Part shown: piece after piece, positions 1 through 64,000 of the stretch
Numbering within the stretch: the stretch's first letter is position 1
Layout: the number at the start of each line of letters is the position of its first letter
NCBI GenBank assembly: GCA_002862125.1
Contig: PHSP01000003.1
Span: 868,001-932,000 of the forward strand
Reading direction: 5' to 3'
DNA length: 64,000 nt
Source of the DNA: Methylobacter sp. KS41
GTDB lineage: Bacteria; Pseudomonadota; Gammaproteobacteria; Methylococcales; Methylomonadaceae
Program-made: the position numbers and the translations under genes
Notes under the pieces: generated by a model
What the model was told of the DNA's origin: nothing
What the model saw: only the letters and a program-made list of their open reading frames with translations
Databases searched by the model: none

Positions 1-1
1 G

Positions 2-1153
2 GAAGGCTATCAAATGGAACTGGAAAGGTACGAGGCAGACTTGGCAAGGTGGAAGGCCGAAAGCGACCAGCAGAACAAAAAATCAGCAGGGGCTAAAAGT
101 CAGGCGGCGAGTGATTACGAAGCCGAAGCAACGTACAGTAACCCGAAGCCCAAAGCACCCGTCATGCCGTTACGGTTTGTCAGTGAACCAACGGTAGAGG
201 GTTTATATAAATTGCTGGCAGCTGGTCAGCCCAGCGTAGGCTTGTTTTCCGATGAAGCGGGCTTGCTGATTGGGGGCCATGCCATGAATAGTGATAACGC
301 TCTAAAGACCATGGCGCGGTTATGTAAATTTTGGGACGGCGCGTCATTTGATCGGGTAAGGGCTGGCGATGGTAGCGGCAGCCTATACGGTAGGCGGCTG
401 GCTATGCACCAACAAGCGCAACCTGATGTTATGGCTAAACTGTTAAGTGACCCTATGGCTAATGGGCAGGGCTTTCTTGCCCGTTGCCTGGTTGCATGGC
501 CTGAATCAACTATAGGCAGTAGGTACGTAGCTAATTTTGAATGGGCCGGGGAACGGCAGGAATTAAAACGCTTATTTGTTGTACTGATAACATTATTTCA
601 AGCGGAACCACGAACCGCAAAATCAGAGCAGGAACTTGATCCGGTAGAGCTTCCGCTTGATGAAGATGCAAAACAAATGGCAATGGCGGCAATAAATGAA
701 TTTGAAACGCTTATGCAATCTGGTAATGATTTATTTGAAATCCGAGAACGCACAGCTAAAGCGGTTGAAAATGCGTGTCGTATCGCTGGCGTACTGGCGG
801 TAATTGATGACGGGATGGCTACCCGTGCAATCAGCGCAAAGCACCTTGGACAGGGCTTAATATTGATTCAATGGTATTTGAAAGAAGCATTACGCATACG
901 CGGCGCGGCGGTTGTTCCTCAATCTACTACCGACGCTGAATCATTATCAAAATGGCTTAATGAACGCGGTTATAGGGCGTTTAGATCACGACAGGTACTA
1001 ACCAAAGGGCCGAGTCAATTACGCAACAAAAAGCGCCTAGATGACGCCATAAAGGAACTTGTAGAAAATGGTTATCTTAGTCCTAACGAGCCTGGAACCA
1101 TCATCGATGGCGTAAGCACGAAGAAATCATGGAGCGTTCGCCATGTGGTTTAA
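2..1153 (+). CDS. DUF3987 family protein of a mobile element (5' end outside window)
   Basis: The reading frame is already open at base 2 (Glu-Gly-Tyr-Gln before the first Met at 14), so the start lies to the left of the window. The visible 380 or so residues match the C-terminal part of DUF3987 proteins, which occur in prophages and integrative elements next to primase or helicase domains. A charged N-terminal stretch is followed by the block GLFSDEAGLLIGGH, then CKFWDG and GRRLAMHQQ. The last 80 residues look like a small winged-helix-type tail (SKWLNERGYRAF). Function in the family is not established; replication of the element is usually inferred. It overlaps the next gene by 11 bases, so it is the first visible member of a short accessory operon. 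Confidence 0.75.
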   Translation, partial: EGYQMELERYEADLARWKAESDQQNKKSAGAKSQAASDYEAEATYSNPKPKAPVMPLRFVSEPTVEGLYKLLAAGQPSVGLFSDEAGLLIGGHAMNSDNALKTMARLCKFWDGASFDRVRAGDGSGSLYGRRLAMHQQAQPDVMAKLLSDPMANGQGFLARCLVAWPESTIGSRYVANFEWAGERQELKRLFVVLITLFQAEPRTAKSEQELDPVELPLDEDAKQMAMAAINEFETLMQSGNDLFEIRERTAKAVENACRIAGVLAVIDDGMATRAISAKHLGQGLILIQWYLKEALRIRGAAVVPQSTTDAESLSKWLNERGYRAFRSRQVLTKGPSQLRNKKRLDDAIKELVENGYLSPNEPGTIIDGVSTKKSWSVRHVV

Positions 1154-1583
1154 TCCGGCTGAATTATCCAAAATTCAAACAACACCCCTTGCTAATCCTG
1201 CTAATTACGAACCGGATATAGGAGAAACAAAGTCTACGATTAGCAGGATTAGCAGGATTAGCAGAATTAGCAGCACCCTTGCCAGCGAGAAGCCTGTTAA
1301 TTGTGGGCAATGTCTGCACTTCAAAAGCTATAGCTTACATGGTAAGGGTTCTGGTATCTGCACCAATAGCGGGGACTATGGGTCATGGAGCGAAACACAG
1401 CACCAGTGCGCTAAATTTGATGCAGCCGTTGAATGGTTGGAGTTGCCCGAACCATCACCGGGCGCTTTGATAGTTACTTGTTACACGCCAAACGGAAAGG
1501 CTATCGAGGTTGAGTCAACCAGCCCGGAACATGCAGAAATTTTGCAGCGAATGAACCCAAAGAGGCCAGAAAATGGCGAATAA
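1143..1583 (+). CDS. Hypothetical cysteine-cluster protein with in-frame nonamer repeat
   Basis: 146 residues. It starts inside the end of the DUF3987 gene and overlaps the next gene by 11 bases, so translation is probably coupled. Near residues 32-44 an in-frame 9-base repeat gives repeated Ile-Ser-Arg. The middle part has four cysteines (NCGQC, then GICT and HQCAKF, roughly residues 54-90) in a layout like a small metal-binding knuckle. Proteins of this sort follow DUF3987 genes in mobile elements. I do not recognise a named family, and metal binding is inference from the cysteine spacing only. Confidence 0.6.
   Translation: MWFNPAELSKIQTTPLANPANYEPDIGETKSTISRISRISRISSTLASEKPVNCGQCLHFKSYSLHGKGSGICTNSGDYGSWSETQHQCAKFDAAVEWLELPEPSPGALIVTCYTPNGKAIEVESTSPEHAEILQRMNPKRPENGE
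1236..1275 (+). repeat. Tandem nonamer repeat (GATTAGCAG, about 4 copies)
   Basis: Four successive 9-base units, the last imperfect (AATTAGCAG), lie inside the coding frame. Each unit adds Ile-Ser-Arg, so loss or gain of a unit keeps the frame. Confidence 0.85.
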
Positions 1584-1839
1584 ATATCCTGTGGAAATAG
1601 ACGGCACAACGGGCGAGGTTGAGAGCATACCCCCCGCCAAAGAGAAACGATACCGCTGCAAATTAGATACATTGGCGGATGTTAAAGCAGAAATGGCGAA
1701 AGTCTATCGTGAGTCAAGATCGGAACTGATCGAACCAGTGACCGGCACAAAATTAATATGGATGCTGCAATCGGTGGCGCGAGTTATTGAGGGTAGCGAT
1801 TTAGAAAAGAGAATTGAAACATTGGAGAATAAAAGATGA
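1573..1839 (+). CDS. Small hypothetical protein of mobile element
   Basis: 88 residues, charged, no membrane segment. The first 30 residues are likely disordered (DGTTGEVESIPPAKEKR); the rest is predicted by eye to be helical (ADVKAEMAKVYRESRSE, then a Glu/Lys-rich end). It overlaps the gene before by 11 bases and the gene after by 4 (ATGA), which supports it being translated as part of the same accessory operon. The length, place and helix pattern resemble small phage or element proteins found beside terminase or primase genes, but I cannot name the family. Confidence 0.6.
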   Translation: MANKYPVEIDGTTGEVESIPPAKEKRYRCKLDTLADVKAEMAKVYRESRSELIEPVTGTKLIWMLQSVARVIEGSDLEKRIETLENKR

Positions 1840-2087
1840 GCATTAAATCCAGATTGTTAAAACTTGAATCGGTATCAAATACCGAGCCAAGACCAGTTCA
1901 CATTATGCGTATCATAGCTGATGTCGGCGATATTATTCCTATCGGCTACAGATGCGGAGAGGTCGAGATAATTCGGCATCCGAACGAATCAGAGGAAGAA
2001 TTTAAAACGCGCTGTCATGATTCCGTTGCTTGGCCTATCGGTGAAAATTATAGGCACATATTCAACCCAATTTATACATCTTCATAG
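1836..2087 (+). CDS. Small hypothetical protein, last gene of the element operon
   Basis: 83 residues, starting in an ATGA overlap with the previous stop. The start MSIKSRLLKLES and the acidic stretch NESEEEFKTRC resemble small phage-borne proteins with an N-terminal basic helix. No catalytic motif is visible and function is unknown. Confidence 0.55.
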   Translation: MSIKSRLLKLESVSNTEPRPVHIMRIIADVGDIIPIGYRCGEVEIIRHPNESEEEFKTRCHDSVAWPIGENYRHIFNPIYTSS

Positions 2088-2107
2088 TGATAAGGATTAC
2101 AGAGAAA

Positions 2108-2188
2108 ATGGATATTGAACAGGAAAACGAATGTTTTAGCGTAGATTATTATTTGGCAAGTGTTGCGGCTGTTTTGGTGCAAAAATAA
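2108..2188 (+). CDS. Possible 26-residue peptide
   Basis: ATG at 2108 runs to TAA at 2186-2188. It follows the element operon by 20 bases, with a purine-rich stretch (cagagaaa) before the ATG. It could be a real small gene or the broken start of a longer one. Support is weak. Confidence 0.2.
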   Translation: MDIEQENECFSVDYYLASVAAVLVQK

Positions 2189-2297
2189 AAAAAGCGTTTC
2201 AATGTCCCCTATTTAGTCCCCTATTTTTATTTTGATGGTCTACAGGCATTGAATTTACTAGGCTCATATACTATAGCTTGGTCCCACGCAAGCTCAC

Positions 2298-2332
2298 AAC
2301 CCCGCAAGCTGTCCGGCTTAGCGGGGTTTTTT
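2298..2332 (+). terminator. Rho-independent terminator at the right edge of the element
   Basis: AACCCCGCAAGC (2298-2309) pairs with GCTT-A-GCGGGGTT (2316-2328) with a single-base bulge, followed by a run of six T. The stretch 2088-2597 otherwise holds one doubtful short ORF, this hairpin and a promoter-like site. I see no tRNA gene or clear direct repeat that would mark the attachment site. Confidence 0.7.
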
Positions 2333-2550
2333 GTATCCGGACATTTCACAAAACTACAAAACTGTATCTTAGGTGATAGTATATGGCGGCAAAAAAACAA
2401 AGACATTAAACTTACGTATCGGCCCGATGATCAAGAAAGGTTTACGACCGATAGCAGAAAAAGAACACTGTCCCCCTATCAACAGTGGAGTTAATGATTC
2501 GCGATTATTATAAGCTTCATAACGTTAACTTCCCGGACAGCAAACCCTTT

Positions 2551-2577
2551 TTGACAGCGAAAACCAACCGCGATAAA
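2551..2577 (+). promoter_or_regulatory. Candidate sigma-70 promoter of the defence island
   Basis: TTGACA at 2551-2556 and GATAAA at 2572-2577 with a 15-base spacer, which is shorter than the usual 17. It lies 20 bases before the first island gene, whose Shine-Dalgarno is AAGGA at 2582-2586. The short spacer keeps confidence modest. Confidence 0.35.
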
Positions 2578-2597
2578 TACCAAGGAATTAACCCTTA

Positions 2598-5391
2598 ATG
2601 GATACCAAAGAAATCCTCAGTCGTATTTTTAAAGATCCCGCGACACAATACGAACTCACAGAATTTGAAAACCTTGGCAAGCCGATTCACGACATCCTCA
2701 ACATTTATCCAAAAACAGCGGCGACGGGTCGGGAAGCAGGCAAAACCAAGTATTTCTTAAAAAGTTTTATCCCGTTTTCCTCAGGTAACGAAGAAGTCCA
2801 GGTTTATGTCGAAGACGGCAAGGCCAGCCCGGAAGAAATCGTGCGTCAACTTTGGGTGTACAAGCTGATACATCAATACGGCTACAAGGCCGATGAAATC
2901 GATTTGGAAAAAGGCGTGCAATTTGGCACTGAAGTTAACACCAAGGCGGCGGACATTATAGTTTACAGCGATTCGACCAAAACCACGCCAAAAATCATCA
3001 TCGAATGCAAAAAGCCCAAACGTAAAGACGGCATAGAGCAGCTCAAAAGCTATATGAACGCCAAAGGCGCGCCTGTAGCTGTGTGGTCCAACGGCAGCGA
3101 CAGCATTATTCTTTACCGGCCTTATCCTGCGCAATTTGACGACACCCTGTTCGATATACCCAAACGGGGACAGGAACCGAAAGATGTTCTGGAAACAAAG
3201 AAAACCCTGTTGCAACTTAAAAAAGCATTTAACTTTAAAAAAATCGTACAGGATTTGGAAGAGTTGGTGCTTGCAGATAGCGGTAAGGACGAGTTCAATG
3301 AAATTTTTAAACTGATCTTCGCCAAAATTTGGGACGAAAAAGAAGCGCTGGAAAACCGCAAGGATAAGCGCGTCGAATTTAGTAAAGCACTTGATCCTGA
3401 TGTAACCTACGACCGCATCAACGCCTTATTTAAAAGCGCTTGCGTAGAATGGCCCGGTATTTTTAAAATCGGTGAAGATATAGAACTCGCCAAGCGCCAC
3501 CTGCAAGTTTGTGTCGGCCCAATCGAAGGCGTGCGTCTAATGGGGTCAAACCTGCGCATCATGGACGATGCTTTCGAATACCTGCTGCCCACCGAAGCCA
3601 AAAAGAAAAAGGGTCAGTTTTTTACGCCGCGTCATGTAGTGGAAATGTGCGTAAGAATGCTCAACCCCACCCGCGCGGAATATGTCATGGACCCGTCCTG
3701 CGGTTCCGGCGGTTTCTTGCTGCATGCGATGGACTGGTGTTATCCCGCTGATGACAATGAAAAACGCGAACTGCGCAAACACAAATACGCCGGTAAATAT
3801 CTGTGGGGCATAGATTTTGAACAGCGCGCGGCCAAGACCTTACGCGCCTTGATGCTGATTGCCGGAGACGGCCACACCAACATTTTCGGTCCGGATGTCA
3901 GCAGTCTTGATCCGAAAACCTGGTACGAAACCGGTTCCGGCCAAGCACTGATGCACGGGCTACGGCAAGCGAAACTGACTGCCACAACGATTCCAGAAAA
4001 TGAAACCCTCAAGGACGATGACAAAGCCTGGGAATATTTCAACGAACTGAAATTCGACGTGATTCTAGCCAATCCACCGTTTGCCGGGGAAATGAAAGAC
4101 CGCAAAATGCTGGCGCATTACGAATTGGCAAAACCGGCGTTAAAACGGGCCGGAGACGATAAGCAAGCCAAAGAAGAGCGCGATGTACTGTTTATTGAAC
4201 GCATCTTGAAAATGCTCAAGCCTGGCGGCCGTGCGGCGATAGTGTTGCCGCAGGGCAAATTTAACAATTCCTCGCTGGCATTTATCCGCGAATGGATTTT
4301 GAAAAAAGCCCGGTTACTGGCTGTGGTAGGTTTACACCCCCAACACTTTTAAACCCCATACCGGCACTAAAACCTCGGTGTTATTTGTACAAAAATACAC
4401 GCTGCAACAATTGGCTGACATTGCCAAAGTTCATGATGAAGTTGCCACCGCTTGCCCGGATTACGAGGCGGACATTCAGCAGCTGCTCGACAGCCACGCT
4501 ACCGTTTTACTGGAAGACCTTGTTCCCGAAGCGATAGCGGATTTACTGGCCGAGACCTTTGCCGAACCGGAAGCGGAAGACATTACCGAAGCTAACGGAG
4601 ACGCTGAAAGCGAAGACACAGCCGATAATCAACCCGCGTTTAGCGATGAAGACCATCTTGCGCAAGCTGAAGAAAAGCTGGATGCCTTGAAAGCCGAATT
4701 GATCCGTACCAAGCAAAAACTGCTCGATTTAGCCAGCGATACCGAAGCATTGCTACAGCAACAACAAACCGAGCTCTCCGTGGCGCAACAGCAGCAACAA
4801 GAAGAGCTGGAAGCCATCCAATCTAAATGGACCGGCAAAGCAGCGGAATTGACGGCTTACAACAAACCGAAAAAGGCCGAACATAAAAAAGCTATTCAAG
4901 ACATCAAGGCGGAATATAGCGCTAAGCTTAAGATCAGCAAAGACCGGCAAAAAACGGCGGAAAAAGCCCTTAAAGCCGAGCAGAAACGCCTGGAAAAATT
5001 GATTCCGCAAGCCGAGCGGGAGTTAAAACTGCTGACCTTGCGCGGCAAACTGGAGCTGGTGTTAGCCGATGCCGATTTAATCGGTATCCTGAAAGAACGC
5101 TGGATAGCCGCTGAAGTCGCCAAGCGTTTGGATTACCCGATTTTTATGGCGGTTAGCGAACGCGGCGGCAAGAACAATTCCGGGGATTATGATTATGTCA
5201 TCGATGCTAACGGCAATCTGATTGAAGACCACGACGGGCAGCCGAAAATTAATCAGGATCTGGTCAATTACGATTTGACGGCGGATGATTTGACTGATGC
5301 CACTAAAATTCCCGATGCACAGCTTTGTGTTGCCGAGGCCTTTGTGAGGTTTGCCCAAGAGCAGGGATTGGAATTTTGGGGGGCGGAGTAA
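2598..5391 (+). pseudogene. Type I-like N6-adenine methylase fused to a PD-(D/E)xK-type N-domain, frameshifted
   Basis: About 930 codons in two frames. The first part (2598-4352) has an N-terminal nuclease-like domain of the HsdR_N type with D119 and E136-C-K138. It continues into an N6_Mtase domain with motif I DPSCGSGGF (from residue 365) and catalytic motif IV NPPF (from 492). At a run of five C (4337-4341) one extra C shifts the frame into a stop; removing it gives GLHPNTFKP and joins 4378-5391 directly. The second part holds a long Gln/Glu/Lys coiled coil (about 4650-5030) and a conserved tail. Without the lesion it would be a one-chain modification subunit that might also cut DNA, paired with the specificity gene downstream. 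It may be inactive, a phase-variable C-run, or a sequencing error. Confidence 0.8.
5285..5391 (+). repeat. Copy 1 of duplicated methylase tail
   Basis: This is the last ~35 codons of the methylase. A diverged second copy lies at 5553-5660; both encode the core AEAFVRFAQEQ followed by LEFW and AE. The DNA is similar but not identical, so the duplication is not recent. Confidence 0.75.
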
Positions 5392-5436
5392 TGGCGCTTA
5401 GTAACCATAGGGTTTTGTTTGCAATGTGCCCCGGTT

Positions 5437-5548
5437 TTTCTCGTTCCCACGCTCTGCGTGGGAACGCATACCGCAACGCTCCGGCGTTGCGTCACGCAGG
5501 AGCGTCACTGGCTGCATTCCCACGCAGAGCGTGGGAACGAGACCGGGT
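5437..5548. repeat. REP-like palindromic element between two methylase tails
   Basis: The outer arms are CTCGTTCCCACGC at the left and GCGTGGGAACGAG at the right. The left arm is itself part of a small palindrome (TCCCACGC-TCT-GCGTGGGA), and an inner hairpin CGCAACGC...GCGTTGCG follows. The layout matches a bacterial REP/BIME-type extragenic element. It lies just after the methylase stop, inside an otherwise tightly packed operon. Confidence 0.75.
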
Positions 5549-5552
5549 AGCG

Positions 5553-5660
5553 GCTGATTTGGCCTATGCCGCAGGAATTTCCGATGAACGGCTTTGTATT
5601 GCCGAGGCATTTGTGAGGTTTGCTCAGGAGCAGAGATTGGAATTTTGGAGGGCTGAGTGA
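5553..5660 (+). pseudogene. Second, diverged copy of the methylase C-terminal tail
   Basis: It encodes 35 residues ending AEAFVRFAQEQ-R-LEFWRAE and then TGA, parallel to the true tail at 5285-5391. It has no start or upstream domain of its own. It is most simply a remnant of another methylase gene or of an exchange of 3' ends. Its stop overlaps the ATG of the specificity gene by one base, so this remnant may be the ancestral junction to that gene. Confidence 0.65.
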
Positions 5661-7012
5661 TGGCCATAATTTCCGAAATCACATTATCAATGATAAATGG
5701 GAGATTTGATTCCGAGTATTACCAACCAAAATATCTTGAAAGTGCTAAAAAATTATCTAATTTTGAGACAAAGAAATTAGTATCTATTGCAAATGTAAAC
5801 GGTGGAAAACGACTTCCTCTTGGTCATTCTTTAACAATTGATGGTATTCCATATGTAAGAGTTGTCGATATAAATAATGGATTCATACATCGCAATCAAA
5901 TTGCCTATATAGATGAAACCACTTGGCGATATATAAAATCTTATGACATCAGAGAAGATGATGTTCTAGTCACCATTGTTGGTAATACAGTTGGCTTAAC
6001 CGGGATTCTAAAAGAAAATTTAGGGACTGCAAATTTCACTGAAAATTGCGCCCGAATTAGAAACTGCAAACTTGGGGCAAATTATGTTCTTGCATACTTA
6101 TTATCAAAATATGGACAAAATCAGGTTGAACGGGAAAAAGTTGGTACAGCTCAACCTAAGCTATCGCTGGATCGGCTCAGGCGTTTTGTTATTCCAATAT
6201 TTGAGTCTAAAGAACTGGGTAAAATAAATTTTTACATAAGTTCTTCATCTATATGCCATAACGATTCGAACCGACTATATGAAGAAGCACAACAACTTTT
6301 AGAATCCGAATTGAGCTTAGATAAGCTGAGTTTTCAAAAACCAGTGGGCTATACGGCAAAGTTTAGTGAGTTGGAGCTATCCCGCCGCTTGGATGCTCAG
6401 CATTACCAAGCCCAATTTACAAAATTGCTTAATCATCTTGCCAAATTTCCAAGTCGTAAAGTCCGCGAGATTCGAACCTGTAACCGGCGGGGCATCCAGC
6501 CGATTTATGTAAGTGACGGTGCTTATGATGTCATTAACAGCCAGTATCTTGGCTCGAAGCATATTAATTATGACGGCTTGCAAAAAACTTCGCCCCAAGC
6601 TTTTGCAGCATCGCCCGTAGCTCATATTCGACAAAATGATTTGCTGATTTACACTGCCGGCGCGTATATCGGCAGAACCAATGTCTATTTAAGCGATGCC
6701 CCAGCCTTTGCAAGCAACCACGTCAATATTCTTCGCATAACGCCAGACATTGATGCGGCTTATATGGCGACGGTGTTTCAGTCGGTGGTCGGTCAGTTTC
6801 AGACGCAAAAACATTCCCGAGGCAGTGCTCAAGCGGAACTGTATCCGAACGACATTGACAAATTTGTTGTTCCGATTTTGTCTGTCAAACAGCAAAGGAT
6901 TATTGGTGATCTTGTTCGTGAAAGTTTGGTAAAACAGCGCGAATCTGAGAGCTTACTCGAACAAGCCAAAGCCCGCGTCGAACAACTGATCGAAGAAGCG
7001 GTGCAATCATGA
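5660..7012 (+). CDS. hsdS: Restriction-modification specificity subunit (HsdS-like)
   Basis: 450 residues from ATG at 5660, which shares its A with the stop of the methylase-tail remnant; a GTG at 5657 is the alternative start. It has two target-recognition halves, each closed by a helix: the first ends near the block FVIPIFESKELGK (about residues 175-220), the second at FVVPILSVKQQR with a long C-terminal helix. In the family such a subunit binds a two-part DNA target and steers the methylase. The first half (5660-6330) is clearly richer in A and T than the second half and its neighbours, which suggests the recognition domain was exchanged from another source. It overlaps the next gene by 4 bases (ATGA). 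Confidence 0.85.
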   Translation: MAIISEITLSMINGRFDSEYYQPKYLESAKKLSNFETKKLVSIANVNGGKRLPLGHSLTIDGIPYVRVVDINNGFIHRNQIAYIDETTWRYIKSYDIREDDVLVTIVGNTVGLTGILKENLGTANFTENCARIRNCKLGANYVLAYLLSKYGQNQVEREKVGTAQPKLSLDRLRRFVIPIFESKELGKINFYISSSSICHNDSNRLYEEAQQLLESELSLDKLSFQKPVGYTAKFSELELSRRLDAQHYQAQFTKLLNHLAKFPSRKVREIRTCNRRGIQPIYVSDGAYDVINSQYLGSKHINYDGLQKTSPQAFAASPVAHIRQNDLLIYTAGAYIGRTNVYLSDAPAFASNHVNILRITPDIDAAYMATVFQSVVGQFQTQKHSRGSAQAELYPNDIDKFVVPILSVKQQRIIGDLVRESLVKQRESESLLEQAKARVEQLIEEAVQS

Positions 7013-8052
7013 GCGGAAAAAAATCAAACCCCGGTCAAACGGCTTTGCCTTTCGCCGGCGATTTATTGCTTTATCAAACCGAAGACGGCCAAACCCGCAT
7101 CGAGGTGCGTTTACAGGATGAATCGGTGTGGATGACGCAAGCGATGATGGCGGAGTTGTTCCAAACCAGCGCGCAAAATATCACGCTACACATTAAGGCA
7201 ATTTATCGTGACTGCGAACTGCAAGAAGTGGCAACTTGTAAGGAATACTTACAAGTTCAAACCGAAGGCAAGCGTGAGATTTCCAGAGCGCGTAAGTTTT
7301 ACAATTTGCCGGTTATTTTGGCGGTAGGCTTTCGAGTGCGTTCCCCGCGCGGCACGCAGTTCCGGCGCTGGGCTATCGAACGCTTGAACGAATACTTGGT
7401 GAAAGGCTTCACGATGGATGACGAACGCCTAAAGCAAGTCGTCAACATCGGTTCCGATTATTTCGATGAAATGCTGGAGCGTATCCGCGACATCCGTTCC
7501 AGCGAGAAGCGCTTTTATCAGAAAATCCGCGATATTTATAAACTGGCGGTTGATTACGATCCTAAAGCCGAAGAAACGCTGGCTTTTTTCAAGATCGTAA
7601 AAAATTAACTGCATTTCGCCATTTCCGGCAAAACTGCCGCCGAATTGATTGCTGATCGCGCCGACGCCGGCCAGCCGAATATGGGCTTAACTGCCTGGAA
7701 AGGCGCAAAAGTCCGCAAAGGTGATGTAACCATTGCCAAGAATTATCTGAACAGTGATGAAATGGAGAATCTGAACCGTATTGTCAGCATGTATCTGGAT
7801 TATGCCGAAGACCAAGCCAAACGCCACCAACAAATTTTTATGCGCGACTGGCGCACAAAGCTGGATGCGTTTTTGCAATTCAACGAGCGCGATATTTTGA
7901 CCAATACTGGAAAAGTTAGCAAAGCGGTCGCCGATCAACTGGCATTGGAACAATACGAAAAATTCAATCAACACCGTTTGGCAAGTGAAGCGGAACAAGA
8001 GGCTTTGCTTGATGATGCGGAATTACAGGATTATCTGGAGAAAAAACGATGA
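7009..8052 (+). pseudogene. RhuM family protein interrupted by one in-frame stop
   Basis: 348 codons in a single frame, matching the usual length of RhuM proteins (about 330-345 residues), with a TAA at 7606-7608. The first part (199 residues) has the RhuM block YQTEDGQTRIEVRLQDESVW and an antirepressor-like helix region. The frame continues after the stop with LHFAISGKTAAELIADRADA and NMGLTAWKG, typical of the family. One base change (AAA to TAA) would explain the stop. RhuM was named as a Salmonella virulence-region protein; its copies in restriction islands have no proven role. It overlaps the small gene after it by 4 bases. Confidence 0.8.
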
Positions 8053-8228
8053 ATTTGACTACGGAAGATCAACGCTTGCTGGAAGAGCTTTGCCAGGAGC
8101 ACCAAGTAAGTTTGGATAAGGTCGTTAAATTGTTGGACACGGTGCGCGAATATGAATTTAAAGAGCGGCGAACCGGGGTATATGATGCCTTGAAAGAGAT
8201 TATCAAAGCCGGGCGGGTGGAAGCATGA
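8049..8228 (+). CDS. DNA modification system-associated small protein
   Basis: 59 residues: MNLTTEDQRLLEELCQEHQ, then a helix with VDTVREYEF-like spacing and an end YDALKEIIKAGRVEA. It overlaps RhuM by ATGA and the DndD-like gene by ATGA (8225-8228), so the frame is fixed on both sides. Small charged helical proteins of this kind precede dndD-like ATPase genes in modification islands. It is likely an adaptor or regulator, but its job is unknown. It is intact, unlike four of the six island genes. Confidence 0.75.
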   Translation: MNLTTEDQRLLEELCQEHQVSLDKVVKLLDTVREYEFKERRTGVYDALKEIIKAGRVEA

Positions 8229-10215
8229 AATTTACCAAGCTGGTCATCGAGAATTACAAATCCTTTCAGTTTGCGACGGAAATTCTTTTTCCGGTTGGTG
8301 CTGACGGCAAAAGCATTTTCCTGATTGGCAGCATGAACGGCGCCGGTAAAACATCGATTATGGAAGCCGTTAGTTATTGCTTGTATGGCGCTAAACCGGA
8401 AATGATTTATAAGAATATCAATCGAAAGGAATTGGCGCGCGGCAATACGTCGGTTTCTTTTGAATTGGTGGTGGAACAGGATGACGGCTCAGAGTTGATT
8501 GTAAAGCGCTCATGGAGCAGCGGAGCGATTAATGATGCCAAGCCTAAGGATTTGGACGAACGTTTAGTGGTAGTACAGGACGGCAAGCGGGTTTCGGTGC
8601 AGAACAAGCAGATGTGGCAGGATTTTATCCGCGCCACCATCCCGCCCGGCATTACCCAGTTTTTCTTTTTCGACGGCGAAAAAATCCAAGAAATCGCTGC
8701 CGACGATCATTCTGAGGTTCGTCTGAAAAAGTCACTGGAAGCAGCGCTTGGTATTGAATATATCACCAAACTTTCGGAAGATGTTTTGTATATTAAGGCC
8801 GAAGAGCGTAAAGGCTTTGTACAGATTTCCGACGAAGACCTGGAATTTAAGGAAAGCGAACTTAAGCGGGAAAAAAGTAAAGTCGGACGCAAGATTCAAG
8901 AACGGAATGAGGTAAAAGCCGAACTGGATGCGTTCAAAAATCGACATCAGGAAGCAAAGGAACGCTTTCAGGCCACTTTCAATAGCGAGCCTGGAACGCG
9001 TGACAGCATCCGGGAGGCGGAAAAATCCCGCATCCAGACGTCTAACCGCTTGGGACAAGTGGAAAACGAAATTAAGATTTTATGCGAAGGCGTTTTACCG
9101 TTTGCAATCGCTGGGCGATTGTTTGGCGATATTCGTAAACAAATCGATTCAGAGCGCGAGAGTGTGCAATACGAAGCCATACGCGACAATGCTGCCAGTC
9201 TGGCGCGGAAAATTGTGCGTGTTGTTGAGGACCCGGAGCCGATTTACCGGGAAAAGTTGTCGGCTGAAAAAATGGCGGAACTTGAGCAGCGGATTTTTTG
9301 TTTATTGCAGCAGGGCGATTCGGTTAAAGAGAGTATCAAGGTACTGAATCTTTCTGATCGTGATGCGGCGCGTGTGTTGCAAAAAATGGAAACACTGGAA
9401 AACAGCGATGTGTTTTTGATTCAATCATTATTGGAAGAAAAACAGGAACTGGCTATTCAGGTTCGGCAATTGGAGGCTGCGTTACAGCCGGGTATTACTT
9501 CGGATTCGGAAAAAGAATTGTTCGATCAATTACAGGCGGAAATGGAAAGCTGCTCAACTCAGATTGGCCGTAAAACCGAACAATTACGTTTACTGGAGGA
9601 TGAAATTCTGACGCTGGAAAAACGTATTGGAGACATTGAACTGGATGTAGAAAAGCTTTACGAGAAACACCATGTTTCGAAGGAAAAAGCCGACTTTATT
9701 GAAGAGTGCGACACGATTGCCAATTTGCTGAATCAATACACTGTGCGACTGCGTAAAAATAAGGTGCATTTGTTGCAGGAAAAAACTTTCGAAATGTACC
9801 GGATGCTGTCGAGCAAAGCGGTTTAATTAAGGATATTCTGATCGATGACAAGAGCTATGCTATCAAGATGATCGACCGCAACGGCCATGAAATTAAAAAA
9901 TCCAGTCTTTCCGCTGGTGAAAAGGAGGTCTTCGCTTTGTCGTTGTTGTGGGGTTTGGCGCAAACCAGTCAGTTGCAATTGCCTATTTTAATTGATACGC
10001 CGCTGTCCAGACTCGATAGCACGCATAGGGACAATATCATCAAGCATTATTTCCCCAATGCAGGTCAACAGGTGATTATTCTTTCTACCGATACCGAAAT
10101 AGACAAGGATTATTACCGTAATTTACAACCCTATTTGAGCGGTGCCGCCAGCCTGGAATTTGAACCCCGGCAGGAATTAACGACCGTTAAGCAAGGCTAT
10201 TTTTGGGAGCAATAG
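8225..10215 (+). pseudogene. dndD: DndD-like SMC/Rad50-type ATPase, frameshifted near its C-terminus
   Basis: Walker A GSMNGAGKT at residues 35-43, a DndD block FFFFDGEKIQEIAADD near 145-160, then about 330 residues of coiled coil. After a one-base deletion around 9819-9823 the frame moves to 9868-10215, which supplies the ABC signature (SLSAGEKEVFALSLLWG) and Walker B (LPILIDTPLSRLD). Joined, the product is about 663 residues, a normal DndD length. DndD ATPases act with DndC and DndE in phosphorothioate modification, but no dndA, dndB or dndC is present here. The truncated 533-residue product lacks the signature and Walker B and cannot form a complete ATP site. Confidence 0.85.
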
Positions 10216-10218
10216 AGC

Positions 10219-11743
10219 ATGGCGGACCGTTTGTATACTTCTAGCGAAGCGGATGAAATTTTAAGTTCCTTACGCTTTGAAACTCGTTTGGAAAAAGCCG
10301 TTTTGGCGCGCATTGCTTTTGCCGTTTCGCTGGTTAAGGACGGTAAAAATGTCCCTGAAAGCGCTAATTTCAGTGGCGGCGAATTAAAGCGGCCTACTTT
10401 TTTGGCCCTGATGAATTATTTATTCGTAGCCTACTGGCGCATGTGCATGGGAAAGGCGATATTACCGAGGATGCGTTTTTTTCCAATCGCTCGCTGATCA
10501 AAAATCATATCGATCAGGGGAGTCTGGCTATGGAGCAACTGTATATTGAAAGCGGGCGCAGTGCCGAGGGTTTGATAAAGAGTCTGGTTGACCTGGTGGA
10601 GTTTCAGGGCCGCAAGGAATTACGGGGGCGTGGATTGGATATTTTTATCGGCAGAACTTTATTGCAAAAAGCCGATTTGATTATGGAATTGAATAATACC
10701 GATAAACATGCCAACTCGCATTTGGCGATTATGGGTAAACCGGGGGTGGGGAAGACCCAGTTTTTGCTGAAAATTCTGGCGGATATTCGCATTCAATCGA
10801 ATTACCAAACCCATTTCATTTATTTTGATTACAAAGGCGATGTGGTTGATAACCAACGTTTTCTGGATATTGCCAAAGTCCAGCCTTTTAGACTTTTGCA
10901 AGGCAACCAACGTCTGCCGATCAATCCGTTTGTATTGCCCGCTTATGATGAACAAACGATCAATATTTCAGCACGGGAAAAGGCGGAAAGCTTCGCTTCT
11001 ATCAATTCCAAGTTGGGTGTAGTACAGAAAGGCGCATTAACCGAAGCATCCGGGCAGGCTATGCAAAGCGTGCTGGTTCCGACGCACCTTATCCCGATTT
11101 TCAGGATATTCTGGAAATTGCCAATCTGATGTATGAAGAGGAAGAAAAAAAGGATGATAGCCTGATTGAAGTTCTTCGCGATTTAGCCGTTTTTGAATTG
11201 TTCTGGAAGCATGGAGATGAAGTCGCGCCTATCGATAAGATTTCTAATCGAACCATGCTAATTGACGTTCACGCCATGCCGGTTTTGAAAGAACTGGTCG
11301 CTTATTTGGTAATCGAGCGACTTTATAAGGAAATGTCTTTGTTGCCGGATAGCCCGGTCGAAGACGGCAAGCGGACCATACGCACGATATTGGTCATTGA
11401 CGAGGCGCACAATTACTTAAGCCAGAAAAATATGTTTTTGCAGCGTATTATCCGTGAGGGACGTTCCAAAGGCATTGTTGTTTTCTTTGCGTCACAATCG
11501 CCGAATGATTATCAGCAGAAGTTCTTTAATTTTCAAGAATTACTGGAGTTTGCTTATATCTTCCAATGTGATGGGGTTTCAGCAAGCTCTGTTCAGGATA
11601 TTTTAGGCTGTGGCAGTAAGACTGCAAAAGATTTACAGACCGAGATTGCAAGGTTAGAACCCTTTCAGGTTATGAGTCGTTCGCAGGTGAAAACGGAAGA
11701 ATTTGTTAAATTTGAGGCTGAGGCATTTTATAAGAATTATTAA
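10219..11743 (+). pseudogene. DndE domain fused to HerA/FtsK-like ATPase, two frameshifts
   Basis: Three frame segments join into about 508 codons. Residues 1-115 resemble DndE (DUF1832): LYTSSEADEILSSLRFETRLEKAV and the block PTFLALMNYLF. A one-base loss near 10439-10441 shifts the frame, as does another near 11070-11071. The rest is a HerA/FtsK-type ATPase: Walker A GKPGVGKTQ near residue 172, FIYFDYKGD, and Walker B ILVIDEAHN near 391, followed by a sensor-like ASQSP. DndE is usually a separate protein of about 120 residues, so the fusion is notable. The start is 3 bases after the dndD stop. As read, no complete ATPase can be made. Confidence 0.8.
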
Positions 11744-11751
11744 CCTGCATT

Positions 11752-11772
11752 CCCCCCCCCCCCAAAAAAAAA
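11752..11772. repeat. Homopolymer pair: 12 C then 9 A
   Basis: The run lies 8 bases after the stop of the DndE-ATPase gene and directly before its terminator. Such runs are prone to slippage in vivo and to read errors. Confidence 0.9.
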
Positions 11773-11773
11773 C

Positions 11774-11797
11774 AGCGCCTCATTTTGGGGCGCTTTT
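11774..11797 (+). terminator. Terminator of the defence island
   Basis: AGCGCC (11774-11779) pairs with GGCGCT (11789-11794), followed by four T. It separates the island from ntrB. Confidence 0.6.
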
Positions 11798-11918
11798 CGT
11801 TATTATAGTGCGTATAATTGGAGCCATTCTTAAGCGAATGGTATTACTCCGACGTTTGGCCTATAAATTGCTTGTAGAAATATAAAGCTTTTACATCAAA
11901 ATCGACCGCTTAAAAACT

Positions 11919-12968
11919 ATGTATAAACGCATACTGGATCACCTTAATACCGCCATATTATTATTTGATCGTGAATTAATACTTACCTTTATCAATACCA
12001 CGGGAGAAATTCTGCTGGCCGACAGCGCGCATCACTTGGTGGGCCAAAGCGCCGATGAATTATTCAAGTCTTCCGATCCTGCGGTGCTCATTAATTTGAA
12101 ACAATCCCTGACGATGGCGGAACCCCTGGTTGATCGCGCTCTTACTCTGAACCGCTTGACCCATAATGTAACCATCAACATAAGCGTAACACCGTTATTG
12201 ACCAATGAGCAGGTCAGTGAAATCCTGGTCGAGCTTCAACAAGTGGATAATCACCTGCGTATATCCAAGGAAGAGCAGCTATTAACGCAGCAGAATACGG
12301 CGCGATTGCTGGTCAGGGGTCTGGCTCATGAAATTAAAAATCCGCTGGGCGGTTTGCGCGGCGCAGCCCAGCTGCTTGATCTGGAATTACATGACCCGGA
12401 ACTTAAAGAATATACTCAAATCATTATTGCCGAATCAGACCGTCTGCAAGGGCTGATGGATAAAATGCTCGGGCCTAATAAGGTGCCTAATAAAAAGGCG
12501 CTTAATATTCATGAAGTATTGGAGCGGGTAAGGCAGTTGGTTCAGGCTGAATCAAGCGGCAGTCTAACTATTAAGAATGATTATGATCCCAGTATTCCCA
12601 ATATATATGCCGACAAGGATCAACTCATCCAGGCTATTCTAAATATTGCCAAAAATGCTGTGCAGGCTGTCGAAGGAAAAGGCAGCATCATCTTCAAAAC
12701 ACGCATACACAGGCAGATGAGTATAGGCCGTAAACGTTACAAATTAGCGGTAAAGTGCGACATCATTGATAACGGGCCGGGTATAGACGCCAATATGATG
12801 AGTCAAATATTTTACCCCATGATTACCGGACGGGCTGAAGGAACGGGCTTGGGGTTATCCATTGCACAAGCGCTGATTAATCAGCATAACGGTTTAATTG
12901 AATGTAACAGCGAACCAGGAAAAACGGTATTTTCAATTTTTTTACCTATGGAGGCTGGTAATGACTAA
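11919..12968 (+). CDS. glnL: Nitrogen regulation sensor histidine kinase NtrB
   Basis: 349 residues. An N-terminal PAS domain (about 1-110) is followed by a HisKA helix pair with H137 in the NtrB box LAHEIKNPLGGLRG, and a HATPase region with N (IAKNAVQAV), G1 (DNGPGID) and G2 (GTGLGLSIAQ) boxes. NtrB phosphorylates NtrC when nitrogen is short and is switched by the PII protein. There are no membrane segments, as expected for the cytoplasmic family. Its stop lies 8 bases inside ntrC, so the two are co-translated. A TATAAT at 11813-11818 may be the -10 of its promoter, but I see no good -35. Confidence 0.95.
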   Translation: MYKRILDHLNTAILLFDRELILTFINTTGEILLADSAHHLVGQSADELFKSSDPAVLINLKQSLTMAEPLVDRALTLNRLTHNVTINISVTPLLTNEQVSEILVELQQVDNHLRISKEEQLLTQQNTARLLVRGLAHEIKNPLGGLRGAAQLLDLELHDPELKEYTQIIIAESDRLQGLMDKMLGPNKVPNKKALNIHEVLERVRQLVQAESSGSLTIKNDYDPSIPNIYADKDQLIQAILNIAKNAVQAVEGKGSIIFKTRIHRQMSIGRKRYKLAVKCDIIDNGPGIDANMMSQIFYPMITGRAEGTGLGLSIAQALINQHNGLIECNSEPGKTVFSIFLPMEAGND

Positions 12969-14376
12969 GCCAGAAACTGTCTGGGTCATCGACGATGACA
13001 AATCAATACGCTGGGTTGTTGAAAAAGCTTTGCAAAAAGCAGGCATTATTACGCGTAGCTTTTCTACCGGGAAAGAGTTGGTGGCGGCTTTACAGGTCGA
13101 CTTGCCTGACGCCCTGATAACCGACATTCGCATGCCTGGAATGGATGGTCTGGAACTTTTAGAAAAGGTTCAGCGCAAACACCCGAATTTGCCGGTTATT
13201 GTTATGACTGCTCACTCCGACCTGGAAAGCGCGGTCTCGGCATTCCATGGCGGCGCCTTTGAATACTTGCCCAAACCTTTTGATATCAAAGAAGTGGTCA
13301 ATTTGGCGCAACGAGCCTGTATCCATGGCCGGCAACAACAAGATGACGCCCATAGAGCCGCTTCAGCCAATGTTGAACCCACCCCGGAAATCATAGGCGA
13401 AGCTCCTGCTATGCAAGAGGTTTTTCGGGCGATAGGGCGATTGGCTCGTTCGCACATAACTGTACTTATTAATGGTGAATCAGGAACGGGTAAGGAATTA
13501 GTGGCTAAAGCCCTGCATCGCCATAGTCCCAGAGCTAAAAACCCCTTCATAGCTTTAAATATGGCGGCTATCCCGAAGGACCTGATGGAATCGGAGTTGT
13601 TTGGCCATGAAAAAGGAGCATTTACCGGGGCGCAGGTTAGACGGGCGGGTCGCTTTGAACAAGCCAACGGCGGCACTTTATTTCTTGATGAAATTGGTGA
13701 TATGCCTGCGGAATTACAAACCCGTTTATTACGAGTACTGGCGGATGGTGAGTTTTATCCAGTTGGGGCTCATCTTGCGGTCAAAGTTGATGTACGTATT
13801 ATTGCCGCAACACACCAGGACCTGGAGACATTGGTTGATCAAGGCCGTTTCCGGGAAGATTTATTTCATCGCCTAAATGTGATTCGTATACACATTCCGG
13901 CCCTGCGTGAGCGTAAACAGGATATACCTTTACTGTTGAGGCACTTTTTGCATCAGGCTGCTTCCGAACTGGGTGTGGAAAAGAAAATCCTGAAACCGGA
14001 AGCCGAGGCATTTTTAAGTACGCTGGAATGGCCTGGAAACGTTAGGCAACTGGAAAATAGTTGCCGCTGGTTGACGGTCATGGCATCTGGCCGGGAAATC
14101 CATCTGCATGATTTACCGCCTGAGTTACTTAATACGCCGTCAGAAAAAAATGCGGCCATAACCGACTGGGAATCCTTGCTGAGAAATTGGGTGGATCAAC
14201 AGCTGCTGACAAAAGAAGCGGAAGTTGCCAAGCAAACAATTCCAGCCGTTGAAGCCATTTTAATTAAAGCAGCCTTGAATTTTACCCATGGCAAACGCCA
14301 TGAAGCGGCAATTTTATTGGGCTATGGCCGAAATACCCTGACCAGGAAAATAAAGGAATTGGGTATAGAAGAATAG
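12961..14376 (+). CDS. glnG: Nitrogen regulation response regulator NtrC
   Basis: 471 residues from ATG 12961; an open frame extends upstream to 12898 but only through the ntrB coding region. The receiver domain has D11-D12 and phospho-acceptor D55 (ITDIRMPG). The AAA+ domain has Walker A GESGTGKE (172-179), the sigma-54 contact loop GAFTGA (219-224) and FLDEIGDM. The C-terminal Fis-type helix-turn-helix is RHEAAILLGYGRNTLTRKI. It activates sigma-54 promoters under nitrogen limitation; the glnK promoter 600 bases downstream is a likely target. Confidence 0.97.
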   Translation: MTKPETVWVIDDDKSIRWVVEKALQKAGIITRSFSTGKELVAALQVDLPDALITDIRMPGMDGLELLEKVQRKHPNLPVIVMTAHSDLESAVSAFHGGAFEYLPKPFDIKEVVNLAQRACIHGRQQQDDAHRAASANVEPTPEIIGEAPAMQEVFRAIGRLARSHITVLINGESGTGKELVAKALHRHSPRAKNPFIALNMAAIPKDLMESELFGHEKGAFTGAQVRRAGRFEQANGGTLFLDEIGDMPAELQTRLLRVLADGEFYPVGAHLAVKVDVRIIAATHQDLETLVDQGRFREDLFHRLNVIRIHIPALRERKQDIPLLLRHFLHQAASELGVEKKILKPEAEAFLSTLEWPGNVRQLENSCRWLTVMASGREIHLHDLPPELLNTPSEKNAAITDWESLLRNWVDQQLLTKEAEVAKQTIPAVEAILIKAALNFTHGKRHEAAILLGYGRNTLTRKIKELGIEE

Positions 14377-14772
14377 TTTCAGTTGTTAGAGGACTCTATC
14401 TGAAATTCGCTAAGCTGATGTTGTTTAAGCCGAATAAAAGCCATGAAGCAACAATGAAGACTATCTTATGCAACCCGCTCGGGGCGTTTTAAACTTTTCA
14501 AGTGTTTATGTTTATATGTTCTAGTGCAATGGTTTAAGTTGTTGTGCCACGAATAAATAATCTCTCACCCAGCTTTGGTCCCGTCAACTAGGGGCAGTCA
14601 AAACCAAACATCACGCATGCCGCCCGCCGGCAAATCTTGCTTTGCAAATAAAAAATCACATTTTGTAGTGAAGAGCAGGGAAATAAGCGTCCGCAAAGAC
14701 GAAGATGCATTTTCACAGCGAATCCGCAATTAAAGCCGCGGACTTTAGGGCTTGAAACCTAACTCCACTCTT

Positions 14773-14789
14773 TGCACCACAACGGACTA
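14773..14789. promoter_or_regulatory. NtrC-binding-like site 1
   Basis: This 17-mer begins with a perfect half-site TGCACCA. By my count it agrees at 12 of 17 bases with TGCACCA-AAA-TGGTGCA. Its centre is about 30 bases from site 2. The rest of the 14377-15052 gap shows no gene that I can support. Confidence 0.6.
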
Positions 14790-14802
14790 TAAAAAACACT
14801 AT

Positions 14803-14819
14803 TGCTCTAATATGGTGCG
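14803..14819. promoter_or_regulatory. NtrC-binding-like site 2
   Basis: This 17-mer ends with half-site TGGTGCG and agrees at 13 of 17 bases with the NtrC consensus by my count. The pair lies about 190-220 bases upstream of the sigma-54 promoter, a usual enhancer distance. Confidence 0.65.
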
Positions 14820-14993
14820 CAATACCGTAAGCTCAGCTGGAAATTTTTCCAAAACGAGCATCATGTTTTAAATTAAGTTCAGTGGAACGCTCAGGAGTTG
14901 TTCTATCCGTACAATAGAACAAGTTACATTCATAAGCAGTTAAACAATGTTTCACTGTGTAGCAAGTTAACCAGTACGTATATAAGATCGTAC

Positions 14994-15010
14994 TTGGCAC
15001 AGTCCATGCT
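14994..15010 (+). promoter_or_regulatory. Sigma-54 promoter of glnK-amtB
   Basis: TTGGCAC (14994-15000), five bases, then ATGCT (15006-15010). The invariant GG and GC are 10 bases apart, as required for -24/-12 elements. It lies 43 bases before the glnK ATG. Confidence 0.85.
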
Positions 15011-15043
15011 TAAAGTAATTTTGAGTCGTTACTTTAAAAGTGA

Positions 15044-15391
<348 letters not shown>

Positions 15392-15407
15392 TATTTATGG
15401 GGGAAAT

Positions 15408-16895
15408 ATGAAAAATTTTTTAAATATCTTTATTTTGATTGCTTTATTGGGTTTTGCTGGATTTTCCTTGGCTGAACCGGCTGTAGAAACACCGGCGGCG
15501 ACTCCTGCCGAATCAACTGCTGTCGAAGCAGTTGAAACCGGGCAAGGAATAGTAGTGGCATCTTCAACTGAAGCTGTAACGCCTCCTGCAGTCGACAAAG
15601 GCGATACTGCATGGATGATGGTTTCGACGGTTTTAGTCATCCTGATGGTCATTCCTGGCTTGGCATTATTTTATGGCGGCATGGTGCGCGCAAAAAACAT
15701 GCTTTCAGTGTTAATGCAAGTATTCGTGATTTTTTCGATGATGGCGATACTGTGGTCTGTTTACGGTTACAGCATAGCGTTTACCGAGGGTAACGCGTTC
15801 TTTGGCGGGTTAAGCAAGATGTTTCTTCTCGGCATAACGCCGGATTCACAGGCGGCCACATTCAGTAAGGGTGTTTATATCCCTGAGTATATTTATGTTG
15901 CCTTTCAGCTTACCTTTGCCTGCATCACTCCAGCTCTGATCATTGGCGCATTTGCTGAACGGGTTAAATTTTCAGCCATATTAGCGTTCATGCTCATTTG
16001 GTTTACTTTCGCCTATCTGCCAATGGCGCACATGGTTTGGTTTTGGGCGGGTCCGGATGCCTATACCGATTCCGCAGCCGCCGATACTGCAGGCGCTACC
16101 GCTGGGTTCCTGTTTCAAAAAGGGGCTTTGGATTTTGCTGGCGGTACCGTTGTACATATCAATGCTGGTATCGCTGGATTGATAGGCTGCTTGATAGTGG
16201 GCAGACGCATAGGTTTCCAAAAGGAGTCCCTTGCGCCGCATAGCGTTACGCTGACCATGGTTGGCGCATCCTTGTTGTGGGTAGGCTGGTTTGGTTTTAA
16301 TGTTGGTTCCAATCTGGAGGCTAATGGACTATCCACTCTGGTCTTTGTCAACACTTTGCTGGCTACTGCGGCTGCTACGCTTGCCTGGACTGCGGCTGAA
16401 TGGTTAATACGCGGCAAACCCAGTATGTTGGGCGGCGCTTCCGGCGCTATCGCCGGTCTGGTTGCAATTACGCCTGCCTGTGGCTGGTCGGGCCCGATGG
16501 GAGCTATTGTCCTGGGATTAGTGGCTGGTGCTGCGTGTTTCGGATCTGTTACAAGCCTGAAAAGCAAGCTGGGTTATGACGATTCCCTGGATGCCTTTGG
16601 CGTGCATGGCATCGGTGGAATTATCGGTGCTTTAGGCACTGCTGTCGTTGCGAGTCCCGCGTTAGGCGGAACCGGTGTTTGGGATTACGTTGCCAATGGA
16701 GTAGCTGAATACAGTATGTCAGGCCAATTCATCAGTCAATTGTGGGGCGTCTGTGTAAGCATACTCTGGTCCGGCACTGTAGCCTTTTTTGCCTTTAAGT
16801 TCGTCGATATGACGATTGGACTTCGGGTGAGTGAAGAGGCTGAACGCGTCGGCCTTGATATCTCTGAACACGGCGAAACGGCGTACCACATTTAA
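15408..16895 (+). CDS. amtB: Ammonium transporter AmtB
   Basis: 495 residues from ATG 15408, with a signal-type N-terminus (MKNFLNIFILIALLGFAGFS) and Ala at the likely cleavage point, then a Pro/Ala/Glu linker before the first core helix. The pore histidine pair is visible in GGTVVHINAG and DAFGVHGIGG, with FYGGMVRAKN and the C-terminal tail GLRVSEEAERVGLD that binds GlnK. It conducts ammonium across the inner membrane. It follows glnK in the same sigma-54-controlled unit. Confidence 0.96.
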   Translation: MKNFLNIFILIALLGFAGFSLAEPAVETPAATPAESTAVEAVETGQGIVVASSTEAVTPPAVDKGDTAWMMVSTVLVILMVIPGLALFYGGMVRAKNMLSVLMQVFVIFSMMAILWSVYGYSIAFTEGNAFFGGLSKMFLLGITPDSQAATFSKGVYIPEYIYVAFQLTFACITPALIIGAFAERVKFSAILAFMLIWFTFAYLPMAHMVWFWAGPDAYTDSAAADTAGATAGFLFQKGALDFAGGTVVHINAGIAGLIGCLIVGRRIGFQKESLAPHSVTLTMVGASLLWVGWFGFNVGSNLEANGLSTLVFVNTLLATAAATLAWTAAEWLIRGKPSMLGGASGAIAGLVAITPACGWSGPMGAIVLGLVAGAACFGSVTSLKSKLGYDDSLDAFGVHGIGGIIGALGTAVVASPALGGTGVWDYVANGVAEYSMSGQFISQLWGVCVSILWSGTVAFFAFKFVDMTIGLRVSEEAERVGLDISEHGETAYHI

Positions 16896-17030
16896 TTCAA
16901 CTTCTTGGCAAATCACCTAACTTTCATAATAAACGGCCTTTGGGTTTTAGCTGGGAGAGATCCTCAAAAGATTGTTATTAATTTTAGATAGGCTTTAACA
17001 GATCAAAGCCGATTATTGTATTTGATCAAA

Positions 17031-17060
17031 AAAACGGGTGCAAAATGCACCCGTTTTTTT
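17031..17060 (+). terminator. Terminator of glnK-amtB
   Basis: ACGGGTGCA (17034-17042) pairs with TGCACCCGT (17046-17054), followed by seven T. It is a strong stem with a tight loop. Confidence 0.9.
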
Positions 17061-17151
17061 GCCTGAAAAACCTTCAAATGCTTTTTTCAGTTTTTAATCG
17101 CTGTTAATGTTAATATCTTATGATGATGTTCATTTGTTTTAGAGGTTTACT

Positions 17152-17412
17152 ATGACAACCATTACTTTTGATACCCAAGAAGCAGTTATTAAGCTTAAAG
17201 CTGTTGGCGTGTCTCAAGAACATGCAGATGCTTTTGTGCGTGCTATTGTTGAATCTCAAAATAGCTTGGCAACAAAAGCTGACATTGAAATAATTTTATC
17301 CCCATTTAAAGCTGACTTGGCGGTACTTAAGGCAGATTCAGTTACGCTAAAGTGGATGATGGGCGTATTGATTGCCGGAGTAATGTCGATCATTATTAAG
17401 ACTTTTTTCTGA
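17152..17412 (+). CDS. DUF1640-like small coiled-coil membrane protein
   Basis: 86 residues. It starts MTTITFDTQEAV and has a helical coiled-coil middle (KADIEIILSPFKADLAVLKAD) and one C-terminal membrane helix KWMMGVLIAGVMSIIIKTFF. This is the CCDC90/DUF1640 layout. A paralogue with the same start and the same KWMMGVL end is at 46473-46724 (minus). SD-like AGAGG stands before the ATG. Function unknown. Confidence 0.75.
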   Translation: MTTITFDTQEAVIKLKAVGVSQEHADAFVRAIVESQNSLATKADIEIILSPFKADLAVLKADSVTLKWMMGVLIAGVMSIIIKTFF

Positions 17413-17665
17413 TAACTAATCTTTAGGAATCAATAAGGCGGTAACCCGTAGGGCGGTTTCGTGATAGCAAGCCGCATCACATGCACAACAACGCCGACAT
17501 CAGTTTGCTTAAGTTGCGGTGGATTGCCCGTTGGCGAATCCTTTCGGCCTTCACAGCGTACCTCGGCTTTACATTTTTAAAAATTTTAAGCCAATAAAAT
17601 GATGCTAATGTCTCATATCTGTTAGGATATCAAATTTATATCGTACGTTACTTAAAACAAATCTA

Positions 17666-17896
17666 ATGCATTGGCTAAAAATACTGGCATTGGCTGGTAT
17701 TACTTTGAACGTAATTGGTACAGTGCTATTGTGGCGCTCAAGCCCAAGCGGTTATGCTCTTACGGGCTATATGAATCAAGAACTCATTAAGGTGCATTGT
17801 GAAAACAATAAACGAATGCAACTTAAGCAAAAAATAGCAATTATTTTGATATTTTTGGGGTCTTGTATCGCGGTTCCTTCTGTCATTCTATCGTAA
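17666..17896 (+). CDS. Small two-helix membrane protein
   Basis: 76 residues with two hydrophobic segments (about 4-22 and 56-75) separated by a polar loop containing one Cys. No family recognised. The spacing and the clean hydrophobic pattern favour a real gene, but no clear SD is seen. Confidence 0.45.
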   Translation: MHWLKILALAGITLNVIGTVLLWRSSPSGYALTGYMNQELIKVHCENNKRMQLKQKIAIILIFLGSCIAVPSVILS

Positions 17897-18000
17897 ACTA
17901 ATTAACAAATGGCTTAAGCAAGTCTCCTCGATGAAGCCCAGTGGAATCGAGGACAATCGGAGTCTGTATACTAAGACTCGTGATGCTTTCCAATAAGATA

Positions 18001-18027
18001 AAAGGTGGGCAGAAAAGGGTTGCCCAC
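18001..18027 (-). terminator. Terminator of gatCAB
   Basis: On the minus strand GTGGGCA pairs with TGCCCAC (18005-18011 and 18021-18027 on plus), followed by CTTTT. It lies just beyond the gatB stop. Confidence 0.75.
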
Positions 18028-18038
18028 ATGACTTTGTT

Positions 18039-19472
18039 TTACTGGCTTAGCTTTGCTTTCAGCATTTTATTAACCTCTCCTGGATTTGCCTTGCCTTGCA
18101 TCTCTTTCATTACCTGACCGACAAAAAAGGCAAATACTTTATCTTTACCGCTACGATATTGTTCAACCTGGCCGGGATTGCCGGCAATGATTTTGTCAAT
18201 AACAGCTTCAATTGCACTCGTGTCAGTGATTTGCTTCAAGCCTTTCGCGGCAATGATCTCATCGGCTGTAGCGGCGCTTTTCCACATTTCTTCAAATACT
18301 TGCTTGGCAATTTTACCGGAAATAGTATTGTCGCTGATGCGCGCTAATAAGCCAGCCAGACGTTTATGGTCAACAGGTGAACCGCTTATCTCCAATCCGG
18401 CTTTATTGAGAGCGGCTGAAAGTTCGCCGGTTATCCAGTTGGCGCATAACTTTGCTTCGCAACCTGAATCTTTAAGCACAGCTTCGAAATAATCAGCTAA
18501 CTGGCAAGAACAGGTAAGAATAGCCGCATTCTCTTCATCCAGGGCGTATTGATCCTTGAAACGATGCTTTTTAGCCTGTGGTAATTCAGGCAATTGTGTT
18601 TTTACCAGAGCTTTGTAATCTTCGCTAATAAAGACAGGCAACAAATCCGGATCGGGAAAATAACGGTAATCGTTGGCTTCCTCTTTGCTGCGCATGGAAC
18701 GTGTCTCATCCTTGACGGAATCATATAGGCGGGTTTCCTGAACGACTTTGCCGCCGTTTTCTATCAGCTCGATCTGGCGTTCGATTTCATGATTAATCGC
18801 TTTCTCGACAAACTTGAACGAGTTGATGTTTTTAATTTCAGCTCGGGTGCCAAATGCTTTTTGACCTTTTGGACGCACGGAAACGTTGGCGTCACAACGG
18901 AATGACCCTTCCTGCATATTGCCGTCACAAATATCCAGATAGCGCACCAGTTCATGCAGCGTTTTCATGTATGCGACGGCTTCCCTGGCGGAACGCATAT
19001 CCGGTTCGGAGACGATTTCCAGCAGCGGCGTACCGGCGCGGTTTAAATCTATGCCGGTCAAGCCGTGAAAATCCTCATGCAGCGATTTACCGGCATCTTC
19101 TTCAAGATGCGCGCGGGTGATGCCTATTTGTTTGCTATTGCCATCAACTTCAATTTCCAGATGTCCTTCGCCTACAATCGGCAATTCCATTTGACTGATT
19201 TGATAGCCTTTGGGTAAATCCGGATAAAAATAATTTTTTCTGGCAAAAACGGAATAAGGCGTGATCTCCGCTTCAATTGCCATCCCAAATAAGACTGCTT
19301 TATGTACCGCTTCTTCATTTAAAACCGGCAAAACGCCGGGTAAGCCGAGATCAATGGCACAGGCCTGGGTATTGGGTTCGGAACCATAAGCTGTGGATGC
19401 GCCGGAAAATATCTTTGATTTGGTGGCCAGTTGTGCATGAATTTCCAGGCCTATAACAGTTTCCCATTCCAT
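18039..19472 (-). CDS. gatB: Asp-tRNA(Asn)/Glu-tRNA(Gln) amidotransferase subunit B
   Basis: 477 residues from the Met of [15 protein letters not shown], the conserved family start; the open frame extends 24 residues further but overlaps the gatA end. The GatB kinase core has [21 protein letters not shown] and [12 protein letters not shown]; the C-terminal YqeY-like tail is complete. GatB phosphorylates the mischarged Glu- or Asp-tRNA and the ammonia comes from GatA. It is last in gatC-gatA-gatB. Confidence 0.97.
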
Positions 19473-19482
19473 TACTATCTCC

Positions 19483-20934
19483 TTACTCAAAACCTTTAGG
19501 GGTTTGTTGATGCCAGTCTGTGACCTGTTGGTACTGATGGGCAATGTTCAACAACATGTCTTCTGCAAAATAATTACCGATAATTTGCAAGCCTACGGGC
19601 ATTTCCGCTATAAATCCGGCAGGGATTGATAGGGCCGGAACGCCTGCAAGGTTGATGGCAATGGTATAAATATCGGATAAATACATTTCGATCGGGTCGC
19701 CCATTTTTTCACCGATGCCAAAAGCGGTCGCCGGTGTGACAGGGCCCATAATCACATCAACTTCCGACAATGCATTTTTGAAGTCGTCGCTGATTAAACG
19801 CCGGATTTTTTGCGCTTTAATATAATAAGCCTCGTAGTACCCTGCGGATAAAGCATAAGTGCCCATGAGAATACGGCGTTTAACTTCCTTGCCAAAACCC
19901 TCGCCACGAGTGCGGGTATAAAGATCGGTTAAATCCGCCGGGTTTTCACAACGATAGCCAAATCGCACGCCGTCGAAACGCGATAGGTTGGCAGAGCATT
20001 CAGCGGGCGCAATGACATAATAAGCAGGGATGGCCAACTTGAGATTAGGCATGGAGATTTCTTTGATTTCCGCTCCTAATTTACGATATTCATTGATAGC
20101 GGCTTCAAGAGTTGCCGCTATATGGCTGTTTAGGCCGTCGCTAAAAAATTCTTTTGGTAAGCCGATTTTTAAACCCGCAATAGATTTATTCAGTCCGGCG
20201 CTATAATCCGGTACCGGGCAATTAACACTGGTTGAGTCCTTTTCATCAAATCCAGCCATTGTTTGCAACAGAATAGCCGCATCTTCGGCGCTATGCGCCA
20301 TAGGGCCGCCCTGATCCAGGCTTGAGGCATAGGCAATCATGCCGTAGCGGGACACGCGCCCGTAAGTGGGCTTTAACCCGGTAATCCCGCACAAAGCCGC
20401 AGGTTGACGTATTGAGCCGCCGGTATCGGTGCCGGTTGCACAGGCGGCTAACCGTGCAGCGACTGCTGCTGCCGAACCGCCGGATGAGCCGCCTGGAACC
20501 GCCTGGGTGTTCCACGGATTTTTAACGGCGCCGTAATAACTGGTTTCATTAGATGAGCCCATTGCAAATTCATCCATATTGAGTTTACCCAGCATCACGG
20601 CGCCGGCCTGATTAAATTTTTCTACAACAGTGGCGTTGTAGGGTGCGGTAAAATTATCGAGCATTTTCGAACCGCAGGTGGTTTTAACGTCCAGGGTGCA
20701 AAAAATGTCTTTATGAGCGATTGGTATGCCGGTCAACAGTTCAGCCTTGCCTTCAGCCAGCCGGACATCTGCGGCTTTGGCGTTTAGCAGCGCATCCTCT
20801 TCGGTAACAGTGATATAGGCGTTCAGGTGTCGGTGTTGCCTGATTCTGTTCAAAAAGGACTGGGTTAACTCCAGGCTGGAAAATTCTCTTGAGCGCAAAC
20901 CCCGTACTAAATCCGGCAATGTTTTAGTGTGCAT
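19483..20934 (-). CDS. gatA: Asp-tRNA(Asn)/Glu-tRNA(Gln) amidotransferase subunit A
   Basis: 483 residues. The amidase triad is visible: Lys in IAHKDIF, the cis-Ser in [10 protein letters not shown], and the nucleophile Ser in [12 protein letters not shown]. It hydrolyses glutamine and passes ammonia to GatB. It lies 15 bases after gatC and 10 bases before gatB. Presence of gatCAB means that at least one of Gln-tRNA or Asn-tRNA is made by the indirect route. Confidence 0.97.
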
Positions 20935-20949
20935 TATTGTGTGTTCTCT

Positions 20950-21237
20950 CTACTCAATGACTTTCGGCACTAAATAAAGTCCCGCTTCGACTTGTGGAGC
21001 AATAGCCATAAATTTTTCGCGATTATTCTGTTCAGTGATGACATCGGCTCTCAAGCGCTGCGCTTGACCCATCGGGTGAGCCATAGGTTCGACATTATCG
21101 GTATTTAAATCACTCATTCGTGTCATCAAGTCGAGCATGCCTGACAGATCTTTCGCATAGGATTCAACATCCCGTTTGTCAATTCCCAGGCGCGCCAAAT
21201 GCGCAATTTTGTTTACATCATCTGCCGTTAACGACAT
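20950..21237 (-). CDS. gatC: Asp-tRNA(Asn)/Glu-tRNA(Gln) amidotransferase subunit C
   Basis: 95 residues from MSLTADDVNKIAHLARLG. An ATG four codons upstream (21249) is possible, but GGAGAC at 7 bases before 21237 makes a good SD there. The conserved DNVEPMAHP block that threads between GatA and GatB is present. First gene of the operon. Confidence 0.95.
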   Translation of the reverse strand: MSLTADDVNKIAHLARLGIDKRDVESYAKDLSGMLDLMTRMSDLNTDNVEPMAHPMGQAQRLRADVITEQNNREKFMAIAPQVEAGLYLVPKVIE

Positions 21238-21424
21238 TTTTGTCTCCATATTTTAATCAGTAAGAAAGGTAAAAGATGCGTTATGGACAAACTAAATTAT
21301 GCCTCTCTTGGCGTTTATCTAGCCTATTCCTATTCCTTGCGGCATATTTTACTACAAATAACATACTTATATCTTGCTCAAATACCCGCTTGATTGATAA
21401 AGTACAACAATTTTTATTCCCTAA

Positions 21425-22486
<1,062 letters not shown>

Positions 22487-22514
22487 TTACGACCCTCATT
22501 AATCGTTTATTCTG

Positions 22515-22555
22515 GCTGCGACCGGGTGTTCCTAATTCCGGTTGCGGCATTTTTT
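22515..22555 (+). terminator. Terminator or attenuator between mreB and mreC
   Basis: GCTGCGACCGG (22515-22525) pairs with CCGGTTGCGGC (22538-22548), with two G-U pairs, followed by six T. It sits inside the mre series, so it probably lowers expression of the genes downstream relative to mreB. Confidence 0.75.
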
Positions 22556-22579
22556 AACTGATAATTCGAGGCATCCGCT

Positions 22580-23467
22580 ATAAAACTTTTATTTGCCACT
22601 GGGCCATCACTCAACACCAGGCTAGTGTTAGCAGTCCTCGCTTCAACTATTTTGCTGACGACAGAATACAGAAGTCCGCGCTTGGACCCGGTAAGAACTA
22701 CACTATCTTTTTTTGTTGACCCATTAAAATATCTGGTCGATTTGCCTACGGTTCTGGTTGGACAGGCTGCTGAGTCGGTGAGCTCATACCGGACATTAAA
22801 AAAGGAAAACGGAAGATTGCGTGAAGAACAACTTATCGATCAAACCAGGCTGCTTAAATTCGAGGCTCTGGAAAAAGAAAATATCCGTTTGCGCGCGTTA
22901 TTGGAAAACTCCTTTAAACTTGGCGAGCAGGTGCTGGTTGCAGAGTTGTTATCAATCAATACGGCGCCCTATGAACATATCGTCGTAGTCAACAAAGGCA
23001 CGCGTTTCGGCGTTCACCCTCAGCAGCCGGTATTGGATGCCAACGGTGTTGTCGGACAGGTTTTCCGCGCATTGCCGTTCACCTCGGAAATCATGTTGAT
23101 TACCGATCCGAATCACGCTATTCCCGTTCAGGTCAACCGTAATGGTTTATTAACTATTGCGGTTGGCAGCGGTCAACTGAACCGGCTTGTGCTGCCTTAC
23201 TTGCCTGGCAATGCAGATATCAGGCCGGGTGACTTACTGATTACCTCGGGTTTAGGCGGCACTTTTCCTCAAGGTTATCCCGTAGCAGTAGTGGATGAAT
23301 TTACCTCGCAACCTAACAAGGCATTTGCGACCATTACCGCCACCCCAAAAGCCTTGTTAGACCGTAACAGAGAATTGATGATAGTCTGGAGCAAAACAAA
23401 GCCCGTGCCGCTCATTTCAAAACCGGTTGAAAACGATCCCGAGGCTAAGGCTCATGCAGTTGAATAG
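22580..23467 (+). CDS. mreC: Rod shape-determining protein MreC (apparent ATA start)
   Basis: 295 residues if translation starts at ATA 22580. The family start MKPxFxxGPSLxxRL is matched by I-KLLFATGPSLNTRL, and GAGG (22567-22570) is a fitting SD 9 bases ahead. No ATG, GTG or TTG is in frame between the stop at 22562 and GTG 22625; starting at that GTG would remove the cytoplasmic tail and part of the membrane anchor. The membrane helix is LVLAVLASTILL, then a coiled coil and the two beta domains with LITSGLGGTFPQGYPVA. MreC links MreB to the periplasmic wall enzymes. It overlaps mreD by 14 bases. Confidence 0.9.
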   Translation: MKLLFATGPSLNTRLVLAVLASTILLTTEYRSPRLDPVRTTLSFFVDPLKYLVDLPTVLVGQAAESVSSYRTLKKENGRLREEQLIDQTRLLKFEALEKENIRLRALLENSFKLGEQVLVAELLSINTAPYEHIVVVNKGTRFGVHPQQPVLDANGVVGQVFRALPFTSEIMLITDPNHAIPVQVNRNGLLTIAVGSGQLNRLVLPYLPGNADIRPGDLLITSGLGGTFPQGYPVAVVDEFTSQPNKAFATITATPKALLDRNRELMIVWSKTKPVPLISKPVENDPEAKAHAVE

Positions 23468-23939
23468 CTACACCGGGTTTTTTCGGATTATAATGACCCT
23501 TGTGGTGGCGATGTGTTTACGAATTGTTCCATGGCCGGGAGCAATTGCGGCATTCAATCCGGACTGGGTGCTGTTGGCGCTTATTTATTGGTCGCTTGCG
23601 GTGCCTGAAAATGTGGGTATTTTTCATGCCTGGACATTTGGCTTGCTTACGGATGTGTTAACCGGGCGATTGCTCGGCCAATATGCTTTGGCTTATTCAC
23701 TGGTCATCTATATCTGTCTTAAGCTGCACAAACGTTTACGTCAATTCCCTATAATACAACAGGGATTATTTATCTTTTTCTGTCTGTTATTATCCCAACT
23801 ATTGCTGTTTTTTATAAAAAACCTTCAGCACCCTGCGCAACTTCATGCCTCTTTCTGGCTGCCTGTTTTTACCGGAACCTTATGTTGGCCCTTGATCTAT
23901 ACTCTGTTGCGGTTCGTCCGCTTGTCACGGCGCCTTTGA
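23454..23939 (+). CDS. mreD: Rod shape-determining protein MreD
   Basis: 161 residues from ATG 23454, inside the end of mreC. It has four to five membrane helices and the MreD block PDWVLLALIYWSLAVP followed by WTFGLLTDVLTGRLLGQYALAY. It is an integral membrane partner of MreC in the elongasome. Confidence 0.95.
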   Translation: MQLNSYTGFFRIIMTLVVAMCLRIVPWPGAIAAFNPDWVLLALIYWSLAVPENVGIFHAWTFGLLTDVLTGRLLGQYALAYSLVIYICLKLHKRLRQFPIIQQGLFIFFCLLLSQLLLFFIKNLQHPAQLHASFWLPVFTGTLCWPLIYTLLRFVRLSRRL

Positions 23940-23957
23940 TAATTCACGCTTCAACTC

Positions 23958-25802
23958 ATGTCTGATATTTATGTTATTAAAGACCATTCGGTAGAAAACC
24001 GTCTGTTTTTAAATCGCATTGTTGCAGCTTCCATAGTTATTGTTCTCTTAACGGCGGTTTTGATTGTTCGTCTCATTTACCTGCAAATCGTCGGTCATGA
24101 ACATTATTCGTCGCTGGCAAAAGATAACAGCATTAAAATCGTTCCTTTAACCCCAACCAGAGGCATGATCTATGACCGGCACGGAAAAGTTTTGGCCGAA
24201 AACACGCCGTCTTACAGTTTGGAGCTCATACCGGAGCAAATCAGCGACATGGATGATACTTTGTCGCGCTTGCAAAAACTGCTGGATATATCTCCTGAAA
24301 AAATCGAGCAATTTCAAAAACTGAGAAAACGTCAAAAACGCTTCGTCAGTACGCCGCTGTTATTAAGCATGAACGATGAAGAGCTGGCAAAATTTGCCGT
24401 AGCCAGGCCGTATTTCCCTGGCGTCGATATTCACACGCAGCTGGTCCGGCATTACCCCTACAGCGATTTAATGGCTCATGTCATTGGCTACGTAGGCCGT
24501 ATTAACGAGGCAGAAGTAAAGGAATTGCCCGTAGCTGAATACAGAGGATCTACTCATATCGGCAAACTGGGCATAGAGAGTTCATATGAAAAAGAACTGC
24601 ATGGCAAAACCGGTTATGCAGAAATAGAAACCAATGTCCATGCCAGGCTTCTTAACACACTGAATGAAGTTAATCCGGAACCAGGCGCAAATCTTTATTT
24701 AACCCTGGATATTGATTTACAAAAAACGGCATACGATGCCTTGGGCGACTTCAACGGAGCCGTCGTCGCTATTGAAATAAAAACCGGGGGCGTATTAGTC
24801 TTCGTCAGCCGCCCGGGCTTCGATCCAAATCCTTTTGTTGTCGGCATAGCCAATGACGCCTATCAAGCGTTGCGATTATCGGAAAACCAGCCGCTCTATA
24901 ATCGGGCTCTACGCGGGCTCTATCCGCCCGGCTCAACAATCAAGCCTTTTATTGCCTTGGCTGGTCTTGAATATGAGGCTGTCAGCCCCCAGCAAAATCT
25001 CTTTTGCCCCGGTTATTATCAGTTACCCGGAGTAAGTCATCAATATAGAGACTGGAAAAAAGGGGGGCATGGTTCAGTTAACTTAAACAAAGCCATTACT
25101 GAATCTTGCGACGTGTATTTTTATCGGCTGGCTTCGGCACTGGGTATAGATCATATACACAGTTTTTTACAAAGATTTGGCTTTGGTGAAAAATCCGGCA
25201 TTGATCTGGTCGGCGAGAAATCCGGATTGCTGCCCTCGCGCGAGTGGAAGCGTGACCGGAAAAATCAGGCATGGTACCCCGGAGAAACCGTCATCACGGG
25301 CATAGGCCAAGGGTATCTTCAGGTTTCCCCTTTGCAGCTGGCCAGAGCCACGGCGACGCTGGCGAATAAAGGTAAGGTTGTCACGCCCTTTCTGGTGGAC
25401 AAAATTGTTGGCCCGCATGAAACCCGGCCTGGCCCTGAAATTCATAAAGACGCTATTCCTCTCAACCCTAATAATGTTAATACGGTTATTGAAGGGATGA
25501 TCAATGTTGTTCATAGCGCGCATGGTACAGCCAAGGGCATTAACAAGGATATCAACTATCAAATTGCGGGTAAAACAGGAACCGCCCAGGTTTTGGGGAT
25601 TAAACAAAATGCAAAATATAACGAAAGCAGCATCGACTTTAAATATCGCGACCACGCATTATTTATTTCTTTCGCCCCGGCAAATGATCCTAAAATTGCG
25701 GTAGCTGTCATTGCAGAAAATGGCGGTCACGGCGGTTCAGTCGCCGCGCCTATTGCAGGGCGGGTAATCAAGCAATTCTTAAAGGAAAATAATGAAAACT
25801 GA
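23958..25802 (+). CDS. mrdA: Penicillin-binding protein 2 (peptidoglycan transpeptidase)
   Basis: 614 residues. There is one N-terminal membrane helix (about 22-45), a pedestal domain with RGMIYDRHGKVLAEN, and a transpeptidase domain with active Ser S326 (GSTIKPF), the second box SCDVY and KTGT from K539 (AGKTGTAQV). It cross-links wall peptides during rod elongation with RodA, whose gene overlaps it by 11 bases. Confidence 0.97.
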   Translation: MSDIYVIKDHSVENRLFLNRIVAASIVIVLLTAVLIVRLIYLQIVGHEHYSSLAKDNSIKIVPLTPTRGMIYDRHGKVLAENTPSYSLELIPEQISDMDDTLSRLQKLLDISPEKIEQFQKLRKRQKRFVSTPLLLSMNDEELAKFAVARPYFPGVDIHTQLVRHYPYSDLMAHVIGYVGRINEAEVKELPVAEYRGSTHIGKLGIESSYEKELHGKTGYAEIETNVHARLLNTLNEVNPEPGANLYLTLDIDLQKTAYDALGDFNGAVVAIEIKTGGVLVFVSRPGFDPNPFVVGIANDAYQALRLSENQPLYNRALRGLYPPGSTIKPFIALAGLEYEAVSPQQNLFCPGYYQLPGVSHQYRDWKKGGHGSVNLNKAITESCDVYFYRLASALGIDHIHSFLQRFGFGEKSGIDLVGEKSGLLPSREWKRDRKNQAWYPGETVITGIGQGYLQVSPLQLARATATLANKGKVVTPFLVDKIVGPHETRPGPEIHKDAIPLNPNNVNTVIEGMINVVHSAHGTAKGINKDINYQIAGKTGTAQVLGIKQNAKYNESSIDFKYRDHALFISFAPANDPKIAVAVIAENGGHGGSVAAPIAGRVIKQFLKENNEN

Positions 25803-26916
25803 AACCCGCCATGAACAATTTCAACCGCCTTCTGCAATTGGTACCGTCCTCAGAAAACTGCACATAGACATCCCTCTGTTCGTAGGCTTATTGCTCACTT
25901 CAATGCTAAGCTTCGTGATTCTTTACAGCTCAGGCAGTCAGGATGTGAGCATGCTGATGCGTCAGGTCGGCCGTGTCGGGCTGGCTTTTCTTTTAATGAT
26001 TATATTGGCTCATATAGATCCCTATCAGTTTAAACGATATTCTACGCTACTGTTCGGTTTTGGCATCTTCCTGCTCATTGCCGTATTAATCATGGGACAG
26101 ATAGGCAAAGGCGCGCAGCGCTGGCTTGAATTGGGTGTTTTTCGCTTCCAGCCGTCAGAAATGATTAAAATCACAACGCCGATGATGATCGCCTGGTATT
26201 TGGCGGAATACCCGTTGCCGCCAAAAGCCAAACAGCTGTTTATAGCTACGATTCTTATCGTTATTCCTACCTTGTTAATCGCTAAGCAGCCTGATTTGGG
26301 TACGGCCTTGCTCGTTGCAAGTTCGGGAGCGGGCGTACTGTTTTTCGCCGGCCTTTCCTGGTGGTTAATAATCGTGATCATCGCGGCGCTGTCTTCATTA
26401 ACGCCCATCATTTGGCATTTTATGCGCGATTATCAACGCGACCGGGTGCTCACTTTTTTAAATCCTGAAAGTGATCCGCTGGGCAGAGGCTACCATATTA
26501 TTCAATCAAAAATAGCCATTGGTTCTGGCGGCATTTATGGCAAAGGCTGGATGGGCAGCACCCAATCGGAGCTGGATTTTTTGCCGGAAAGTTCTACCGA
26601 TTTTATTTTTGCCGTATTTGCCGAAGAATTCGGATTATTCGGCTGTCTGGCCTTGTTAGTTCTGTATCTGTTAATTATCGCTCGTTGCCTATATATCTCA
26701 AGCCAGGCTCAGGACAGCTACAGCCGGCTATTGGCGGGCAGCCTGGCCTTTACTTTTTTTGTTTATGTTTTTGTCAACATCGGCATGGTCATAGGTATTC
26801 TCCCGGTGGTCGGGGTTCCTTTGCCTTTGATTAGTTATGGCGGCACATCCATTGTTACTCTGCTATCCGGTTTTGGCATTCTGATGTCAATTCACACCCA
26901 TAAAAAATTTCGATAA
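25792..26916 (+). CDS. rodA: SEDS glycosyltransferase RodA
   Basis: 374 residues with about ten membrane helices. SEDS landmarks are GKGAQRWLELGVFRFQPSE (catalytic-site region), LIAKQPDLGTA and the C-terminal GVPLPLISYGGTS. RodA polymerises lipid II with PBP2. Overlap with mrdA indicates coupling. Confidence 0.97.
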   Translation: MKTETRHEQFQPPSAIGTVLRKLHIDIPLFVGLLLTSMLSFVILYSSGSQDVSMLMRQVGRVGLAFLLMIILAHIDPYQFKRYSTLLFGFGIFLLIAVLIMGQIGKGAQRWLELGVFRFQPSEMIKITTPMMIAWYLAEYPLPPKAKQLFIATILIVIPTLLIAKQPDLGTALLVASSGAGVLFFAGLSWWLIIVIIAALSSLTPIIWHFMRDYQRDRVLTFLNPESDPLGRGYHIIQSKIAIGSGGIYGKGWMGSTQSELDFLPESSTDFIFAVFAEEFGLFGCLALLVLYLLIIARCLYISSQAQDSYSRLLAGSLAFTFFVYVFVNIGMVIGILPVVGVPLPLISYGGTSIVTLLSGFGILMSIHTHKKFR

Positions 26917-26922
26917 CGCTAA

Positions 26923-27972
26923 ATGAATATGAAACAAGCTGAACACGCAAGGTTAAATAGGCGAAATAACCAACCGTTGTTCCGGTTAAAAAATCTGGCT
27001 TGTGTCTTATGTTTTTCACTCATCTCCTGCGCCGGCAACATAAAAGACAACGGAGAAGTTAATGTGTTTATCAGCAAAATGGTAACAATACACCATTTTG
27101 ACGAATCCCAACTTAATGAGCTTTTTCAATCCGTCGATATAAAAGAGGATATTCTTAAAAAGATTTCGTCGCCCGCGGAAGGAATGCCTTGGTATAAATA
27201 CCGAAAAATATTCATGACGGATGCGCGTATTAACGGCGGTGTAAAATTTTGGCGGGAAAATGAGCCGGCATTGACTTCTATTGAGAAACAGACGGGTGTT
27301 CCAGCGGAAATCATTATTGCCATCATCGGCGTTGAAACCCTTTATGGACAAAAGACCGGCAACTACCGGGTAATCGATGCGCTTTCAACGCTGTCCTTTG
27401 CCTATCCTCCACGAAGTAAATTCTTTCTTGGCGAGCTGGAAAACTTTTTGCTGCTGTGCCGCGATGAGCATATTAATCCGCTGGATCCGCTTGGCTCTTA
27501 CGCCGGCGCAATGGGAGTGCCGCAATTTATGCCTAGCAGTTTCATGGCCTATGCCGCCGATTTTGATAACGATAGGCATCGGGATATCTGGCATAACAAA
27601 AGCGATGTTATCGCCAGTGTTGCCAATTACTTTGTTAAGCATCAGTGGCGGACCGGTCAAGCCATTGCTATACCAGTGAGCGCGACAGGGGAAAATTATA
27701 AGGCCGCATTAAACGGAGGTCTTAAGCCTGACTTAAGTCTTGCCGAGTTAGAATCCCTCAACTTAAAAATATCGAGGCCAATACCTTTAATCACTAAAGT
27801 AAAACTGCTTGCTTTTGAACAGGAACCAAATGGACAAAAACCAGGCGAAGAACTCTGGGCGGGGCTGGACAACTTTTATGTCATTACCCGGTACAACCAC
27901 AGTCCTTTATACGCGCTGGCTGTTTATCAGTTAAGTCAATCTATTTTAAATAAAAAAGGCACTTTTCCATGA
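26923..27972 (+). CDS. mltB: Membrane-bound lytic murein transglycosylase B
   Basis: 349 residues. The N-terminus carries a lipobox (SLISC) after a hydrophobic stretch, so it is an outer-membrane lipoprotein. The catalytic Glu is in IIGVETLYGQ; GSYAGAMGVPQFMPSS and the DFDNDRHRD loop are typical of the family. It cleaves the glycan strand to anhydromuropeptides. It lies 6 bases after rodA and overlaps rlpA by 4 (ATGA). Confidence 0.95.
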   Translation: MNMKQAEHARLNRRNNQPLFRLKNLACVLCFSLISCAGNIKDNGEVNVFISKMVTIHHFDESQLNELFQSVDIKEDILKKISSPAEGMPWYKYRKIFMTDARINGGVKFWRENEPALTSIEKQTGVPAEIIIAIIGVETLYGQKTGNYRVIDALSTLSFAYPPRSKFFLGELENFLLLCRDEHINPLDPLGSYAGAMGVPQFMPSSFMAYAADFDNDRHRDIWHNKSDVIASVANYFVKHQWRTGQAIAIPVSATGENYKAALNGGLKPDLSLAELESLNLKISRPIPLITKVKLLAFEQEPNGQKPGEELWAGLDNFYVITRYNHSPLYALAVYQLSQSILNKKGTFP

Positions 27973-28796
27973 TAAAGCTCCTATTAGCAATTATAATGAT
28001 CGCCCTATACGGGTGTTCAACAGAACAAGTTAAAACCGGCTACGCTAATTTTCAGCCCCCGGTCATTAATGATCAAACGCCTCACGCGCTAGCCAAAAAT
28101 CGAATAAGACATCATTCTATCCTACGAATGAACAGTCATGATGAGGCTAATGAAACCGCCCAACAAGAAAGTCTGCTGCCGCGTATTGCACGGTACATAA
28201 TACAAGGGGTTGCCTCGTGGTATGGCCCCGGTTTTCATGGTAAAAAAACCGCAACCGGTGAAATTTTTGACATGTATGCCATGACCGCAGCTCATAAAAC
28301 GCTGCCTATTCCATCTTACGCCCAGGTAACCAATCTCGAAAATAAGCGTAGCATCATTGTCAGAATAAATGACAGGGGCCCGTTTGTCGGCAATAGGGAG
28401 CTGGATTTGTCCTATGCGGCTGCAAAAATTCTGGATATGGATGAAGGCGGCACAGGGGCGGTAGAAATTAAGGTAATATCGCCTAGTCAGGCCTTGCCTC
28501 AAATGCAAAAAAATGCCTCTAAACGGGAGCAAAATGTCTATTTGCAGGTTGGCAGTTTTGGCAGTGTCAAAAAGGCTATGAAATTAAAAAACAAAATTGC
28601 CGCTAATAATTTGCCGGAACCGGATATCCGCTCCTCTACCTACAAAAAATCCACACTTTACAAAGTTCAATTGGGACCGATAAATTCTACAGCCACCGCA
28701 AAACAACTGAATGAACAGTTGGCAAAAATAGGCATAACCGATACACAATTTGTCACTGAATCCAGACAATCTGAAAGTTCGCGTGTTACAATGTAA
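27969..28796 (+). CDS. rlpA: Septal ring lytic transglycosylase lipoprotein RlpA
   Basis: 275 residues with lipobox LYGC at about residue 16. The double-psi barrel has GVASWYGPGFHGKKTATGE and RINDRGPFVGNRELDLS, including the catalytic-type Asp and His positions. The C-terminal SPOR domain (VYLQVGSFGSVKKAMKL) binds denuded glycan. It belongs to the usual mrdA-rodA-rlpA-dacA order. Confidence 0.95.
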   Translation: MIKLLLAIIMIALYGCSTEQVKTGYANFQPPVINDQTPHALAKNRIRHHSILRMNSHDEANETAQQESLLPRIARYIIQGVASWYGPGFHGKKTATGEIFDMYAMTAAHKTLPIPSYAQVTNLENKRSIIVRINDRGPFVGNRELDLSYAAAKILDMDEGGTGAVEIKVISPSQALPQMQKNASKREQNVYLQVGSFGSVKKAMKLKNKIAANNLPEPDIRSSTYKKSTLYKVQLGPINSTATAKQLNEQLAKIGITDTQFVTESRQSESSRVTM

Positions 28797-28830
28797 GGAA
28801 ATATTGTTTTACTGCCGATTTTAACGAGCC

Positions 28831-30006
28831 ATGAACCCTTATAAGAGAAAATTTACCCTATTTTTATTTTTTGGCCTACTAGTTACCCTCTTTCAGGCAA
28901 GCGCAGAAAACGCTGAAATTGCAGTCCCTCCCGCACCCACAATTCCCGCCGCCGCTTATATAGTACAAGACTTTCACACCGGCAAGGTTCTGGCGGAAAA
29001 TAACGCCGATGCCAGACTGGCTCCAGCCAGTCTCACCAAAATAATGACGGTTTATGTGGTTTTTAAGGAAATCGGTAATGGCCATTTACATTTGGATGAC
29101 CTAGCCACCATCAGCGAAAAGGCCTGGAAAACATCGGGTTCGCGTATGTTTATTGAGCTTGGCGCCAAGGTTAAAATTGAAGATCTTCTCAAAGGAGTCA
29201 TCATTCAATCCGGTAACGATGCCAGCGTCGCTCTGGCTGAACATGTTGCGGGAAATGAAGCTACCTTTGCCGATATGATGAATCAGCATGCCGCCCGGTT
29301 GGGAATGACAAACAGCCATTTCAAAAATAGCGATGGATTACCTATGGAGGGCCACTATACCAGCGCGCGCGATTTGGCTATTCTTACGGCGGCATTAATT
29401 AAAGAGTTTCCTGACTATTACCGCTGGTTTTCGCAAAAAGAATTTACCTATAACAAAATTACCCAGCATAACCGCAACCAATTGCTTTCACGCGACGAAT
29501 CAGTTGACGGCGTAAAGACCGGATTTACCGATGACGCGGGCTATTGTCTGGTCGCCTCTGCGCTGAGAGAAGACATGCGGCTAATTTCTGTAGTCATGGG
29601 CGCAAAAAGTCCTAACGCCAGAGCCAACGAAAATCAAACGTTGCTTAACTATGGCTTCCGGTTTTTTGAATCACACCGCTTGTATGAAGGAAAAAAACCT
29701 TTAAATGAAGCCAGGATCTGGAAAGGAGCAAATAAAACCATACCATTAGGCTTGGCCGAAGATATTTACGCGACCATTCCACGCCGCCAATACAAAGACC
29801 TTAAAGCCGTTATTACCGTTGACAAAAAAATCACCGCGCCTGTTGAAGAGGGAGCAAAGCTTGGATCTGTCAAGGTTTCTCTTAATGGTGAGGTTATTGT
29901 CGATAAAGATCTGATAGCCCTGAAGACTGTGGATAAAGGCAATATTTTTCAGAGACTATCTGATAGCATTATGATGATGATAAAAAAACCGGATGATGGA
30001 AAATAA
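28831..30006 (+). CDS. dacA: D-alanyl-D-alanine carboxypeptidase (PBP5/6 type)
   Basis: 391 residues. A signal peptide ends near FQASA. The active site has SLTK at 67-70, SGN in IQSGNDASVAL and KTG in VDGVKTGFTDDAG. The C-terminal PBP5-like beta domain and an amphipathic end helix (FQRLSDSIMMMIKK) anchor it to the inner membrane. It trims the terminal D-Ala from wall pentapeptides. It overlaps the next gene by about 14 bases. Confidence 0.96.
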   Translation: MNPYKRKFTLFLFFGLLVTLFQASAENAEIAVPPAPTIPAAAYIVQDFHTGKVLAENNADARLAPASLTKIMTVYVVFKEIGNGHLHLDDLATISEKAWKTSGSRMFIELGAKVKIEDLLKGVIIQSGNDASVALAEHVAGNEATFADMMNQHAARLGMTNSHFKNSDGLPMEGHYTSARDLAILTAALIKEFPDYYRWFSQKEFTYNKITQHNRNQLLSRDESVDGVKTGFTDDAGYCLVASALREDMRLISVVMGAKSPNARANENQTLLNYGFRFFESHRLYEGKKPLNEARIWKGANKTIPLGLAEDIYATIPRRQYKDLKAVITVDKKITAPVEEGAKLGSVKVSLNGEVIVDKDLIALKTVDKGNIFQRLSDSIMMMIKKPDDGK

Positions 30007-30838
30007 AACAGTCTTTTTAAATGGCCAATATCTGCCGCTTAATGAGGCCAAGGTTTCTGTATTGGATCGAGGGTTTTTATTTGGCGACGGTGTTTACGAA
30101 GTCATTCCATCCTATTCCGGCCGTTTATTTCATTTTCAAGAGCATCTGGAGCGATTGGAAAACAGCTTGGCGGCTATTCGTTTGGCTAACCCCCATACCC
30201 GTGAACAATGGCTGGATATATTGTCACCACTGCTGGATGTAAATTTGGATCAGTATATTTACTTGCAGATTACTCGTGGTGTTGCGCCCAAAAGAGATCA
30301 CGCTTTTCCTGAAGATACGTCCGCTACAGTTTTTGCCATGTGCCCGGTTATTGTACCCTTTGCAGGTTTAAATGACGGTATAAAAGCAGTCAGCATGGAT
30401 GACGCTCGATGGAAATTTTGCAATGTAAAAGCCATCACGCTACTCGGTAATATCCTGCACAGGCAAGAGGCTATAGACCAGGACTGCGCCGAAGCGCTTC
30501 TGGTAAAAGATGGTTATGTCATTGAAGGAGCGGCCAGTAATGTTTTTGCCGTTATTGATGGCGTTTTGTGTACGCCGCCTAAAGGCAATGACATTCTGCC
30601 TGGTATTACCCGCGATGTGATTCTGGAAATCGCACGAAAAAATAATATCCCTTGCAGTGAAGAGAAGATTCCCTTTGCGGCGCTTCAAACAGCCAGCGAA
30701 ATATGGGTAACCAGTTCTACCCGTGAAATCATCCCCGTAGTTGAACTTGACTCCAAACAAGTGTCTGATGGCAAGCCCGGTCCGGCGTGGCATGCCATGA
30801 ATCTACTTTTTCAAGCTTACAAAAAATCTCTGTCATGA
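29993..30838 (+). CDS. dat: D-amino-acid aminotransferase (class IV PLP enzyme)
   Basis: 281 residues from ATG 29993 or 29996. Class IV features are LDRGFLFGDGVYEVIP, YLQITRGVAPKRDHAFP, the PLP lysine in NVKAITLLGN and the C-terminal EIWVTSSTREIIPV. The ITRG-V-A-x-RDHAFP type favours D-amino-acid transaminase over branched-chain enzymes. It would make D-Glu or D-Ala for the wall from 2-oxo acids. Its place between dacA and ybeD fits such a role. Confidence 0.9.
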   Translation: MMENKTVFLNGQYLPLNEAKVSVLDRGFLFGDGVYEVIPSYSGRLFHFQEHLERLENSLAAIRLANPHTREQWLDILSPLLDVNLDQYIYLQITRGVAPKRDHAFPEDTSATVFAMCPVIVPFAGLNDGIKAVSMDDARWKFCNVKAITLLGNILHRQEAIDQDCAEALLVKDGYVIEGAASNVFAVIDGVLCTPPKGNDILPGITRDVILEIARKNNIPCSEEKIPFAALQTASEIWVTSSTREIIPVVELDSKQVSDGKPGPAWHAMNLLFQAYKKSLS

Positions 30839-31098
30839 GCGAAGAAACGCTTCTGGAGTTCCCTTGCCAGTTCCCCATCAAAGCAATGGGGAAAGCAGAT
30901 ATGGAACTTGACTTGGTAGTGCTGGAAGTTGTGCGCCGCCATGCTCCTGATATTAAAGAAGATGCCGTGACCACACGGCCCAGCAAGGGCGGCAATTACA
31001 TTGCTGTAACCGTGATTGTGGAAGCCACCAGCAAGCAACAACTCGATGCTATTTATCAGGATTTGACGGATCATCCCCATGTTCTGATGTCTTTGTAA
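30835..31098 (+). CDS. ybeD: YbeD/DUF493 family protein
   Basis: 87 residues from ATG 30835 (MSEETLLEFPC), overlapping the dat stop by ATGA. Landmarks are FPIKAMGKAD, the RPSKGGNYIAVTV core and VLMSL end. It is a small ferredoxin-like-fold protein regularly found between dacA and lipB; the function is unproven. Confidence 0.93.
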   Translation: MSEETLLEFPCQFPIKAMGKADMELDLVVLEVVRRHAPDIKEDAVTTRPSKGGNYIAVTVIVEATSKQQLDAIYQDLTDHPHVLMSL

Positions 31099-31155
31099 AG
31101 GCAATTTCCGGTGACTGCTGCTGTTTTACAAAGACATCTACAATAAGTTATCCCA

Positions 31156-31761
31156 ATGGTAGTGATACGGGACCTGGGATTGCAAGATTATGAAACGGTC
31201 TGGCGGGACATGCAGCGGTTCACCGAAAAACGAAACGCGGATACATTGGACGAGCTATGGATAGTCGAACACTTTGCCGTATATACACTGGGCTTGAACG
31301 GCAAGCGCGAACATGTGCTGAATACCGGAAATATTCCGGTAATTAATTCAGACCGGGGCGGACAAGTCACTTATCACGGTCCCGGTCAACTGGTGATTTA
31401 TACCTTGCTGGATATTAAACGGCTTAATCTGGGCGTGCGCCAACTGGTCACGATTCTGGAACAGGCCATGATTAGCACGCTGGCCGGGCATGGCGTTATT
31501 GCTGTTTCCAGGGCCGATGCTCCAGGCGTTTATGTTAATGACAAAAAAATCGGCTCGATTGGCTTGAGGATTAAAAAAAACTGTAGCTATCATGGCCTGA
31601 GTCTCAATAATGACATGGATTTGCGACCTTTCGACAACATAAATACTTGCGGCTATTCAGATCTTAAAGTCACTCAACTGTCCGGCCTGGGTGTAACTGT
31701 TAGCACAAATCAACTTGCAAGCTCCGTTATTCAGGCAATCGCCACGGCACTACAAACATGA
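31156..31761 (+). CDS. lipB: Octanoyl-[ACP]:protein N-octanoyltransferase LipB
   Basis: 201 residues. The substrate loop [14 protein letters not shown], catalytic Lys in [12 protein letters not shown] and catalytic Cys in [13 protein letters not shown] are all present. It transfers the octanoyl group from ACP to lipoyl domains. It overlaps lipA by 4 bases. Confidence 0.96.
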
Positions 31762-32714
31762 CTATTCAAGCTCCTTCCCGCTCTACCCCTGACTCACACC
31801 AGCGTAGCGCCGAAAAACTGGCCAGAATTCCGGTAAAAGTTGAGCCGGCAGAGACGGTTTTGCGTAAACCTGACTGGATACGCGTAAAACTTTCAGCCAG
31901 CGACGAGATTACAAAAATCAAACAACTGTTGCGTGAGCGTCAATTGCACTCGGTTTGTGAAGAAGCCGCTTGCCCAAATCTGGCTGAATGTTTTCAGCAT
32001 GGAACAGCCACGTTCATGATTATGGGCGATTTATGCACCCGCCGCTGCCCCTTTTGCGATGTAGCCCATGGAAAACCTTTAGCGCTGGATAAAGATGAAC
32101 CGCAAAACCTCGCGGATGCCATACAGGCGATGGCTTTAAAATACGTGGTTATTACTTCGGTGGATCGTGATGATTTAAGAGATGGCGGAGCCGGGCATTT
32201 TGCCGAGTGTATAAAAAAAATCCGTCAACTGACACCGGCTACAAAAATTGAAATTTTGGTTCCCGACTTTCGTGGCCGCATGGATAAAGCCATAGAGATG
32301 CTCGCCCGAGAACCTTGCGATGTGTTCAATCATAACCTGGAAACCGTGCCAAGACTCTATAAACAAGTGCGTCCCGGTGCGGATTATGCGGGTTCTCTGG
32401 AACTGTTAAGCAGGTATGGCAAAGCTCAGCCGCAAACGCCCACCAAATCCGGACTCATGCTTGGCGTAGGAGAGGAGCGGGAAGAAGTCCACGAGGTCAT
32501 GAAAGATTTGTTGGCGCACGGCTGTTCAATGCTGACACTGGGCCAGTATCTTCAGCCAACCAAAGCGCATTTACCGGTTAAGAGCTATATCACTCCGGAA
32601 CAATTCAATGAGTATGGCGCCGTTGCAAAGCAATTAGGCTTTAAGCAAGTGGCAAGCGCGCCAATGGTCAGGTCTTCCTACCATGCCGATCTTCAGGCCA
32701 AATCCATTATCTGA
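31758..32714 (+). CDS. lipA: Lipoyl synthase LipA
   Basis: 318 residues. The auxiliary cluster cysteines lie in [12 protein letters not shown], the radical-SAM motif in [10 protein letters not shown] (CxxxCxxC), and the RSSYHA end carries the serine ligand. It inserts two sulphur atoms into octanoyl-lysine. Last gene of the envelope-lipoate series; no clear terminator follows. Confidence 0.97.
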
Positions 32715-32757
32715 GCTGGTTCTCTGACTAGCGATTTTTGACGTTTTGGGTTTAAGC

Positions 32758-33285
32758 ATGTTCGATTATTTCTCATCCATTACGTACCCGAAGTACAAAT
32801 TAGCTATTGTGGTATTGATAACACTTAACGCCGTTATCTATGCCTTTGTCGATACCTTGACCAGCTCTGCCGATGCCCTGGCTTGGCTGGTATTGCTCGT
32901 TCTGTATGAACTGGAAGCTAATGACGCCGTTCCGATGGCTAAAAATATGCTTACTGTAATACGCAATGTCTTGATCGCGGTTATTGTGCTGGTGTTTGTC
33001 AGTTATGTTTATAACAGTGAATGGCTGGACGTTGTAAATTCCGCGTTTTGGTTCGCATTGATCGCTCTGCTTGAACTGGAAGTACGCTGGCCGGATAAAG
33101 TGATCAAATGCCGGCAAAGCTATTGGCTGGCAACCATAATTGTATTCGCGGGACTGGTTTGTGTTGTGATGGCTTGGGCATGGAAATCGGCATGGCTGGA
33201 TGTTTATGATGCGGCGTTGTGGATAATTGCATTTGCCTATATTGAAATGGATATTTTTAAATTTTTGCAACGCAAACACCCATAA
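32758..33285 (+). CDS. Small polytopic membrane protein
   Basis: 175 residues from ATG 32758 (TTG at 32746 possible). It has four or five hydrophobic helices in a repeated pattern, with ALAWLVLLVLYELEAND, ALIALLELEVRWPD and ALWIIAFAYIEMD each showing a Leu/Ile-Glu motif near the membrane edge. This looks like a three-fold internal repeat. Family not recognised. Confidence 0.65.
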   Translation: MFDYFSSITYPKYKLAIVVLITLNAVIYAFVDTLTSSADALAWLVLLVLYELEANDAVPMAKNMLTVIRNVLIAVIVLVFVSYVYNSEWLDVVNSAFWFALIALLELEVRWPDKVIKCRQSYWLATIIVFAGLVCVVMAWAWKSAWLDVYDAALWIIAFAYIEMDIFKFLQRKHP

Positions 33286-33504
33286 TCCAGTCAAAATCGT
33301 TTTCGTAAAAACAAGCTGTCTTCGGATGAATTATCCGGATTTCCGGGGGGGTGTTTTACATTAATACCCCAGGAAACATGAAATACGATAAGATGCGCTA
33401 AGCCAAGCAAAGTTGATCAAGGTTCAATAGTAGCAGCGATGGACATAATCAACTTCAAATGTTCTTCCCAAAACTTACCATTCTGATTTTAGCCACGCAT
33501 AAAA

Positions 33505-33537
33505 AAGCCCGCAAAAAGCGGGCTTCGTCCGGGTTTA
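33505..33537 (+). terminator. Hairpin after the small membrane protein
   Basis: AAGCCCGC (33505-33512) pairs with GCGGGCTT (33518-33525), then a T-rich stretch after eight bases. In the 711-base gap 33286-33996 it is accompanied by a palindrome (33725-33741) and a strong promoter (33885-33913); no gene is seen. Confidence 0.6.
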
Positions 33538-33724
33538 TTTTTATGTTCTGATGTGGACGCCTGCCATATAGTAGTGACGACAGGTTAATGTGTTGCGATT
33601 ATTATTGTTGCTTTACCGCGTTACCGGTCGCTTCCCTCCCTCTTTGAAAGATTATGATATCTGACTGCCTTCCCGATAAAGTGTCTAGATTCTATTGGAA
33701 AAAAAACCATTTGTCCAGAAAAAG

Positions 33725-33741
33725 TGCGACATTTTGTCGCA
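33725..33741. promoter_or_regulatory. Perfect palindrome TGCGACA-TTT-TGTCGCA
   Basis: 7-base arms around three T, about 145 bases upstream of the -35 of the cytochrome gene. This could be an operator or an activator site. The binding protein is unknown. Confidence 0.45.
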
Positions 33742-33884
33742 TATAAAAAATAGGTGTTTATCCTGGTAAGATTACGGTTGGTTCGTGCGGCCACTTTAGT
33801 TTTTGGGGCGGTATCGTAATGTTAGTACCTGCCAAATGATCATAGAAAAGGTGGAAATTTTTTAAACAAAATGAGAGTATTTAA

Positions 33885-33913
33885 TTGACATATTAAAAAT
33901 ACAAGTGTATAAA
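33885..33913 (+). promoter_or_regulatory. Consensus-like sigma-70 promoter of the redox cassette
   Basis: TTGACA (33885-33890), 17-base spacer, TATAAA (33908-33913). It would give a leader of about 77 bases before ATG 33997. Confidence 0.8.
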
Positions 33914-33996
33914 AAAACTCATCATTTTGAGCGGGTATTGCTCTTTGTGACAGAATAAGAGTTTCATTTTCGAGTTGTTTGCTTTGGAGTAGCCGC

Positions 33997-36552
33997 ATGA
34001 AAACAAGAAACCTAGTTATCGCCGTGTCGTTTTTATCCGCTGTTTTGATAGCACTGTCCTCGTGCAATATCGAGCATAAAATCGACAATGAGGTCGTCAA
34101 AATAATAAATCCCATTCGTCCCGGCTGCGGTCAAGGCGCGGGCAAGGTTCTCGATGAAGCCCAATGCGCCGGTGTTACAGCGGCCAAGTTGCCCGCTGCG
34201 GATGAGGACTACTTCCGTGACATGGATTACGGCGCGACGAAAGATCCAGCCGCGATTGCCGCCGAGCTCAAGCCCTATATTCCAGGTATTACGCCGGAGC
34301 AGGCGGTAGCCGCCACTGTCAAGGGGCGAAACAACTGGGTTGTCTGGACGGGCGGAAATGACCGCTTTTGGGATCAGTTATCACGCGACAGCGCCGGCAA
34401 CCTGGATTTCCTGAAAACACTGTCCAACCATCCCAGCCTGAAATACAGCCGGGACAACCGCTGGAAATATCTCGGAGTCGTCAACGAACCCTGCTTCGAC
34501 AAGAGCGCCGGGCCGCGTGCCGACCGCTTTGGTTTGTGGCTTGATGTGCGCAGTGCGGATTGTCCAGCCGACCCGTTCGAAAACGAGCAGAAATACCCCG
34601 GCGTGAGGTTCGGATCGCGTGGCAAGTTAATGCCGGCCGGTTCCTATTATGGCTATGCCACCGGCATCGTCGGTCTGCGCCTATTCCCCAACCCCGACTT
34701 CGATGAGGCGGCAGCGAAGCGTTGGGACCCAAAGCGCTATTATACCGATCCCAGCTATTACAACGACAAGAAACTGGTGAGGCCCTACCGGGTCGGCATG
34801 AGTTGCGGTTTTTGCCACGTCGGTCCCAATCCAGCCAACCCTCCGAGAGATCCTGAACATCCAAAATGGGAAAACCTGAACTCCAATCCCGGCGCGCAAT
34901 ATTTTTGGGTAGACCGCATTTTCACGCTGGATGCCGATCCCAGCAGTTTTGCCTACCAGTTGTTTCATACCTCTCACCCCGGAGCGCTGGACACTTCTTT
35001 CGTCTCTACCGACTACATCAACAATCCCAGAACTATGAACGCCATCTACAATCTCGGCGCTCGCATGTCCATGGCATTGAAGACGGGAAAGGAGACACTG
35101 GGCGGCGGCGAGTTGAACAATGCCCAGCTGAATCAGTACGTGCCGCCCAATTCTCCGCTGAACGGTTTTTTCAAGGCGCCTGATACCAGCTTTACGCCAC
35201 GAGTTCTGAAAGACGGCTCGGACTCGGTCGGCGCCCTTGGCGCGCTCAACCGGGTGTACGTAAACATCGGCCTGTTTAGCGAAGAATGGCTGCAACATTT
35301 TATTCCGCTGGTCGGCGGCAAGGAAATCACGCCATTTCCGATTGCCACAGCCGATAAGAATTCAGCGTACTGGAACGCCACCAAGGCACAAACACCGGAC
35401 CTCGCGTTATTCTTTCTCGCAACCGCCAAGCCGGATTATCTGAAAAATGCACCGGGCGGCGAACAGTATCTGAGCAAAGACGAAAAGACTTTGAAGCGAG
35501 GAAAGGTTGTGTTTGCCGAAACCTGTGCTCGCTGCCATTCCAGCAAACTGCCGGAAAAAGCGTTCTCGTTCTTTCCTGGAAATGGTTGTTCCGGTCCCGG
35601 TTATCTAGGCTGCTGGAACCGTTATTGGTCTTGGACCAAGACTGGCGAATTCAAAAAGGAAGCCAAGAAAATAGTCTTGTCCAAGGATTTCCTCGACAAC
35701 AACTTTCTCTCCACCGATATGCGGGTGCCGGTCACGCTGCTGGAAACCAATGCATGCAGCCCGTTGGCCACCAATGCTCTGCGCGGTAACATCTGGGACA
35801 ACTTTTCGTCCCAGTCCTACAAGGACTTGCCCTCCGTCGGCAAGGTTATCGTACATCATCCGCTTACCGGCAAGCCCGGCGAATACGTGATGCCGGCTGG
35901 CGGGCGCGGTTATACGCGACCAGCGTCCCTGGTCAGCATCTGGTCCAGTGCGCCGTTCCTGCTGAATAACCGCCTGGGAAGCTTTAACTGGAGCGGGTCC
36001 GTCGAGGATCGCATGAAATCTTTCGACGATTCCATCGAGCAACTGCTTTGGCCGGAAAGGCGTCAGGGGGAAAGACTGTACACGACCCGTTCAGGCAAGC
36101 CGGTCCCTGGCCATATCGATCTGACCACGGCGAGCAGCTACCTGAAGGTGCCGAAAGGCTTCTTGCCCGATTTCCTGCAAAAGGAACCCTTGTACGGGGT
36201 GTTGACGAATGTTGCGCCGTGGGCTGTGGCTGAGTCCGGCATCGAGATAGGGCCGATTCCGAAAGGCACGCCTGTGAATCTGGTTTCCAATATCGATCTG
36301 GAACAGCGAGGCAAGGTTTTCGACGTACTGCTGAAAGCCAAGCGCGATTTTAAGTCCCTGCCGCCCAATGCCGGCGATGCGAAAGCTAAAGCCGTGCTGT
36401 CGAATCTGGTGGAACCTCTGCTTTCCGTCAGCAAATGCCCTGATTTCGTTGTCAACCGGGGTCATTATTTTGGAACCGGTTATATGCAGGACGAGCCGGG
36501 GCTGAGCGATGAGGATAAACAGGCGCTGATCGAATTTCTCAAGACGATGTAG
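33997..36552 (+). CDS. Large two-heme c-type cytochrome lipoprotein
   Basis: 851 residues from ATG 33997 with SD TTGGAGT; the frame also offers TTG 33979. A hydrophobic stretch ends in LSSC, a lipobox, so export and lipid attachment are likely. Heme motifs are CGFCH (270-274) and CARCH (510-514), 240 residues apart. Two hemes this far apart in one long chain recall di-heme peroxidases and the RoxA-type rubber oxygenases, but the length is greater than either and I cannot assign a reaction. The end YMQDEPGLSDEDKQALIEFLKT is typical of a cytochrome c domain. It heads a cassette with a DyP peroxidase and a catalase-like protein. Confidence 0.85.
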   Translation: MKTRNLVIAVSFLSAVLIALSSCNIEHKIDNEVVKIINPIRPGCGQGAGKVLDEAQCAGVTAAKLPAADEDYFRDMDYGATKDPAAIAAELKPYIPGITPEQAVAATVKGRNNWVVWTGGNDRFWDQLSRDSAGNLDFLKTLSNHPSLKYSRDNRWKYLGVVNEPCFDKSAGPRADRFGLWLDVRSADCPADPFENEQKYPGVRFGSRGKLMPAGSYYGYATGIVGLRLFPNPDFDEAAAKRWDPKRYYTDPSYYNDKKLVRPYRVGMSCGFCHVGPNPANPPRDPEHPKWENLNSNPGAQYFWVDRIFTLDADPSSFAYQLFHTSHPGALDTSFVSTDYINNPRTMNAIYNLGARMSMALKTGKETLGGGELNNAQLNQYVPPNSPLNGFFKAPDTSFTPRVLKDGSDSVGALGALNRVYVNIGLFSEEWLQHFIPLVGGKEITPFPIATADKNSAYWNATKAQTPDLALFFLATAKPDYLKNAPGGEQYLSKDEKTLKRGKVVFAETCARCHSSKLPEKAFSFFPGNGCSGPGYLGCWNRYWSWTKTGEFKKEAKKIVLSKDFLDNNFLSTDMRVPVTLLETNACSPLATNALRGNIWDNFSSQSYKDLPSVGKVIVHHPLTGKPGEYVMPAGGRGYTRPASLVSIWSSAPFLLNNRLGSFNWSGSVEDRMKSFDDSIEQLLWPERRQGERLYTTRSGKPVPGHIDLTTASSYLKVPKGFLPDFLQKEPLYGVLTNVAPWAVAESGIEIGPIPKGTPVNLVSNIDLEQRGKVFDVLLKAKRDFKSLPPNAGDAKAKAVLSNLVEPLLSVSKCPDFVVNRGHYFGTGYMQDEPGLSDEDKQALIEFLKTM

Positions 36553-36673
36553 TTGCAGGGGGGGGCACATAGGGCAACCCCTGGGCGCAGAAGGCCAAAA
36601 GGTCCAAAGACTGGCGCACTGGATACTAAGGACTAACGGTTTTCTAATTAAGTTTTTGTGAGAGGAGAACATC

Positions 36674-36718
36674 ATGACAAGCGCTAGTACATTGATATCG
36701 CTAACGCAACCGCCTTAA
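36674..36718 (+). CDS. Possible 14-residue leader peptide
   Basis: ATG with SD AGAGGAGA 5 bases before it, ending in TAA at 36716-36718. It lies in the 270-base gap after the cytochrome gene. It may be a translational leader or chance. Confidence 0.2.
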   Translation: MTSASTLISLTQPP

Positions 36719-36821
36719 TCCCGGGCAAAGTCTCCCTAAGAACGAACCACTGGGTTGGATGAATCAGGTTCGCCATGGTTTACGCAAAAGCCGCTGAACT
36801 GCGGAATAACAATAAGGAGTA

Positions 36822-37280
36822 ATGAAAATGAATGACACTGTCAATAGCTGGTTGAGCAAATCGGTTGAGGAACTTGATGAAATCTATAGCAATGCCAAGC
36901 CGGGAGATATTCCCAATGGCGATACGCATGGCACTGCAATCCTCGCTGGTTCAGTCTTCTCAAAACTTGTGGCATTACTGGTTGGTCTTTATGCATGGCA
37001 GGGAAAAGTGTTTGATTTGTTTTGCCCAAGAGGCGATGCCGGCGTACTCGTCAACAAAATTACTCCCTTCAGTCTGACATTTGTCGTCGCCAAGGTCTAT
37101 CGCGATGACAGCTGGCTGGATGGCAGAGAAACCATCGTGATTGATTATTCGAAAACTTCATTCTTTGCCAAATTGATTCGTGATGAAATTCGTGAAATCG
37201 AACCCGGCGTTTATCTCGGCAAAGTGTGGTGGAGGAAAAAACGCATCCTGGATTTTGCCCTGACTCAAGACAAAACCTAA
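36822..37280 (+). CDS. Conserved protein of the redox cassette, unknown function
   Basis: 152 residues, start after AAGGAG (36811-36816); a second ATG at 36828 is also well placed. The sequence has a short hydrophobic part (about 43-58), the block RETIVIDYSKTSFFAKLIRD and an end VYLGKVWWRKKRIL. It reads like a compact beta-barrel or lipocalin-like fold, by inference only. I do not recognise a named family. Position before the DyP and catalase genes suggests a role in the same pathway. Confidence 0.7.
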   Translation: MKMNDTVNSWLSKSVEELDEIYSNAKPGDIPNGDTHGTAILAGSVFSKLVALLVGLYAWQGKVFDLFCPRGDAGVLVNKITPFSLTFVVAKVYRDDSWLDGRETIVIDYSKTSFFAKLIRDEIREIEPGVYLGKVWWRKKRILDFALTQDKT

Positions 37281-37295
37281 TAAGGAGTCTCGCAA

Positions 37296-37322
37296 ATGTT
37301 TAGCTTGAGGCAGAAACCATGA
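37296..37322 (+). CDS. Possible 8-residue leader peptide (coupling element)
   Basis: AAGGAGT lies ahead of ATG 37296; the frame MFSLRQKP ends at TGA 37320-37322, which overlaps the next gene's ATG (37319) in ATGA. The next gene has no SD of its own, so this mini-ORF may serve to deliver ribosomes. Confidence 0.35.
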   Translation: MFSLRQKP

Positions 37323-38626
37323 CGCCCCAATCCACCTTCATGATTACCGGAGCTGTGCGCGATGGTCAGTTGAAAAGTCTGCGCGACTTGCTGGCGACCA
37401 TGAACAAGGCGCCCGGTCAGGTTGATCCCGATAACGGACTGGTGCCATTTGGCCGGTTTGACCGTCTGCATGTCGCGCGTTTTGTGATCATAGAAGCCAC
37501 AACAGCGAATGAAATTAAAGAATTTGGCGTAACGCCTAGACCCTGGCCCCCTACCTTGGCGTTTCTGGGTGATTTTGACGGCGATAGGGAAACATTTCTT
37601 GCTGAACTTGTCGAGCTTGCTGGATCGGGACTGGAAAAAATATTTTCATTTTGTGTAGGGTTTCCCGATGCAAACAGCAATACCCTGCTGCAATGGCTGC
37701 AAACCCATAATATTGAGCCTAAAGCCAATTACATTAACTGGATTGGCAGAACAGTCAAGCAGGTGCATGAAGAAGCCGCGCTGCATAAAAGCCTATCCGC
37801 CTATTTACAGGAGATCGCCGATGAGGTTGGCCGGGAAAACACGCGTGCATTACGGCAAAAGCTGTTGTCTTATGTCGAAATGGAAAAACAGGCCGGACGG
37901 CTGACGTTAACGCCGCCGGAACCGTCGCCTTGCGGATGGAAAATCCAGAATTTAGTGCACAAGATAGGCGTGCCGCTAATACTGCTGTTGTTTTCGCCAT
38001 TTTTTATATTGATTGCACCATTTTTTGCCTTGCGTCTACGAATGCTGGAGCGCTCTGATCCTGAGCTGTTTATCCGGCCAACAGCCGAACATATTAAAGC
38101 ACTTTCAGCGCAAGAAGACTGGTTTGTCAGTAATCAGTACAGTGTGTTCGGTGATGCGAAGCCGGGGCTTTTCCGCTTGTTGACCTTCAAGTTTATTTTG
38201 CTGCTGACCGATTATGCCGCCAGACACATATACAATCATGGCTTTCTCGCCAGGATAAAGACCATACATTTTGCCCGCTGGGTATTCATGGATGATGACC
38301 ATAGGGTTTTCTTCGCCAGTAATTACGATGGCAGCCATGAGAGCTATATGGACGATTTTATCAACAAGGTCGGTTGGGGGCTGAATCTTACCTTCGGAAA
38401 TGCAGTAGGTTATCCCAGTACCAGATGGTTAATTAAAGAGGGAGCCGGACGCGAGCAAGTCTTCAAATATACACAACGGCGGCATCAAATACCCACCGAG
38501 GTCTGGTACAAGGCTTATCCTGATTTCACTGCCTACGAATTATCGCGCAACGCGCGAATTCGCCAAGGCGTGGAAATTCGCCAGGACACCGATGAAGAGA
38601 TTCATGAATGGCTAAGCCTAATCTGA
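37319..38626 (+). CDS. Membrane-anchored protein of the redox cassette, unknown family
   Basis: 435 residues. The N-terminal ~200 residues start like a ferredoxin-like domain (FMITGAVRDGQLKSLRDLL, HVARFVIIE). A hydrophobic hairpin follows (about 215-240: VPLILLLFSPFFILIAPFFAL), and then a second soluble part with HFARWVFMDDDHRVFFASNY and GWGLNLTFGNAVGYP. The two soluble parts each resemble the ferredoxin-like repeats that build DyP-type and chlorite-dismutase folds, but no heme-ligand His block is obvious. It sits 10-16 bases before the DyP gene and is probably co-translated with it. Confidence 0.7.
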   Translation: MTPQSTFMITGAVRDGQLKSLRDLLATMNKAPGQVDPDNGLVPFGRFDRLHVARFVIIEATTANEIKEFGVTPRPWPPTLAFLGDFDGDRETFLAELVELAGSGLEKIFSFCVGFPDANSNTLLQWLQTHNIEPKANYINWIGRTVKQVHEEAALHKSLSAYLQEIADEVGRENTRALRQKLLSYVEMEKQAGRLTLTPPEPSPCGWKIQNLVHKIGVPLILLLFSPFFILIAPFFALRLRMLERSDPELFIRPTAEHIKALSAQEDWFVSNQYSVFGDAKPGLFRLLTFKFILLLTDYAARHIYNHGFLARIKTIHFARWVFMDDDHRVFFASNYDGSHESYMDDFINKVGWGLNLTFGNAVGYPSTRWLIKEGAGREQVFKYTQRRHQIPTEVWYKAYPDFTAYELSRNARIRQGVEIRQDTDEEIHEWLSLI

Positions 38627-38642
38627 TCCGGGAGTTATGGAG

Positions 38643-40166
38643 ATGACAAATTCAAGCGATTTAAACTTTGACGATCTGCAAGCATTACTGCGTTGCAGCC
38701 ATAAAAACCTGAAGGACACTTGCTTTCTGTTGCTGAATATTATCGATGCGGACGCAGCCAAACAATGGCTGAATTCCGCTCCGGTCAGCAATGCAGTCTT
38801 GACAGACCCGCCGCCAAACACGGCGTTGCAGATTGCTTTCTCTGTCGATGGCCTGCGTGCATTGGGCCTAAAGGAAACCGTTATCGACAGCTTTTCCGAC
38901 GAATTCATTTTCGGCATGTCCGGTGATGAAAGCCGCTCACGCCGGCTGGGTGATGTCGGCGCTAACGCGCCCGAATACTGGGATTGGGGCGGCGATGCTG
39001 CTCAAGTGCCGCATATGCTGTTGCTGCTCTATGCTGAAAAAGGCGGTATCAAAGCCTGGCGAGAAACGGTTCAGGGCAAACAGTTCTTGAAAGCTTTCAA
39101 GTTGCTTAGGGAATTGCCCACACTGGATATAGGCGACATAGAACCTTTCGGGTTTATTGATGGCATCAGTCAACCGCGGATTGATTGGGCGCGGCAGCAA
39201 AGCACGGACTCACATGAACGTAATCGTTACTCAAATTTACTGGCGGCCGGTGAAATAGTGCTTGGCTATCGCAATGAATACGGTCAGTATACGGCGCGGC
39301 CGCTGATTGATCCGAAACAAGATCTCGTGGCTGCGGTATTACCTGATGCGGAAGACCAGCCGAACCAAAAAGATTTCGGCAGGAACGGCAGTTATCTGGT
39401 GCTGAGGCAGTTGGATCAGGATGTGCCGGGCTTCTGGCAGTTTATTGACAAGGCGAGCGGCTCCATGGCTGAAAAACGTGAGCAACTGGCTGCGGCTATG
39501 GTAGGAAGACAGCGCAATGGTGCGCCGTTGCTTCCTCCGGCTAGCGAAAAAATACCCGGAATTCCGGACGATGATCAACGCAACCGCTTTAACTTCGATC
39601 CGGATCCGGGCGGAAACCGATGTCCGGTCGGTGCGCACATTCGCAGAGCCAACCCGAGAACGGGTGATTTACCGCCCGGTATAACAAGCTGGTTTACCTG
39701 GCTGATCAGGTTCTTGGGTTTTGGAGGCAAACCGGATGAAGATTTGGTGGCCTCCTCCCGCTTTCATCGTATATTGAGGCGCGGTCGAGGCTATGGCCCC
39801 GTACTGCCGCCGGAAGAAGCCATCAAGCCAGATGCGCCCGCCGCCGAGCGTGGTTTACAGTTTATCTGCCTGGTAGCCAATATATCAAGACAGTTTGAAT
39901 TTGTTCAAAACGCATGGGTTATGAACACCAAATTCGATGGCGTCCAACAGGAAAGGGATCCCTTGTTGGGGCATCGTAAGCCGTTAATCAGTGGTGAAGT
40001 AACTGATCAATTCAATCGTCCCGATCCGGCTGGCCCCAAGCACATAACCTGTCATTTGCCGCAGTTTGTCACGGTACGCGGAGGCGGTTATTTTTTCATG
40101 CCTGGATTGCGCGCACTAAAGTACCTTGCAACATTACCCGCCAAAGGGAGTGAGATTTCATCATGA
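38643..40166 (+). CDS. DyP-type heme peroxidase
   Basis: 507 residues from ATG 38643; ATG 38637 is too close to GGAG (38631-38634) to be the likely start. The DyP distal motif GFIDG (170-174, catalytic Asp) is followed by SQPRIDW. The heme-ligand His is H332 in CPVGAHIRRANPR, with the usual Arg (SRQFEFVQNAW region) downstream. The protein lacks a Tat or Sec signal, so it is probably cytoplasmic. DyP enzymes oxidise dyes, phenolics or lipid-type substrates with peroxide; the natural substrate here is open. It overlaps the next gene by ATGA. Confidence 0.9.
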   Translation: MTNSSDLNFDDLQALLRCSHKNLKDTCFLLLNIIDADAAKQWLNSAPVSNAVLTDPPPNTALQIAFSVDGLRALGLKETVIDSFSDEFIFGMSGDESRSRRLGDVGANAPEYWDWGGDAAQVPHMLLLLYAEKGGIKAWRETVQGKQFLKAFKLLRELPTLDIGDIEPFGFIDGISQPRIDWARQQSTDSHERNRYSNLLAAGEIVLGYRNEYGQYTARPLIDPKQDLVAAVLPDAEDQPNQKDFGRNGSYLVLRQLDQDVPGFWQFIDKASGSMAEKREQLAAAMVGRQRNGAPLLPPASEKIPGIPDDDQRNRFNFDPDPGGNRCPVGAHIRRANPRTGDLPPGITSWFTWLIRFLGFGGKPDEDLVASSRFHRILRRGRGYGPVLPPEEAIKPDAPAAERGLQFICLVANISRQFEFVQNAWVMNTKFDGVQQERDPLLGHRKPLISGEVTDQFNRPDPAGPKHITCHLPQFVTVRGGGYFFMPGLRALKYLATLPAKGSEISS

Positions 40167-41395
40167 CGATCAAAAACCGTATACTAAATATTATTCACCG
40201 GTTTTTACTGAAACTCTTGCATATCGAGCGCCGGCTGGAACCCTGGTTTCGTCCGCAGTGGAACGTTCTTTTTCGAGAGCCGTCCGTCAGATTTGTCCAG
40301 TACCTTATTAATCTGCGCCGCAAAGATGAAGGCTTGAAACTGGCTGAGGAAAAAATCGACCCGGATGAAGAACAAAGCCTGAATAAAATCATCGACCAGA
40401 TGGCTGACCAGATGCGCTCGCGTTTTAAACCCGGAGGTTATGAACGGGGCGGCAATACCAAAACCCACGGCGTGTTGAAGGCGACTGTCACTATAAGGGA
40501 TGACCTGCCGGAACATTGCCGCAAGGGCGTTTTCGCCACGCCCCGCAGCTATCCCGCCTATGTGCGCTACGCAGGCCCCGGCCCGGATGTTCCTGCCGAT
40601 ATTGAAGATGTCGGCTTTTTGAGTATGTCGGTAAAGCTGATGGGGGTGCCCGGCGTAAAACAAATGGAGCGCATGGGTCTTACGGATGCGGAGAAATTAT
40701 CCCAGGAAAAATTCACCCAGGATTTTATTACGACCAGCGGCGGCCCGACGTTTGTTACGCCTAATTCACGGGAAAATGTCAAGTTGCAGTATTGGAGCTT
40801 GCTTCGTATGCCGCTCTTTTACTTTATTAATCCATTTGATTCCCACTTTCTGGATATGTTTATGCAAAGCCTGTTTAACGAAACCCAGTATAACCCGCTG
40901 GGGCAGCGTTACTGGAGCTGTACCCCATACCTGCTGGGCGAAGGCTTGGCAGTGATGTATTCGTTTGCGCCGAAAACAAAAGTCGAAACCCACATACCGG
41001 GTTTGCCTTTTGGTAAGGTGCCATTCAATTATTTGCGGGAAAACATGATTAAAACGCTGAACGAAAAAGATGTCGAATTTGATCTGATGATTCAGTTACA
41101 AACCGATCCGCATTTAATGCCCATTGAAGACTCTTCGGTTCGCTGGCCGGAAAAATTGTCCCCGTTTATTCCCGTCGCCACGGTGCATATACCAAAACAG
41201 CGATTTGAATCGGAAGCCCTGATTGAGTTTACCAAACGCCTTAAAATGAATCCATGGCATTGCCTGCCGGAACACCGGCCACTGGGTAATCTGAACCGGG
41301 CTCGCTTAAGGTTGTATTCCGAGCTGTCCAAATTCCGTCAGGATATGAACCAGACTACGCATCTCGAACCAACCGGGGATGAGGTATTCGATTAG
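40163..41395 (+). CDS. Catalase-like heme protein (y4iL/SrpA-related type)
   Basis: 410 residues, shorter than true catalases. The catalase core is recognisable: distal His H102 in TKTHGVLKATV, the AYVRYAGPG stretch, and the proximal block PWHCLPEHRPLGNLNRARLRLY with Tyr Y385 as heme ligand. Members of this minimal catalase group are related to enzymes acting on fatty-acid hydroperoxides, as well as to H2O2 catalases. With the DyP and cytochrome genes it suggests organic-peroxide or lipid-peroxide handling, by inference. N-terminal amphipathic helices may bind membrane. Confidence 0.85.
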   Translation: MTIKNRILNIIHRFLLKLLHIERRLEPWFRPQWNVLFREPSVRFVQYLINLRRKDEGLKLAEEKIDPDEEQSLNKIIDQMADQMRSRFKPGGYERGGNTKTHGVLKATVTIRDDLPEHCRKGVFATPRSYPAYVRYAGPGPDVPADIEDVGFLSMSVKLMGVPGVKQMERMGLTDAEKLSQEKFTQDFITTSGGPTFVTPNSRENVKLQYWSLLRMPLFYFINPFDSHFLDMFMQSLFNETQYNPLGQRYWSCTPYLLGEGLAVMYSFAPKTKVETHIPGLPFGKVPFNYLRENMIKTLNEKDVEFDLMIQLQTDPHLMPIEDSSVRWPEKLSPFIPVATVHIPKQRFESEALIEFTKRLKMNPWHCLPEHRPLGNLNRARLRLYSELSKFRQDMNQTTHLEPTGDEVFD

Positions 41396-41753
41396 CTATA
41401 AGAGTTGTAGCGGTTTTAATACACATAATTTTTCCAAAACCGTTGCTTTGATCATTTATTAATCTTACAGATGTGATGAGCATTTTCACAATTCCTAGTT
41501 GAAAAGACTCATTGCCCAAAAGCCGCTATTCAAGTTGCGAATTCGAAGTTCAGCAAGATAACGATGTTTATTCAACACGGGTTACTATCGCCGGAACTGG
41601 ATTTGCGCCCGTAATCCGGACGGGCGGCTTTCGGATGAAAGCATGCCCGCTTAACAATAGCTTGTGGCTTTAACCGGGTAATTTAGATAAATAAATGCGG
41701 GTTACGGCCTTCAAAATATTTGCGGCGCAACCGAAAGTCCCATGGCTTGTTAT

Positions 41754-42134
41754 CTACCGCCATCCATTGCCCAGATAAGAACCTGCAGCTGCGCCGATTC
41801 CGGCGGCAACGGGGTTGCCGTTACCCATTTCGTAGCCAAAGACGCTCCCTATAACTCCCCCAGCCAAGCCTTGATGCGAACGCTGATCATAGCCGGAGTA
41901 TCTGGGTGGTTGGGGATAATAATTGGCTTGCGGCGGCGGATAGTAGTTTATTTGCGGCTGCGGATAATAATTTATTTGTGGTTGAGGATAATAATTTCCA
42001 CGGAAACGGCCATGATGTCCCCAGCCATGATGACCATGTCCTCCCCATCCATGTCCGTGACCATCAGCATAGGAGATAGACGAATACATAATTACAGCAG
42101 TAATTAATTGGATTAAAACAAATAATTTTTTCAT
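41754..42134 (-). CDS. Secreted His/Gly-rich protein with Tyr-Pro repeats and glycine zipper
   Basis: 126 residues. A signal peptide (MKKLFVLIQLITAVIMYSS) ends near SYA. Then comes a His/Gly/Trp stretch (GHGHGWGGHGHHGWGHHG) able to bind metal, three to four repeats of NYYPQPQ-type units, and a glycine-zipper end (GGVIGSVFGYEMGN, AAGIGAAAGSYLG). Likely a surface or outer-membrane-associated protein. The gap 41396-41753 on its downstream side shows no gene. Confidence 0.75.
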   Translation of the reverse strand: MKKLFVLIQLITAVIMYSSISYADGHGHGWGGHGHHGWGHHGRFRGNYYPQPQINYYPQPQINYYPPPQANYYPQPPRYSGYDQRSHQGLAGGVIGSVFGYEMGNGNPVAAGIGAAAGSYLGNGWR

Positions 42135-42269
42135 TGCATTTACCTCGATAAGTAATCAATTCAGTATTGATTTAAGTCAAACAAAATCACATCTTTTAGC
42201 TCTGGCGATCAGTATTGCCTGTTGTACATGAACGAATGCTTAATAAAGATTAAGCTCGTGTTAAACGCC

Positions 42270-42395
42270 GATGATACGAAGACAGTAATTTCTGCAGTTC
42301 TTCATAAGCCGTTTGGTTCACCTTGATGAAATAGCCTTCGTCCTAAAAATGCTGTGCCTTGCGCTTTATTTTCAGTCATTCCCGCCTGAATGCCG
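42270..42395 (-). pseudogene. Possible relic coding fragment in the gap before the hybrid kinase
   Basis: On the minus strand a 28-residue tail reads GYFIKVNQTAYEELQKLLS then SYHRRLTRA and a stop, with no start or upstream domain in frame. It looks like the C-terminal end of a lost gene. The rest of 42135-42681 shows no gene; I could not name the family. Confidence 0.25.
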
Positions 42396-42681
42396 TAAAG
42401 TTCGGCATGAAAATGCGAGGATGTGTCGCAATGTTTTTCAAAGTCAGGGACAATACACGGTTTTTAGTTATTGAAATGCCGGTAATTTGTTTTATAAGGT
42501 TGCGCATTTTTCAAAAATTGTCATTCTGTACGCTGTAATTATCCATGTCCGTTGGGGTGGCTCTTACTTACCATATCAACAGCAGAACTAAATCTGAAAT
42601 CCGTAGATACGGCTACTGAATAAGCATTAGTTCAAACTCATTGCCGCTTGCAAATCAAAACATAGAGCAGAACAAATACAA

Positions 42682-45366
42682 ATGAACCATATTAAATATT
42701 TTTTTAGAAATGCCTATATAAGTTCAATACTAGGGACAGCGGCTGTCTTGTTTGCTTTAAAACAACTTCAATTTATTTTCGAAAATTCATCGCCATTACA
42801 GCTCTTTTTAGTCGTAGTCGCCTTTGCTACCTGGCACGGAGGATTAAAAGCCGGGCTCTTTATTACGATGTTCAGTGCGGCGGTAAGCGATTATTTCTTG
42901 TTCGAGCCTTACAATTCATTTTATACGGCCGACACTAGAGAAATGCTGCGCATCTTTTTTTTTATAACTGTAGGCACAATATGCAGCCTGATCATTGCAC
43001 GTATACACAATCAGGAAAAACGGGCGCTAAATGCAGTCATGGAGCGAGAAACACAGCTCAAGCAGGAAGTTGCCGAACGCAACCGGACAATAGCGGAAAG
43101 GGATTTATATGTTTCACTCGTTAAAAGCGGCACCGAGTTTACCGGTATGTGCGATACAGGCGGCGTGCCATTTTTTATCAATGATGCCGGACTGCGTCTC
43201 GTGGGTCTGGATAATGTCGAAGAGGGCTTTAAAACACCTATCAAGGATTACTTTTTTCCGGAAGATCAGGCATTTATTATGGATGAGTTTATTCCCGCGG
43301 TATTCCGGAACGGCCGTGGCGAGATCGAAATCCGCTTCCGGCATTTCAAGACCGGGGAAGCGCTGTGGATGATCTACAAAGTCTTCACGCTGAAGGACTT
43401 GAACGGCAATATAATTGGCTTGGGTACGGTGAGCACGAATATTACAGAGCGCAAGCATATCGAAGAAGCATTGCGCGAGAGTCAAAGGGATTTAAATCGC
43501 GCCCAGGCGGTCGCTCATATAGGCAGTTGGCGCATGAATGTCCGCAATAATATACTGGAATGGTCTGATGAAAATTTTCGAATTTTTGGCATACCCAAAG
43601 GCACGCCGTTAACGTATCAATCATTTCTGGATAGCGTCCACCCGGCAGACAGGAACAGAGTCGATGCGTCATGGAACGAGGCCCTTAAAGGCGAGCCTTA
43701 CGATATTGAACACCGGATTATAGTAGATCAGAAAATCAAATGGCTGCGCGAACAGGCTGAACTTGAATTTAATGAGCGCGGAACGCTGCTTGGCGTTTTT
43801 GGAACAACCGAGGATATTACCGATATCAAAAACAGTCAGGAAGCATTGGAACAAGAACGCGCCCTCCTTAGCCAAGTAATTGATGCGGCGCCCAGTGTGA
43901 TTTTTGTTAAAGACCGGGAGGGGCGGTTTCTTTTAGGTAATGAGGCGTTGGCCAGGAGTTATGGTACAAGTTCTGAAAGTTTAATTGGGCTTACCGAGGA
44001 GGACCTCAATTCCAATGCTGACGAAGTGATTCATTTTTATCAAGAAGACCTCGATGTTATAAGCAGTTGCATTCCCAAACTCCTCCCGGAGGTAAAAGTC
44101 ACCCATGCCGATGGCTCCATACACTGGTACAACACGGTCAAGATTCCGCTGATCGACGGCGAAAACTGTAACAAAGTGCTAGTTGTGGCGACCGACATTA
44201 CTGAACGCAAACGCTATGAGAATGAGCTACGCCAAGCGGACAGCCGTAAAGACCAATTTCTGGCGATGCTGGCCCATGAGCTCCGCAATCCGCTGGCGCC
44301 CATCCGCAATGCCGTGCAACTGCTGAAAATGCGTAAAATCCCAGATCCCGCAATGGAGCGGGTTTGTAATATCATTGAGCGTCAGGTAGCTCATATGGCG
44401 CAATTGCTTGACGACCTGCTGGATGTCGCCCGCATCAAGCATGGCAAAATCAGGCTGAAAATCGAGCCTATGCTGATTAACGATATTGTAAACCATGCGG
44501 TAGAAGCCAGTCGTCCGCTGATAGAGTCGCGCGGACAGAAATTGACCATTTCAATTGCTGCAACGCCGCAATGGATCGAAGGCGATCGAATCCGGCTGGC
44601 GCAAGTGCTGTCCAACTTGCTTAACAATGCCGCCAAGTTTACCAGCGAGGGTGGCAGAATTACCTTGAGCGCGAACCGCGAAGGCTCCGATGTTGTCATC
44701 GAAGTCCGGGACACAGGGATTGGCATCTCCCCCGAAATTCTGCCGCAAATTTTCGATCTCTTCACTCAAGCCGACGATTCTCTCGCCCATTCTCAAGGCG
44801 GACTCGGTATAGGACTGACTCTGGTCCGTCAACTTGTTGAGAAGCATGGCGGGACTATCACGGCAGCGAGTGCCGGCACCGGTCAGGGCAGCTTATTTAC
44901 GGTGCGGCTGCCGGCATTGCCGGCGGGTTTTTCTCCTGCCGGACCCATGCCGGACGAATCAGCGTTGCCGGTGCGCAAATTCCGTATTTTGATTGTGGAC
45001 GACTATGCCGATGCTGCCGAAAGCCTGATGATGGTGTTAGCAGAGCAAGGGCATGAGGTTGAAACAGCTGATTGCGGCATGAAAGCGCTCGAACAGGCGC
45101 AAGTTTTTCAGCCGCAGGCAGTGCTGCTCGATATTGGTCTTCCCGATCTAAACGGTTTTGAAGTCGCCAAACGGCTACGCGCATTGCCGGAAACCCGGGA
45201 TGCAATTTTGATAGCCTTAACTGGTTACGGACAGCCTGAATACCTTGAGCTTTCCAAATCCGCGGGGTTCAACCATCAGTTGCTTAAGCCGGTAGATTTT
45301 GAGAAGTTAGCCATGTTGCTGACATCCCCAACGGATAAGCGTTCCGGCAAGACATTATTGGGATAA
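42682..45366 (+). CDS. Hybrid sensor histidine kinase with DUF4118-like anchor and three PAS domains
   Basis: 894 residues. Three to four N-terminal membrane helices (about 12-105, DUF4118/KdpD-like: WHGGLKAGLFITMFSAAVSDYFLFEPYNSF) lead into a short coiled coil. Three PAS/PAC modules then follow (about 140-260, 270-390, 400-515), each ending in a TDIT- or TNITERK-type motif. HisKA has the phospho-His in LAMLAHELRNPLAPI; the HATPase has DTGIGISPE and GGLGIGLTLVRQLVE. The receiver has DD in LIVDDYADAAES and the acceptor Asp in VLLDIGLPDLNG. No output domain is visible, so signal must pass to another protein. The ligand is unknown; PAS heme or flavin binding is possible. Confidence 0.93.
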   Translation: MNHIKYFFRNAYISSILGTAAVLFALKQLQFIFENSSPLQLFLVVVAFATWHGGLKAGLFITMFSAAVSDYFLFEPYNSFYTADTREMLRIFFFITVGTICSLIIARIHNQEKRALNAVMERETQLKQEVAERNRTIAERDLYVSLVKSGTEFTGMCDTGGVPFFINDAGLRLVGLDNVEEGFKTPIKDYFFPEDQAFIMDEFIPAVFRNGRGEIEIRFRHFKTGEALWMIYKVFTLKDLNGNIIGLGTVSTNITERKHIEEALRESQRDLNRAQAVAHIGSWRMNVRNNILEWSDENFRIFGIPKGTPLTYQSFLDSVHPADRNRVDASWNEALKGEPYDIEHRIIVDQKIKWLREQAELEFNERGTLLGVFGTTEDITDIKNSQEALEQERALLSQVIDAAPSVIFVKDREGRFLLGNEALARSYGTSSESLIGLTEEDLNSNADEVIHFYQEDLDVISSCIPKLLPEVKVTHADGSIHWYNTVKIPLIDGENCNKVLVVATDITERKRYENELRQADSRKDQFLAMLAHELRNPLAPIRNAVQLLKMRKIPDPAMERVCNIIERQVAHMAQLLDDLLDVARIKHGKIRLKIEPMLINDIVNHAVEASRPLIESRGQKLTISIAATPQWIEGDRIRLAQVLSNLLNNAAKFTSEGGRITLSANREGSDVVIEVRDTGIGISPEILPQIFDLFTQADDSLAHSQGGLGIGLTLVRQLVEKHGGTITAASAGTGQGSLFTVRLPALPAGFSPAGPMPDESALPVRKFRILIVDDYADAAESLMMVLAEQGHEVETADCGMKALEQAQVFQPQAVLLDIGLPDLNGFEVAKRLRALPETRDAILIALTGYGQPEYLELSKSAGFNHQLLKPVDFEKLAMLLTSPTDKRSGKTLLG

Positions 45367-45526
45367 TGAAATTATGCGCATTAGCGCTTTCTCATAAAAA
45401 CTTTATTGATTTGGGCATTGATTTCAGAGTGGAAACTAAATCGGTGAAATTCTCTATGGCGGCCTGAAAGTTTTGCGGTGATGTTTTTCTGATCAGCCCT
45501 TTAAGTCGCCAGTTGTTATTGTCATG

Positions 45527-46243
45527 CTATTCACTGGTGCTAGGGCTCCAGTAAGCTTGGCTAATTGATCCGGCGGCCACCAACTGATCGACAATTCGAT
45601 CCAACTCATCAGAATCAATCGATGTCGGTAACAGCGTGGCGAAGATTTGAACTTCATTCTGCATAAAGGGATGAATATCAAAGTCACTTATCGGATAGTT
45701 ACAGGTTTCAAGTAAATTTTCCAGTTGATCGCGCGCTTCTTTTTGGCGTTGCCGTTTACAGATTACACAGACCGTATAAGTAACCTCGCTGGTTTTATCA
45801 TTAATGGGCGTGCGATTGATTGCATTCACTATAGGTCTCAACAACGTATTTCCAGCCAGCACGAACAGCGCAGCAATAACGGCTTCCGCTATAAGATCCG
45901 CGCCAGCGCAAGCGCCAACTGCCGCTGTTCCCCACAATGTAGCCGCAGTATTTAAGCCGCGAATATTGCCATCGCTCTTCATAATAACGCCAGCGCCGAG
46001 AAAACCAATGCCGGATACGACATAAGAGACCACATGGACGGCTCCCTCATGGCCTGTTAGCCGGTTGCCCATATCAACAAATACCGACGCGCCAACCGCG
46101 ACCAGCACGTTAGTGCGTAAACCTGCCGTGCGTTGCCGGTATTGGCGCTCAAGCCCGATCATGGCCCCTAAAATAAATGCGGTAGTCAGGCTGATAAAAG
46201 TATCCAGTAGCGATTCAATGTTAATATTGATTAATGCTTGCAT
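45527..46243 (-). CDS. MgtC/SapB family membrane protein
   Basis: 238 residues from MQALININIESLLDTFIS; the frame extends 33 residues further through a terminator, so that start is rejected. The MgtC core is GAMIGLERQYRQRTAGLRTNVLVAVGA and GFLGAGVIMKSDGNIRGLNTAATLWGTAAVG. The soluble C-terminal part (VTYTVCVICKRQRQ) is ACT-like. The MgtC family is linked to survival in low Mg2+ and to ATP synthase control, and is not itself a proven Mg2+ pump. Alone on this strand. Confidence 0.9.
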   Translation of the reverse strand: MQALININIESLLDTFISLTTAFILGAMIGLERQYRQRTAGLRTNVLVAVGASVFVDMGNRLTGHEGAVHVVSYVVSGIGFLGAGVIMKSDGNIRGLNTAATLWGTAAVGACAGADLIAEAVIAALFVLAGNTLLRPIVNAINRTPINDKTSEVTYTVCVICKRQRQKEARDQLENLLETCNYPISDFDIHPFMQNEVQIFATLLPTSIDSDELDRIVDQLVAAGSISQAYWSPSTSE

Positions 46244-46306
46244 AAATTTATATTTAATAAGCCAGATAGGGAATCCAGGCTTTTCTGACCGCCGGAATAA
46301 ATCCGT

Positions 46307-46334
46307 AAAAGGCGGGCAAAAAAGCCTGCCCGCC
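46307..46334 (-). terminator. Minus-strand terminator below the pntB-tail copy
   Basis: GGCGGGC (46311-46317) and GCCCGCC (46328-46334) form a strong stem; read on the minus strand it ends in TTTT. It lies right after the duplicate pntB 3' end, where the native pntB terminator would be expected. Confidence 0.75.
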
Positions 46335-46342
46335 CTGCACAA

Positions 46343-46464
46343 CCTACCCCATCAACGCCTTCAATACGGCCTGCAAGGTCGTATTGGCATCGCCAAACAG
46401 CATGCGGGTGTTTTCCAGCACGAACAATGGATTGCCCACTCCCGCGTAACCCAACGTATGCTGC
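46343..46464 (-). pseudogene. Duplicate of the pntB 3' end
   Basis: About 110 bases match 48877-48990 with one mismatch (base 46361/48895), then the match decays near 46452-46464. It carries the last ~35 codons and the stop of pntB but no start. Together with the terminator at 46307-46334 it looks like the original 3' end, split from the main gene by a 2.5-kb insertion and copy event. Confidence 0.85.
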
Positions 46465-46472
46465 TTGATAGG

Positions 46473-46724
46473 TTAAAAAAATGCCTTCAAAACCAGCGAC
46501 AACACGCCAGCCAGCAAAACACCCATCATCCATTTTTGCACAGCCTGATCGGTTTTGATGGGGGGCAGTTCTTTTTCAAGTTTGTGGTCAAAATAATCTT
46601 TGGTAATCAGTGGGTCTTGTGCTTCGGCAATAACACGGATAATTGCTTCCGCTTGTGTCTGCTGGAAACCGGCTGCTTTAAGTTTGTCAACGAGTTGTAA
46701 GGTATCAAAGGTAATAGTGGTCAT
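46473..46724 (-). CDS. DUF1640-like small coiled-coil membrane protein (second copy)
   Basis: 83 residues from MTTITFDTLQLVDKLKAAGF; the frame continues 30 residues upstream but those lack the family pattern. It shares the start and the KWMMGVLLAGVLSLVLKAFF membrane end with the gene at 17152-17412, though the middle differs. It stops 8 bases from the pntB-tail copy. Function unknown. Confidence 0.75.
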   Translation of the reverse strand: MTTITFDTLQLVDKLKAAGFQQTQAEAIIRVIAEAQDPLITKDYFDHKLEKELPPIKTDQAVQKWMMGVLLAGVLSLVLKAFF

Positions 46725-46882
46725 GGTGCGCTTTCCAAGTGGAGAAGGTTTCTTACAAGTATTACACGTTTTTAAGCTAAACAAAATTAGCCATGTAAGA
46801 ATCGCATACAACAAAACGTTTCGGGTAAATCAAGCCCAAAAAGATACCTTATCGTTAACCCAACACATGGCACATGAAATGT

Positions 46883-46909
46883 GTTGGGTTGCAAAAAGCG
46901 CAACCCAAC
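46883..46909. terminator. Strong hairpin between the small gene and the MAPEG relic
   Basis: GTTGGGTTGC (46883-46892) pairs with GCAACCCAAC (46900-46909). No T-run follows on plus, so it may be a repeat hairpin rather than a terminator. Confidence 0.4.
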
Positions 46910-46918
46910 TTACTCAGC

Positions 46919-47240
46919 TCATGGGGTGCTCGGCCACAACAGAGCAACAGCCACCAAAATTATGCCTGCGGCGGCGACGTTCCAAACCAAAGAAGGAACA
47001 ATGTGCACGCGAGAGAGCGGAATGTAAGCTAAACGAGCTCAAAAATAGAGCTGTACCCCCCAAAAACGTTAGCGTGCCCTTTCGGCTTGCGACATGTGCC
47101 GTAAGAACAAGGGCGGCAAACAACGGAAAGGTCTCAAGAAAGTTAGCCGAGGCGCGAGCAAATTGATGTTCCGCCCCCGTGAACGAGTAAACCATGCAAG
47201 CTTCGAACAAGCTAAGATTTTCCACGAGTCGTATCCGTAT
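46919..47240 (-). pseudogene. MAPEG family protein relic, 5'-truncated by IS and frameshifted
   Basis: On the minus strand the first frame reads TGAEHQFARASANFLETFPLF, the MAPEG signature (RA-ANF-E-P-F), up to GGTALFL. One extra base near 47039 shifts to the second frame, which gives ARLAYIPLSRVHIVPSLVW, then NVAAAGIILVAVALL and a stop at 46919-46921. The N-terminal ~40 residues are missing because the IS end lies at 47241, and I could not find them beyond the other IS end. MAPEG proteins are membrane glutathione-linked enzymes. Confidence 0.8.
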
Positions 47241-47519
47241 ATGGACTCCTCCCGTTTTGCAAGCACTTAATTACTTCTGGATTGGGGTACGACTGCACAC
47301 GTATATCCGGCCTATGAATTGAGCGTTTGTGCTCTGGCCATAATGGGCTATTCGCGCGTATGCTCCTAATCGCCCTATCGTGCTCAAGGCACTGCGGATT
47401 CGTAAGGTTTTGCAAACGCCGGTTCGACCTGTTTTCCATCAGTAGTTATTGCTTCACAATCGTGGGTGGATGGGTTCCTTTATCTCAACCGGCTTGGGTT
47501 TGAAGGCTCGCCTTCGAAC

Positions 47520-48545
47520 TCAAGCCGGTTCGCCCTCCGGCAGGTAATCGGTTTCTTTGCTCAGCAGAGCCCAAGCTATACGCGCATTTTTGTTAGCCAA
47601 GGCGACAGCGGCAATGTTTTTATTGCGTCTGCTACATAAGTTTTGCAACCAGCGACTGCGCGGATCGTCTTTCTTTCCCACGACTTTTAACGCAGATCGA
47701 GCACCATGAATCAGCAGCGTGCGCAAGTAAGCATCGCCACGCTTACTGATACCCAGCAGTCGATCTTTGCCTCCACTGCTGTGTTGTCTGGGTGTTAGAC
47801 CCAGCCAGGAGGCCATGTCCCTTCCACGTTGAAATTGCTTACCATCTCCGATTGCGCAGATCAAGGCCGTGGCGATAATCGGACCAATGCCCGGAATCTG
47901 TTGCAAACGCTTGGCGGCTGGATTGCTAGTAGCCAGCGTTTTTATTTTCTTATCCAGGTCATCAACACGTTCATCCAGCGTAACAAGATCTTGTCTTAAC
48001 CCATCAAGCAGCACTTTAAAGTCAGCAGTCAACCCATTTTCAGTCTCTTCAAGTAACTGCGGTAAGGCGTTACGAAGCACATCCACACGCCGACCAACGA
48101 CAATACCATATTCGGCGAGCAAACCTCTAATCTGGTTTACTTTCGCGGTACGCTGTTTCACTTGCTCACTGCGGATGCGATGAAGGGCCTGAATATCTTG
48201 CTGAGCGATGGTCTTAATCGCAACGAACCGCATGTTAGGACGCGCAACCGCTTCGCAGATCGCTTCCGCATCATTGGCGTCGTTTTTGTTGCTTTTAACG
48301 TAGGGTTTAACAAACTGCGGCGCCATCAATTTAACGGTATGACCCAGCTTTTGTAGCTCTCTTGCCCAATAATGCGCACCGCCACAGGCTTCCATACCAA
48401 TCAAGCAGGGCGGCAGCTTTTTAAAGTAATCCAACAATTGGACTCTACGTAACTGCTTGCGTAATACGACCTTTTCTTGACCATCAACGCCATGTACTTG
48501 AAAGACCTGTTTTGCCAAATCGATACCTATTCGTTTAATATTCAT
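47520..48545 (-). CDS. IS110 family transposase (DEDD type)
   Basis: 341 residues. The N-terminal RuvC-like DEDD domain starts GIDLAKQVFQVHG and has LIGMEACGGAHYWAR and KNDANDAEAICEA. The C-terminal Tnp-IS116/IS110/IS902 domain has LQQIPGIGPIIATAL and FQRGRDMASWLGLTPRQHSSGG with the conserved serine region (HSSGGK). The gene is intact, so the element may be active. SD is not obvious; the start at ATG 48545 follows the GGACTCCTCC copy. Confidence 0.95.
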   Translation of the reverse strand: MNIKRIGIDLAKQVFQVHGVDGQEKVVLRKQLRRVQLLDYFKKLPPCLIGMEACGGAHYWARELQKLGHTVKLMAPQFVKPYVKSNKNDANDAEAICEAVARPNMRFVAIKTIAQQDIQALHRIRSEQVKQRTAKVNQIRGLLAEYGIVVGRRVDVLRNALPQLLEETENGLTADFKVLLDGLRQDLVTLDERVDDLDKKIKTLATSNPAAKRLQQIPGIGPIIATALICAIGDGKQFQRGRDMASWLGLTPRQHSSGGKDRLLGISKRGDAYLRTLLIHGARSALKVVGKKDDPRSRWLQNLCSRRNKNIAAVALANKNARIAWALLSKETDYLPEGEPA

Positions 48546-48568
48546 GTCGGACTCCTCCGCTAGTTTGT

Positions 48569-48590
48569 CTGATATGTTTAATCATATCAG
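48569..48590. repeat. Palindrome CTGATATG-6-CATATCAG inside the IS
   Basis: Perfect 8-base arms between the transposase start and the right inverted repeat. It could be an operator for the transposase or part of the junction that forms a promoter in the circular form. Confidence 0.6.
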
Positions 48591-48787
48591 TCTGGCACTC
48601 TGATGCCGATAGGTGGGAGGAGTCCATCCCATTGCCCTACAATTTATGCACCTTATGGGTTGGGTTTTGGCGTGACAAAAAGGCTTTGGTTATTCCGAAA
48701 CAGTTGGTAAATCGGTTATATCTCCGCACCAATCGACTGGTAAAATACCATCAGCAACATAGCGATGAAAAACACGTAAGATGCAAT

Positions 48788-48876
48788 TCGTAGGGCGCAA
48801 TAGGCGCTAGCCGTATTGCGCCGCATGTGATGCACCATTCGGCGTAATACGCTGTCGCTATTGCGCGCCCTACAAA
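48788..48876. repeat. MITE/REP-like imperfect palindrome
   Basis: The ends are CGTAGGGCGCAATA at the left and TATTGCGCGCCCTAC at the right, and the whole 89 bases fold on themselves with few mismatches. It abuts the pntB stop. The 48546-48877 gap therefore holds the IS end and this element only. Confidence 0.7.
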
Positions 48877-48877
48877 C

Positions 48878-50329
48878 CTACCCCATCAACGCCTTTAATA
48901 CGGCCTGCAAGGTCGTATTGGCATCGCCAAACAGCATGCGGGTGTTTTCCAGCACGAACAATGGATTGCCCACTCCCGCGTAACCCGACGCCATGCTGCG
49001 TTTTAGCACGATGGTGGTTTCACCTTTCCAGCATTCCAATACCGGCATGCCGGCAATCGGGCTGTTGGGGTCGTTGAGCGCCGACGGATTGACAATATCA
49101 TTGGCCCCGATGACAATCGACACATCAACATTGACGAAATCATCGTTGATTTCATCCATTTCAAAAACGATGTCGTAAGGCACTTTGGCTTCCGCCAGCA
49201 ACACATTCATGTGGCCGGGCATGCGTCCCGCAACCGGGTGGATGCCGAAACGCACTTTTTTGCCTTTATCCCGCAACAGCTTGGTGATTTCATAAACGGT
49301 ATGCTGGGCCTGCGCGACCGCCATGCCGTAGCCGGGAATAATCATGATATTTTTTGCGGCTTGCAGCAGTTGCGCGGCTTCTCCGGCGTCGATAGGCTGT
49401 ACTTCGCCTTCGATGGCGGCGGCTTCACCCCCTGAAGACGTGCCAAAGCCTCCGGCTATCACACTGAGGAAATGCCGGTTCATGGCTTGGCACATGATGT
49501 AACTCAGGATCGCCCCGCTGCTGCCGACCAGCGCGCCGGTAACAATCAGTAAATCGTTGCTTAACATGAAGCCCGTTGCCGCCGCCGCCCAGCCGGAATA
49601 ACTGTTGAGCATGGAGATAACCACCGGCATATCCGCGCCGCCTATCGCCATGACCATGTGTATGCCGAAAATCAGGGCAATGGCCGTCATGATGGCTAAC
49701 GGTATGATGGCATTGCCGCCGTCTTCGGTTTGTTGCAGGAACATATAGCCCAGAACGATTGAGGCAAGCAATAACATCAGATTGAACCAATGGCGGCCCG
49801 GCAATAACATCGGTTTGCCGCTGATTCTTTCACTGAGCTTGCCAAAAGCTATCACTGATCCGGAAAAAGTAACGGCGCCGATGAGGATGCCGATATAAAT
49901 TTCCAATTCGTGGATAGTTTTTTCTGCGCCGGTGATGGAAATGGAGCTGTCCATAAAATTGGCATAACCGACTAAAACCGCAGCCAAACCTACCAGACTA
50001 TGCATGATGGCGACCAGTTCCGGCATTTGCGTCATTTCAACTGTGAACGCTGCTTTAGCGCCAATGCTTCCGCCGATTATGAAGGCCACGATTAAAATGC
50101 CGTAAATGGTCGCCGTTCCGCTTAAAGCGGTATTGAAAATTGTCAGCTCTATGCCGGTCTTGCCGTTAACCGCTCCGCTTAATATCGTAGCGAAAACAGC
50201 AATCGCCATGCCCAGCATGCCGTAATAATTGCCCTTGCGTGCTGTTTCCTGATTGCTTAAACCGCTCAGGCTTAGAATGAACAGAATGGCGGCGACGATG
50301 TAAGACATCGTAACTAAACTGTGGGACAT
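48878..50329 (-). CDS. pntB: Proton-translocating NAD(P) transhydrogenase subunit beta
   Basis: 483 residues, usual length. About eight to nine membrane helices (residues 1-290) are followed by the NADP-binding domain III with [46 protein letters not shown] and the end [14 protein letters not shown]. It uses proton motive force to move hydride from NADH to NADP. That is relevant for a methylotroph in which C1 oxidation and biosynthesis use different pyridine nucleotides. It lies 12 bases after pntA. Its last ~35 codons are duplicated at 46343-46464. Confidence 0.97.
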
Positions 50330-50341
50330 TGTTATCTCCTG

Positions 50342-51907
50342 TTATTTTCTGAACATTTCTAACATACGGCGGGTGACTAAAAAGCCGCCGACAATATTGA
50401 TGGATGCGAGCAGTATGGACACGCCGGCAAGAATAGTGACGGTAGCGTGAGGTGTGGAAATCTGCACCAATGCGCCGATGACGATAATGCTGCTAATGGC
50501 GTTGGTTACGCTCATTAACGGGGTGTGCAGTGAATGCGAGACATTCCAGATCACTTGATAACCGACGAAAACCGCCAGCACAAAGACGGTAAAATGCGTC
50601 ATGAATGATTCCGGTGCGACAGCGCCAATGCCGAACAGAATCAGGCCGCCAATGATCGCCGGCAGAAGTTGCTTGACTACGGGAGGGATAATTGATTTTT
50701 TTTGCTGCTCCAGTACCGACGGATAAGCTGGCGCTTCCGTTTGCGGAGCCGGTGCGGCGGAAAGTTTCGGCGCGGGGGGCGGCCAGGTGATATTGCCTTC
50801 TTTGATGACGGTGGTGCCGCGTATAACCTCGTCATCCATATTGACGATGATAACGCCGTTTTTTTCAGGGCAAAGTTCGGTTAACAAATGCCGCAGATTG
50901 GTTGCATATAGCTGGCTGGACTGGTTGGCTAAGCGGCTGGGTAAATTGGTATAGCCGATAAGGGTCACATCGTGTTTTACCACAACCTGGTCCTTTTCAG
51001 TCAGTTCGCAGTTGCCGCCTTGTTCAGCGGCCAAATCCACGATCACGCTGCCCGGTTTCATCGATTCAACCATCGCGGCGGTAATTAATTTTGGCGCGGG
51101 TTTGCCTGGAATTAACGCGGTAGTGACGATGATATCCACTTCTTTAGCTTGTTCTGCAAATAATGCCATCTCGGCGTCAATGAATTCCTTGGACATGGTT
51201 TTTGCATAACCGCCGGTTCCCCCTCCTTCTTCCTTGAAATCCAGCATTAAAAATTCAGCATCCATGCTTTCAATCTGTTCTTTTACTTCGGGCCGGGTAT
51301 CAAACGATCTGACAATTGCGCCCATGCCTTTTGCCGCGCCAATGGCGGCAAGACCCGCAACACCCGCGCCTATGATCAGAACCTTGGCGGGCGGTATTTT
51401 ACCGGCGGCGGTAATTTGTCCGGTAAAAAAACGCCCGAAATATTGTGCGGCTTCAACGATAGCCCGGTAGCCGGCAATATTGGCCATGGAGCTTAAAGCA
51501 TCCAGCTTTTGCGCACGGGACATACGCGGCACACTGTCCATGGCCAGAACAGTCGCATGTTTTGCAGCCAGCTTCTGCATTAACGCTTCATTTTGCGCAG
51601 GCCAGATAAAGCTTATTAAACAAGCGCCTTGGGATAACAGATCAATTTCTTCTATTGCCAGTTTAAGGTTACGTTCCGGAGCGCGCACTTTCATGATGAT
51701 ATCGGATTGCTTCCAAAGCGCCCTGGTATCGGTTACGATTTCAACACCTGCTTCCTTATAGGCCTCATCCGGAATATTCGCGCCGAGACCCGCTCCGCTT
51801 TCGACGCTAACGGAAAATCCCAGTTTCATAATTTGCGCGGCGGCCTCCGGCGTAGTGGCTACACGCATTTCACCGTGGTGAATCTCTTTAGGTATACCAA
51901 TCTTCAT
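50342..51907 (-). CDS. pntA: NAD(P) transhydrogenase subunit alpha
   Basis: 521 residues. Domain I (NAD binding) has [41 protein letters not shown] and [14 protein letters not shown]; a Pro/Ala linker (about 385-410) leads to four membrane helices near the C-terminus. This is the fused E. coli-type alpha subunit, not the split alpha1/alpha2 form. First gene of pntA-pntB. Confidence 0.97.
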
Positions 51908-52177
51908 ACAGTCTCCTGTGGTTGTGATTTAGGGCATAATAACGGGCAAGCTGGTTTTGATGAGAACTAAAACCCAAGTCGCTGAGCATAGGTGATTAGG
52001 CTTTGATTTTCAATAAAAAAAAGCAAATTGATCATTATGGTTATTTTTCGGGCTGCCAAAGCATTCAGGTTGATTAAAAATATTGCGGATATTAAACATT
52101 CAGTGGATAAATTAGAAAATGAAAATTCTTGTTTTAAAGATAGTTTACAGCCTTGAAATGCGAGTTGAATACAGCTG

Positions 52178-53107
52178 ATGTTTTTCTCCAAGGATTTTAT
52201 CGAGACCGCTGAAGGACTTATTTTTGCCGTCGTAGCGCATGGCGTGGAACAAGGCAAAGTGTTGTGTTTTTTGCGTTATGTCAAGGATAACCCAGGCTGG
52301 AAAAAAGTCTCGACGGAGACGGCCAACGCCTTCCTTGAGCAACATCATCCCGGTTACCTGCATTATTCGCCGGTCTTGGATGCTCATTTACATGCGGTAG
52401 CCATAGAGCGGATTGTCAAGCATCACCGGCCTAAGCAACGCCTGCAACAGATTATGCAAGCAAATCAATTGGATGCTATTGAACGCGATCTGTTTCAGCT
52501 GTGTGACTTATTCCGGCGTCACGGCCTGGATTTAACGCAAACCGGCATTACCGGTTCAATACTGGTTGGAGTGCAAAAGCAAACTTCGGATATTGATTTG
52601 GTTTGTTATGGAAGGGATGTTTTTCATCGGTGCAGAGCCATAACCCGTGAGCTGATAGGGCAACAGAAGTTGCAGGAGCTGAATGACCGGGATTGGCAGG
52701 AATCTTACCAGCGCCGCTCCTGTGAGTTGAGCTTTGCCGACTATGTCTGGCATGAACGGCGCAAAACCAATAAAGCCGTTATTAACGGACGCAAATTCGA
52801 TTTGAACTTCATCGATGATTCGCTTCGCTGTGAATCCGCAAGTTATCAAAAATGCGGATCCATTAAGCTGCATAGCGTCATTACAGAAGATAAACATGCT
52901 TTCGATTATCCGGCTGAATTTAAAATTGACCATGAAGAATTCGATGCCATTGTCAGTTTTACCGCAACCTATACGGGGCAAGCCGTTAAAGGCGAAACGG
53001 TGGAAGTGTCGGGGGTGGCGGAGAAGACGCCGCAAGGGCTTAAACGTATCGTGGTGGGTTCCAGCCGTGAAGCGCGCGGCGAATATATTAAGGTCATCCG
53101 TGCCTAA
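52178..53107 (+). CDS. Predicted nucleotidyltransferase of the H4MPT gene cluster (COG1665-like)
   Basis: 309 residues from MFFSKDFIETAEGLIFAVV, which fits the family start; an in-frame stop lies 4 codons upstream. The polymerase-beta-type motif is GITGSILVGVQKQTSDIDLV (GS followed by DxD). The second half (from about 200) is a beta-rich part with DFDYPAEFKID-type character. The family occurs in archaea and in H4MPT-using bacteria. The substrate is unknown; a role in cofactor assembly is inference from the neighbours. It overlaps the next gene by 8 bases. Confidence 0.75.
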   Translation: MFFSKDFIETAEGLIFAVVAHGVEQGKVLCFLRYVKDNPGWKKVSTETANAFLEQHHPGYLHYSPVLDAHLHAVAIERIVKHHRPKQRLQQIMQANQLDAIERDLFQLCDLFRRHGLDLTQTGITGSILVGVQKQTSDIDLVCYGRDVFHRCRAITRELIGQQKLQELNDRDWQESYQRRSCELSFADYVWHERRKTNKAVINGRKFDLNFIDDSLRCESASYQKCGSIKLHSVITEDKHAFDYPAEFKIDHEEFDAIVSFTATYTGQAVKGETVEVSGVAEKTPQGLKRIVVGSSREARGEYIKVIRA

Positions 53108-53777
53108 GTTAAGCGATTTTTCCGCCGTCATTTTTGACATGGATGGCCTGGTTTTGGATACTGAAACCACCTACTTTGCCGCCTGGCAACAGGCGGCAAA
53201 AGCAATGGGCTGCGAGCTTTCCAAAGCCTTTTGCCTGTCGCTGTCAGGGCTGCATAATAAAGATATAGAGCTAAAGCTTAGGGCTGGTTGCGGCGCTGAT
53301 TTTAATCTGCGGGAATTTAATCGCTTAAGCGGTGTTTTTTGGCGTCAACACGTTAATGCCCACGGCATAAAAATTAAACACGGGTTTTTCCAGTTGCTGG
53401 AATATATCAGCCAGCAACAAATCCCTTATTGTCTGGCAACCAACAGCCGTGCTGTTAATGCTTATGAATGTCTCGACTTTGCTGGAATAAAAGAGCTTTT
53501 TTCCACCATCATCACCCGCGATGATGTTGAGCGCGGCAAGCCCGCGCCGGATATCTTTTTAAAAGCAGCCGGGTTGTTACAAGCGCCCATTAGGCAATGT
53601 CTGGTGCTGGAGGATTCTTGCGCGGGTATTGAGGCGGCATCCAGGGCGGGGGCTTTTTCCGTCTTTATTCCGTCTACAGAGTCTGTCGATCCGATAGCCG
53701 TCGAGCTGTGTGATTTGATGATGACGGATTTGGCGCGTACGCTGCTTGCCCTAAAGGATGGAAGCGGGGACGATTAA
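53100..53777 (+). CDS. HAD superfamily hydrolase (beta-phosphoglucomutase-like)
   Basis: 225 residues from GTG 53100, overlapping the previous gene by 8 bases; the frame is open far upstream but only through that gene. HAD motif I is FDMDGLVLDTE, motif II CLATNSRA, motif III in GKPAPD and motif IV LEDSCAGIEAA. It dephosphorylates or isomerises a small phosphate ester. Next to beta-RFAP synthase it may act on a phosphoribosyl or pterin phosphate, by inference. Confidence 0.85.
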   Translation: MPKLSDFSAVIFDMDGLVLDTETTYFAAWQQAAKAMGCELSKAFCLSLSGLHNKDIELKLRAGCGADFNLREFNRLSGVFWRQHVNAHGIKIKHGFFQLLEYISQQQIPYCLATNSRAVNAYECLDFAGIKELFSTIITRDDVERGKPAPDIFLKAAGLLQAPIRQCLVLEDSCAGIEAASRAGAFSVFIPSTESVDPIAVELCDLMMTDLARTLLALKDGSGDD

Positions 53778-53858
53778 CGTTCATCCGTTTCAGGGTTTTC
53801 AGGTCTGACGCTTTGGAAAATCAGTTCGCTAAGTTCCCCCATCATTAGGTTAATCCTG

Positions 53859-53864
53859 TATAAT
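53859..53864 (+). promoter_or_regulatory. Candidate -10 box of beta-RFAP synthase gene
   Basis: A perfect TATAAT 13 bases before ATG 53877 would make a nearly leaderless transcript. No convincing -35 box is seen. Confidence 0.35.
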
Positions 53865-53876
53865 TTGCGAATTTTT

Positions 53877-54860
53877 ATGCAACACAGCACGCCATCAGTG
53901 ATAGCTCAATATTCTAAAGTTTCAGTCATTGCCCCGGCCAGATTACACATGGGGTTTATTGATTTAAGCGGCTCCTTGGGCCGTCATTTTGGCAGCATCG
54001 GCGTTGCGCTTAACGAACACGCCACCCGTTTAACATTAACCCGCGCCGGAGAGCGCGCCATTACCGGCCCTTCCGCAAAACGCGCCGGTAAATGCCTGAC
54101 GCAGATGTGTCAGGCATTAAACGTCTCCGACAAGCTTGCTATCACTATTGAAGCAGCTATTCCCGAACATGTCGGCTTGGGTTCAGGCACGCAAATGTCG
54201 CTGGCGATAGGCTCTGCACTCAATGCGTTTTATGGCTTGGGGTTGACGGTGCGGGATATTGCTTCCTTGATGGACAGAGGCTTGCGTTCTGGTGTTGGCA
54301 TTGGCGTATTTGAGCAGGGAGGTTTGGTGGTTGATGGCGGGCGCGGAAAAAAAACCATTACGCCCCCGATTCTTGTGCATCTGGATATACCAGCCTCCTG
54401 GCGGTTTATTCTGGTTCTCGATAAGCGGGGACAGGGCTTGCATGGACAAAAGGAAATAGAGGCATTCAAGGAGTTACCGCCTTTTCCAAAGCAGGAAGCC
54501 GAGCGTTTGTGTTATATGCTGTTGATGCAGGGCCTGCCCGCAGTGGCGGAGCATGACCTGGCTAAGTTTGGCGAGGTGATTACCTGTTTGCAGCGCTCGG
54601 TCGGTGAACATTTTGCAAGCGCCCAGGGCGGCGTTTTTACCAGCCCTGAAGTGGCTGAAGCAATGCAATGGCTTACTCAACAGGGAGCAGTGGCGATTGG
54701 TCAAACTTCATGGGGGCCTACCGGATTCTGTGCGATTGATGGCGTAGCGCTGGCGGGAACAATCACGCAAGCGGCCAGTGCGAAATTTGCACATTTCGAT
54801 AACCTGAGTTTTGTTACTGCGAGCGCGCGTAATACGGGCGGGGAAGTATTTGTTTTTTAG
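53877..54860 (+). CDS. Beta-ribofuranosylaminobenzene 5'-phosphate synthase
   Basis: 327 residues from ATG 53877 (TTG 53865 possible). GHMP-kinase-like fold: VIAPARLHMGFIDLSG, the glycine-rich PEHVGLGSGTQMSLAIGSAL, GVGIGVFEQGGLVVDGG and a C-terminal GQTSWGPTGFC. The enzyme joins 4-hydroxybenzoate or 4-aminobenzoate to PRPP in the first committed step of methanopterin synthesis. Its presence argues that this organism makes H4MPT itself. Confidence 0.92.
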   Translation: MQHSTPSVIAQYSKVSVIAPARLHMGFIDLSGSLGRHFGSIGVALNEHATRLTLTRAGERAITGPSAKRAGKCLTQMCQALNVSDKLAITIEAAIPEHVGLGSGTQMSLAIGSALNAFYGLGLTVRDIASLMDRGLRSGVGIGVFEQGGLVVDGGRGKKTITPPILVHLDIPASWRFILVLDKRGQGLHGQKEIEAFKELPPFPKQEAERLCYMLLMQGLPAVAEHDLAKFGEVITCLQRSVGEHFASAQGGVFTSPEVAEAMQWLTQQGAVAIGQTSWGPTGFCAIDGVALAGTITQAASAKFAHFDNLSFVTASARNTGGEVFVF

Positions 54861-54964
54861 GGCTGGAAGGTATTCAATAAGCGTAATTAAAATTCCGGGC
54901 AAGTTAGCGGTAACGCGGCTTGCGTGGGTTGTTTGATGTACCACGCCACAAAGAACATAAAAAG

Positions 54965-56308
54965 ATGAACGCTCGCGAAGACATTCAGGATCATTTGTCC
55001 CAAGTCAGAAACCTGCTGGTCCGGCACAAATTGGTGGAAAACCTGGTTCGCCGGCAAGATATGCCGCGCCATGATCTGGTCGAAACCTTGGTGCATAAGC
55101 AGAACAGGGTTGAATTTCAGAGGCTGCTGGACCAGCTTGGGGTTCAGCCTGCGGCGCGTATACTGGAAGCTTTGCCGTTTGACGACCGGCAAATCGTTTG
55201 GCAGCTAATCGGGGATGAACGGAAAGAGGAAATCCTGCTCGAGATATCTGACTCTGTCCGCGCGCAACTGGTTATCGAGGCCAAGCCGCGAAGCCGCAGC
55301 ATGATGATCCGGGTGTTTGATCTTCATGAGGGCCGTCTGCGGCAAATCCCGATAGAGACCAAGGAAGATCTTGCCAGCGTTAAGCCCATCTGGGTCGATT
55401 TGGTTATGCCCGATGATGAGCAGCTCGCCTGGGCAAAGGATATCTTTGGCGTGGAGCTGCCTAATCCAAAGGAATTAACTGACCTGGAGGCCAGCGCCCG
55501 GTTTTATGTTGAAGATAATGGGGAAGTGCATTTGCACTCCGATTTTCTTCTCGACCGGAAGGATGAGACGCGAAACGTGGCGGTGGCGTTTATTCTAAAC
55601 AGGAATACGCTGTTTTCGGTTCGCGACAAGGAACTGCCCGTGTTTCGTTTGCAGCGCTTACGGGCAAGGGCTGAGTCGGGATATGTATCGGAGGCGAAGG
55701 ACGTGTTGCTGGACCTTTACGCAGCCGAGGTCGAATATTCGGCCAATGCGCTGGAGGATGTCTACGCCGAGCTTGAGGAAGTGGGCAGGCAAGTGTTCAG
55801 ATCCCACATGACTGACGATGAAGCTGCAAAGATACTTGCGGCCATTGCCGAGGAAGAGGATCTCAATGGCCGCATTCGCCGCAACGTGCTTGATACGCGG
55901 CGTGCGCTGTCTTTTTTGATGCGCGGCAAGTTTCTTTCGGAACAGCAGCATAGTGATGTCCGTGAAATTCTGCGCGACATCGAATCGCTGGACGGGCATA
56001 CAGCGTTCCTGTTTAATAAGATAAACTTCCAGATGGATGCTGTAGTCGGCTTTATTAACGTCAATCAAAACAAGGACATAAAACGATTGACAATAATCAG
56101 CGTCATTTTTATGCCGCTCAATCTATTGGCTGGGATTGGCGGCATGTCTGAATTCACGATGATGACGCAAGGGTTTCCATGGCCTGTTGCTTACAGTAGT
56201 TTCATAGTTGGCTTGATAACAATCGGCTGGCTGACTTATATCGGTTTGAGGTTTTTTGAAAGCCGCAAAATAAAAAACAATCCGGCAGCCAGCCGCAGGG
56301 TCTTGTGA
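54965..56308 (+). CDS. CorA-family transporter with MgtE-like N-terminal domain
   Basis: 447 residues from ATG 54965. An N-terminal helical region of about 75 residues (HDLVETLVHKQNRVEFQRLL, RILEALPFDDRQIVWQLIGD) resembles the MgtE intracellular N-domain. The CorA funnel and two C-terminal membrane helices follow. The selectivity motif is GGMSEF rather than the usual YGMN. It sits between two cofactor genes in the same direction. Substrate may be Mg2+ or Co2+, or may differ because of the changed loop. Confidence 0.85.
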   Translation: MNAREDIQDHLSQVRNLLVRHKLVENLVRRQDMPRHDLVETLVHKQNRVEFQRLLDQLGVQPAARILEALPFDDRQIVWQLIGDERKEEILLEISDSVRAQLVIEAKPRSRSMMIRVFDLHEGRLRQIPIETKEDLASVKPIWVDLVMPDDEQLAWAKDIFGVELPNPKELTDLEASARFYVEDNGEVHLHSDFLLDRKDETRNVAVAFILNRNTLFSVRDKELPVFRLQRLRARAESGYVSEAKDVLLDLYAAEVEYSANALEDVYAELEEVGRQVFRSHMTDDEAAKILAAIAEEEDLNGRIRRNVLDTRRALSFLMRGKFLSEQQHSDVREILRDIESLDGHTAFLFNKINFQMDAVVGFINVNQNKDIKRLTIISVIFMPLNLLAGIGGMSEFTMMTQGFPWPVAYSSFIVGLITIGWLTYIGLRFFESRKIKNNPAASRRVL

Positions 56309-56410
56309 GAAGGAATGATCAATTTAAACATGTTCCGCTGGCTTGGTTTGCGTGGAACTAAGAAGCGGCAAGGTTGTTAACGGGTTTCATAGTTTAAATT
56401 CGTTTATGCA

Positions 56411-57508
56411 ATGAATATCCCTGAATACATCCTGATTGCCGCCAGTTCGGGGCGGATGCTCGCGCAGGCGGCAAAAAAAGCCGGCTTGAAACCACTGGTT
56501 ATTGATCTGTTTTCCGATCTTGACACGCAACGCTTCGCCGAAGATTTTAAGCGTGTATCGACGTTAGCCGAAAACCATTTAACGCCCGCAGTAGACTATT
56601 TTACTGAGCGCTATGAGGTTGGGCATGTTATTTATGGCAGCGGTTTTGAATATCATCCGGAGAGTCTGCGTTATTTAAGCGGGCGTTTGATTTTATTGGG
56701 CAATCATCCTGATACCTTTGCAAAGCTTCATGACAAAGCGGTATTTTTTTCAACTCTCGACAAGTTCAGTATTACGCACCCTGACGTGTGTTTTTCCGCG
56801 CCGCCCCGTACCGGTAATTGGCTGGTTAAGCCGATGCAAGGGCAGGGCGGCTTGGGGATAAAGCGCTATCATCGGGGAGACTCCGCCGGACCGCCTGTTT
56901 ACTGGCAACAATATCAAGCGGGCACGCAGCATTCCGTGCTGTTTCTGGCTGATGGACAAGCGGCGCAAGTGATTGGCTTTAATACGCAGTGGACAATAAG
57001 GCTGAGTGCAGACCAGGAATTTATTTTTTCAGGAATTATAAACCGTTGCGCTTTGTTGAATGAGCAGAAAGAGCGGGTCGCGGACTGGCTGAAGAAACTG
57101 GTTTCCGCTTACGCCTTGAAAGGGTTGAACTCGCTGGATTTTATCCAGGCTGGCGATAAAAGTTTTGTATTGGAAATTAACCCGCGCCCTTCAGCAGGCA
57201 TGCAATTGTATGACGCCGGTTTGTTAACCAGGCATATAAAGGCGAGTCAGGGGGAGTTAACCGGGGACTGCCGCTGCAGCGGTTATACGGGCTATCAAAT
57301 TGTCTACGCAAAGCGGGATATCGTAATACCCGATGGATTTGAATGGCCTGATGGCTGCATGGATTTACCCGGATCCGGGGTTATGTGTCGCACTGGGCAG
57401 CCTATTTGCAGTATTATGGCCCGCCAAAAACAAGCCCAGTCCGTCATGGATGAGCTATTGATTAAACAACTTAACTTGATAAAAGGTTTTTACCCTCATG
57501 GAATATAA
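56411..57508 (+). CDS. ATP-grasp ligase 1 of the H4MPT cluster
   Basis: 365 residues. The N-terminal part is a pre-ATP-grasp Rossmann domain ([20 protein letters not shown]); the ATP-grasp core has [17 protein letters not shown] and the Mg-binding end [17 protein letters not shown]. This is a COG2232-like carboligase found in H4MPT clusters. It presumably makes an amide or peptide-type bond in the cofactor or a partner; the exact step is unproven. It overlaps mch by 11 bases. Confidence 0.8.
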
Positions 57509-58481
57509 AGCAAGCGTTAATAAATTGACCCAGCCTCTGGTAGAGCATCTGATTGATAATGCCGGTAAATTGCGCGTGAGCATAGAAATTCTGGAAAATG
57601 GCTGTACCATCATTGACGCAGGTATTAAAGTTCCCGGCGGGCTGGAAGCGGGGCGCATTATTGCTGAAATTTGTCTGGGCGGCATGGGCTCCGTCACGCT
57701 CAGTCACAGTGCATATACTGATAACTGGCCATTGTCGGTCAATGTGCATGCCGGTAATCCGGTATTGGGCTGTCTGGGCAGTCAATATGCAGGCTGGAGC
57801 TTGTCCCATGAGAAATATTACGCACTGGGTTCCGGTCCCGCGCGGGCAATGGCAACCAAGTTGAGAGACGGCAAGCAAGAGCCGGTCGAAGAGCTGTATA
57901 AAGAATTGGACTATTTGGATAAGGCGGATGCAACCGTGCTGGTGATTGAGAATGATGCAGTTCCGCCGCTTGCTATCGTTGAAAAAGTGGCGGAAGCTTG
58001 TCAAGTTGCCCCGTCAAAATTGACCATTATTGTTACGCCGACCAGCAGTCTGGCCGGGAGCGTGCAAGTCGTGGCTCGAGTGCTTGAGGTGGCCATGCAC
58101 AAGGCGCATGCCTTGCATTTTCCCTTGGAAAACATTATTGACGGCAGCGGCAGCGCGCCGGTTTGTCCGCCGCACCCCAGCTTTGTTAAAGCCATGGGCC
58201 GCACAAATGATGCTATTTTATTTGCCGGACAAGTCCATCTGTTTGTCAAAGGCAGCGATGAAGCGGCGGAAAAATTGGCCAGGGAACTGCCTAGTTCAAC
58301 CTCCAAAGATTACGGCAAGCCATTTGCGGAAATCTTTAAACAATACGAATATGACTTTTTTAAAATTGACGCCATGCTGTTCAGTCCCGCCAGTGTGATT
58401 GTAACAGCAGTGGATTCCGGTAAAAGTTTCCGCGCCGGTCAACTGGATAATGCCTTATTGGATCAGTCATTCGGGGCATAG
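57498..58481 (+). CDS. mch: Methenyltetrahydromethanopterin cyclohydrolase
   Basis: 327 residues, usual length for Mch. Landmarks are [48 protein letters not shown] and the end [25 protein letters not shown]. It interconverts methenyl-H4MPT and formyl-H4MPT in the oxidation of formaldehyde to formate, in the cytoplasm. Co-translated with the ATP-grasp gene before it. Confidence 0.97.
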
Positions 58482-58490
58482 AGCAGGAGC

Positions 58491-59384
58491 GTGGGCCGTA
58501 TCGCAATTTTTACCGATGATCCGGGCTGGCATGGCAAACAATTGCGCCTTGCTTTTGCCAATCTGGGTTATCGAAGTGATTACATTTCCTTAAAGGATTG
58601 TTGTTTTAATATCGAAACCGGTCAAAATCCGCTGATTATTCCCGGCTTTGCAAACGCATTGCCGGATGCGGTTTTTGTGCGCGGCGTTCCCGGCGGGTCG
58701 CTGGAAGAAGTCGTGTTATATCTGGATATTCTTCATGCTTTAAAAGTGATGAACATTCCGGTTTACAATGATGGGCATGCGGTAGAGCGTAGTGTCGATA
58801 AAGGAATGACCAGTTTTTTGCTGCACAATGCCGGCTTGCCTACGCCATTAACATGGGTGCTGCGCAATAGGGATGACGCCCTGAGTATTGCAGAAAGTGA
58901 ATTAAAAAATGGCAATCTGCTGATTAGTAAGCCCTTGTTTGGTTCTCAAGGCGAAGGCATCCGGCGCATCGAGAAAATGACGGATTTGTTCTGGTTGACC
59001 AGCAGCCGCGGCGTTTATTATTTGCAGCGCTTTGTGCATTGCGCAGGGGCGGGCTTTTCCGATAATCGCGTGTTTGTCGTAAATGGCCGGGCTGTTGCGT
59101 CCATGCGAAGGCGCGGCAAATCCTGGTTAAACAACGTGGCGCAGGGTGCAAGTTGTGAACGGATGGATTTGGATGCCGGGACGGCGGAGTTAGCGGTTAA
59201 AGCGACAGCGGCTCTGGCGATGGATTATGCAGGCGTGGACATTATTCAAGATAAAGACGGACATAACACCATTATTGAAGTGAACAGCATTCCGGCGTGG
59301 AAAGGCCTGGAAAGCGTTTGCGATATATCGATTGCAAAATTACTGGCGGATGATTTAATTAACCGTCATGTTAAGGCCTTATGA
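58491..59384 (+). CDS. ATP-grasp ligase 2 (RimK/MptN-like, likely H4MPT glutamate ligase)
   Basis: 297 residues from GTG 58491 with SD AGGAG at 58483. RimK-type fold: IAIFTDDPGWHGKQL, DAVFVRGVPGGSLEEVV, LISKPLFGSQGEGIRRI and the Mg site NTIIEVNSIPAWKGLE. In archaea MptN adds glutamate to tetrahydrosarcinapterin-type cofactors; in bacteria the corresponding modification is not well defined. The gene directly follows mch and overlaps the next by 4 bases (ATGA). Confidence 0.85.
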   Translation: MGRIAIFTDDPGWHGKQLRLAFANLGYRSDYISLKDCCFNIETGQNPLIIPGFANALPDAVFVRGVPGGSLEEVVLYLDILHALKVMNIPVYNDGHAVERSVDKGMTSFLLHNAGLPTPLTWVLRNRDDALSIAESELKNGNLLISKPLFGSQGEGIRRIEKMTDLFWLTSSRGVYYLQRFVHCAGAGFSDNRVFVVNGRAVASMRRRGKSWLNNVAQGASCERMDLDAGTAELAVKATAALAMDYAGVDIIQDKDGHNTIIEVNSIPAWKGLESVCDISIAKLLADDLINRHVKAL

Positions 59385-60241
59385 TTTCACCGCAACGGCT
59401 CAGTGAGCTTTACCGGCAAGCCTGCGAAGTGGAGCTGCAGGCATTTAAGCCAGGCAATGTCAGCGTCTATGCCGACGGGCATGATATGACCGTAGCCGAT
59501 TTCAGAATCAGCGCCGAGGCAAGTGCGGCTCCGCTGTGCAATCCTGATTATTCATTAGGCGAAAAGATATATTATGCCGTTAAAGCGACACGCGAGGCAG
59601 TGTCTTGCAATACCAATTTGGGGATTATTTTGCTGTGCGCGCCGTTAATTCATGGGGTCAGGTATACGGATTCAGGTTTGACGCTAAGACAGGCGTTAAA
59701 CCGGGTTTTGACAACGACAACCCTGAAAGATGCGGAATGGGTATTTAAAGCAATCACGCTGGCGTCACCCGGCGGTTTAGGCAGCTCTGACGAGCAGGAC
59801 GTAGCGGAAAAACCCTCGGTTAACCTGGCTGAGGCCATGAGATTAGCCAGTGCAAAGGATCGTATCGCTCTTCAATATGTGACAGATTATCAGGATATTT
59901 TTGATTTTTCAGTCTTGATATACTACAATGCCGTGAGCAAATGGGGCAATCAGGATTGGGCGGCGGTATCGGTTTATGCCGGCTTGTTATGCCAATTTCC
60001 TGATAGTCACATTGAAAGAAAATATGGCGACCGGTTCTCTGAATTGGTGGCCGGTAAGATGTCTCAACTGTCTGATGAGCTGTCTAAAATTGAAAATCCT
60101 GAGCACGCGCTGCCGTTGCTTTATAGCCTGGATCAGGAGCTTAAATCGAAGGGTTTAAATCCCGGAACAATGGCGGATATGACCGTGGCAACGGTATTAA
60201 CAGTATTTTTAGAAGATGTTATAAATAAGTCTTCATATTAA
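59381..60241 (+). CDS. CitG/MdcB-like triphosphoribosyl-dephospho-CoA synthase family protein
   Basis: 286 residues. CitG-type blocks are EVELQAFKPGNVSVYADGHDMTVADF, NTNLGIILLCAPL and a C-terminal LKSKGLNPGTMADMTVATVL. CitG makes a CoA-derived prosthetic group with an alpha-1,2 ribosyl link in lyases, but no lyase is encoded nearby. In H4MPT clusters the homologue may form a ribosyl or ribosyl-phosphate link in the cofactor, by inference. Last gene before fae. Confidence 0.85.
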   Translation: MISPQRLSELYRQACEVELQAFKPGNVSVYADGHDMTVADFRISAEASAAPLCNPDYSLGEKIYYAVKATREAVSCNTNLGIILLCAPLIHGVRYTDSGLTLRQALNRVLTTTTLKDAEWVFKAITLASPGGLGSSDEQDVAEKPSVNLAEAMRLASAKDRIALQYVTDYQDIFDFSVLIYYNAVSKWGNQDWAAVSVYAGLLCQFPDSHIERKYGDRFSELVAGKMSQLSDELSKIENPEHALPLLYSLDQELKSKGLNPGTMADMTVATVLTVFLEDVINKSSY

Positions 60242-60245
60242 AAAT

Positions 60246-60267
60246 CTCCCGGTTTATTTGCCGGGAG
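60246..60267. terminator. Hairpin between the CitG-like gene and fae
   Basis: CTCCCGG (60246-60252) pairs with CCGGGAG (60261-60267). No good T-run follows on plus, so it may act as an mRNA end protector or partial terminator. Confidence 0.45.
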
Positions 60268-60328
60268 CGAATAAAAACTCGATATTAGCTCGAATTTTTT
60301 AATTTTATCTTCGTAGGGGAAAACAAGC

Positions 60329-60847
60329 ATGGCAAAAATCAATAAAATGTGCGTTGGCGAATCTTTAGTGGGTGAAGGCAATGAGATTGCACACATCGAC
60401 CTGTTGATTGGACCAAGAGGTTCAGCTGCTGAATCTGCATTTGCAACCGCTTTAACTAACAACAAAGACGGTTTTTCTACTTTGCTGGCTGTTGTTGCGC
60501 CTAACCTGATGGTTAAACCAGCAACTATTTTGTTCAACAAAGTAACAATCAAAGGTTCTAAACAAGCTGTTCAAATGTTTGGTCCAGCTCAACGCGCTGT
60601 TGCTATGGCTGTTGCTGATTGTGTGGAAGACGGCACAATCCCGGCTGACGAAGCAGATGATTTATTTATTTCTGTCGGTGTATTCATTCACTGGCAAGCT
60701 GAAGACGATGCGAAAATTGAATCTTTCAATTATGCAGCAACTAAAGAAGCTCTGAAACGTGCTGTTGCCGGTTCGCCAACAGCTGCTGAAGTTGTTGCTG
60801 GAAAAAAGACTGCTAAACATCCGTTCGCAGTTAACAACGAAGGTTAA
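60329..60847 (+). CDS. fae: Formaldehyde-activating enzyme
   Basis: 172 residues, usual Fae length. The catalytic-site His is H22 in [35 protein letters not shown] and [13 protein letters not shown] are typical. It joins formaldehyde with H4MPT to methylene-H4MPT, protecting against free formaldehyde. The codon choice looks optimised for high expression (many GCT, GTT, CGC) and the gene has its own strong terminator, as expected for an abundant enzyme. Confidence 0.98.
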
Positions 60848-60891
60848 GCTGTTGACGCGGCGCGCTTAGCGCATCTTGTCTGGTTTATGGA

Positions 60892-60917
60892 AAATACCCC
60901 GGCTTGCCGGGGTATTT
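60892..60917. terminator. Bidirectional terminator between fae and the HisA-like gene
   Basis: ATACCCCGG (60894-60902) pairs with CCGGGGTAT (60907-60915), with T-runs on plus and A-runs before the stem. It serves both convergent genes. Confidence 0.9.
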
Positions 60918-60923
60918 TTTTGT

Positions 60924-61601
60924 CTATAGATTCTTGATTTCTTCCCTTCCAATAGCTCCGGAATGCAGAGCGCTGGCAATTAGCGCTTGCCGTATGCCCG
61001 CCAATTTTAAAGCTTGCAAATCAGCTGTATTTCTTATGCCGCCCGCTGCAATGAAATGTTTGTGCGGGTAATGCCTGCAAAACCGCTTCAACGTCTCCAA
61101 ATCAGGTCCCTGATGACTGCCGACCCGGTTCAAGGTCATGATGATAATGGTATCCGGCCACAAGTCCTGACCGGAAAAAAGACTTTTTGCGCCCAGCGCC
61201 CCGGACATTGAGTAATCCAGGGAAAGAATAAAGCGCTTATTGAAGGCTTTAAGTTCTAAAACGGTTTCATCGTTATAACATTCACTGCCCAGGACGGGCA
61301 AATAATTTCCGCTATAGCTTTTAAAGCGCTGATAACCGCTATCTATCCAGAACTGTATGCGGGGGAAACAAGTCAACACCCCGCTAATCAGGCGTTCATG
61401 ATCTCCCTGTCCAGTAATGGCATTCAAATCAGCAATATAAATCGTATCAAAGTCATAAATCCCTAAAAATGCCTCGATAACCTTGTAAATGTCCGGCGAC
61501 TGGCACAGGACCGTTTTAATCGGCTGGTATTGTTCCCGCATCCCTTGCCGGGCGTGAACCACAGCGCCGTCTTTTAAATCAATTACCGGAATTATTTTCA
61601 T
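60924..61601 (-). CDS. HisA-related TIM-barrel protein of the methylofuran/H4MPT cluster
   Basis: 225 residues. It has the HisA/HisF half-barrel features VIDLKDGAVVHARQG, IYIADLNAITG, LSLDYSMSGALGAK and a phosphate-type loop FIAAGGIRNTADL. It is a COG1411-like relative of ProFAR isomerase, not histidine HisA, because it is shorter, sits alone and lies among C1 cofactor genes. A role in a pterin- or furan-pathway sugar-phosphate step is inference. It is divergent from the ATP-grasp gene at 61643 with a 41-base gap. Confidence 0.8.
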   Translation of the reverse strand: MKIIPVIDLKDGAVVHARQGMREQYQPIKTVLCQSPDIYKVIEAFLGIYDFDTIYIADLNAITGQGDHERLISGVLTCFPRIQFWIDSGYQRFKSYSGNYLPVLGSECYNDETVLELKAFNKRFILSLDYSMSGALGAKSLFSGQDLWPDTIIIMTLNRVGSHQGPDLETLKRFCRHYPHKHFIAAGGIRNTADLQALKLAGIRQALIASALHSGAIGREEIKNL

Positions 61602-61642
61602 GGGTAAAACCGCCGCCGTTGATCCAATGATAAAATGTAACT

Positions 61643-62710
61643 ATGAAAATTTTAGTATTTGAGTATATCACCGGCGGCGGCTTTAATGAGCAGGAACTGC
61701 CGGATTCGCTGGCAAATGAAGGACGTTTGATGCTGCAGGCGTTGCTCGATAGCTTGCGATCCTGTGCAGCGAGGAATGATATAACGGTTATTGTGATGCT
61801 GGATAGCCGCGTTGACGGTTCAATAAACACCTCCGGGTTTGACGCGGCTATCATCAAGCGGGAACAGAACCTTCATGAAGAATTTGCCCGGTTGGCGTCG
61901 CTCTGTGATGCGGCATGGCCGATAGCTCCCGAGTTTGACGGAATTCTACAGACACTGTGCCAAACTGTTGAGACCTTGGGCAAAAGATTGCTGACATCGC
62001 CCGCCAGCGCGGTTGCTGTAACAGGCAACAAATTCAACACTTATCAACTTTTAAAAAAGCATCATATCGCTACCGTGCCAACCCGGATGTTCACTGGCGC
62101 TGCTTGGGATAGAAATAGCGATGACCTGCAGCTGATGCAGGAGCTTGCCGGGTTAAGCTCCGCCAGTCCGGTCAGCATAGCCGGTCAATGGCTGGTAAAG
62201 CCCGTTGACGGCGTTGGCTGTACGGATAGTTATATACTTACTGACCGGCAAGATTTTGAGCAAATGCGCCCGCGAAAAGGCCGTTATGTTATCCAGCCGC
62301 ATATTCAGGGAAAAAAAACCAGTTTATCCTGCCTGTTCAAACAAGGGCGCGGCTGGTTATTGTGCGCCAATTTGCAGCAATTCGACATAACCGGCCGGCA
62401 ATATTCTTTGTCAAAAATAATTGTGAATTATGATTCTGAAATAAGCGTGTATCAGGACTTAGTTGCTGATATAGCTCGCGCCTTGCCTGAATTATGGGGC
62501 TATGCCGGTATCGATTTAATCGAAACGCCGGAACAACAATTTGTACTTGAAATAAATCCGCGCCTGACCACTTCATTCGCTGGCATTAACGCGGCATTGG
62601 GCATTAATGTTGCCGGAATCATTCTGCAATTGCTGGAAGGACAGCCGGCTATTAAATCAGATTGCAACAAACCCGTAACCATTGACGTGAAACAACATGA
62701 ATCAGACTAA
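61643..62710 (+). CDS. ATP-grasp ligase 3 (MfnD-like, probable tyramine-glutamate ligase)
   Basis: 355 residues. The start ILVFEYITGGGFNEQELPDSL is typical of the MfnD group. The ATP-grasp core has WLVKPVDGVGCTDSYIL and the Mg site [17 protein letters not shown]. In archaea MfnD links glutamate to tyramine in methanofuran synthesis. Here, next to an MfnF-like gene, it probably serves methylofuran. It overlaps the next gene by 14 bases. Confidence 0.82.
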   Translation: MKILVFEYITGGGFNEQELPDSLANEGRLMLQALLDSLRSCAARNDITVIVMLDSRVDGSINTSGFDAAIIKREQNLHEEFARLASLCDAAWPIAPEFDGILQTLCQTVETLGKRLLTSPASAVAVTGNKFNTYQLLKKHHIATVPTRMFTGAAWDRNSDDLQLMQELAGLSSASPVSIAGQWLVKPVDGVGCTDSYILTDRQDFEQMRPRKGRYVIQPHIQGKKTSLSCLFKQGRGWLLCANLQQFDITGRQYSLSKIIVNYDSEISVYQDLVADIARALPELWGYAGIDLIETPEQQFVLEINPRLTTSFAGINAALGINVAGIILQLLEGQPAIKSDCNKPVTIDVKQHESD

Positions 62711-63761
62711 TATGATTGGCTGGGATATAGGCGGGGCGCACGTTAAAGCGGCGGTTATTAATCATGAAGGCGTGATAATCGCGGTTTATCAGCAGCCCTG
62801 TCCGTTATGGAAAGGGCTGGATCAATTGCGCGGCGCAGTAACCCGCATCATGCGGGAAGCATCCGGCGAGCATTATCGCCATACCGTCACCATGACCGGA
62901 GAGCTGGTTGATTTGTTTGAAAACCGGGAAGATGGCGTCAAGCAGATCATCGATACCATTACTAATATGCTGCCTCAAAGACGTTGCTTACTATTTGCAG
63001 GCCTTGAGGGCTTCATGGATTCGGGTCAGGTTCAAGCCAGTCACTATCAAGCGATAGCTTCCGCAAACTGGCTGGCCAGCGCGTCTTTCGCGGCGCAAAA
63101 GGCGGGCGGCGGACTATTTGTCGATATAGGCAGCACCACCACGGATATTCTTCTGCTCAATGACGGCAAGGTTCTGGCGGAAGGTTACACCGATTACCAG
63201 CGCTTGCTATCCAGGGAGCTTATCTATACGGGCATCGTTAGAACGGCGGTGATGGCGGTTGCGCAGACCGCGCAGGATCAAGGCAGGGAACTCGGCTTAA
63301 TGGCGGAGTATTTCGCTACGATGGCGGATGTCTACCGCGTCACCGGAGAACTTAATGAACACCACGACCAATGCGAAACGGCGGATGGCGCGGAAAAAAC
63401 CGTAATGGCCAGCGCCAGGCGATTATCGCGCATGATAGGCAGTGATTTTTCCCCTAGTGAGCTGCCTCGCTGGCGGGAATTTGCTGAAAATATTCGCGCC
63501 CGGCAGCTGCAAAAAATACAGAGAGGCTGTGAATACCGTATCCAGCAGGCGCATTTCCCTGAAAACAGTCCGCTGATTGGCGCTGGAATAGGGCGGTTTT
63601 TGGTAAAACATCTCGCGCAGGTGTACGGTTATCCTTACCTCGATTATTCCGGCTTATTTCCGCAATCCGCGATTCAAGCCGGCTTGACCGTGGCGGATTG
63701 CGCGCCGGCGGTTGCCGTGGCCTGTCTGGCTAGAGAGTTTTACGGAATCGAGTGCGTTTAG
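62697..63761 (+). CDS. H4MPT-linked C1 transfer pathway protein (MfnF-like, hydantoinase/kinase fold)
   Basis: 354 residues. ASKHA-type phosphate loops are GWDIGGAHVKAAVI near the start and FVDIGSTTTDILLLNDG in the middle; the end GAGIGRFLVKHLAQ and FPQSAIQAGLTVADCAPAVAVA is typical of COG1548. The archaeal relative MfnF couples the furan phosphate to gamma-glutamyltyramine. It overlaps the MfnD-like gene, so the two are probably made together. Confidence 0.85.
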   Translation: MNQTNMIGWDIGGAHVKAAVINHEGVIIAVYQQPCPLWKGLDQLRGAVTRIMREASGEHYRHTVTMTGELVDLFENREDGVKQIIDTITNMLPQRRCLLFAGLEGFMDSGQVQASHYQAIASANWLASASFAAQKAGGGLFVDIGSTTTDILLLNDGKVLAEGYTDYQRLLSRELIYTGIVRTAVMAVAQTAQDQGRELGLMAEYFATMADVYRVTGELNEHHDQCETADGAEKTVMASARRLSRMIGSDFSPSELPRWREFAENIRARQLQKIQRGCEYRIQQAHFPENSPLIGAGIGRFLVKHLAQVYGYPYLDYSGLFPQSAIQAGLTVADCAPAVAVACLAREFYGIECV

Positions 63762-63857
63762 TGTAAAATCATGATTGCTTCAGGGCTATGCGGAGTATGT
63801 ATCACTATACTCTCCGTGTTGTTGATCAATGCCGGTCCCAAAAGGTAGAATTGCTTA

Positions 63858-63893
63858 TGTTTGCTGATCTTAAGATTTTTCCAGATGAATGAG
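63858..63893 (+). CDS. Possible 11-residue peptide before the last gene
   Basis: ATG 63858 to TGA 63891-63893, overlapping the next ATG (63885). It may couple translation of the next gene or be chance. Confidence 0.2.
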
Positions 63894-64000
63894 CCTGTTG
63901 CCCCGGCCAAGCCGGTGAAGGTCAAACCCGAGGCCAATTCCGTAGGCAAGCCGGTTAAGGTCAAGTCCGAAGGCAGCGCCGGACGCAAGCCGGTTAAGAT
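63885..64000 (+). CDS. Start of a Lys-Pro-repeat protein (3' end outside window)
   Basis: From ATG 63885 the frame MNEPVAPAKPVKVK is open to the window edge. A 12-13 residue unit (KPVKVKPEANSVG, KPVKVKSEGSAGR, KPVK) is repeated, giving a basic, probably disordered N-terminal tail. What follows is unknown. Confidence 0.5.
   Translation, partial: MNEPVAPAKPVKVKPEANSVGKPVKVKSEGSAGRKPVK

Follow-up and report, generated by a model that had tools for sequence, protein, structure and literature searches.

Genes of the Dnd family are already described outside complete phosphorothioate systems. One paper reports DndDE cores devoid of DndA and DndC, CxC-DndE cores accompanied by cytosine methylases, and fusions of DndE with HerA/FtsK (PMC10853773). 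In the DndCDE complex of DndABCDE systems, the segment by which DndC docks on DndD is placed at residues 433-482, according to another paper (PMC12193691). Here, we analyse a 64,000-nucleotide stretch of DNA from Methylobacter sp. KS41 (the window), in which DndD- and DndE-HerA-type genes follow an adenine methylase gene (M) and a specificity subunit gene (S). An earlier note on this DNA had proposed that these ATPases may serve a methylation-based system.

Results

The window contains a decayed copy of the gene set

Domain and profile matches recover all six gene types that had been read in one plus-strand operon (2598-11743), in the order expected: M, S, RhuM-like, Sp-DndD (Sp), DndD and DndE-HerA (Table 1). 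The operon is located behind integrase-type island genes, and the gene set, intact in other bacteria, has decayed here. Compared with open homologues, four of its six genes are interrupted, M, DndD and DndE-HerA by frame changes and RhuM by an in-frame stop. As S and Sp are the only open genes, KS41 is no longer able to produce the complete proteins of the system. In the ORF lists, many other genes of the window seem to be long and uninterrupted; this suggests that the decay is local and makes poor assembly an unlikely source of the interruptions.

Table 1. Features of the operon and of the island carrying it (window base 1 is base 8001 of L006).
Feature	Position	Strand	Evidence
3' part of DUF3987 gene, island carrying the operon	14..1153	+	PF13148 295 bits (L006:7642-9150)
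M, first part: HSDR_N_2 (~aa 78-175), N6_Mtase (~aa 321-584)	2598..4352	+	82.2 and 108.3 bits
M, second part, other frame: coiled coil, C-terminal region	4378..5391	+	homology to open M genes
M/S junction, 115-nt direct repeat of M end	5281..5664	+	copies 5281-5395 and 5550-5664, 83%
S, specificity subunit, 451 aa, open	5657..7012	+	Methylase_S 54 bits; PADLOC Specificity_I 3.3e-45
RhuM-like, first piece	7009..7608	+	PF13310 192 bits; 90% identical to open 347-aa gene of L034
RhuM-like, second piece	7645..8052	+	PF13310 147.7 bits
Sp-DndD, 59 aa, free-standing relative of DndC tail	8049..8228	+	PF20306 49.8 bits, 3.6e-13
DndD, N-terminal part, Rad50-like ABC ATPase	8225..9826	+	TIGR03185 182 bits; 91-95% identical to L032-L034
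DndD, C-terminal part, other frame	9868..10215	+	TIGR03185 158.5 bits
DndE domain, start of DndE-HerA gene, internal frame changes	10219..10497	+	PF08870 28.6 bits, cut-off 25
HerA-type ATPase, middle part with Walker A	10443..11129	+	DndH C-terminal part 4.9e-18
HerA-type ATPase, last part with Walker B (DEAH)	11129..11743	+	94-96% identical to L032-L035, 204 aa

M and S combine predicted methylase, nuclease and specificity functions

By sequence, M carries an N6-adenine methylase domain together with a PD-(D/E)xK-type HSDR_N_2 domain, which bears out the nuclease-like domain recognised earlier. The nuclease residues read off protein alignments (D119, E136, K138, Q148 and Y152, L033 numbering) are invariant in 7 aligned M proteins and are also found in the window M, as are the methylase motifs DPSCGSGGF and NPPF, present in 7/7 M proteins. 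The fold of M is not modellable (AlphaFold2 mean pLDDT 45.5), so the nuclease assignment is made from sequence only. The second part of M is 85% and 89% identical to the open M genes (930-932 aa) of L032 and L033, respectively. At the M/S junction, a hairpin lies between the repeat copies (arms 5439-5487 and 5494-5542), and the second copy matches M aa 894-932 at 77%. S is 60% identical to that of L032 and 28% identical to that of L033, when the other genes of these two operons are mostly about 84-99% identical; it thus reads as a variable specificity subunit, far more variable than the neighbouring genes.

The operon thereby contains the type I pair of an HsdM-type N6 methylase and an HsdS, and HsdR with its SF2 translocase is missing from it: no SF2/HsdR motor was recognised with Pfam in the 11 operon pieces, nor in the scanned L033 homologues. 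The earlier statement that HsdR is absent holds for the motor but is incomplete, since M itself bears a nuclease domain of the HsdR type. A single chain that unites nuclease and N6 methylase, accompanied by S, is also the type IIG/IIB-like combination, a class into which M-S alone (L030) may fit.

DndD and DndE-HerA are Dnd-type ATPase genes

DndD and DndE are both present in the operon. The L033 DndD scores above the NCBIfam cut-off (TIGR03185, 371.6 vs 245.85 bits), and the DndE of the L033 homologue lies above the Pfam cut-off (34.7 vs 25) but below that of NCBIfam (36.5 vs 71.85). The fusion of DndE with a HerA/FtsK-type ATPase, claimed for the window, is found there as its DndE and HerA pieces; as one protein (508 aa) it exists in the relatives only, the window gene being frame-shifted. 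The HerA domain finds its best match in the C-terminal part of DndH (8.9e-40). In the window, the middle part of HerA is 96.5-99% identical to L032-L034 across 202 aa, and the last part gives weak Pfam AAA_10/HerA_C matches, below cut-offs. Walker A and B are kept in 7/7 HerA and Walker A in 6/6 DndD proteins, two further DndD motif patterns being found in 5/6 (signature) and 4/6 (DTPL). Several nodes of the HerA tree are weak (support 0.05-0.45).

Sp is a predicted DndD-binding plug

Against DndC models, Sp matches at the DndC C-termini (3.6e-7 and 6e-6), and its profile matches E. coli DndC at 436-485. As this is the region of the reported docking segment, the DndD-binding plug seems to have been retained while the sulphur enzyme is gone. 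Sequence comparison thus identifies Sp as the free-standing counterpart of the DndD-docking DndC tail, and as a predicted plug. A weak PADLOC match (0.0054) prompted a search for a methylase with an Sp-like tail; the five longer tailed frames checked (L008, L009, L093, L094 and L095) are all DndC, and no such fusion was therefore found among them.

Between Sp and DndD, some loci have an optional extra gene, X, which is absent in the window, L044, L049, L055 and L057. X matches Mrr_N-like or RAMA domains and is a possible reader of modified DNA. Its predicted structure has a confident C-terminal domain (residues 121-210, block means 79-94), whose PDB matches, several of them winged-helix domains, all fell short of the 0.001 threshold (best 0.094). 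Neither a toxin nor a nuclease domain was recognised when Sp, X, DndD and DndE-HerA were scanned.

The gene set recurs in distant genomes

One scan with two peptide patterns found 19 DndE-HerA relatives, 16 of which are about 70% identical or more and belong to gamma/betaproteobacteria, Thermodesulfobacteriota and Bacillota. For 10 of them the upstream region can be seen: the module is preceded by M-S in seven (a count that takes in whole, cut and half-fused S), by type III R-M in one and by neither in two. The same-strand order M-S-(RhuM)-Sp-(X)-DndD-DndE-HerA is kept in the seven, across beta-/gammaproteobacteria, Thermodesulfobacteriota and Bacillota; genes are interrupted in L046 and L057, and S is present only by half, fused to M, in L048. 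One further genome, from the phylum of Halalkalibacter, repeats this order with all genes open. Such a recurrence, in seven other loci and one further genome, is more than expected by chance. L042 (the intact copy of Methylotuvimicrobium buryatense 5G), L043, L045, L049 and L099 have open frames for each of the five core genes. At L087, no more than the beginning of M and the final part of DndE-HerA remain, in the expected orientation, as they would if the full set had once been there in the same order.

The two halves of the set are nevertheless separable, as M-S occurs without Dnd-type genes on plasmid D of Trichormus (86% identity of M over 584 aa; its place in the M tree is weakly supported, 0.79 and 0.85) and as the Dnd-type module occurs with type III R-M (L035/L055) or with neither (L052, L054). 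The full operon was found on no plasmid among the matches listed (30 of 41 DndD, 30 of 225 M and 17 of 17 DndE-HerA records), nor in eight plasmid-collection stretches inspected. These separate occurrences, which weigh against the earlier reading, together with the nuclease domain that M has of its own, would suit an arrangement of independent neighbours, where M-S is a self-sufficient type IIG/IIB-like pair and Sp-(X)-DndD-DndE-HerA a separate defence module parked alongside. We consider this unlikely: chance parking is expected to give mixed orders, whereas order and strand are kept in 7/10 visible loci from distant phyla, with genes often overlapping or nearly touching. The distances of M and DndE-HerA are also correlated at 7 loci (r 0.78, reached by 5/5040 label permutations; r 0.61 without L043, 2/720 permutations); the coefficient was 0.88 at six loci and became 0.78 once the seventh was added. 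This correlation could stem from the common descent of neighbouring genes, without physical coupling.

DndC is encoded elsewhere with its own partners

Neither DndA, DndB nor a whole DndC was recognised in the scanned operon pieces, so that DndC, with DndA or a substitute, is lacking from the operon, as had been claimed; the claim does not extend to the KS41 genome, which has a DndC (L005, 352 bits) about 343 kb away. The earlier note had regarded a dndC elsewhere as fatal to its reading. One formally exists, but a small protein, a DndD and a DndE-FtsK of its own accompany it, and it does not therefore explain the methylase-linked operon. This DndC, that of the L052 genome, and those which adjoin three distant DndE-HerA relatives (25-31% identical; L058-L060) and the Methylorubrum AM1 copy, could nonetheless suggest a disguised phosphorothioate system, with the operon DndD and DndE-HerA acting in trans with a remote DndC and M-S being unrelated. 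This is highly improbable, as the operon DndD is already paired with its own Sp and DndC falls below cut-off in 15 of the 16 genomes of the close clade, several of them draft MAGs (the exception is that of L052). M. buryatense 5G (G698) is among those with no DndC above cut-off, and the predicted recurrence of the order in genomes devoid of dndC is thus borne out. Phosphorothioate activity was rejected as the main reading of the operon, as DndC is separate, with its own partners, and below cut-off in 15/16 genomes.

Discussion

All these results partly support the interpretation of the earlier note, and Dnd-type ATPases serving a methylation-based system is the reading that fits best. The operon is probably a decayed, ATP-driven, methylation-based defence of the restriction-modification type, in which DndD and DndE-HerA replace the HsdR motor and M supplies the nuclease. 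M-S would mark self DNA at adenines of a two-part site, and Sp would fill the DndC socket of DndD. DndD and DndE-HerA would then scan and translocate DNA in place of the HsdR SF2 motor, X, where present, might read the modification state through its Mrr_N-like or RAMA domain, and the nuclease domain of M would cut unmodified DNA. RhuM and toxin-antitoxin-like inserts would be accessories.

The module could alternatively be an abortive-infection or plasmid-interference sensor of the Rad50/HerA type, silenced by a methylase that marks self, without any cutting by M. Consistent with such a role, the module is found by itself or next to a different R-M type (L052, L054, L055), X has reader-like domains, and the HerA part most resembles DndH, a protein proposed to intercept invading DNA (PMC10853773). 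The invariance of the M nuclease motif in 7 aligned proteins and the scans of Sp, X, DndD and DndE-HerA, which recognised no toxin or nuclease domain, nevertheless make it quite unlikely.

A broader and more tentative possibility, to which we would give somewhat less than even weight, is that DndD/DndE-HerA is a general DNA-scanning motor, to which interchangeable self-marking enzymes are coupled by one small plug. In phosphorothioate systems, the plug would be the DndC tail, or a protein split from it next to a DndC lacking the tail; here, it would be the free Sp, and the marking enzyme could be either an M-S pair like that of type I or the Mod-Res pair of type III. The functions of HsdR would accordingly be split, the nuclease going to M, the motor to DndD/DndE-HerA and the modification reader to X. 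If true, the Dnd ATPases would not be a sulphur machine but a motor usable by several DNA-marking chemistries, the docking piece behind this exchangeability would be named and small enough for a direct test, and the frequent DndDE cores without DndA and DndC would gain a sequence handle.

Genetic tools for M. buryatense have reportedly been published. Its electroporation is reported to work only with methanotroph-derived plasmid, and not with plasmid from E. coli (PMC13390346), a barrier of which the operon is a possible cause.

Among known systems, DndABCDE shares with the operon a DndD above the NCBIfam cut-off, a DndE domain and, in Sp, a match to the DndC docking tail, but the operon has an adenine methylase and S instead of recognised DndA, DndB and DndC, and its DndE is fused to HerA. 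The resemblance to DndFGH is limited to the HerA domain, DndF, DndG and a multidomain DndH being absent. Like type I R-M, the operon has M and S subunits, an HSDR_N-type nuclease domain and an expected two-part adenine target; unlike it, the nuclease domain is on M, and ABC and HerA ATPases stand in place of a recognised HsdR/SF2 translocase.

With MADS, the likeness concerns the L033 M (MAD2, 252.9 bits), S (MAD5, 107.7 bits) and HerA (mad8, 2.1e-19). The MAD2 and MAD5 scores are far under the cut-offs of 720 and 400, however, also in the window (230.5 and 136.5), no other MAD gene was found among operon proteins scanned against NCBIfam, and DndD and DndE are present instead. MADS membership was rejected, MAD2 and MAD5 being below these cut-offs. 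At L005, a separate locus, an ABC ATPase gives a trace match to MAD3 (18.8 bits against a cut-off of 420).

CxC/PbeABCD and CxC-DndE cores likewise associate an ABC ATPase, DndE, a small protein and a base methylase replacing the sulphur genes, and high scores come from the PbeC models of PADLOC too (412.5 vs 446.1 for DndD). The operon is, however, of the DndD type, with an adenine type I-like M and S rather than a cytosine methylase and with DndE fused to HerA; the C-x(1,2)-C hook pattern is missing in 6/6 DndD proteins, on which ground CxC/Pbe membership was rejected, and no HKD nuclease-SF2 helicase (PbeA) was recognised among the scanned operon gene products. No description of M-S with DndD/DndE-HerA was found among open-licence papers, within the matches listed. 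The earlier suggestion of an undescribed arrangement thus holds in part: the adenine type I-like M-S with DndD/DndE-HerA appears to be new, whereas DndDE cores devoid of DndA and DndC, CxC-DndE cores with cytosine methylases and DndE fusions are already published (PMC10853773).

Gene content and decay of the operon

Family scans agree with the gene set that the earlier note had read from the operon, namely a type I-like methylase (M), a specificity subunit (S), a RhuM-like gene, a 59-residue protein (Sp), DndD and DndE-HerA. No HsdR motor was recognised among the operon genes. In M, an HSDR_N_2 domain (82.2 bits) lies N-terminal to an N6_Mtase domain (108.3 bits). The DndE piece scores 28.6 bits, above the Pfam cut-off of 25, and in the middle HerA piece there is similarity to the C-terminal region of DndH.

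Genes of the operon and of a second Dnd locus (L005) in the same genome
Feature	Location	Strand	Basis or content
M (two pieces)	within window 2598-11743	+	family scans
S	within window 2598-11743	+	family scans
RhuM-like gene (two pieces)	within window 2598-11743	+	family scans
Sp, 59 aa	within window 2598-11743	+	Pfam Sp-DndD, 49.8 bits
DndD (two pieces)	within window 2598-11743	+	family scans
DndE-HerA (three pieces)	within window 2598-11743	+	family scans
Second Dnd locus	L005:8480-15410, ~343 kb from operon		DndC, 70-aa protein, DndD, DndE-FtsK, ABC ATPase, 292-aa protein

Most parts of the operon are ~84-99% identical to those of three close relatives with open genes (L032, L033 and L034), except S, which is 60% identical to that of L032 and 28% to that of L033. 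Compared with these relatives, M, DndD and DndE-HerA carry frame changes and the RhuM-like gene a stop; S and Sp are open. Because ORF lists give many other window genes as long open frames, the interruptions would more likely reflect local decay than a bad assembly. At the M/S junction (window 5281-5664), 115 nt from the end of M are repeated at 83% identity on either side of a hairpin with 49-nt arms, and this diverged repeat and hairpin are perhaps a relic of S exchange.

Integrase, DUF4258, AlpA, Toprim and DUF3987 genes are found 5' of the operon (window 14-2500 and L006:3537-9150, in the upstream stretch whose base 8001 is window base 1). At one end the integrative island adjoins a glutamine synthetase gene; at the other it adjoins a histidine kinase gene paired with a sigma-54 activator gene, which we take to be ntrB and ntrC. 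An IS110-family transposase gene lies at window 47520-48545 (Pfam PF02371, 92 bits).

Recurrence of the gene order

Four aligned DndE-HerA proteins served as the query for a single scan of genome contigs. Of the 137 pattern matches, 19 were relatives; since a match had to contain either of two peptide patterns, more distant relatives were missed. Sixteen are ~70% identical or more and three 25-31%. Hosts of the former include Methylotuvimicrobium buryatense 5G, Nitrosomonas sp. Nm51, a Candidatus Thiosymbion MAG, Desulfamplus magnetovallimortis and Halalkalibacter oceani. Neighbours were compared by tblastn, and at least about 3 kb precedes Sp in 10 of the 16 loci, the other six being truncated or ending at a contig end. 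M and S lie upstream of the module Sp-(X)-DndD-DndE-HerA, X being an optional extra gene, in seven of these ten (L042 of M. buryatense, L043, L045, L046, L048, L049 and L057), with interrupted genes in L046 and L057. A type III R-M system takes the place of M-S in L055 (identical to the locus L035:5463-14951), upstream of Sp and of interrupted DndD and DndE-HerA genes, and neither M-S nor type III R-M was found by tblastn upstream of the module in L052 and L054. Among the six shorter loci, an S tail is present in L047 and a RhuM-like gene in L044 and L050.

One further genome among 398 of the H. oceani phylum carries DndE-HerA (80%), and its X-like gene, M, S, Sp, DndD and DndE-HerA (L099) are all open; in the phylum of L057, the only DndE-HerA carrier among 198 genomes is that of L057 itself. 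Across 301 genomes of the window's order, DndD is matched at 1e-15 or better in 20, five of which (window included) reach at least 90% identity and a sixth holds an 85% remnant. M relatives of at least 80% identity occur in six of the 301, open in M. buryatense, the L032 genome and G664, the others being the window, G518 (deletion) and G529 (fragment). Operon remnants are seen in L036, L086 and L087, the last reduced to the 5' end of M and the 3' end of DndE-HerA. In G664 (L085), M stands with a cut S, and no Dnd-type gene lies within the 15 kb examined, on a contig that stops 1 kb past S.

The RhuM-like gene is shortened and followed by a DUF4258 gene in L033 (8548-9619) and L032 (9497-10186); this gene is joined in L033 and L043 by one of YgiT-finger type, a toxin-antitoxin-like pair within the operon.

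Sulphur genes and the DndC tail

The three distant DndE-HerA relatives (L058-L060) adjoin DndC, and that of Methylorubrum AM1 is likewise found with DndC. Among the 16 close-clade genomes, several of them draft MAGs, DndC exceeds the cut-off in one (that of L052), on a different contig and with its own DndD remains; seven match the end of the DndC model via Sp only, and eight have no match. No DndC over cut-off is present in the M. buryatense 5G genome. A dndC or dndA elsewhere in the genome had been named in the earlier note as refuting its reading, and a DndC over cut-off does occur in the window's own genome, but it is assigned to a separate Dnd locus (L005), since its own 70-aa protein, DndD and DndE-FtsK accompany it. 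The ABC ATPase of that locus is weakly like PtuA, and the next protein has no NCBIfam match.

The similarity of Sp to DndC lies at the C-terminal end of the DndC models (PADLOC 2.3e-8; NCBIfam 3.6e-7 and 6e-6). When 11 sequences were searched with a profile built from 13 Sp proteins, three gave significant matches: E. coli DndC at 436-485 (1.2e-5), the DndC of L008 (7.8e-6) and the L058 small protein (2.2e-6). The remaining eight fell below significance: five DndC proteins of 355-416 aa, apparently tailless, the L009 DndC (0.12) and the small proteins of L031 (0.19) and L005 (1.1). PMC12193691 describes contacts of DndC 433-482 with the DndD globular domain in an AlphaFold3 model, and disrupted binding in pull-downs with DndC L458D/E462A/R471A. 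Positions 458, 462 and 471 of the E. coli DndC compared are likewise L, E and R, with identical numbering; of these three, Sp retains the L and R, not the E. L096 carries a 393-aa DndC, then a separate 74-aa small protein, an arrangement that would fit one protein split into two; all five long tail-bearing frames examined are DndC.

Association of M-S with the module

That M-S and the module form one unit is supported by the recurrence of one gene order across phyla, by the fusion of M to half an S beside the module in L048, and by the correlation of M and DndE-HerA distances (r 0.78 in seven loci, a value reached by 5 of 5040 label permutations), although joint inheritance of neighbouring genes would likewise give such a correlation. 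Against it, M and S occur without Dnd-type genes on Trichormus variabilis plasmid D (L030:60-4198), whose M is 86% identical to that of the window over the first 584 aa though the host is cyanobacterial, and the module also occurs with type III R-M or alone. On balance, a single unit is the likelier reading, and we lean modestly towards the proposed mechanism as a whole.

X (206-233 aa) is missing between Sp and DndD in the window, L044, L049, L055 and L057. Seven of ten copies scanned match Mrr_N and two RAMA, one above the Pfam cut-off in each case, and one copy has no match at all. Structure prediction gave a confident C-terminal domain for X, with no significant PDB match. In L099 the X-like gene (12628-13272) precedes M instead of standing between Sp and DndD, and its RAMA-type domain scores slightly below the Pfam cut-off; in L050 two X-like genes (1723-2376 and 5925-6563) flank DndD and DndE-HerA, the first with a RAMA domain and the second without Pfam match.

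Comparison with known systems

The HerA of L033 best matches DndH 1337-1713 (8.9e-40), mad8 (2.1e-19) coming after further DndH models. Walker A and B are present in all seven HerA proteins. DndD has Walker A in 6/6, the signature pattern in 5/6 and the DTPL pattern in 4/6; a C-x(1,2)-C hook pattern is found in none of the six. Among the matches listed from the open-licence literature, no description of M-S with DndD and DndE-HerA was found in titles and abstract openings, nor in the portions consulted of PMC12839542, PMC12707154, PMC5608340 and PMC4611135. In the text consulted of PMC10853773, HsdM, HsdS and 'specificity subunit' are absent; it does describe DndDE cores without DndA and DndC, HerA/FtsK fused to DndE, and cytosine methylases accompanying CxC-DndE systems.
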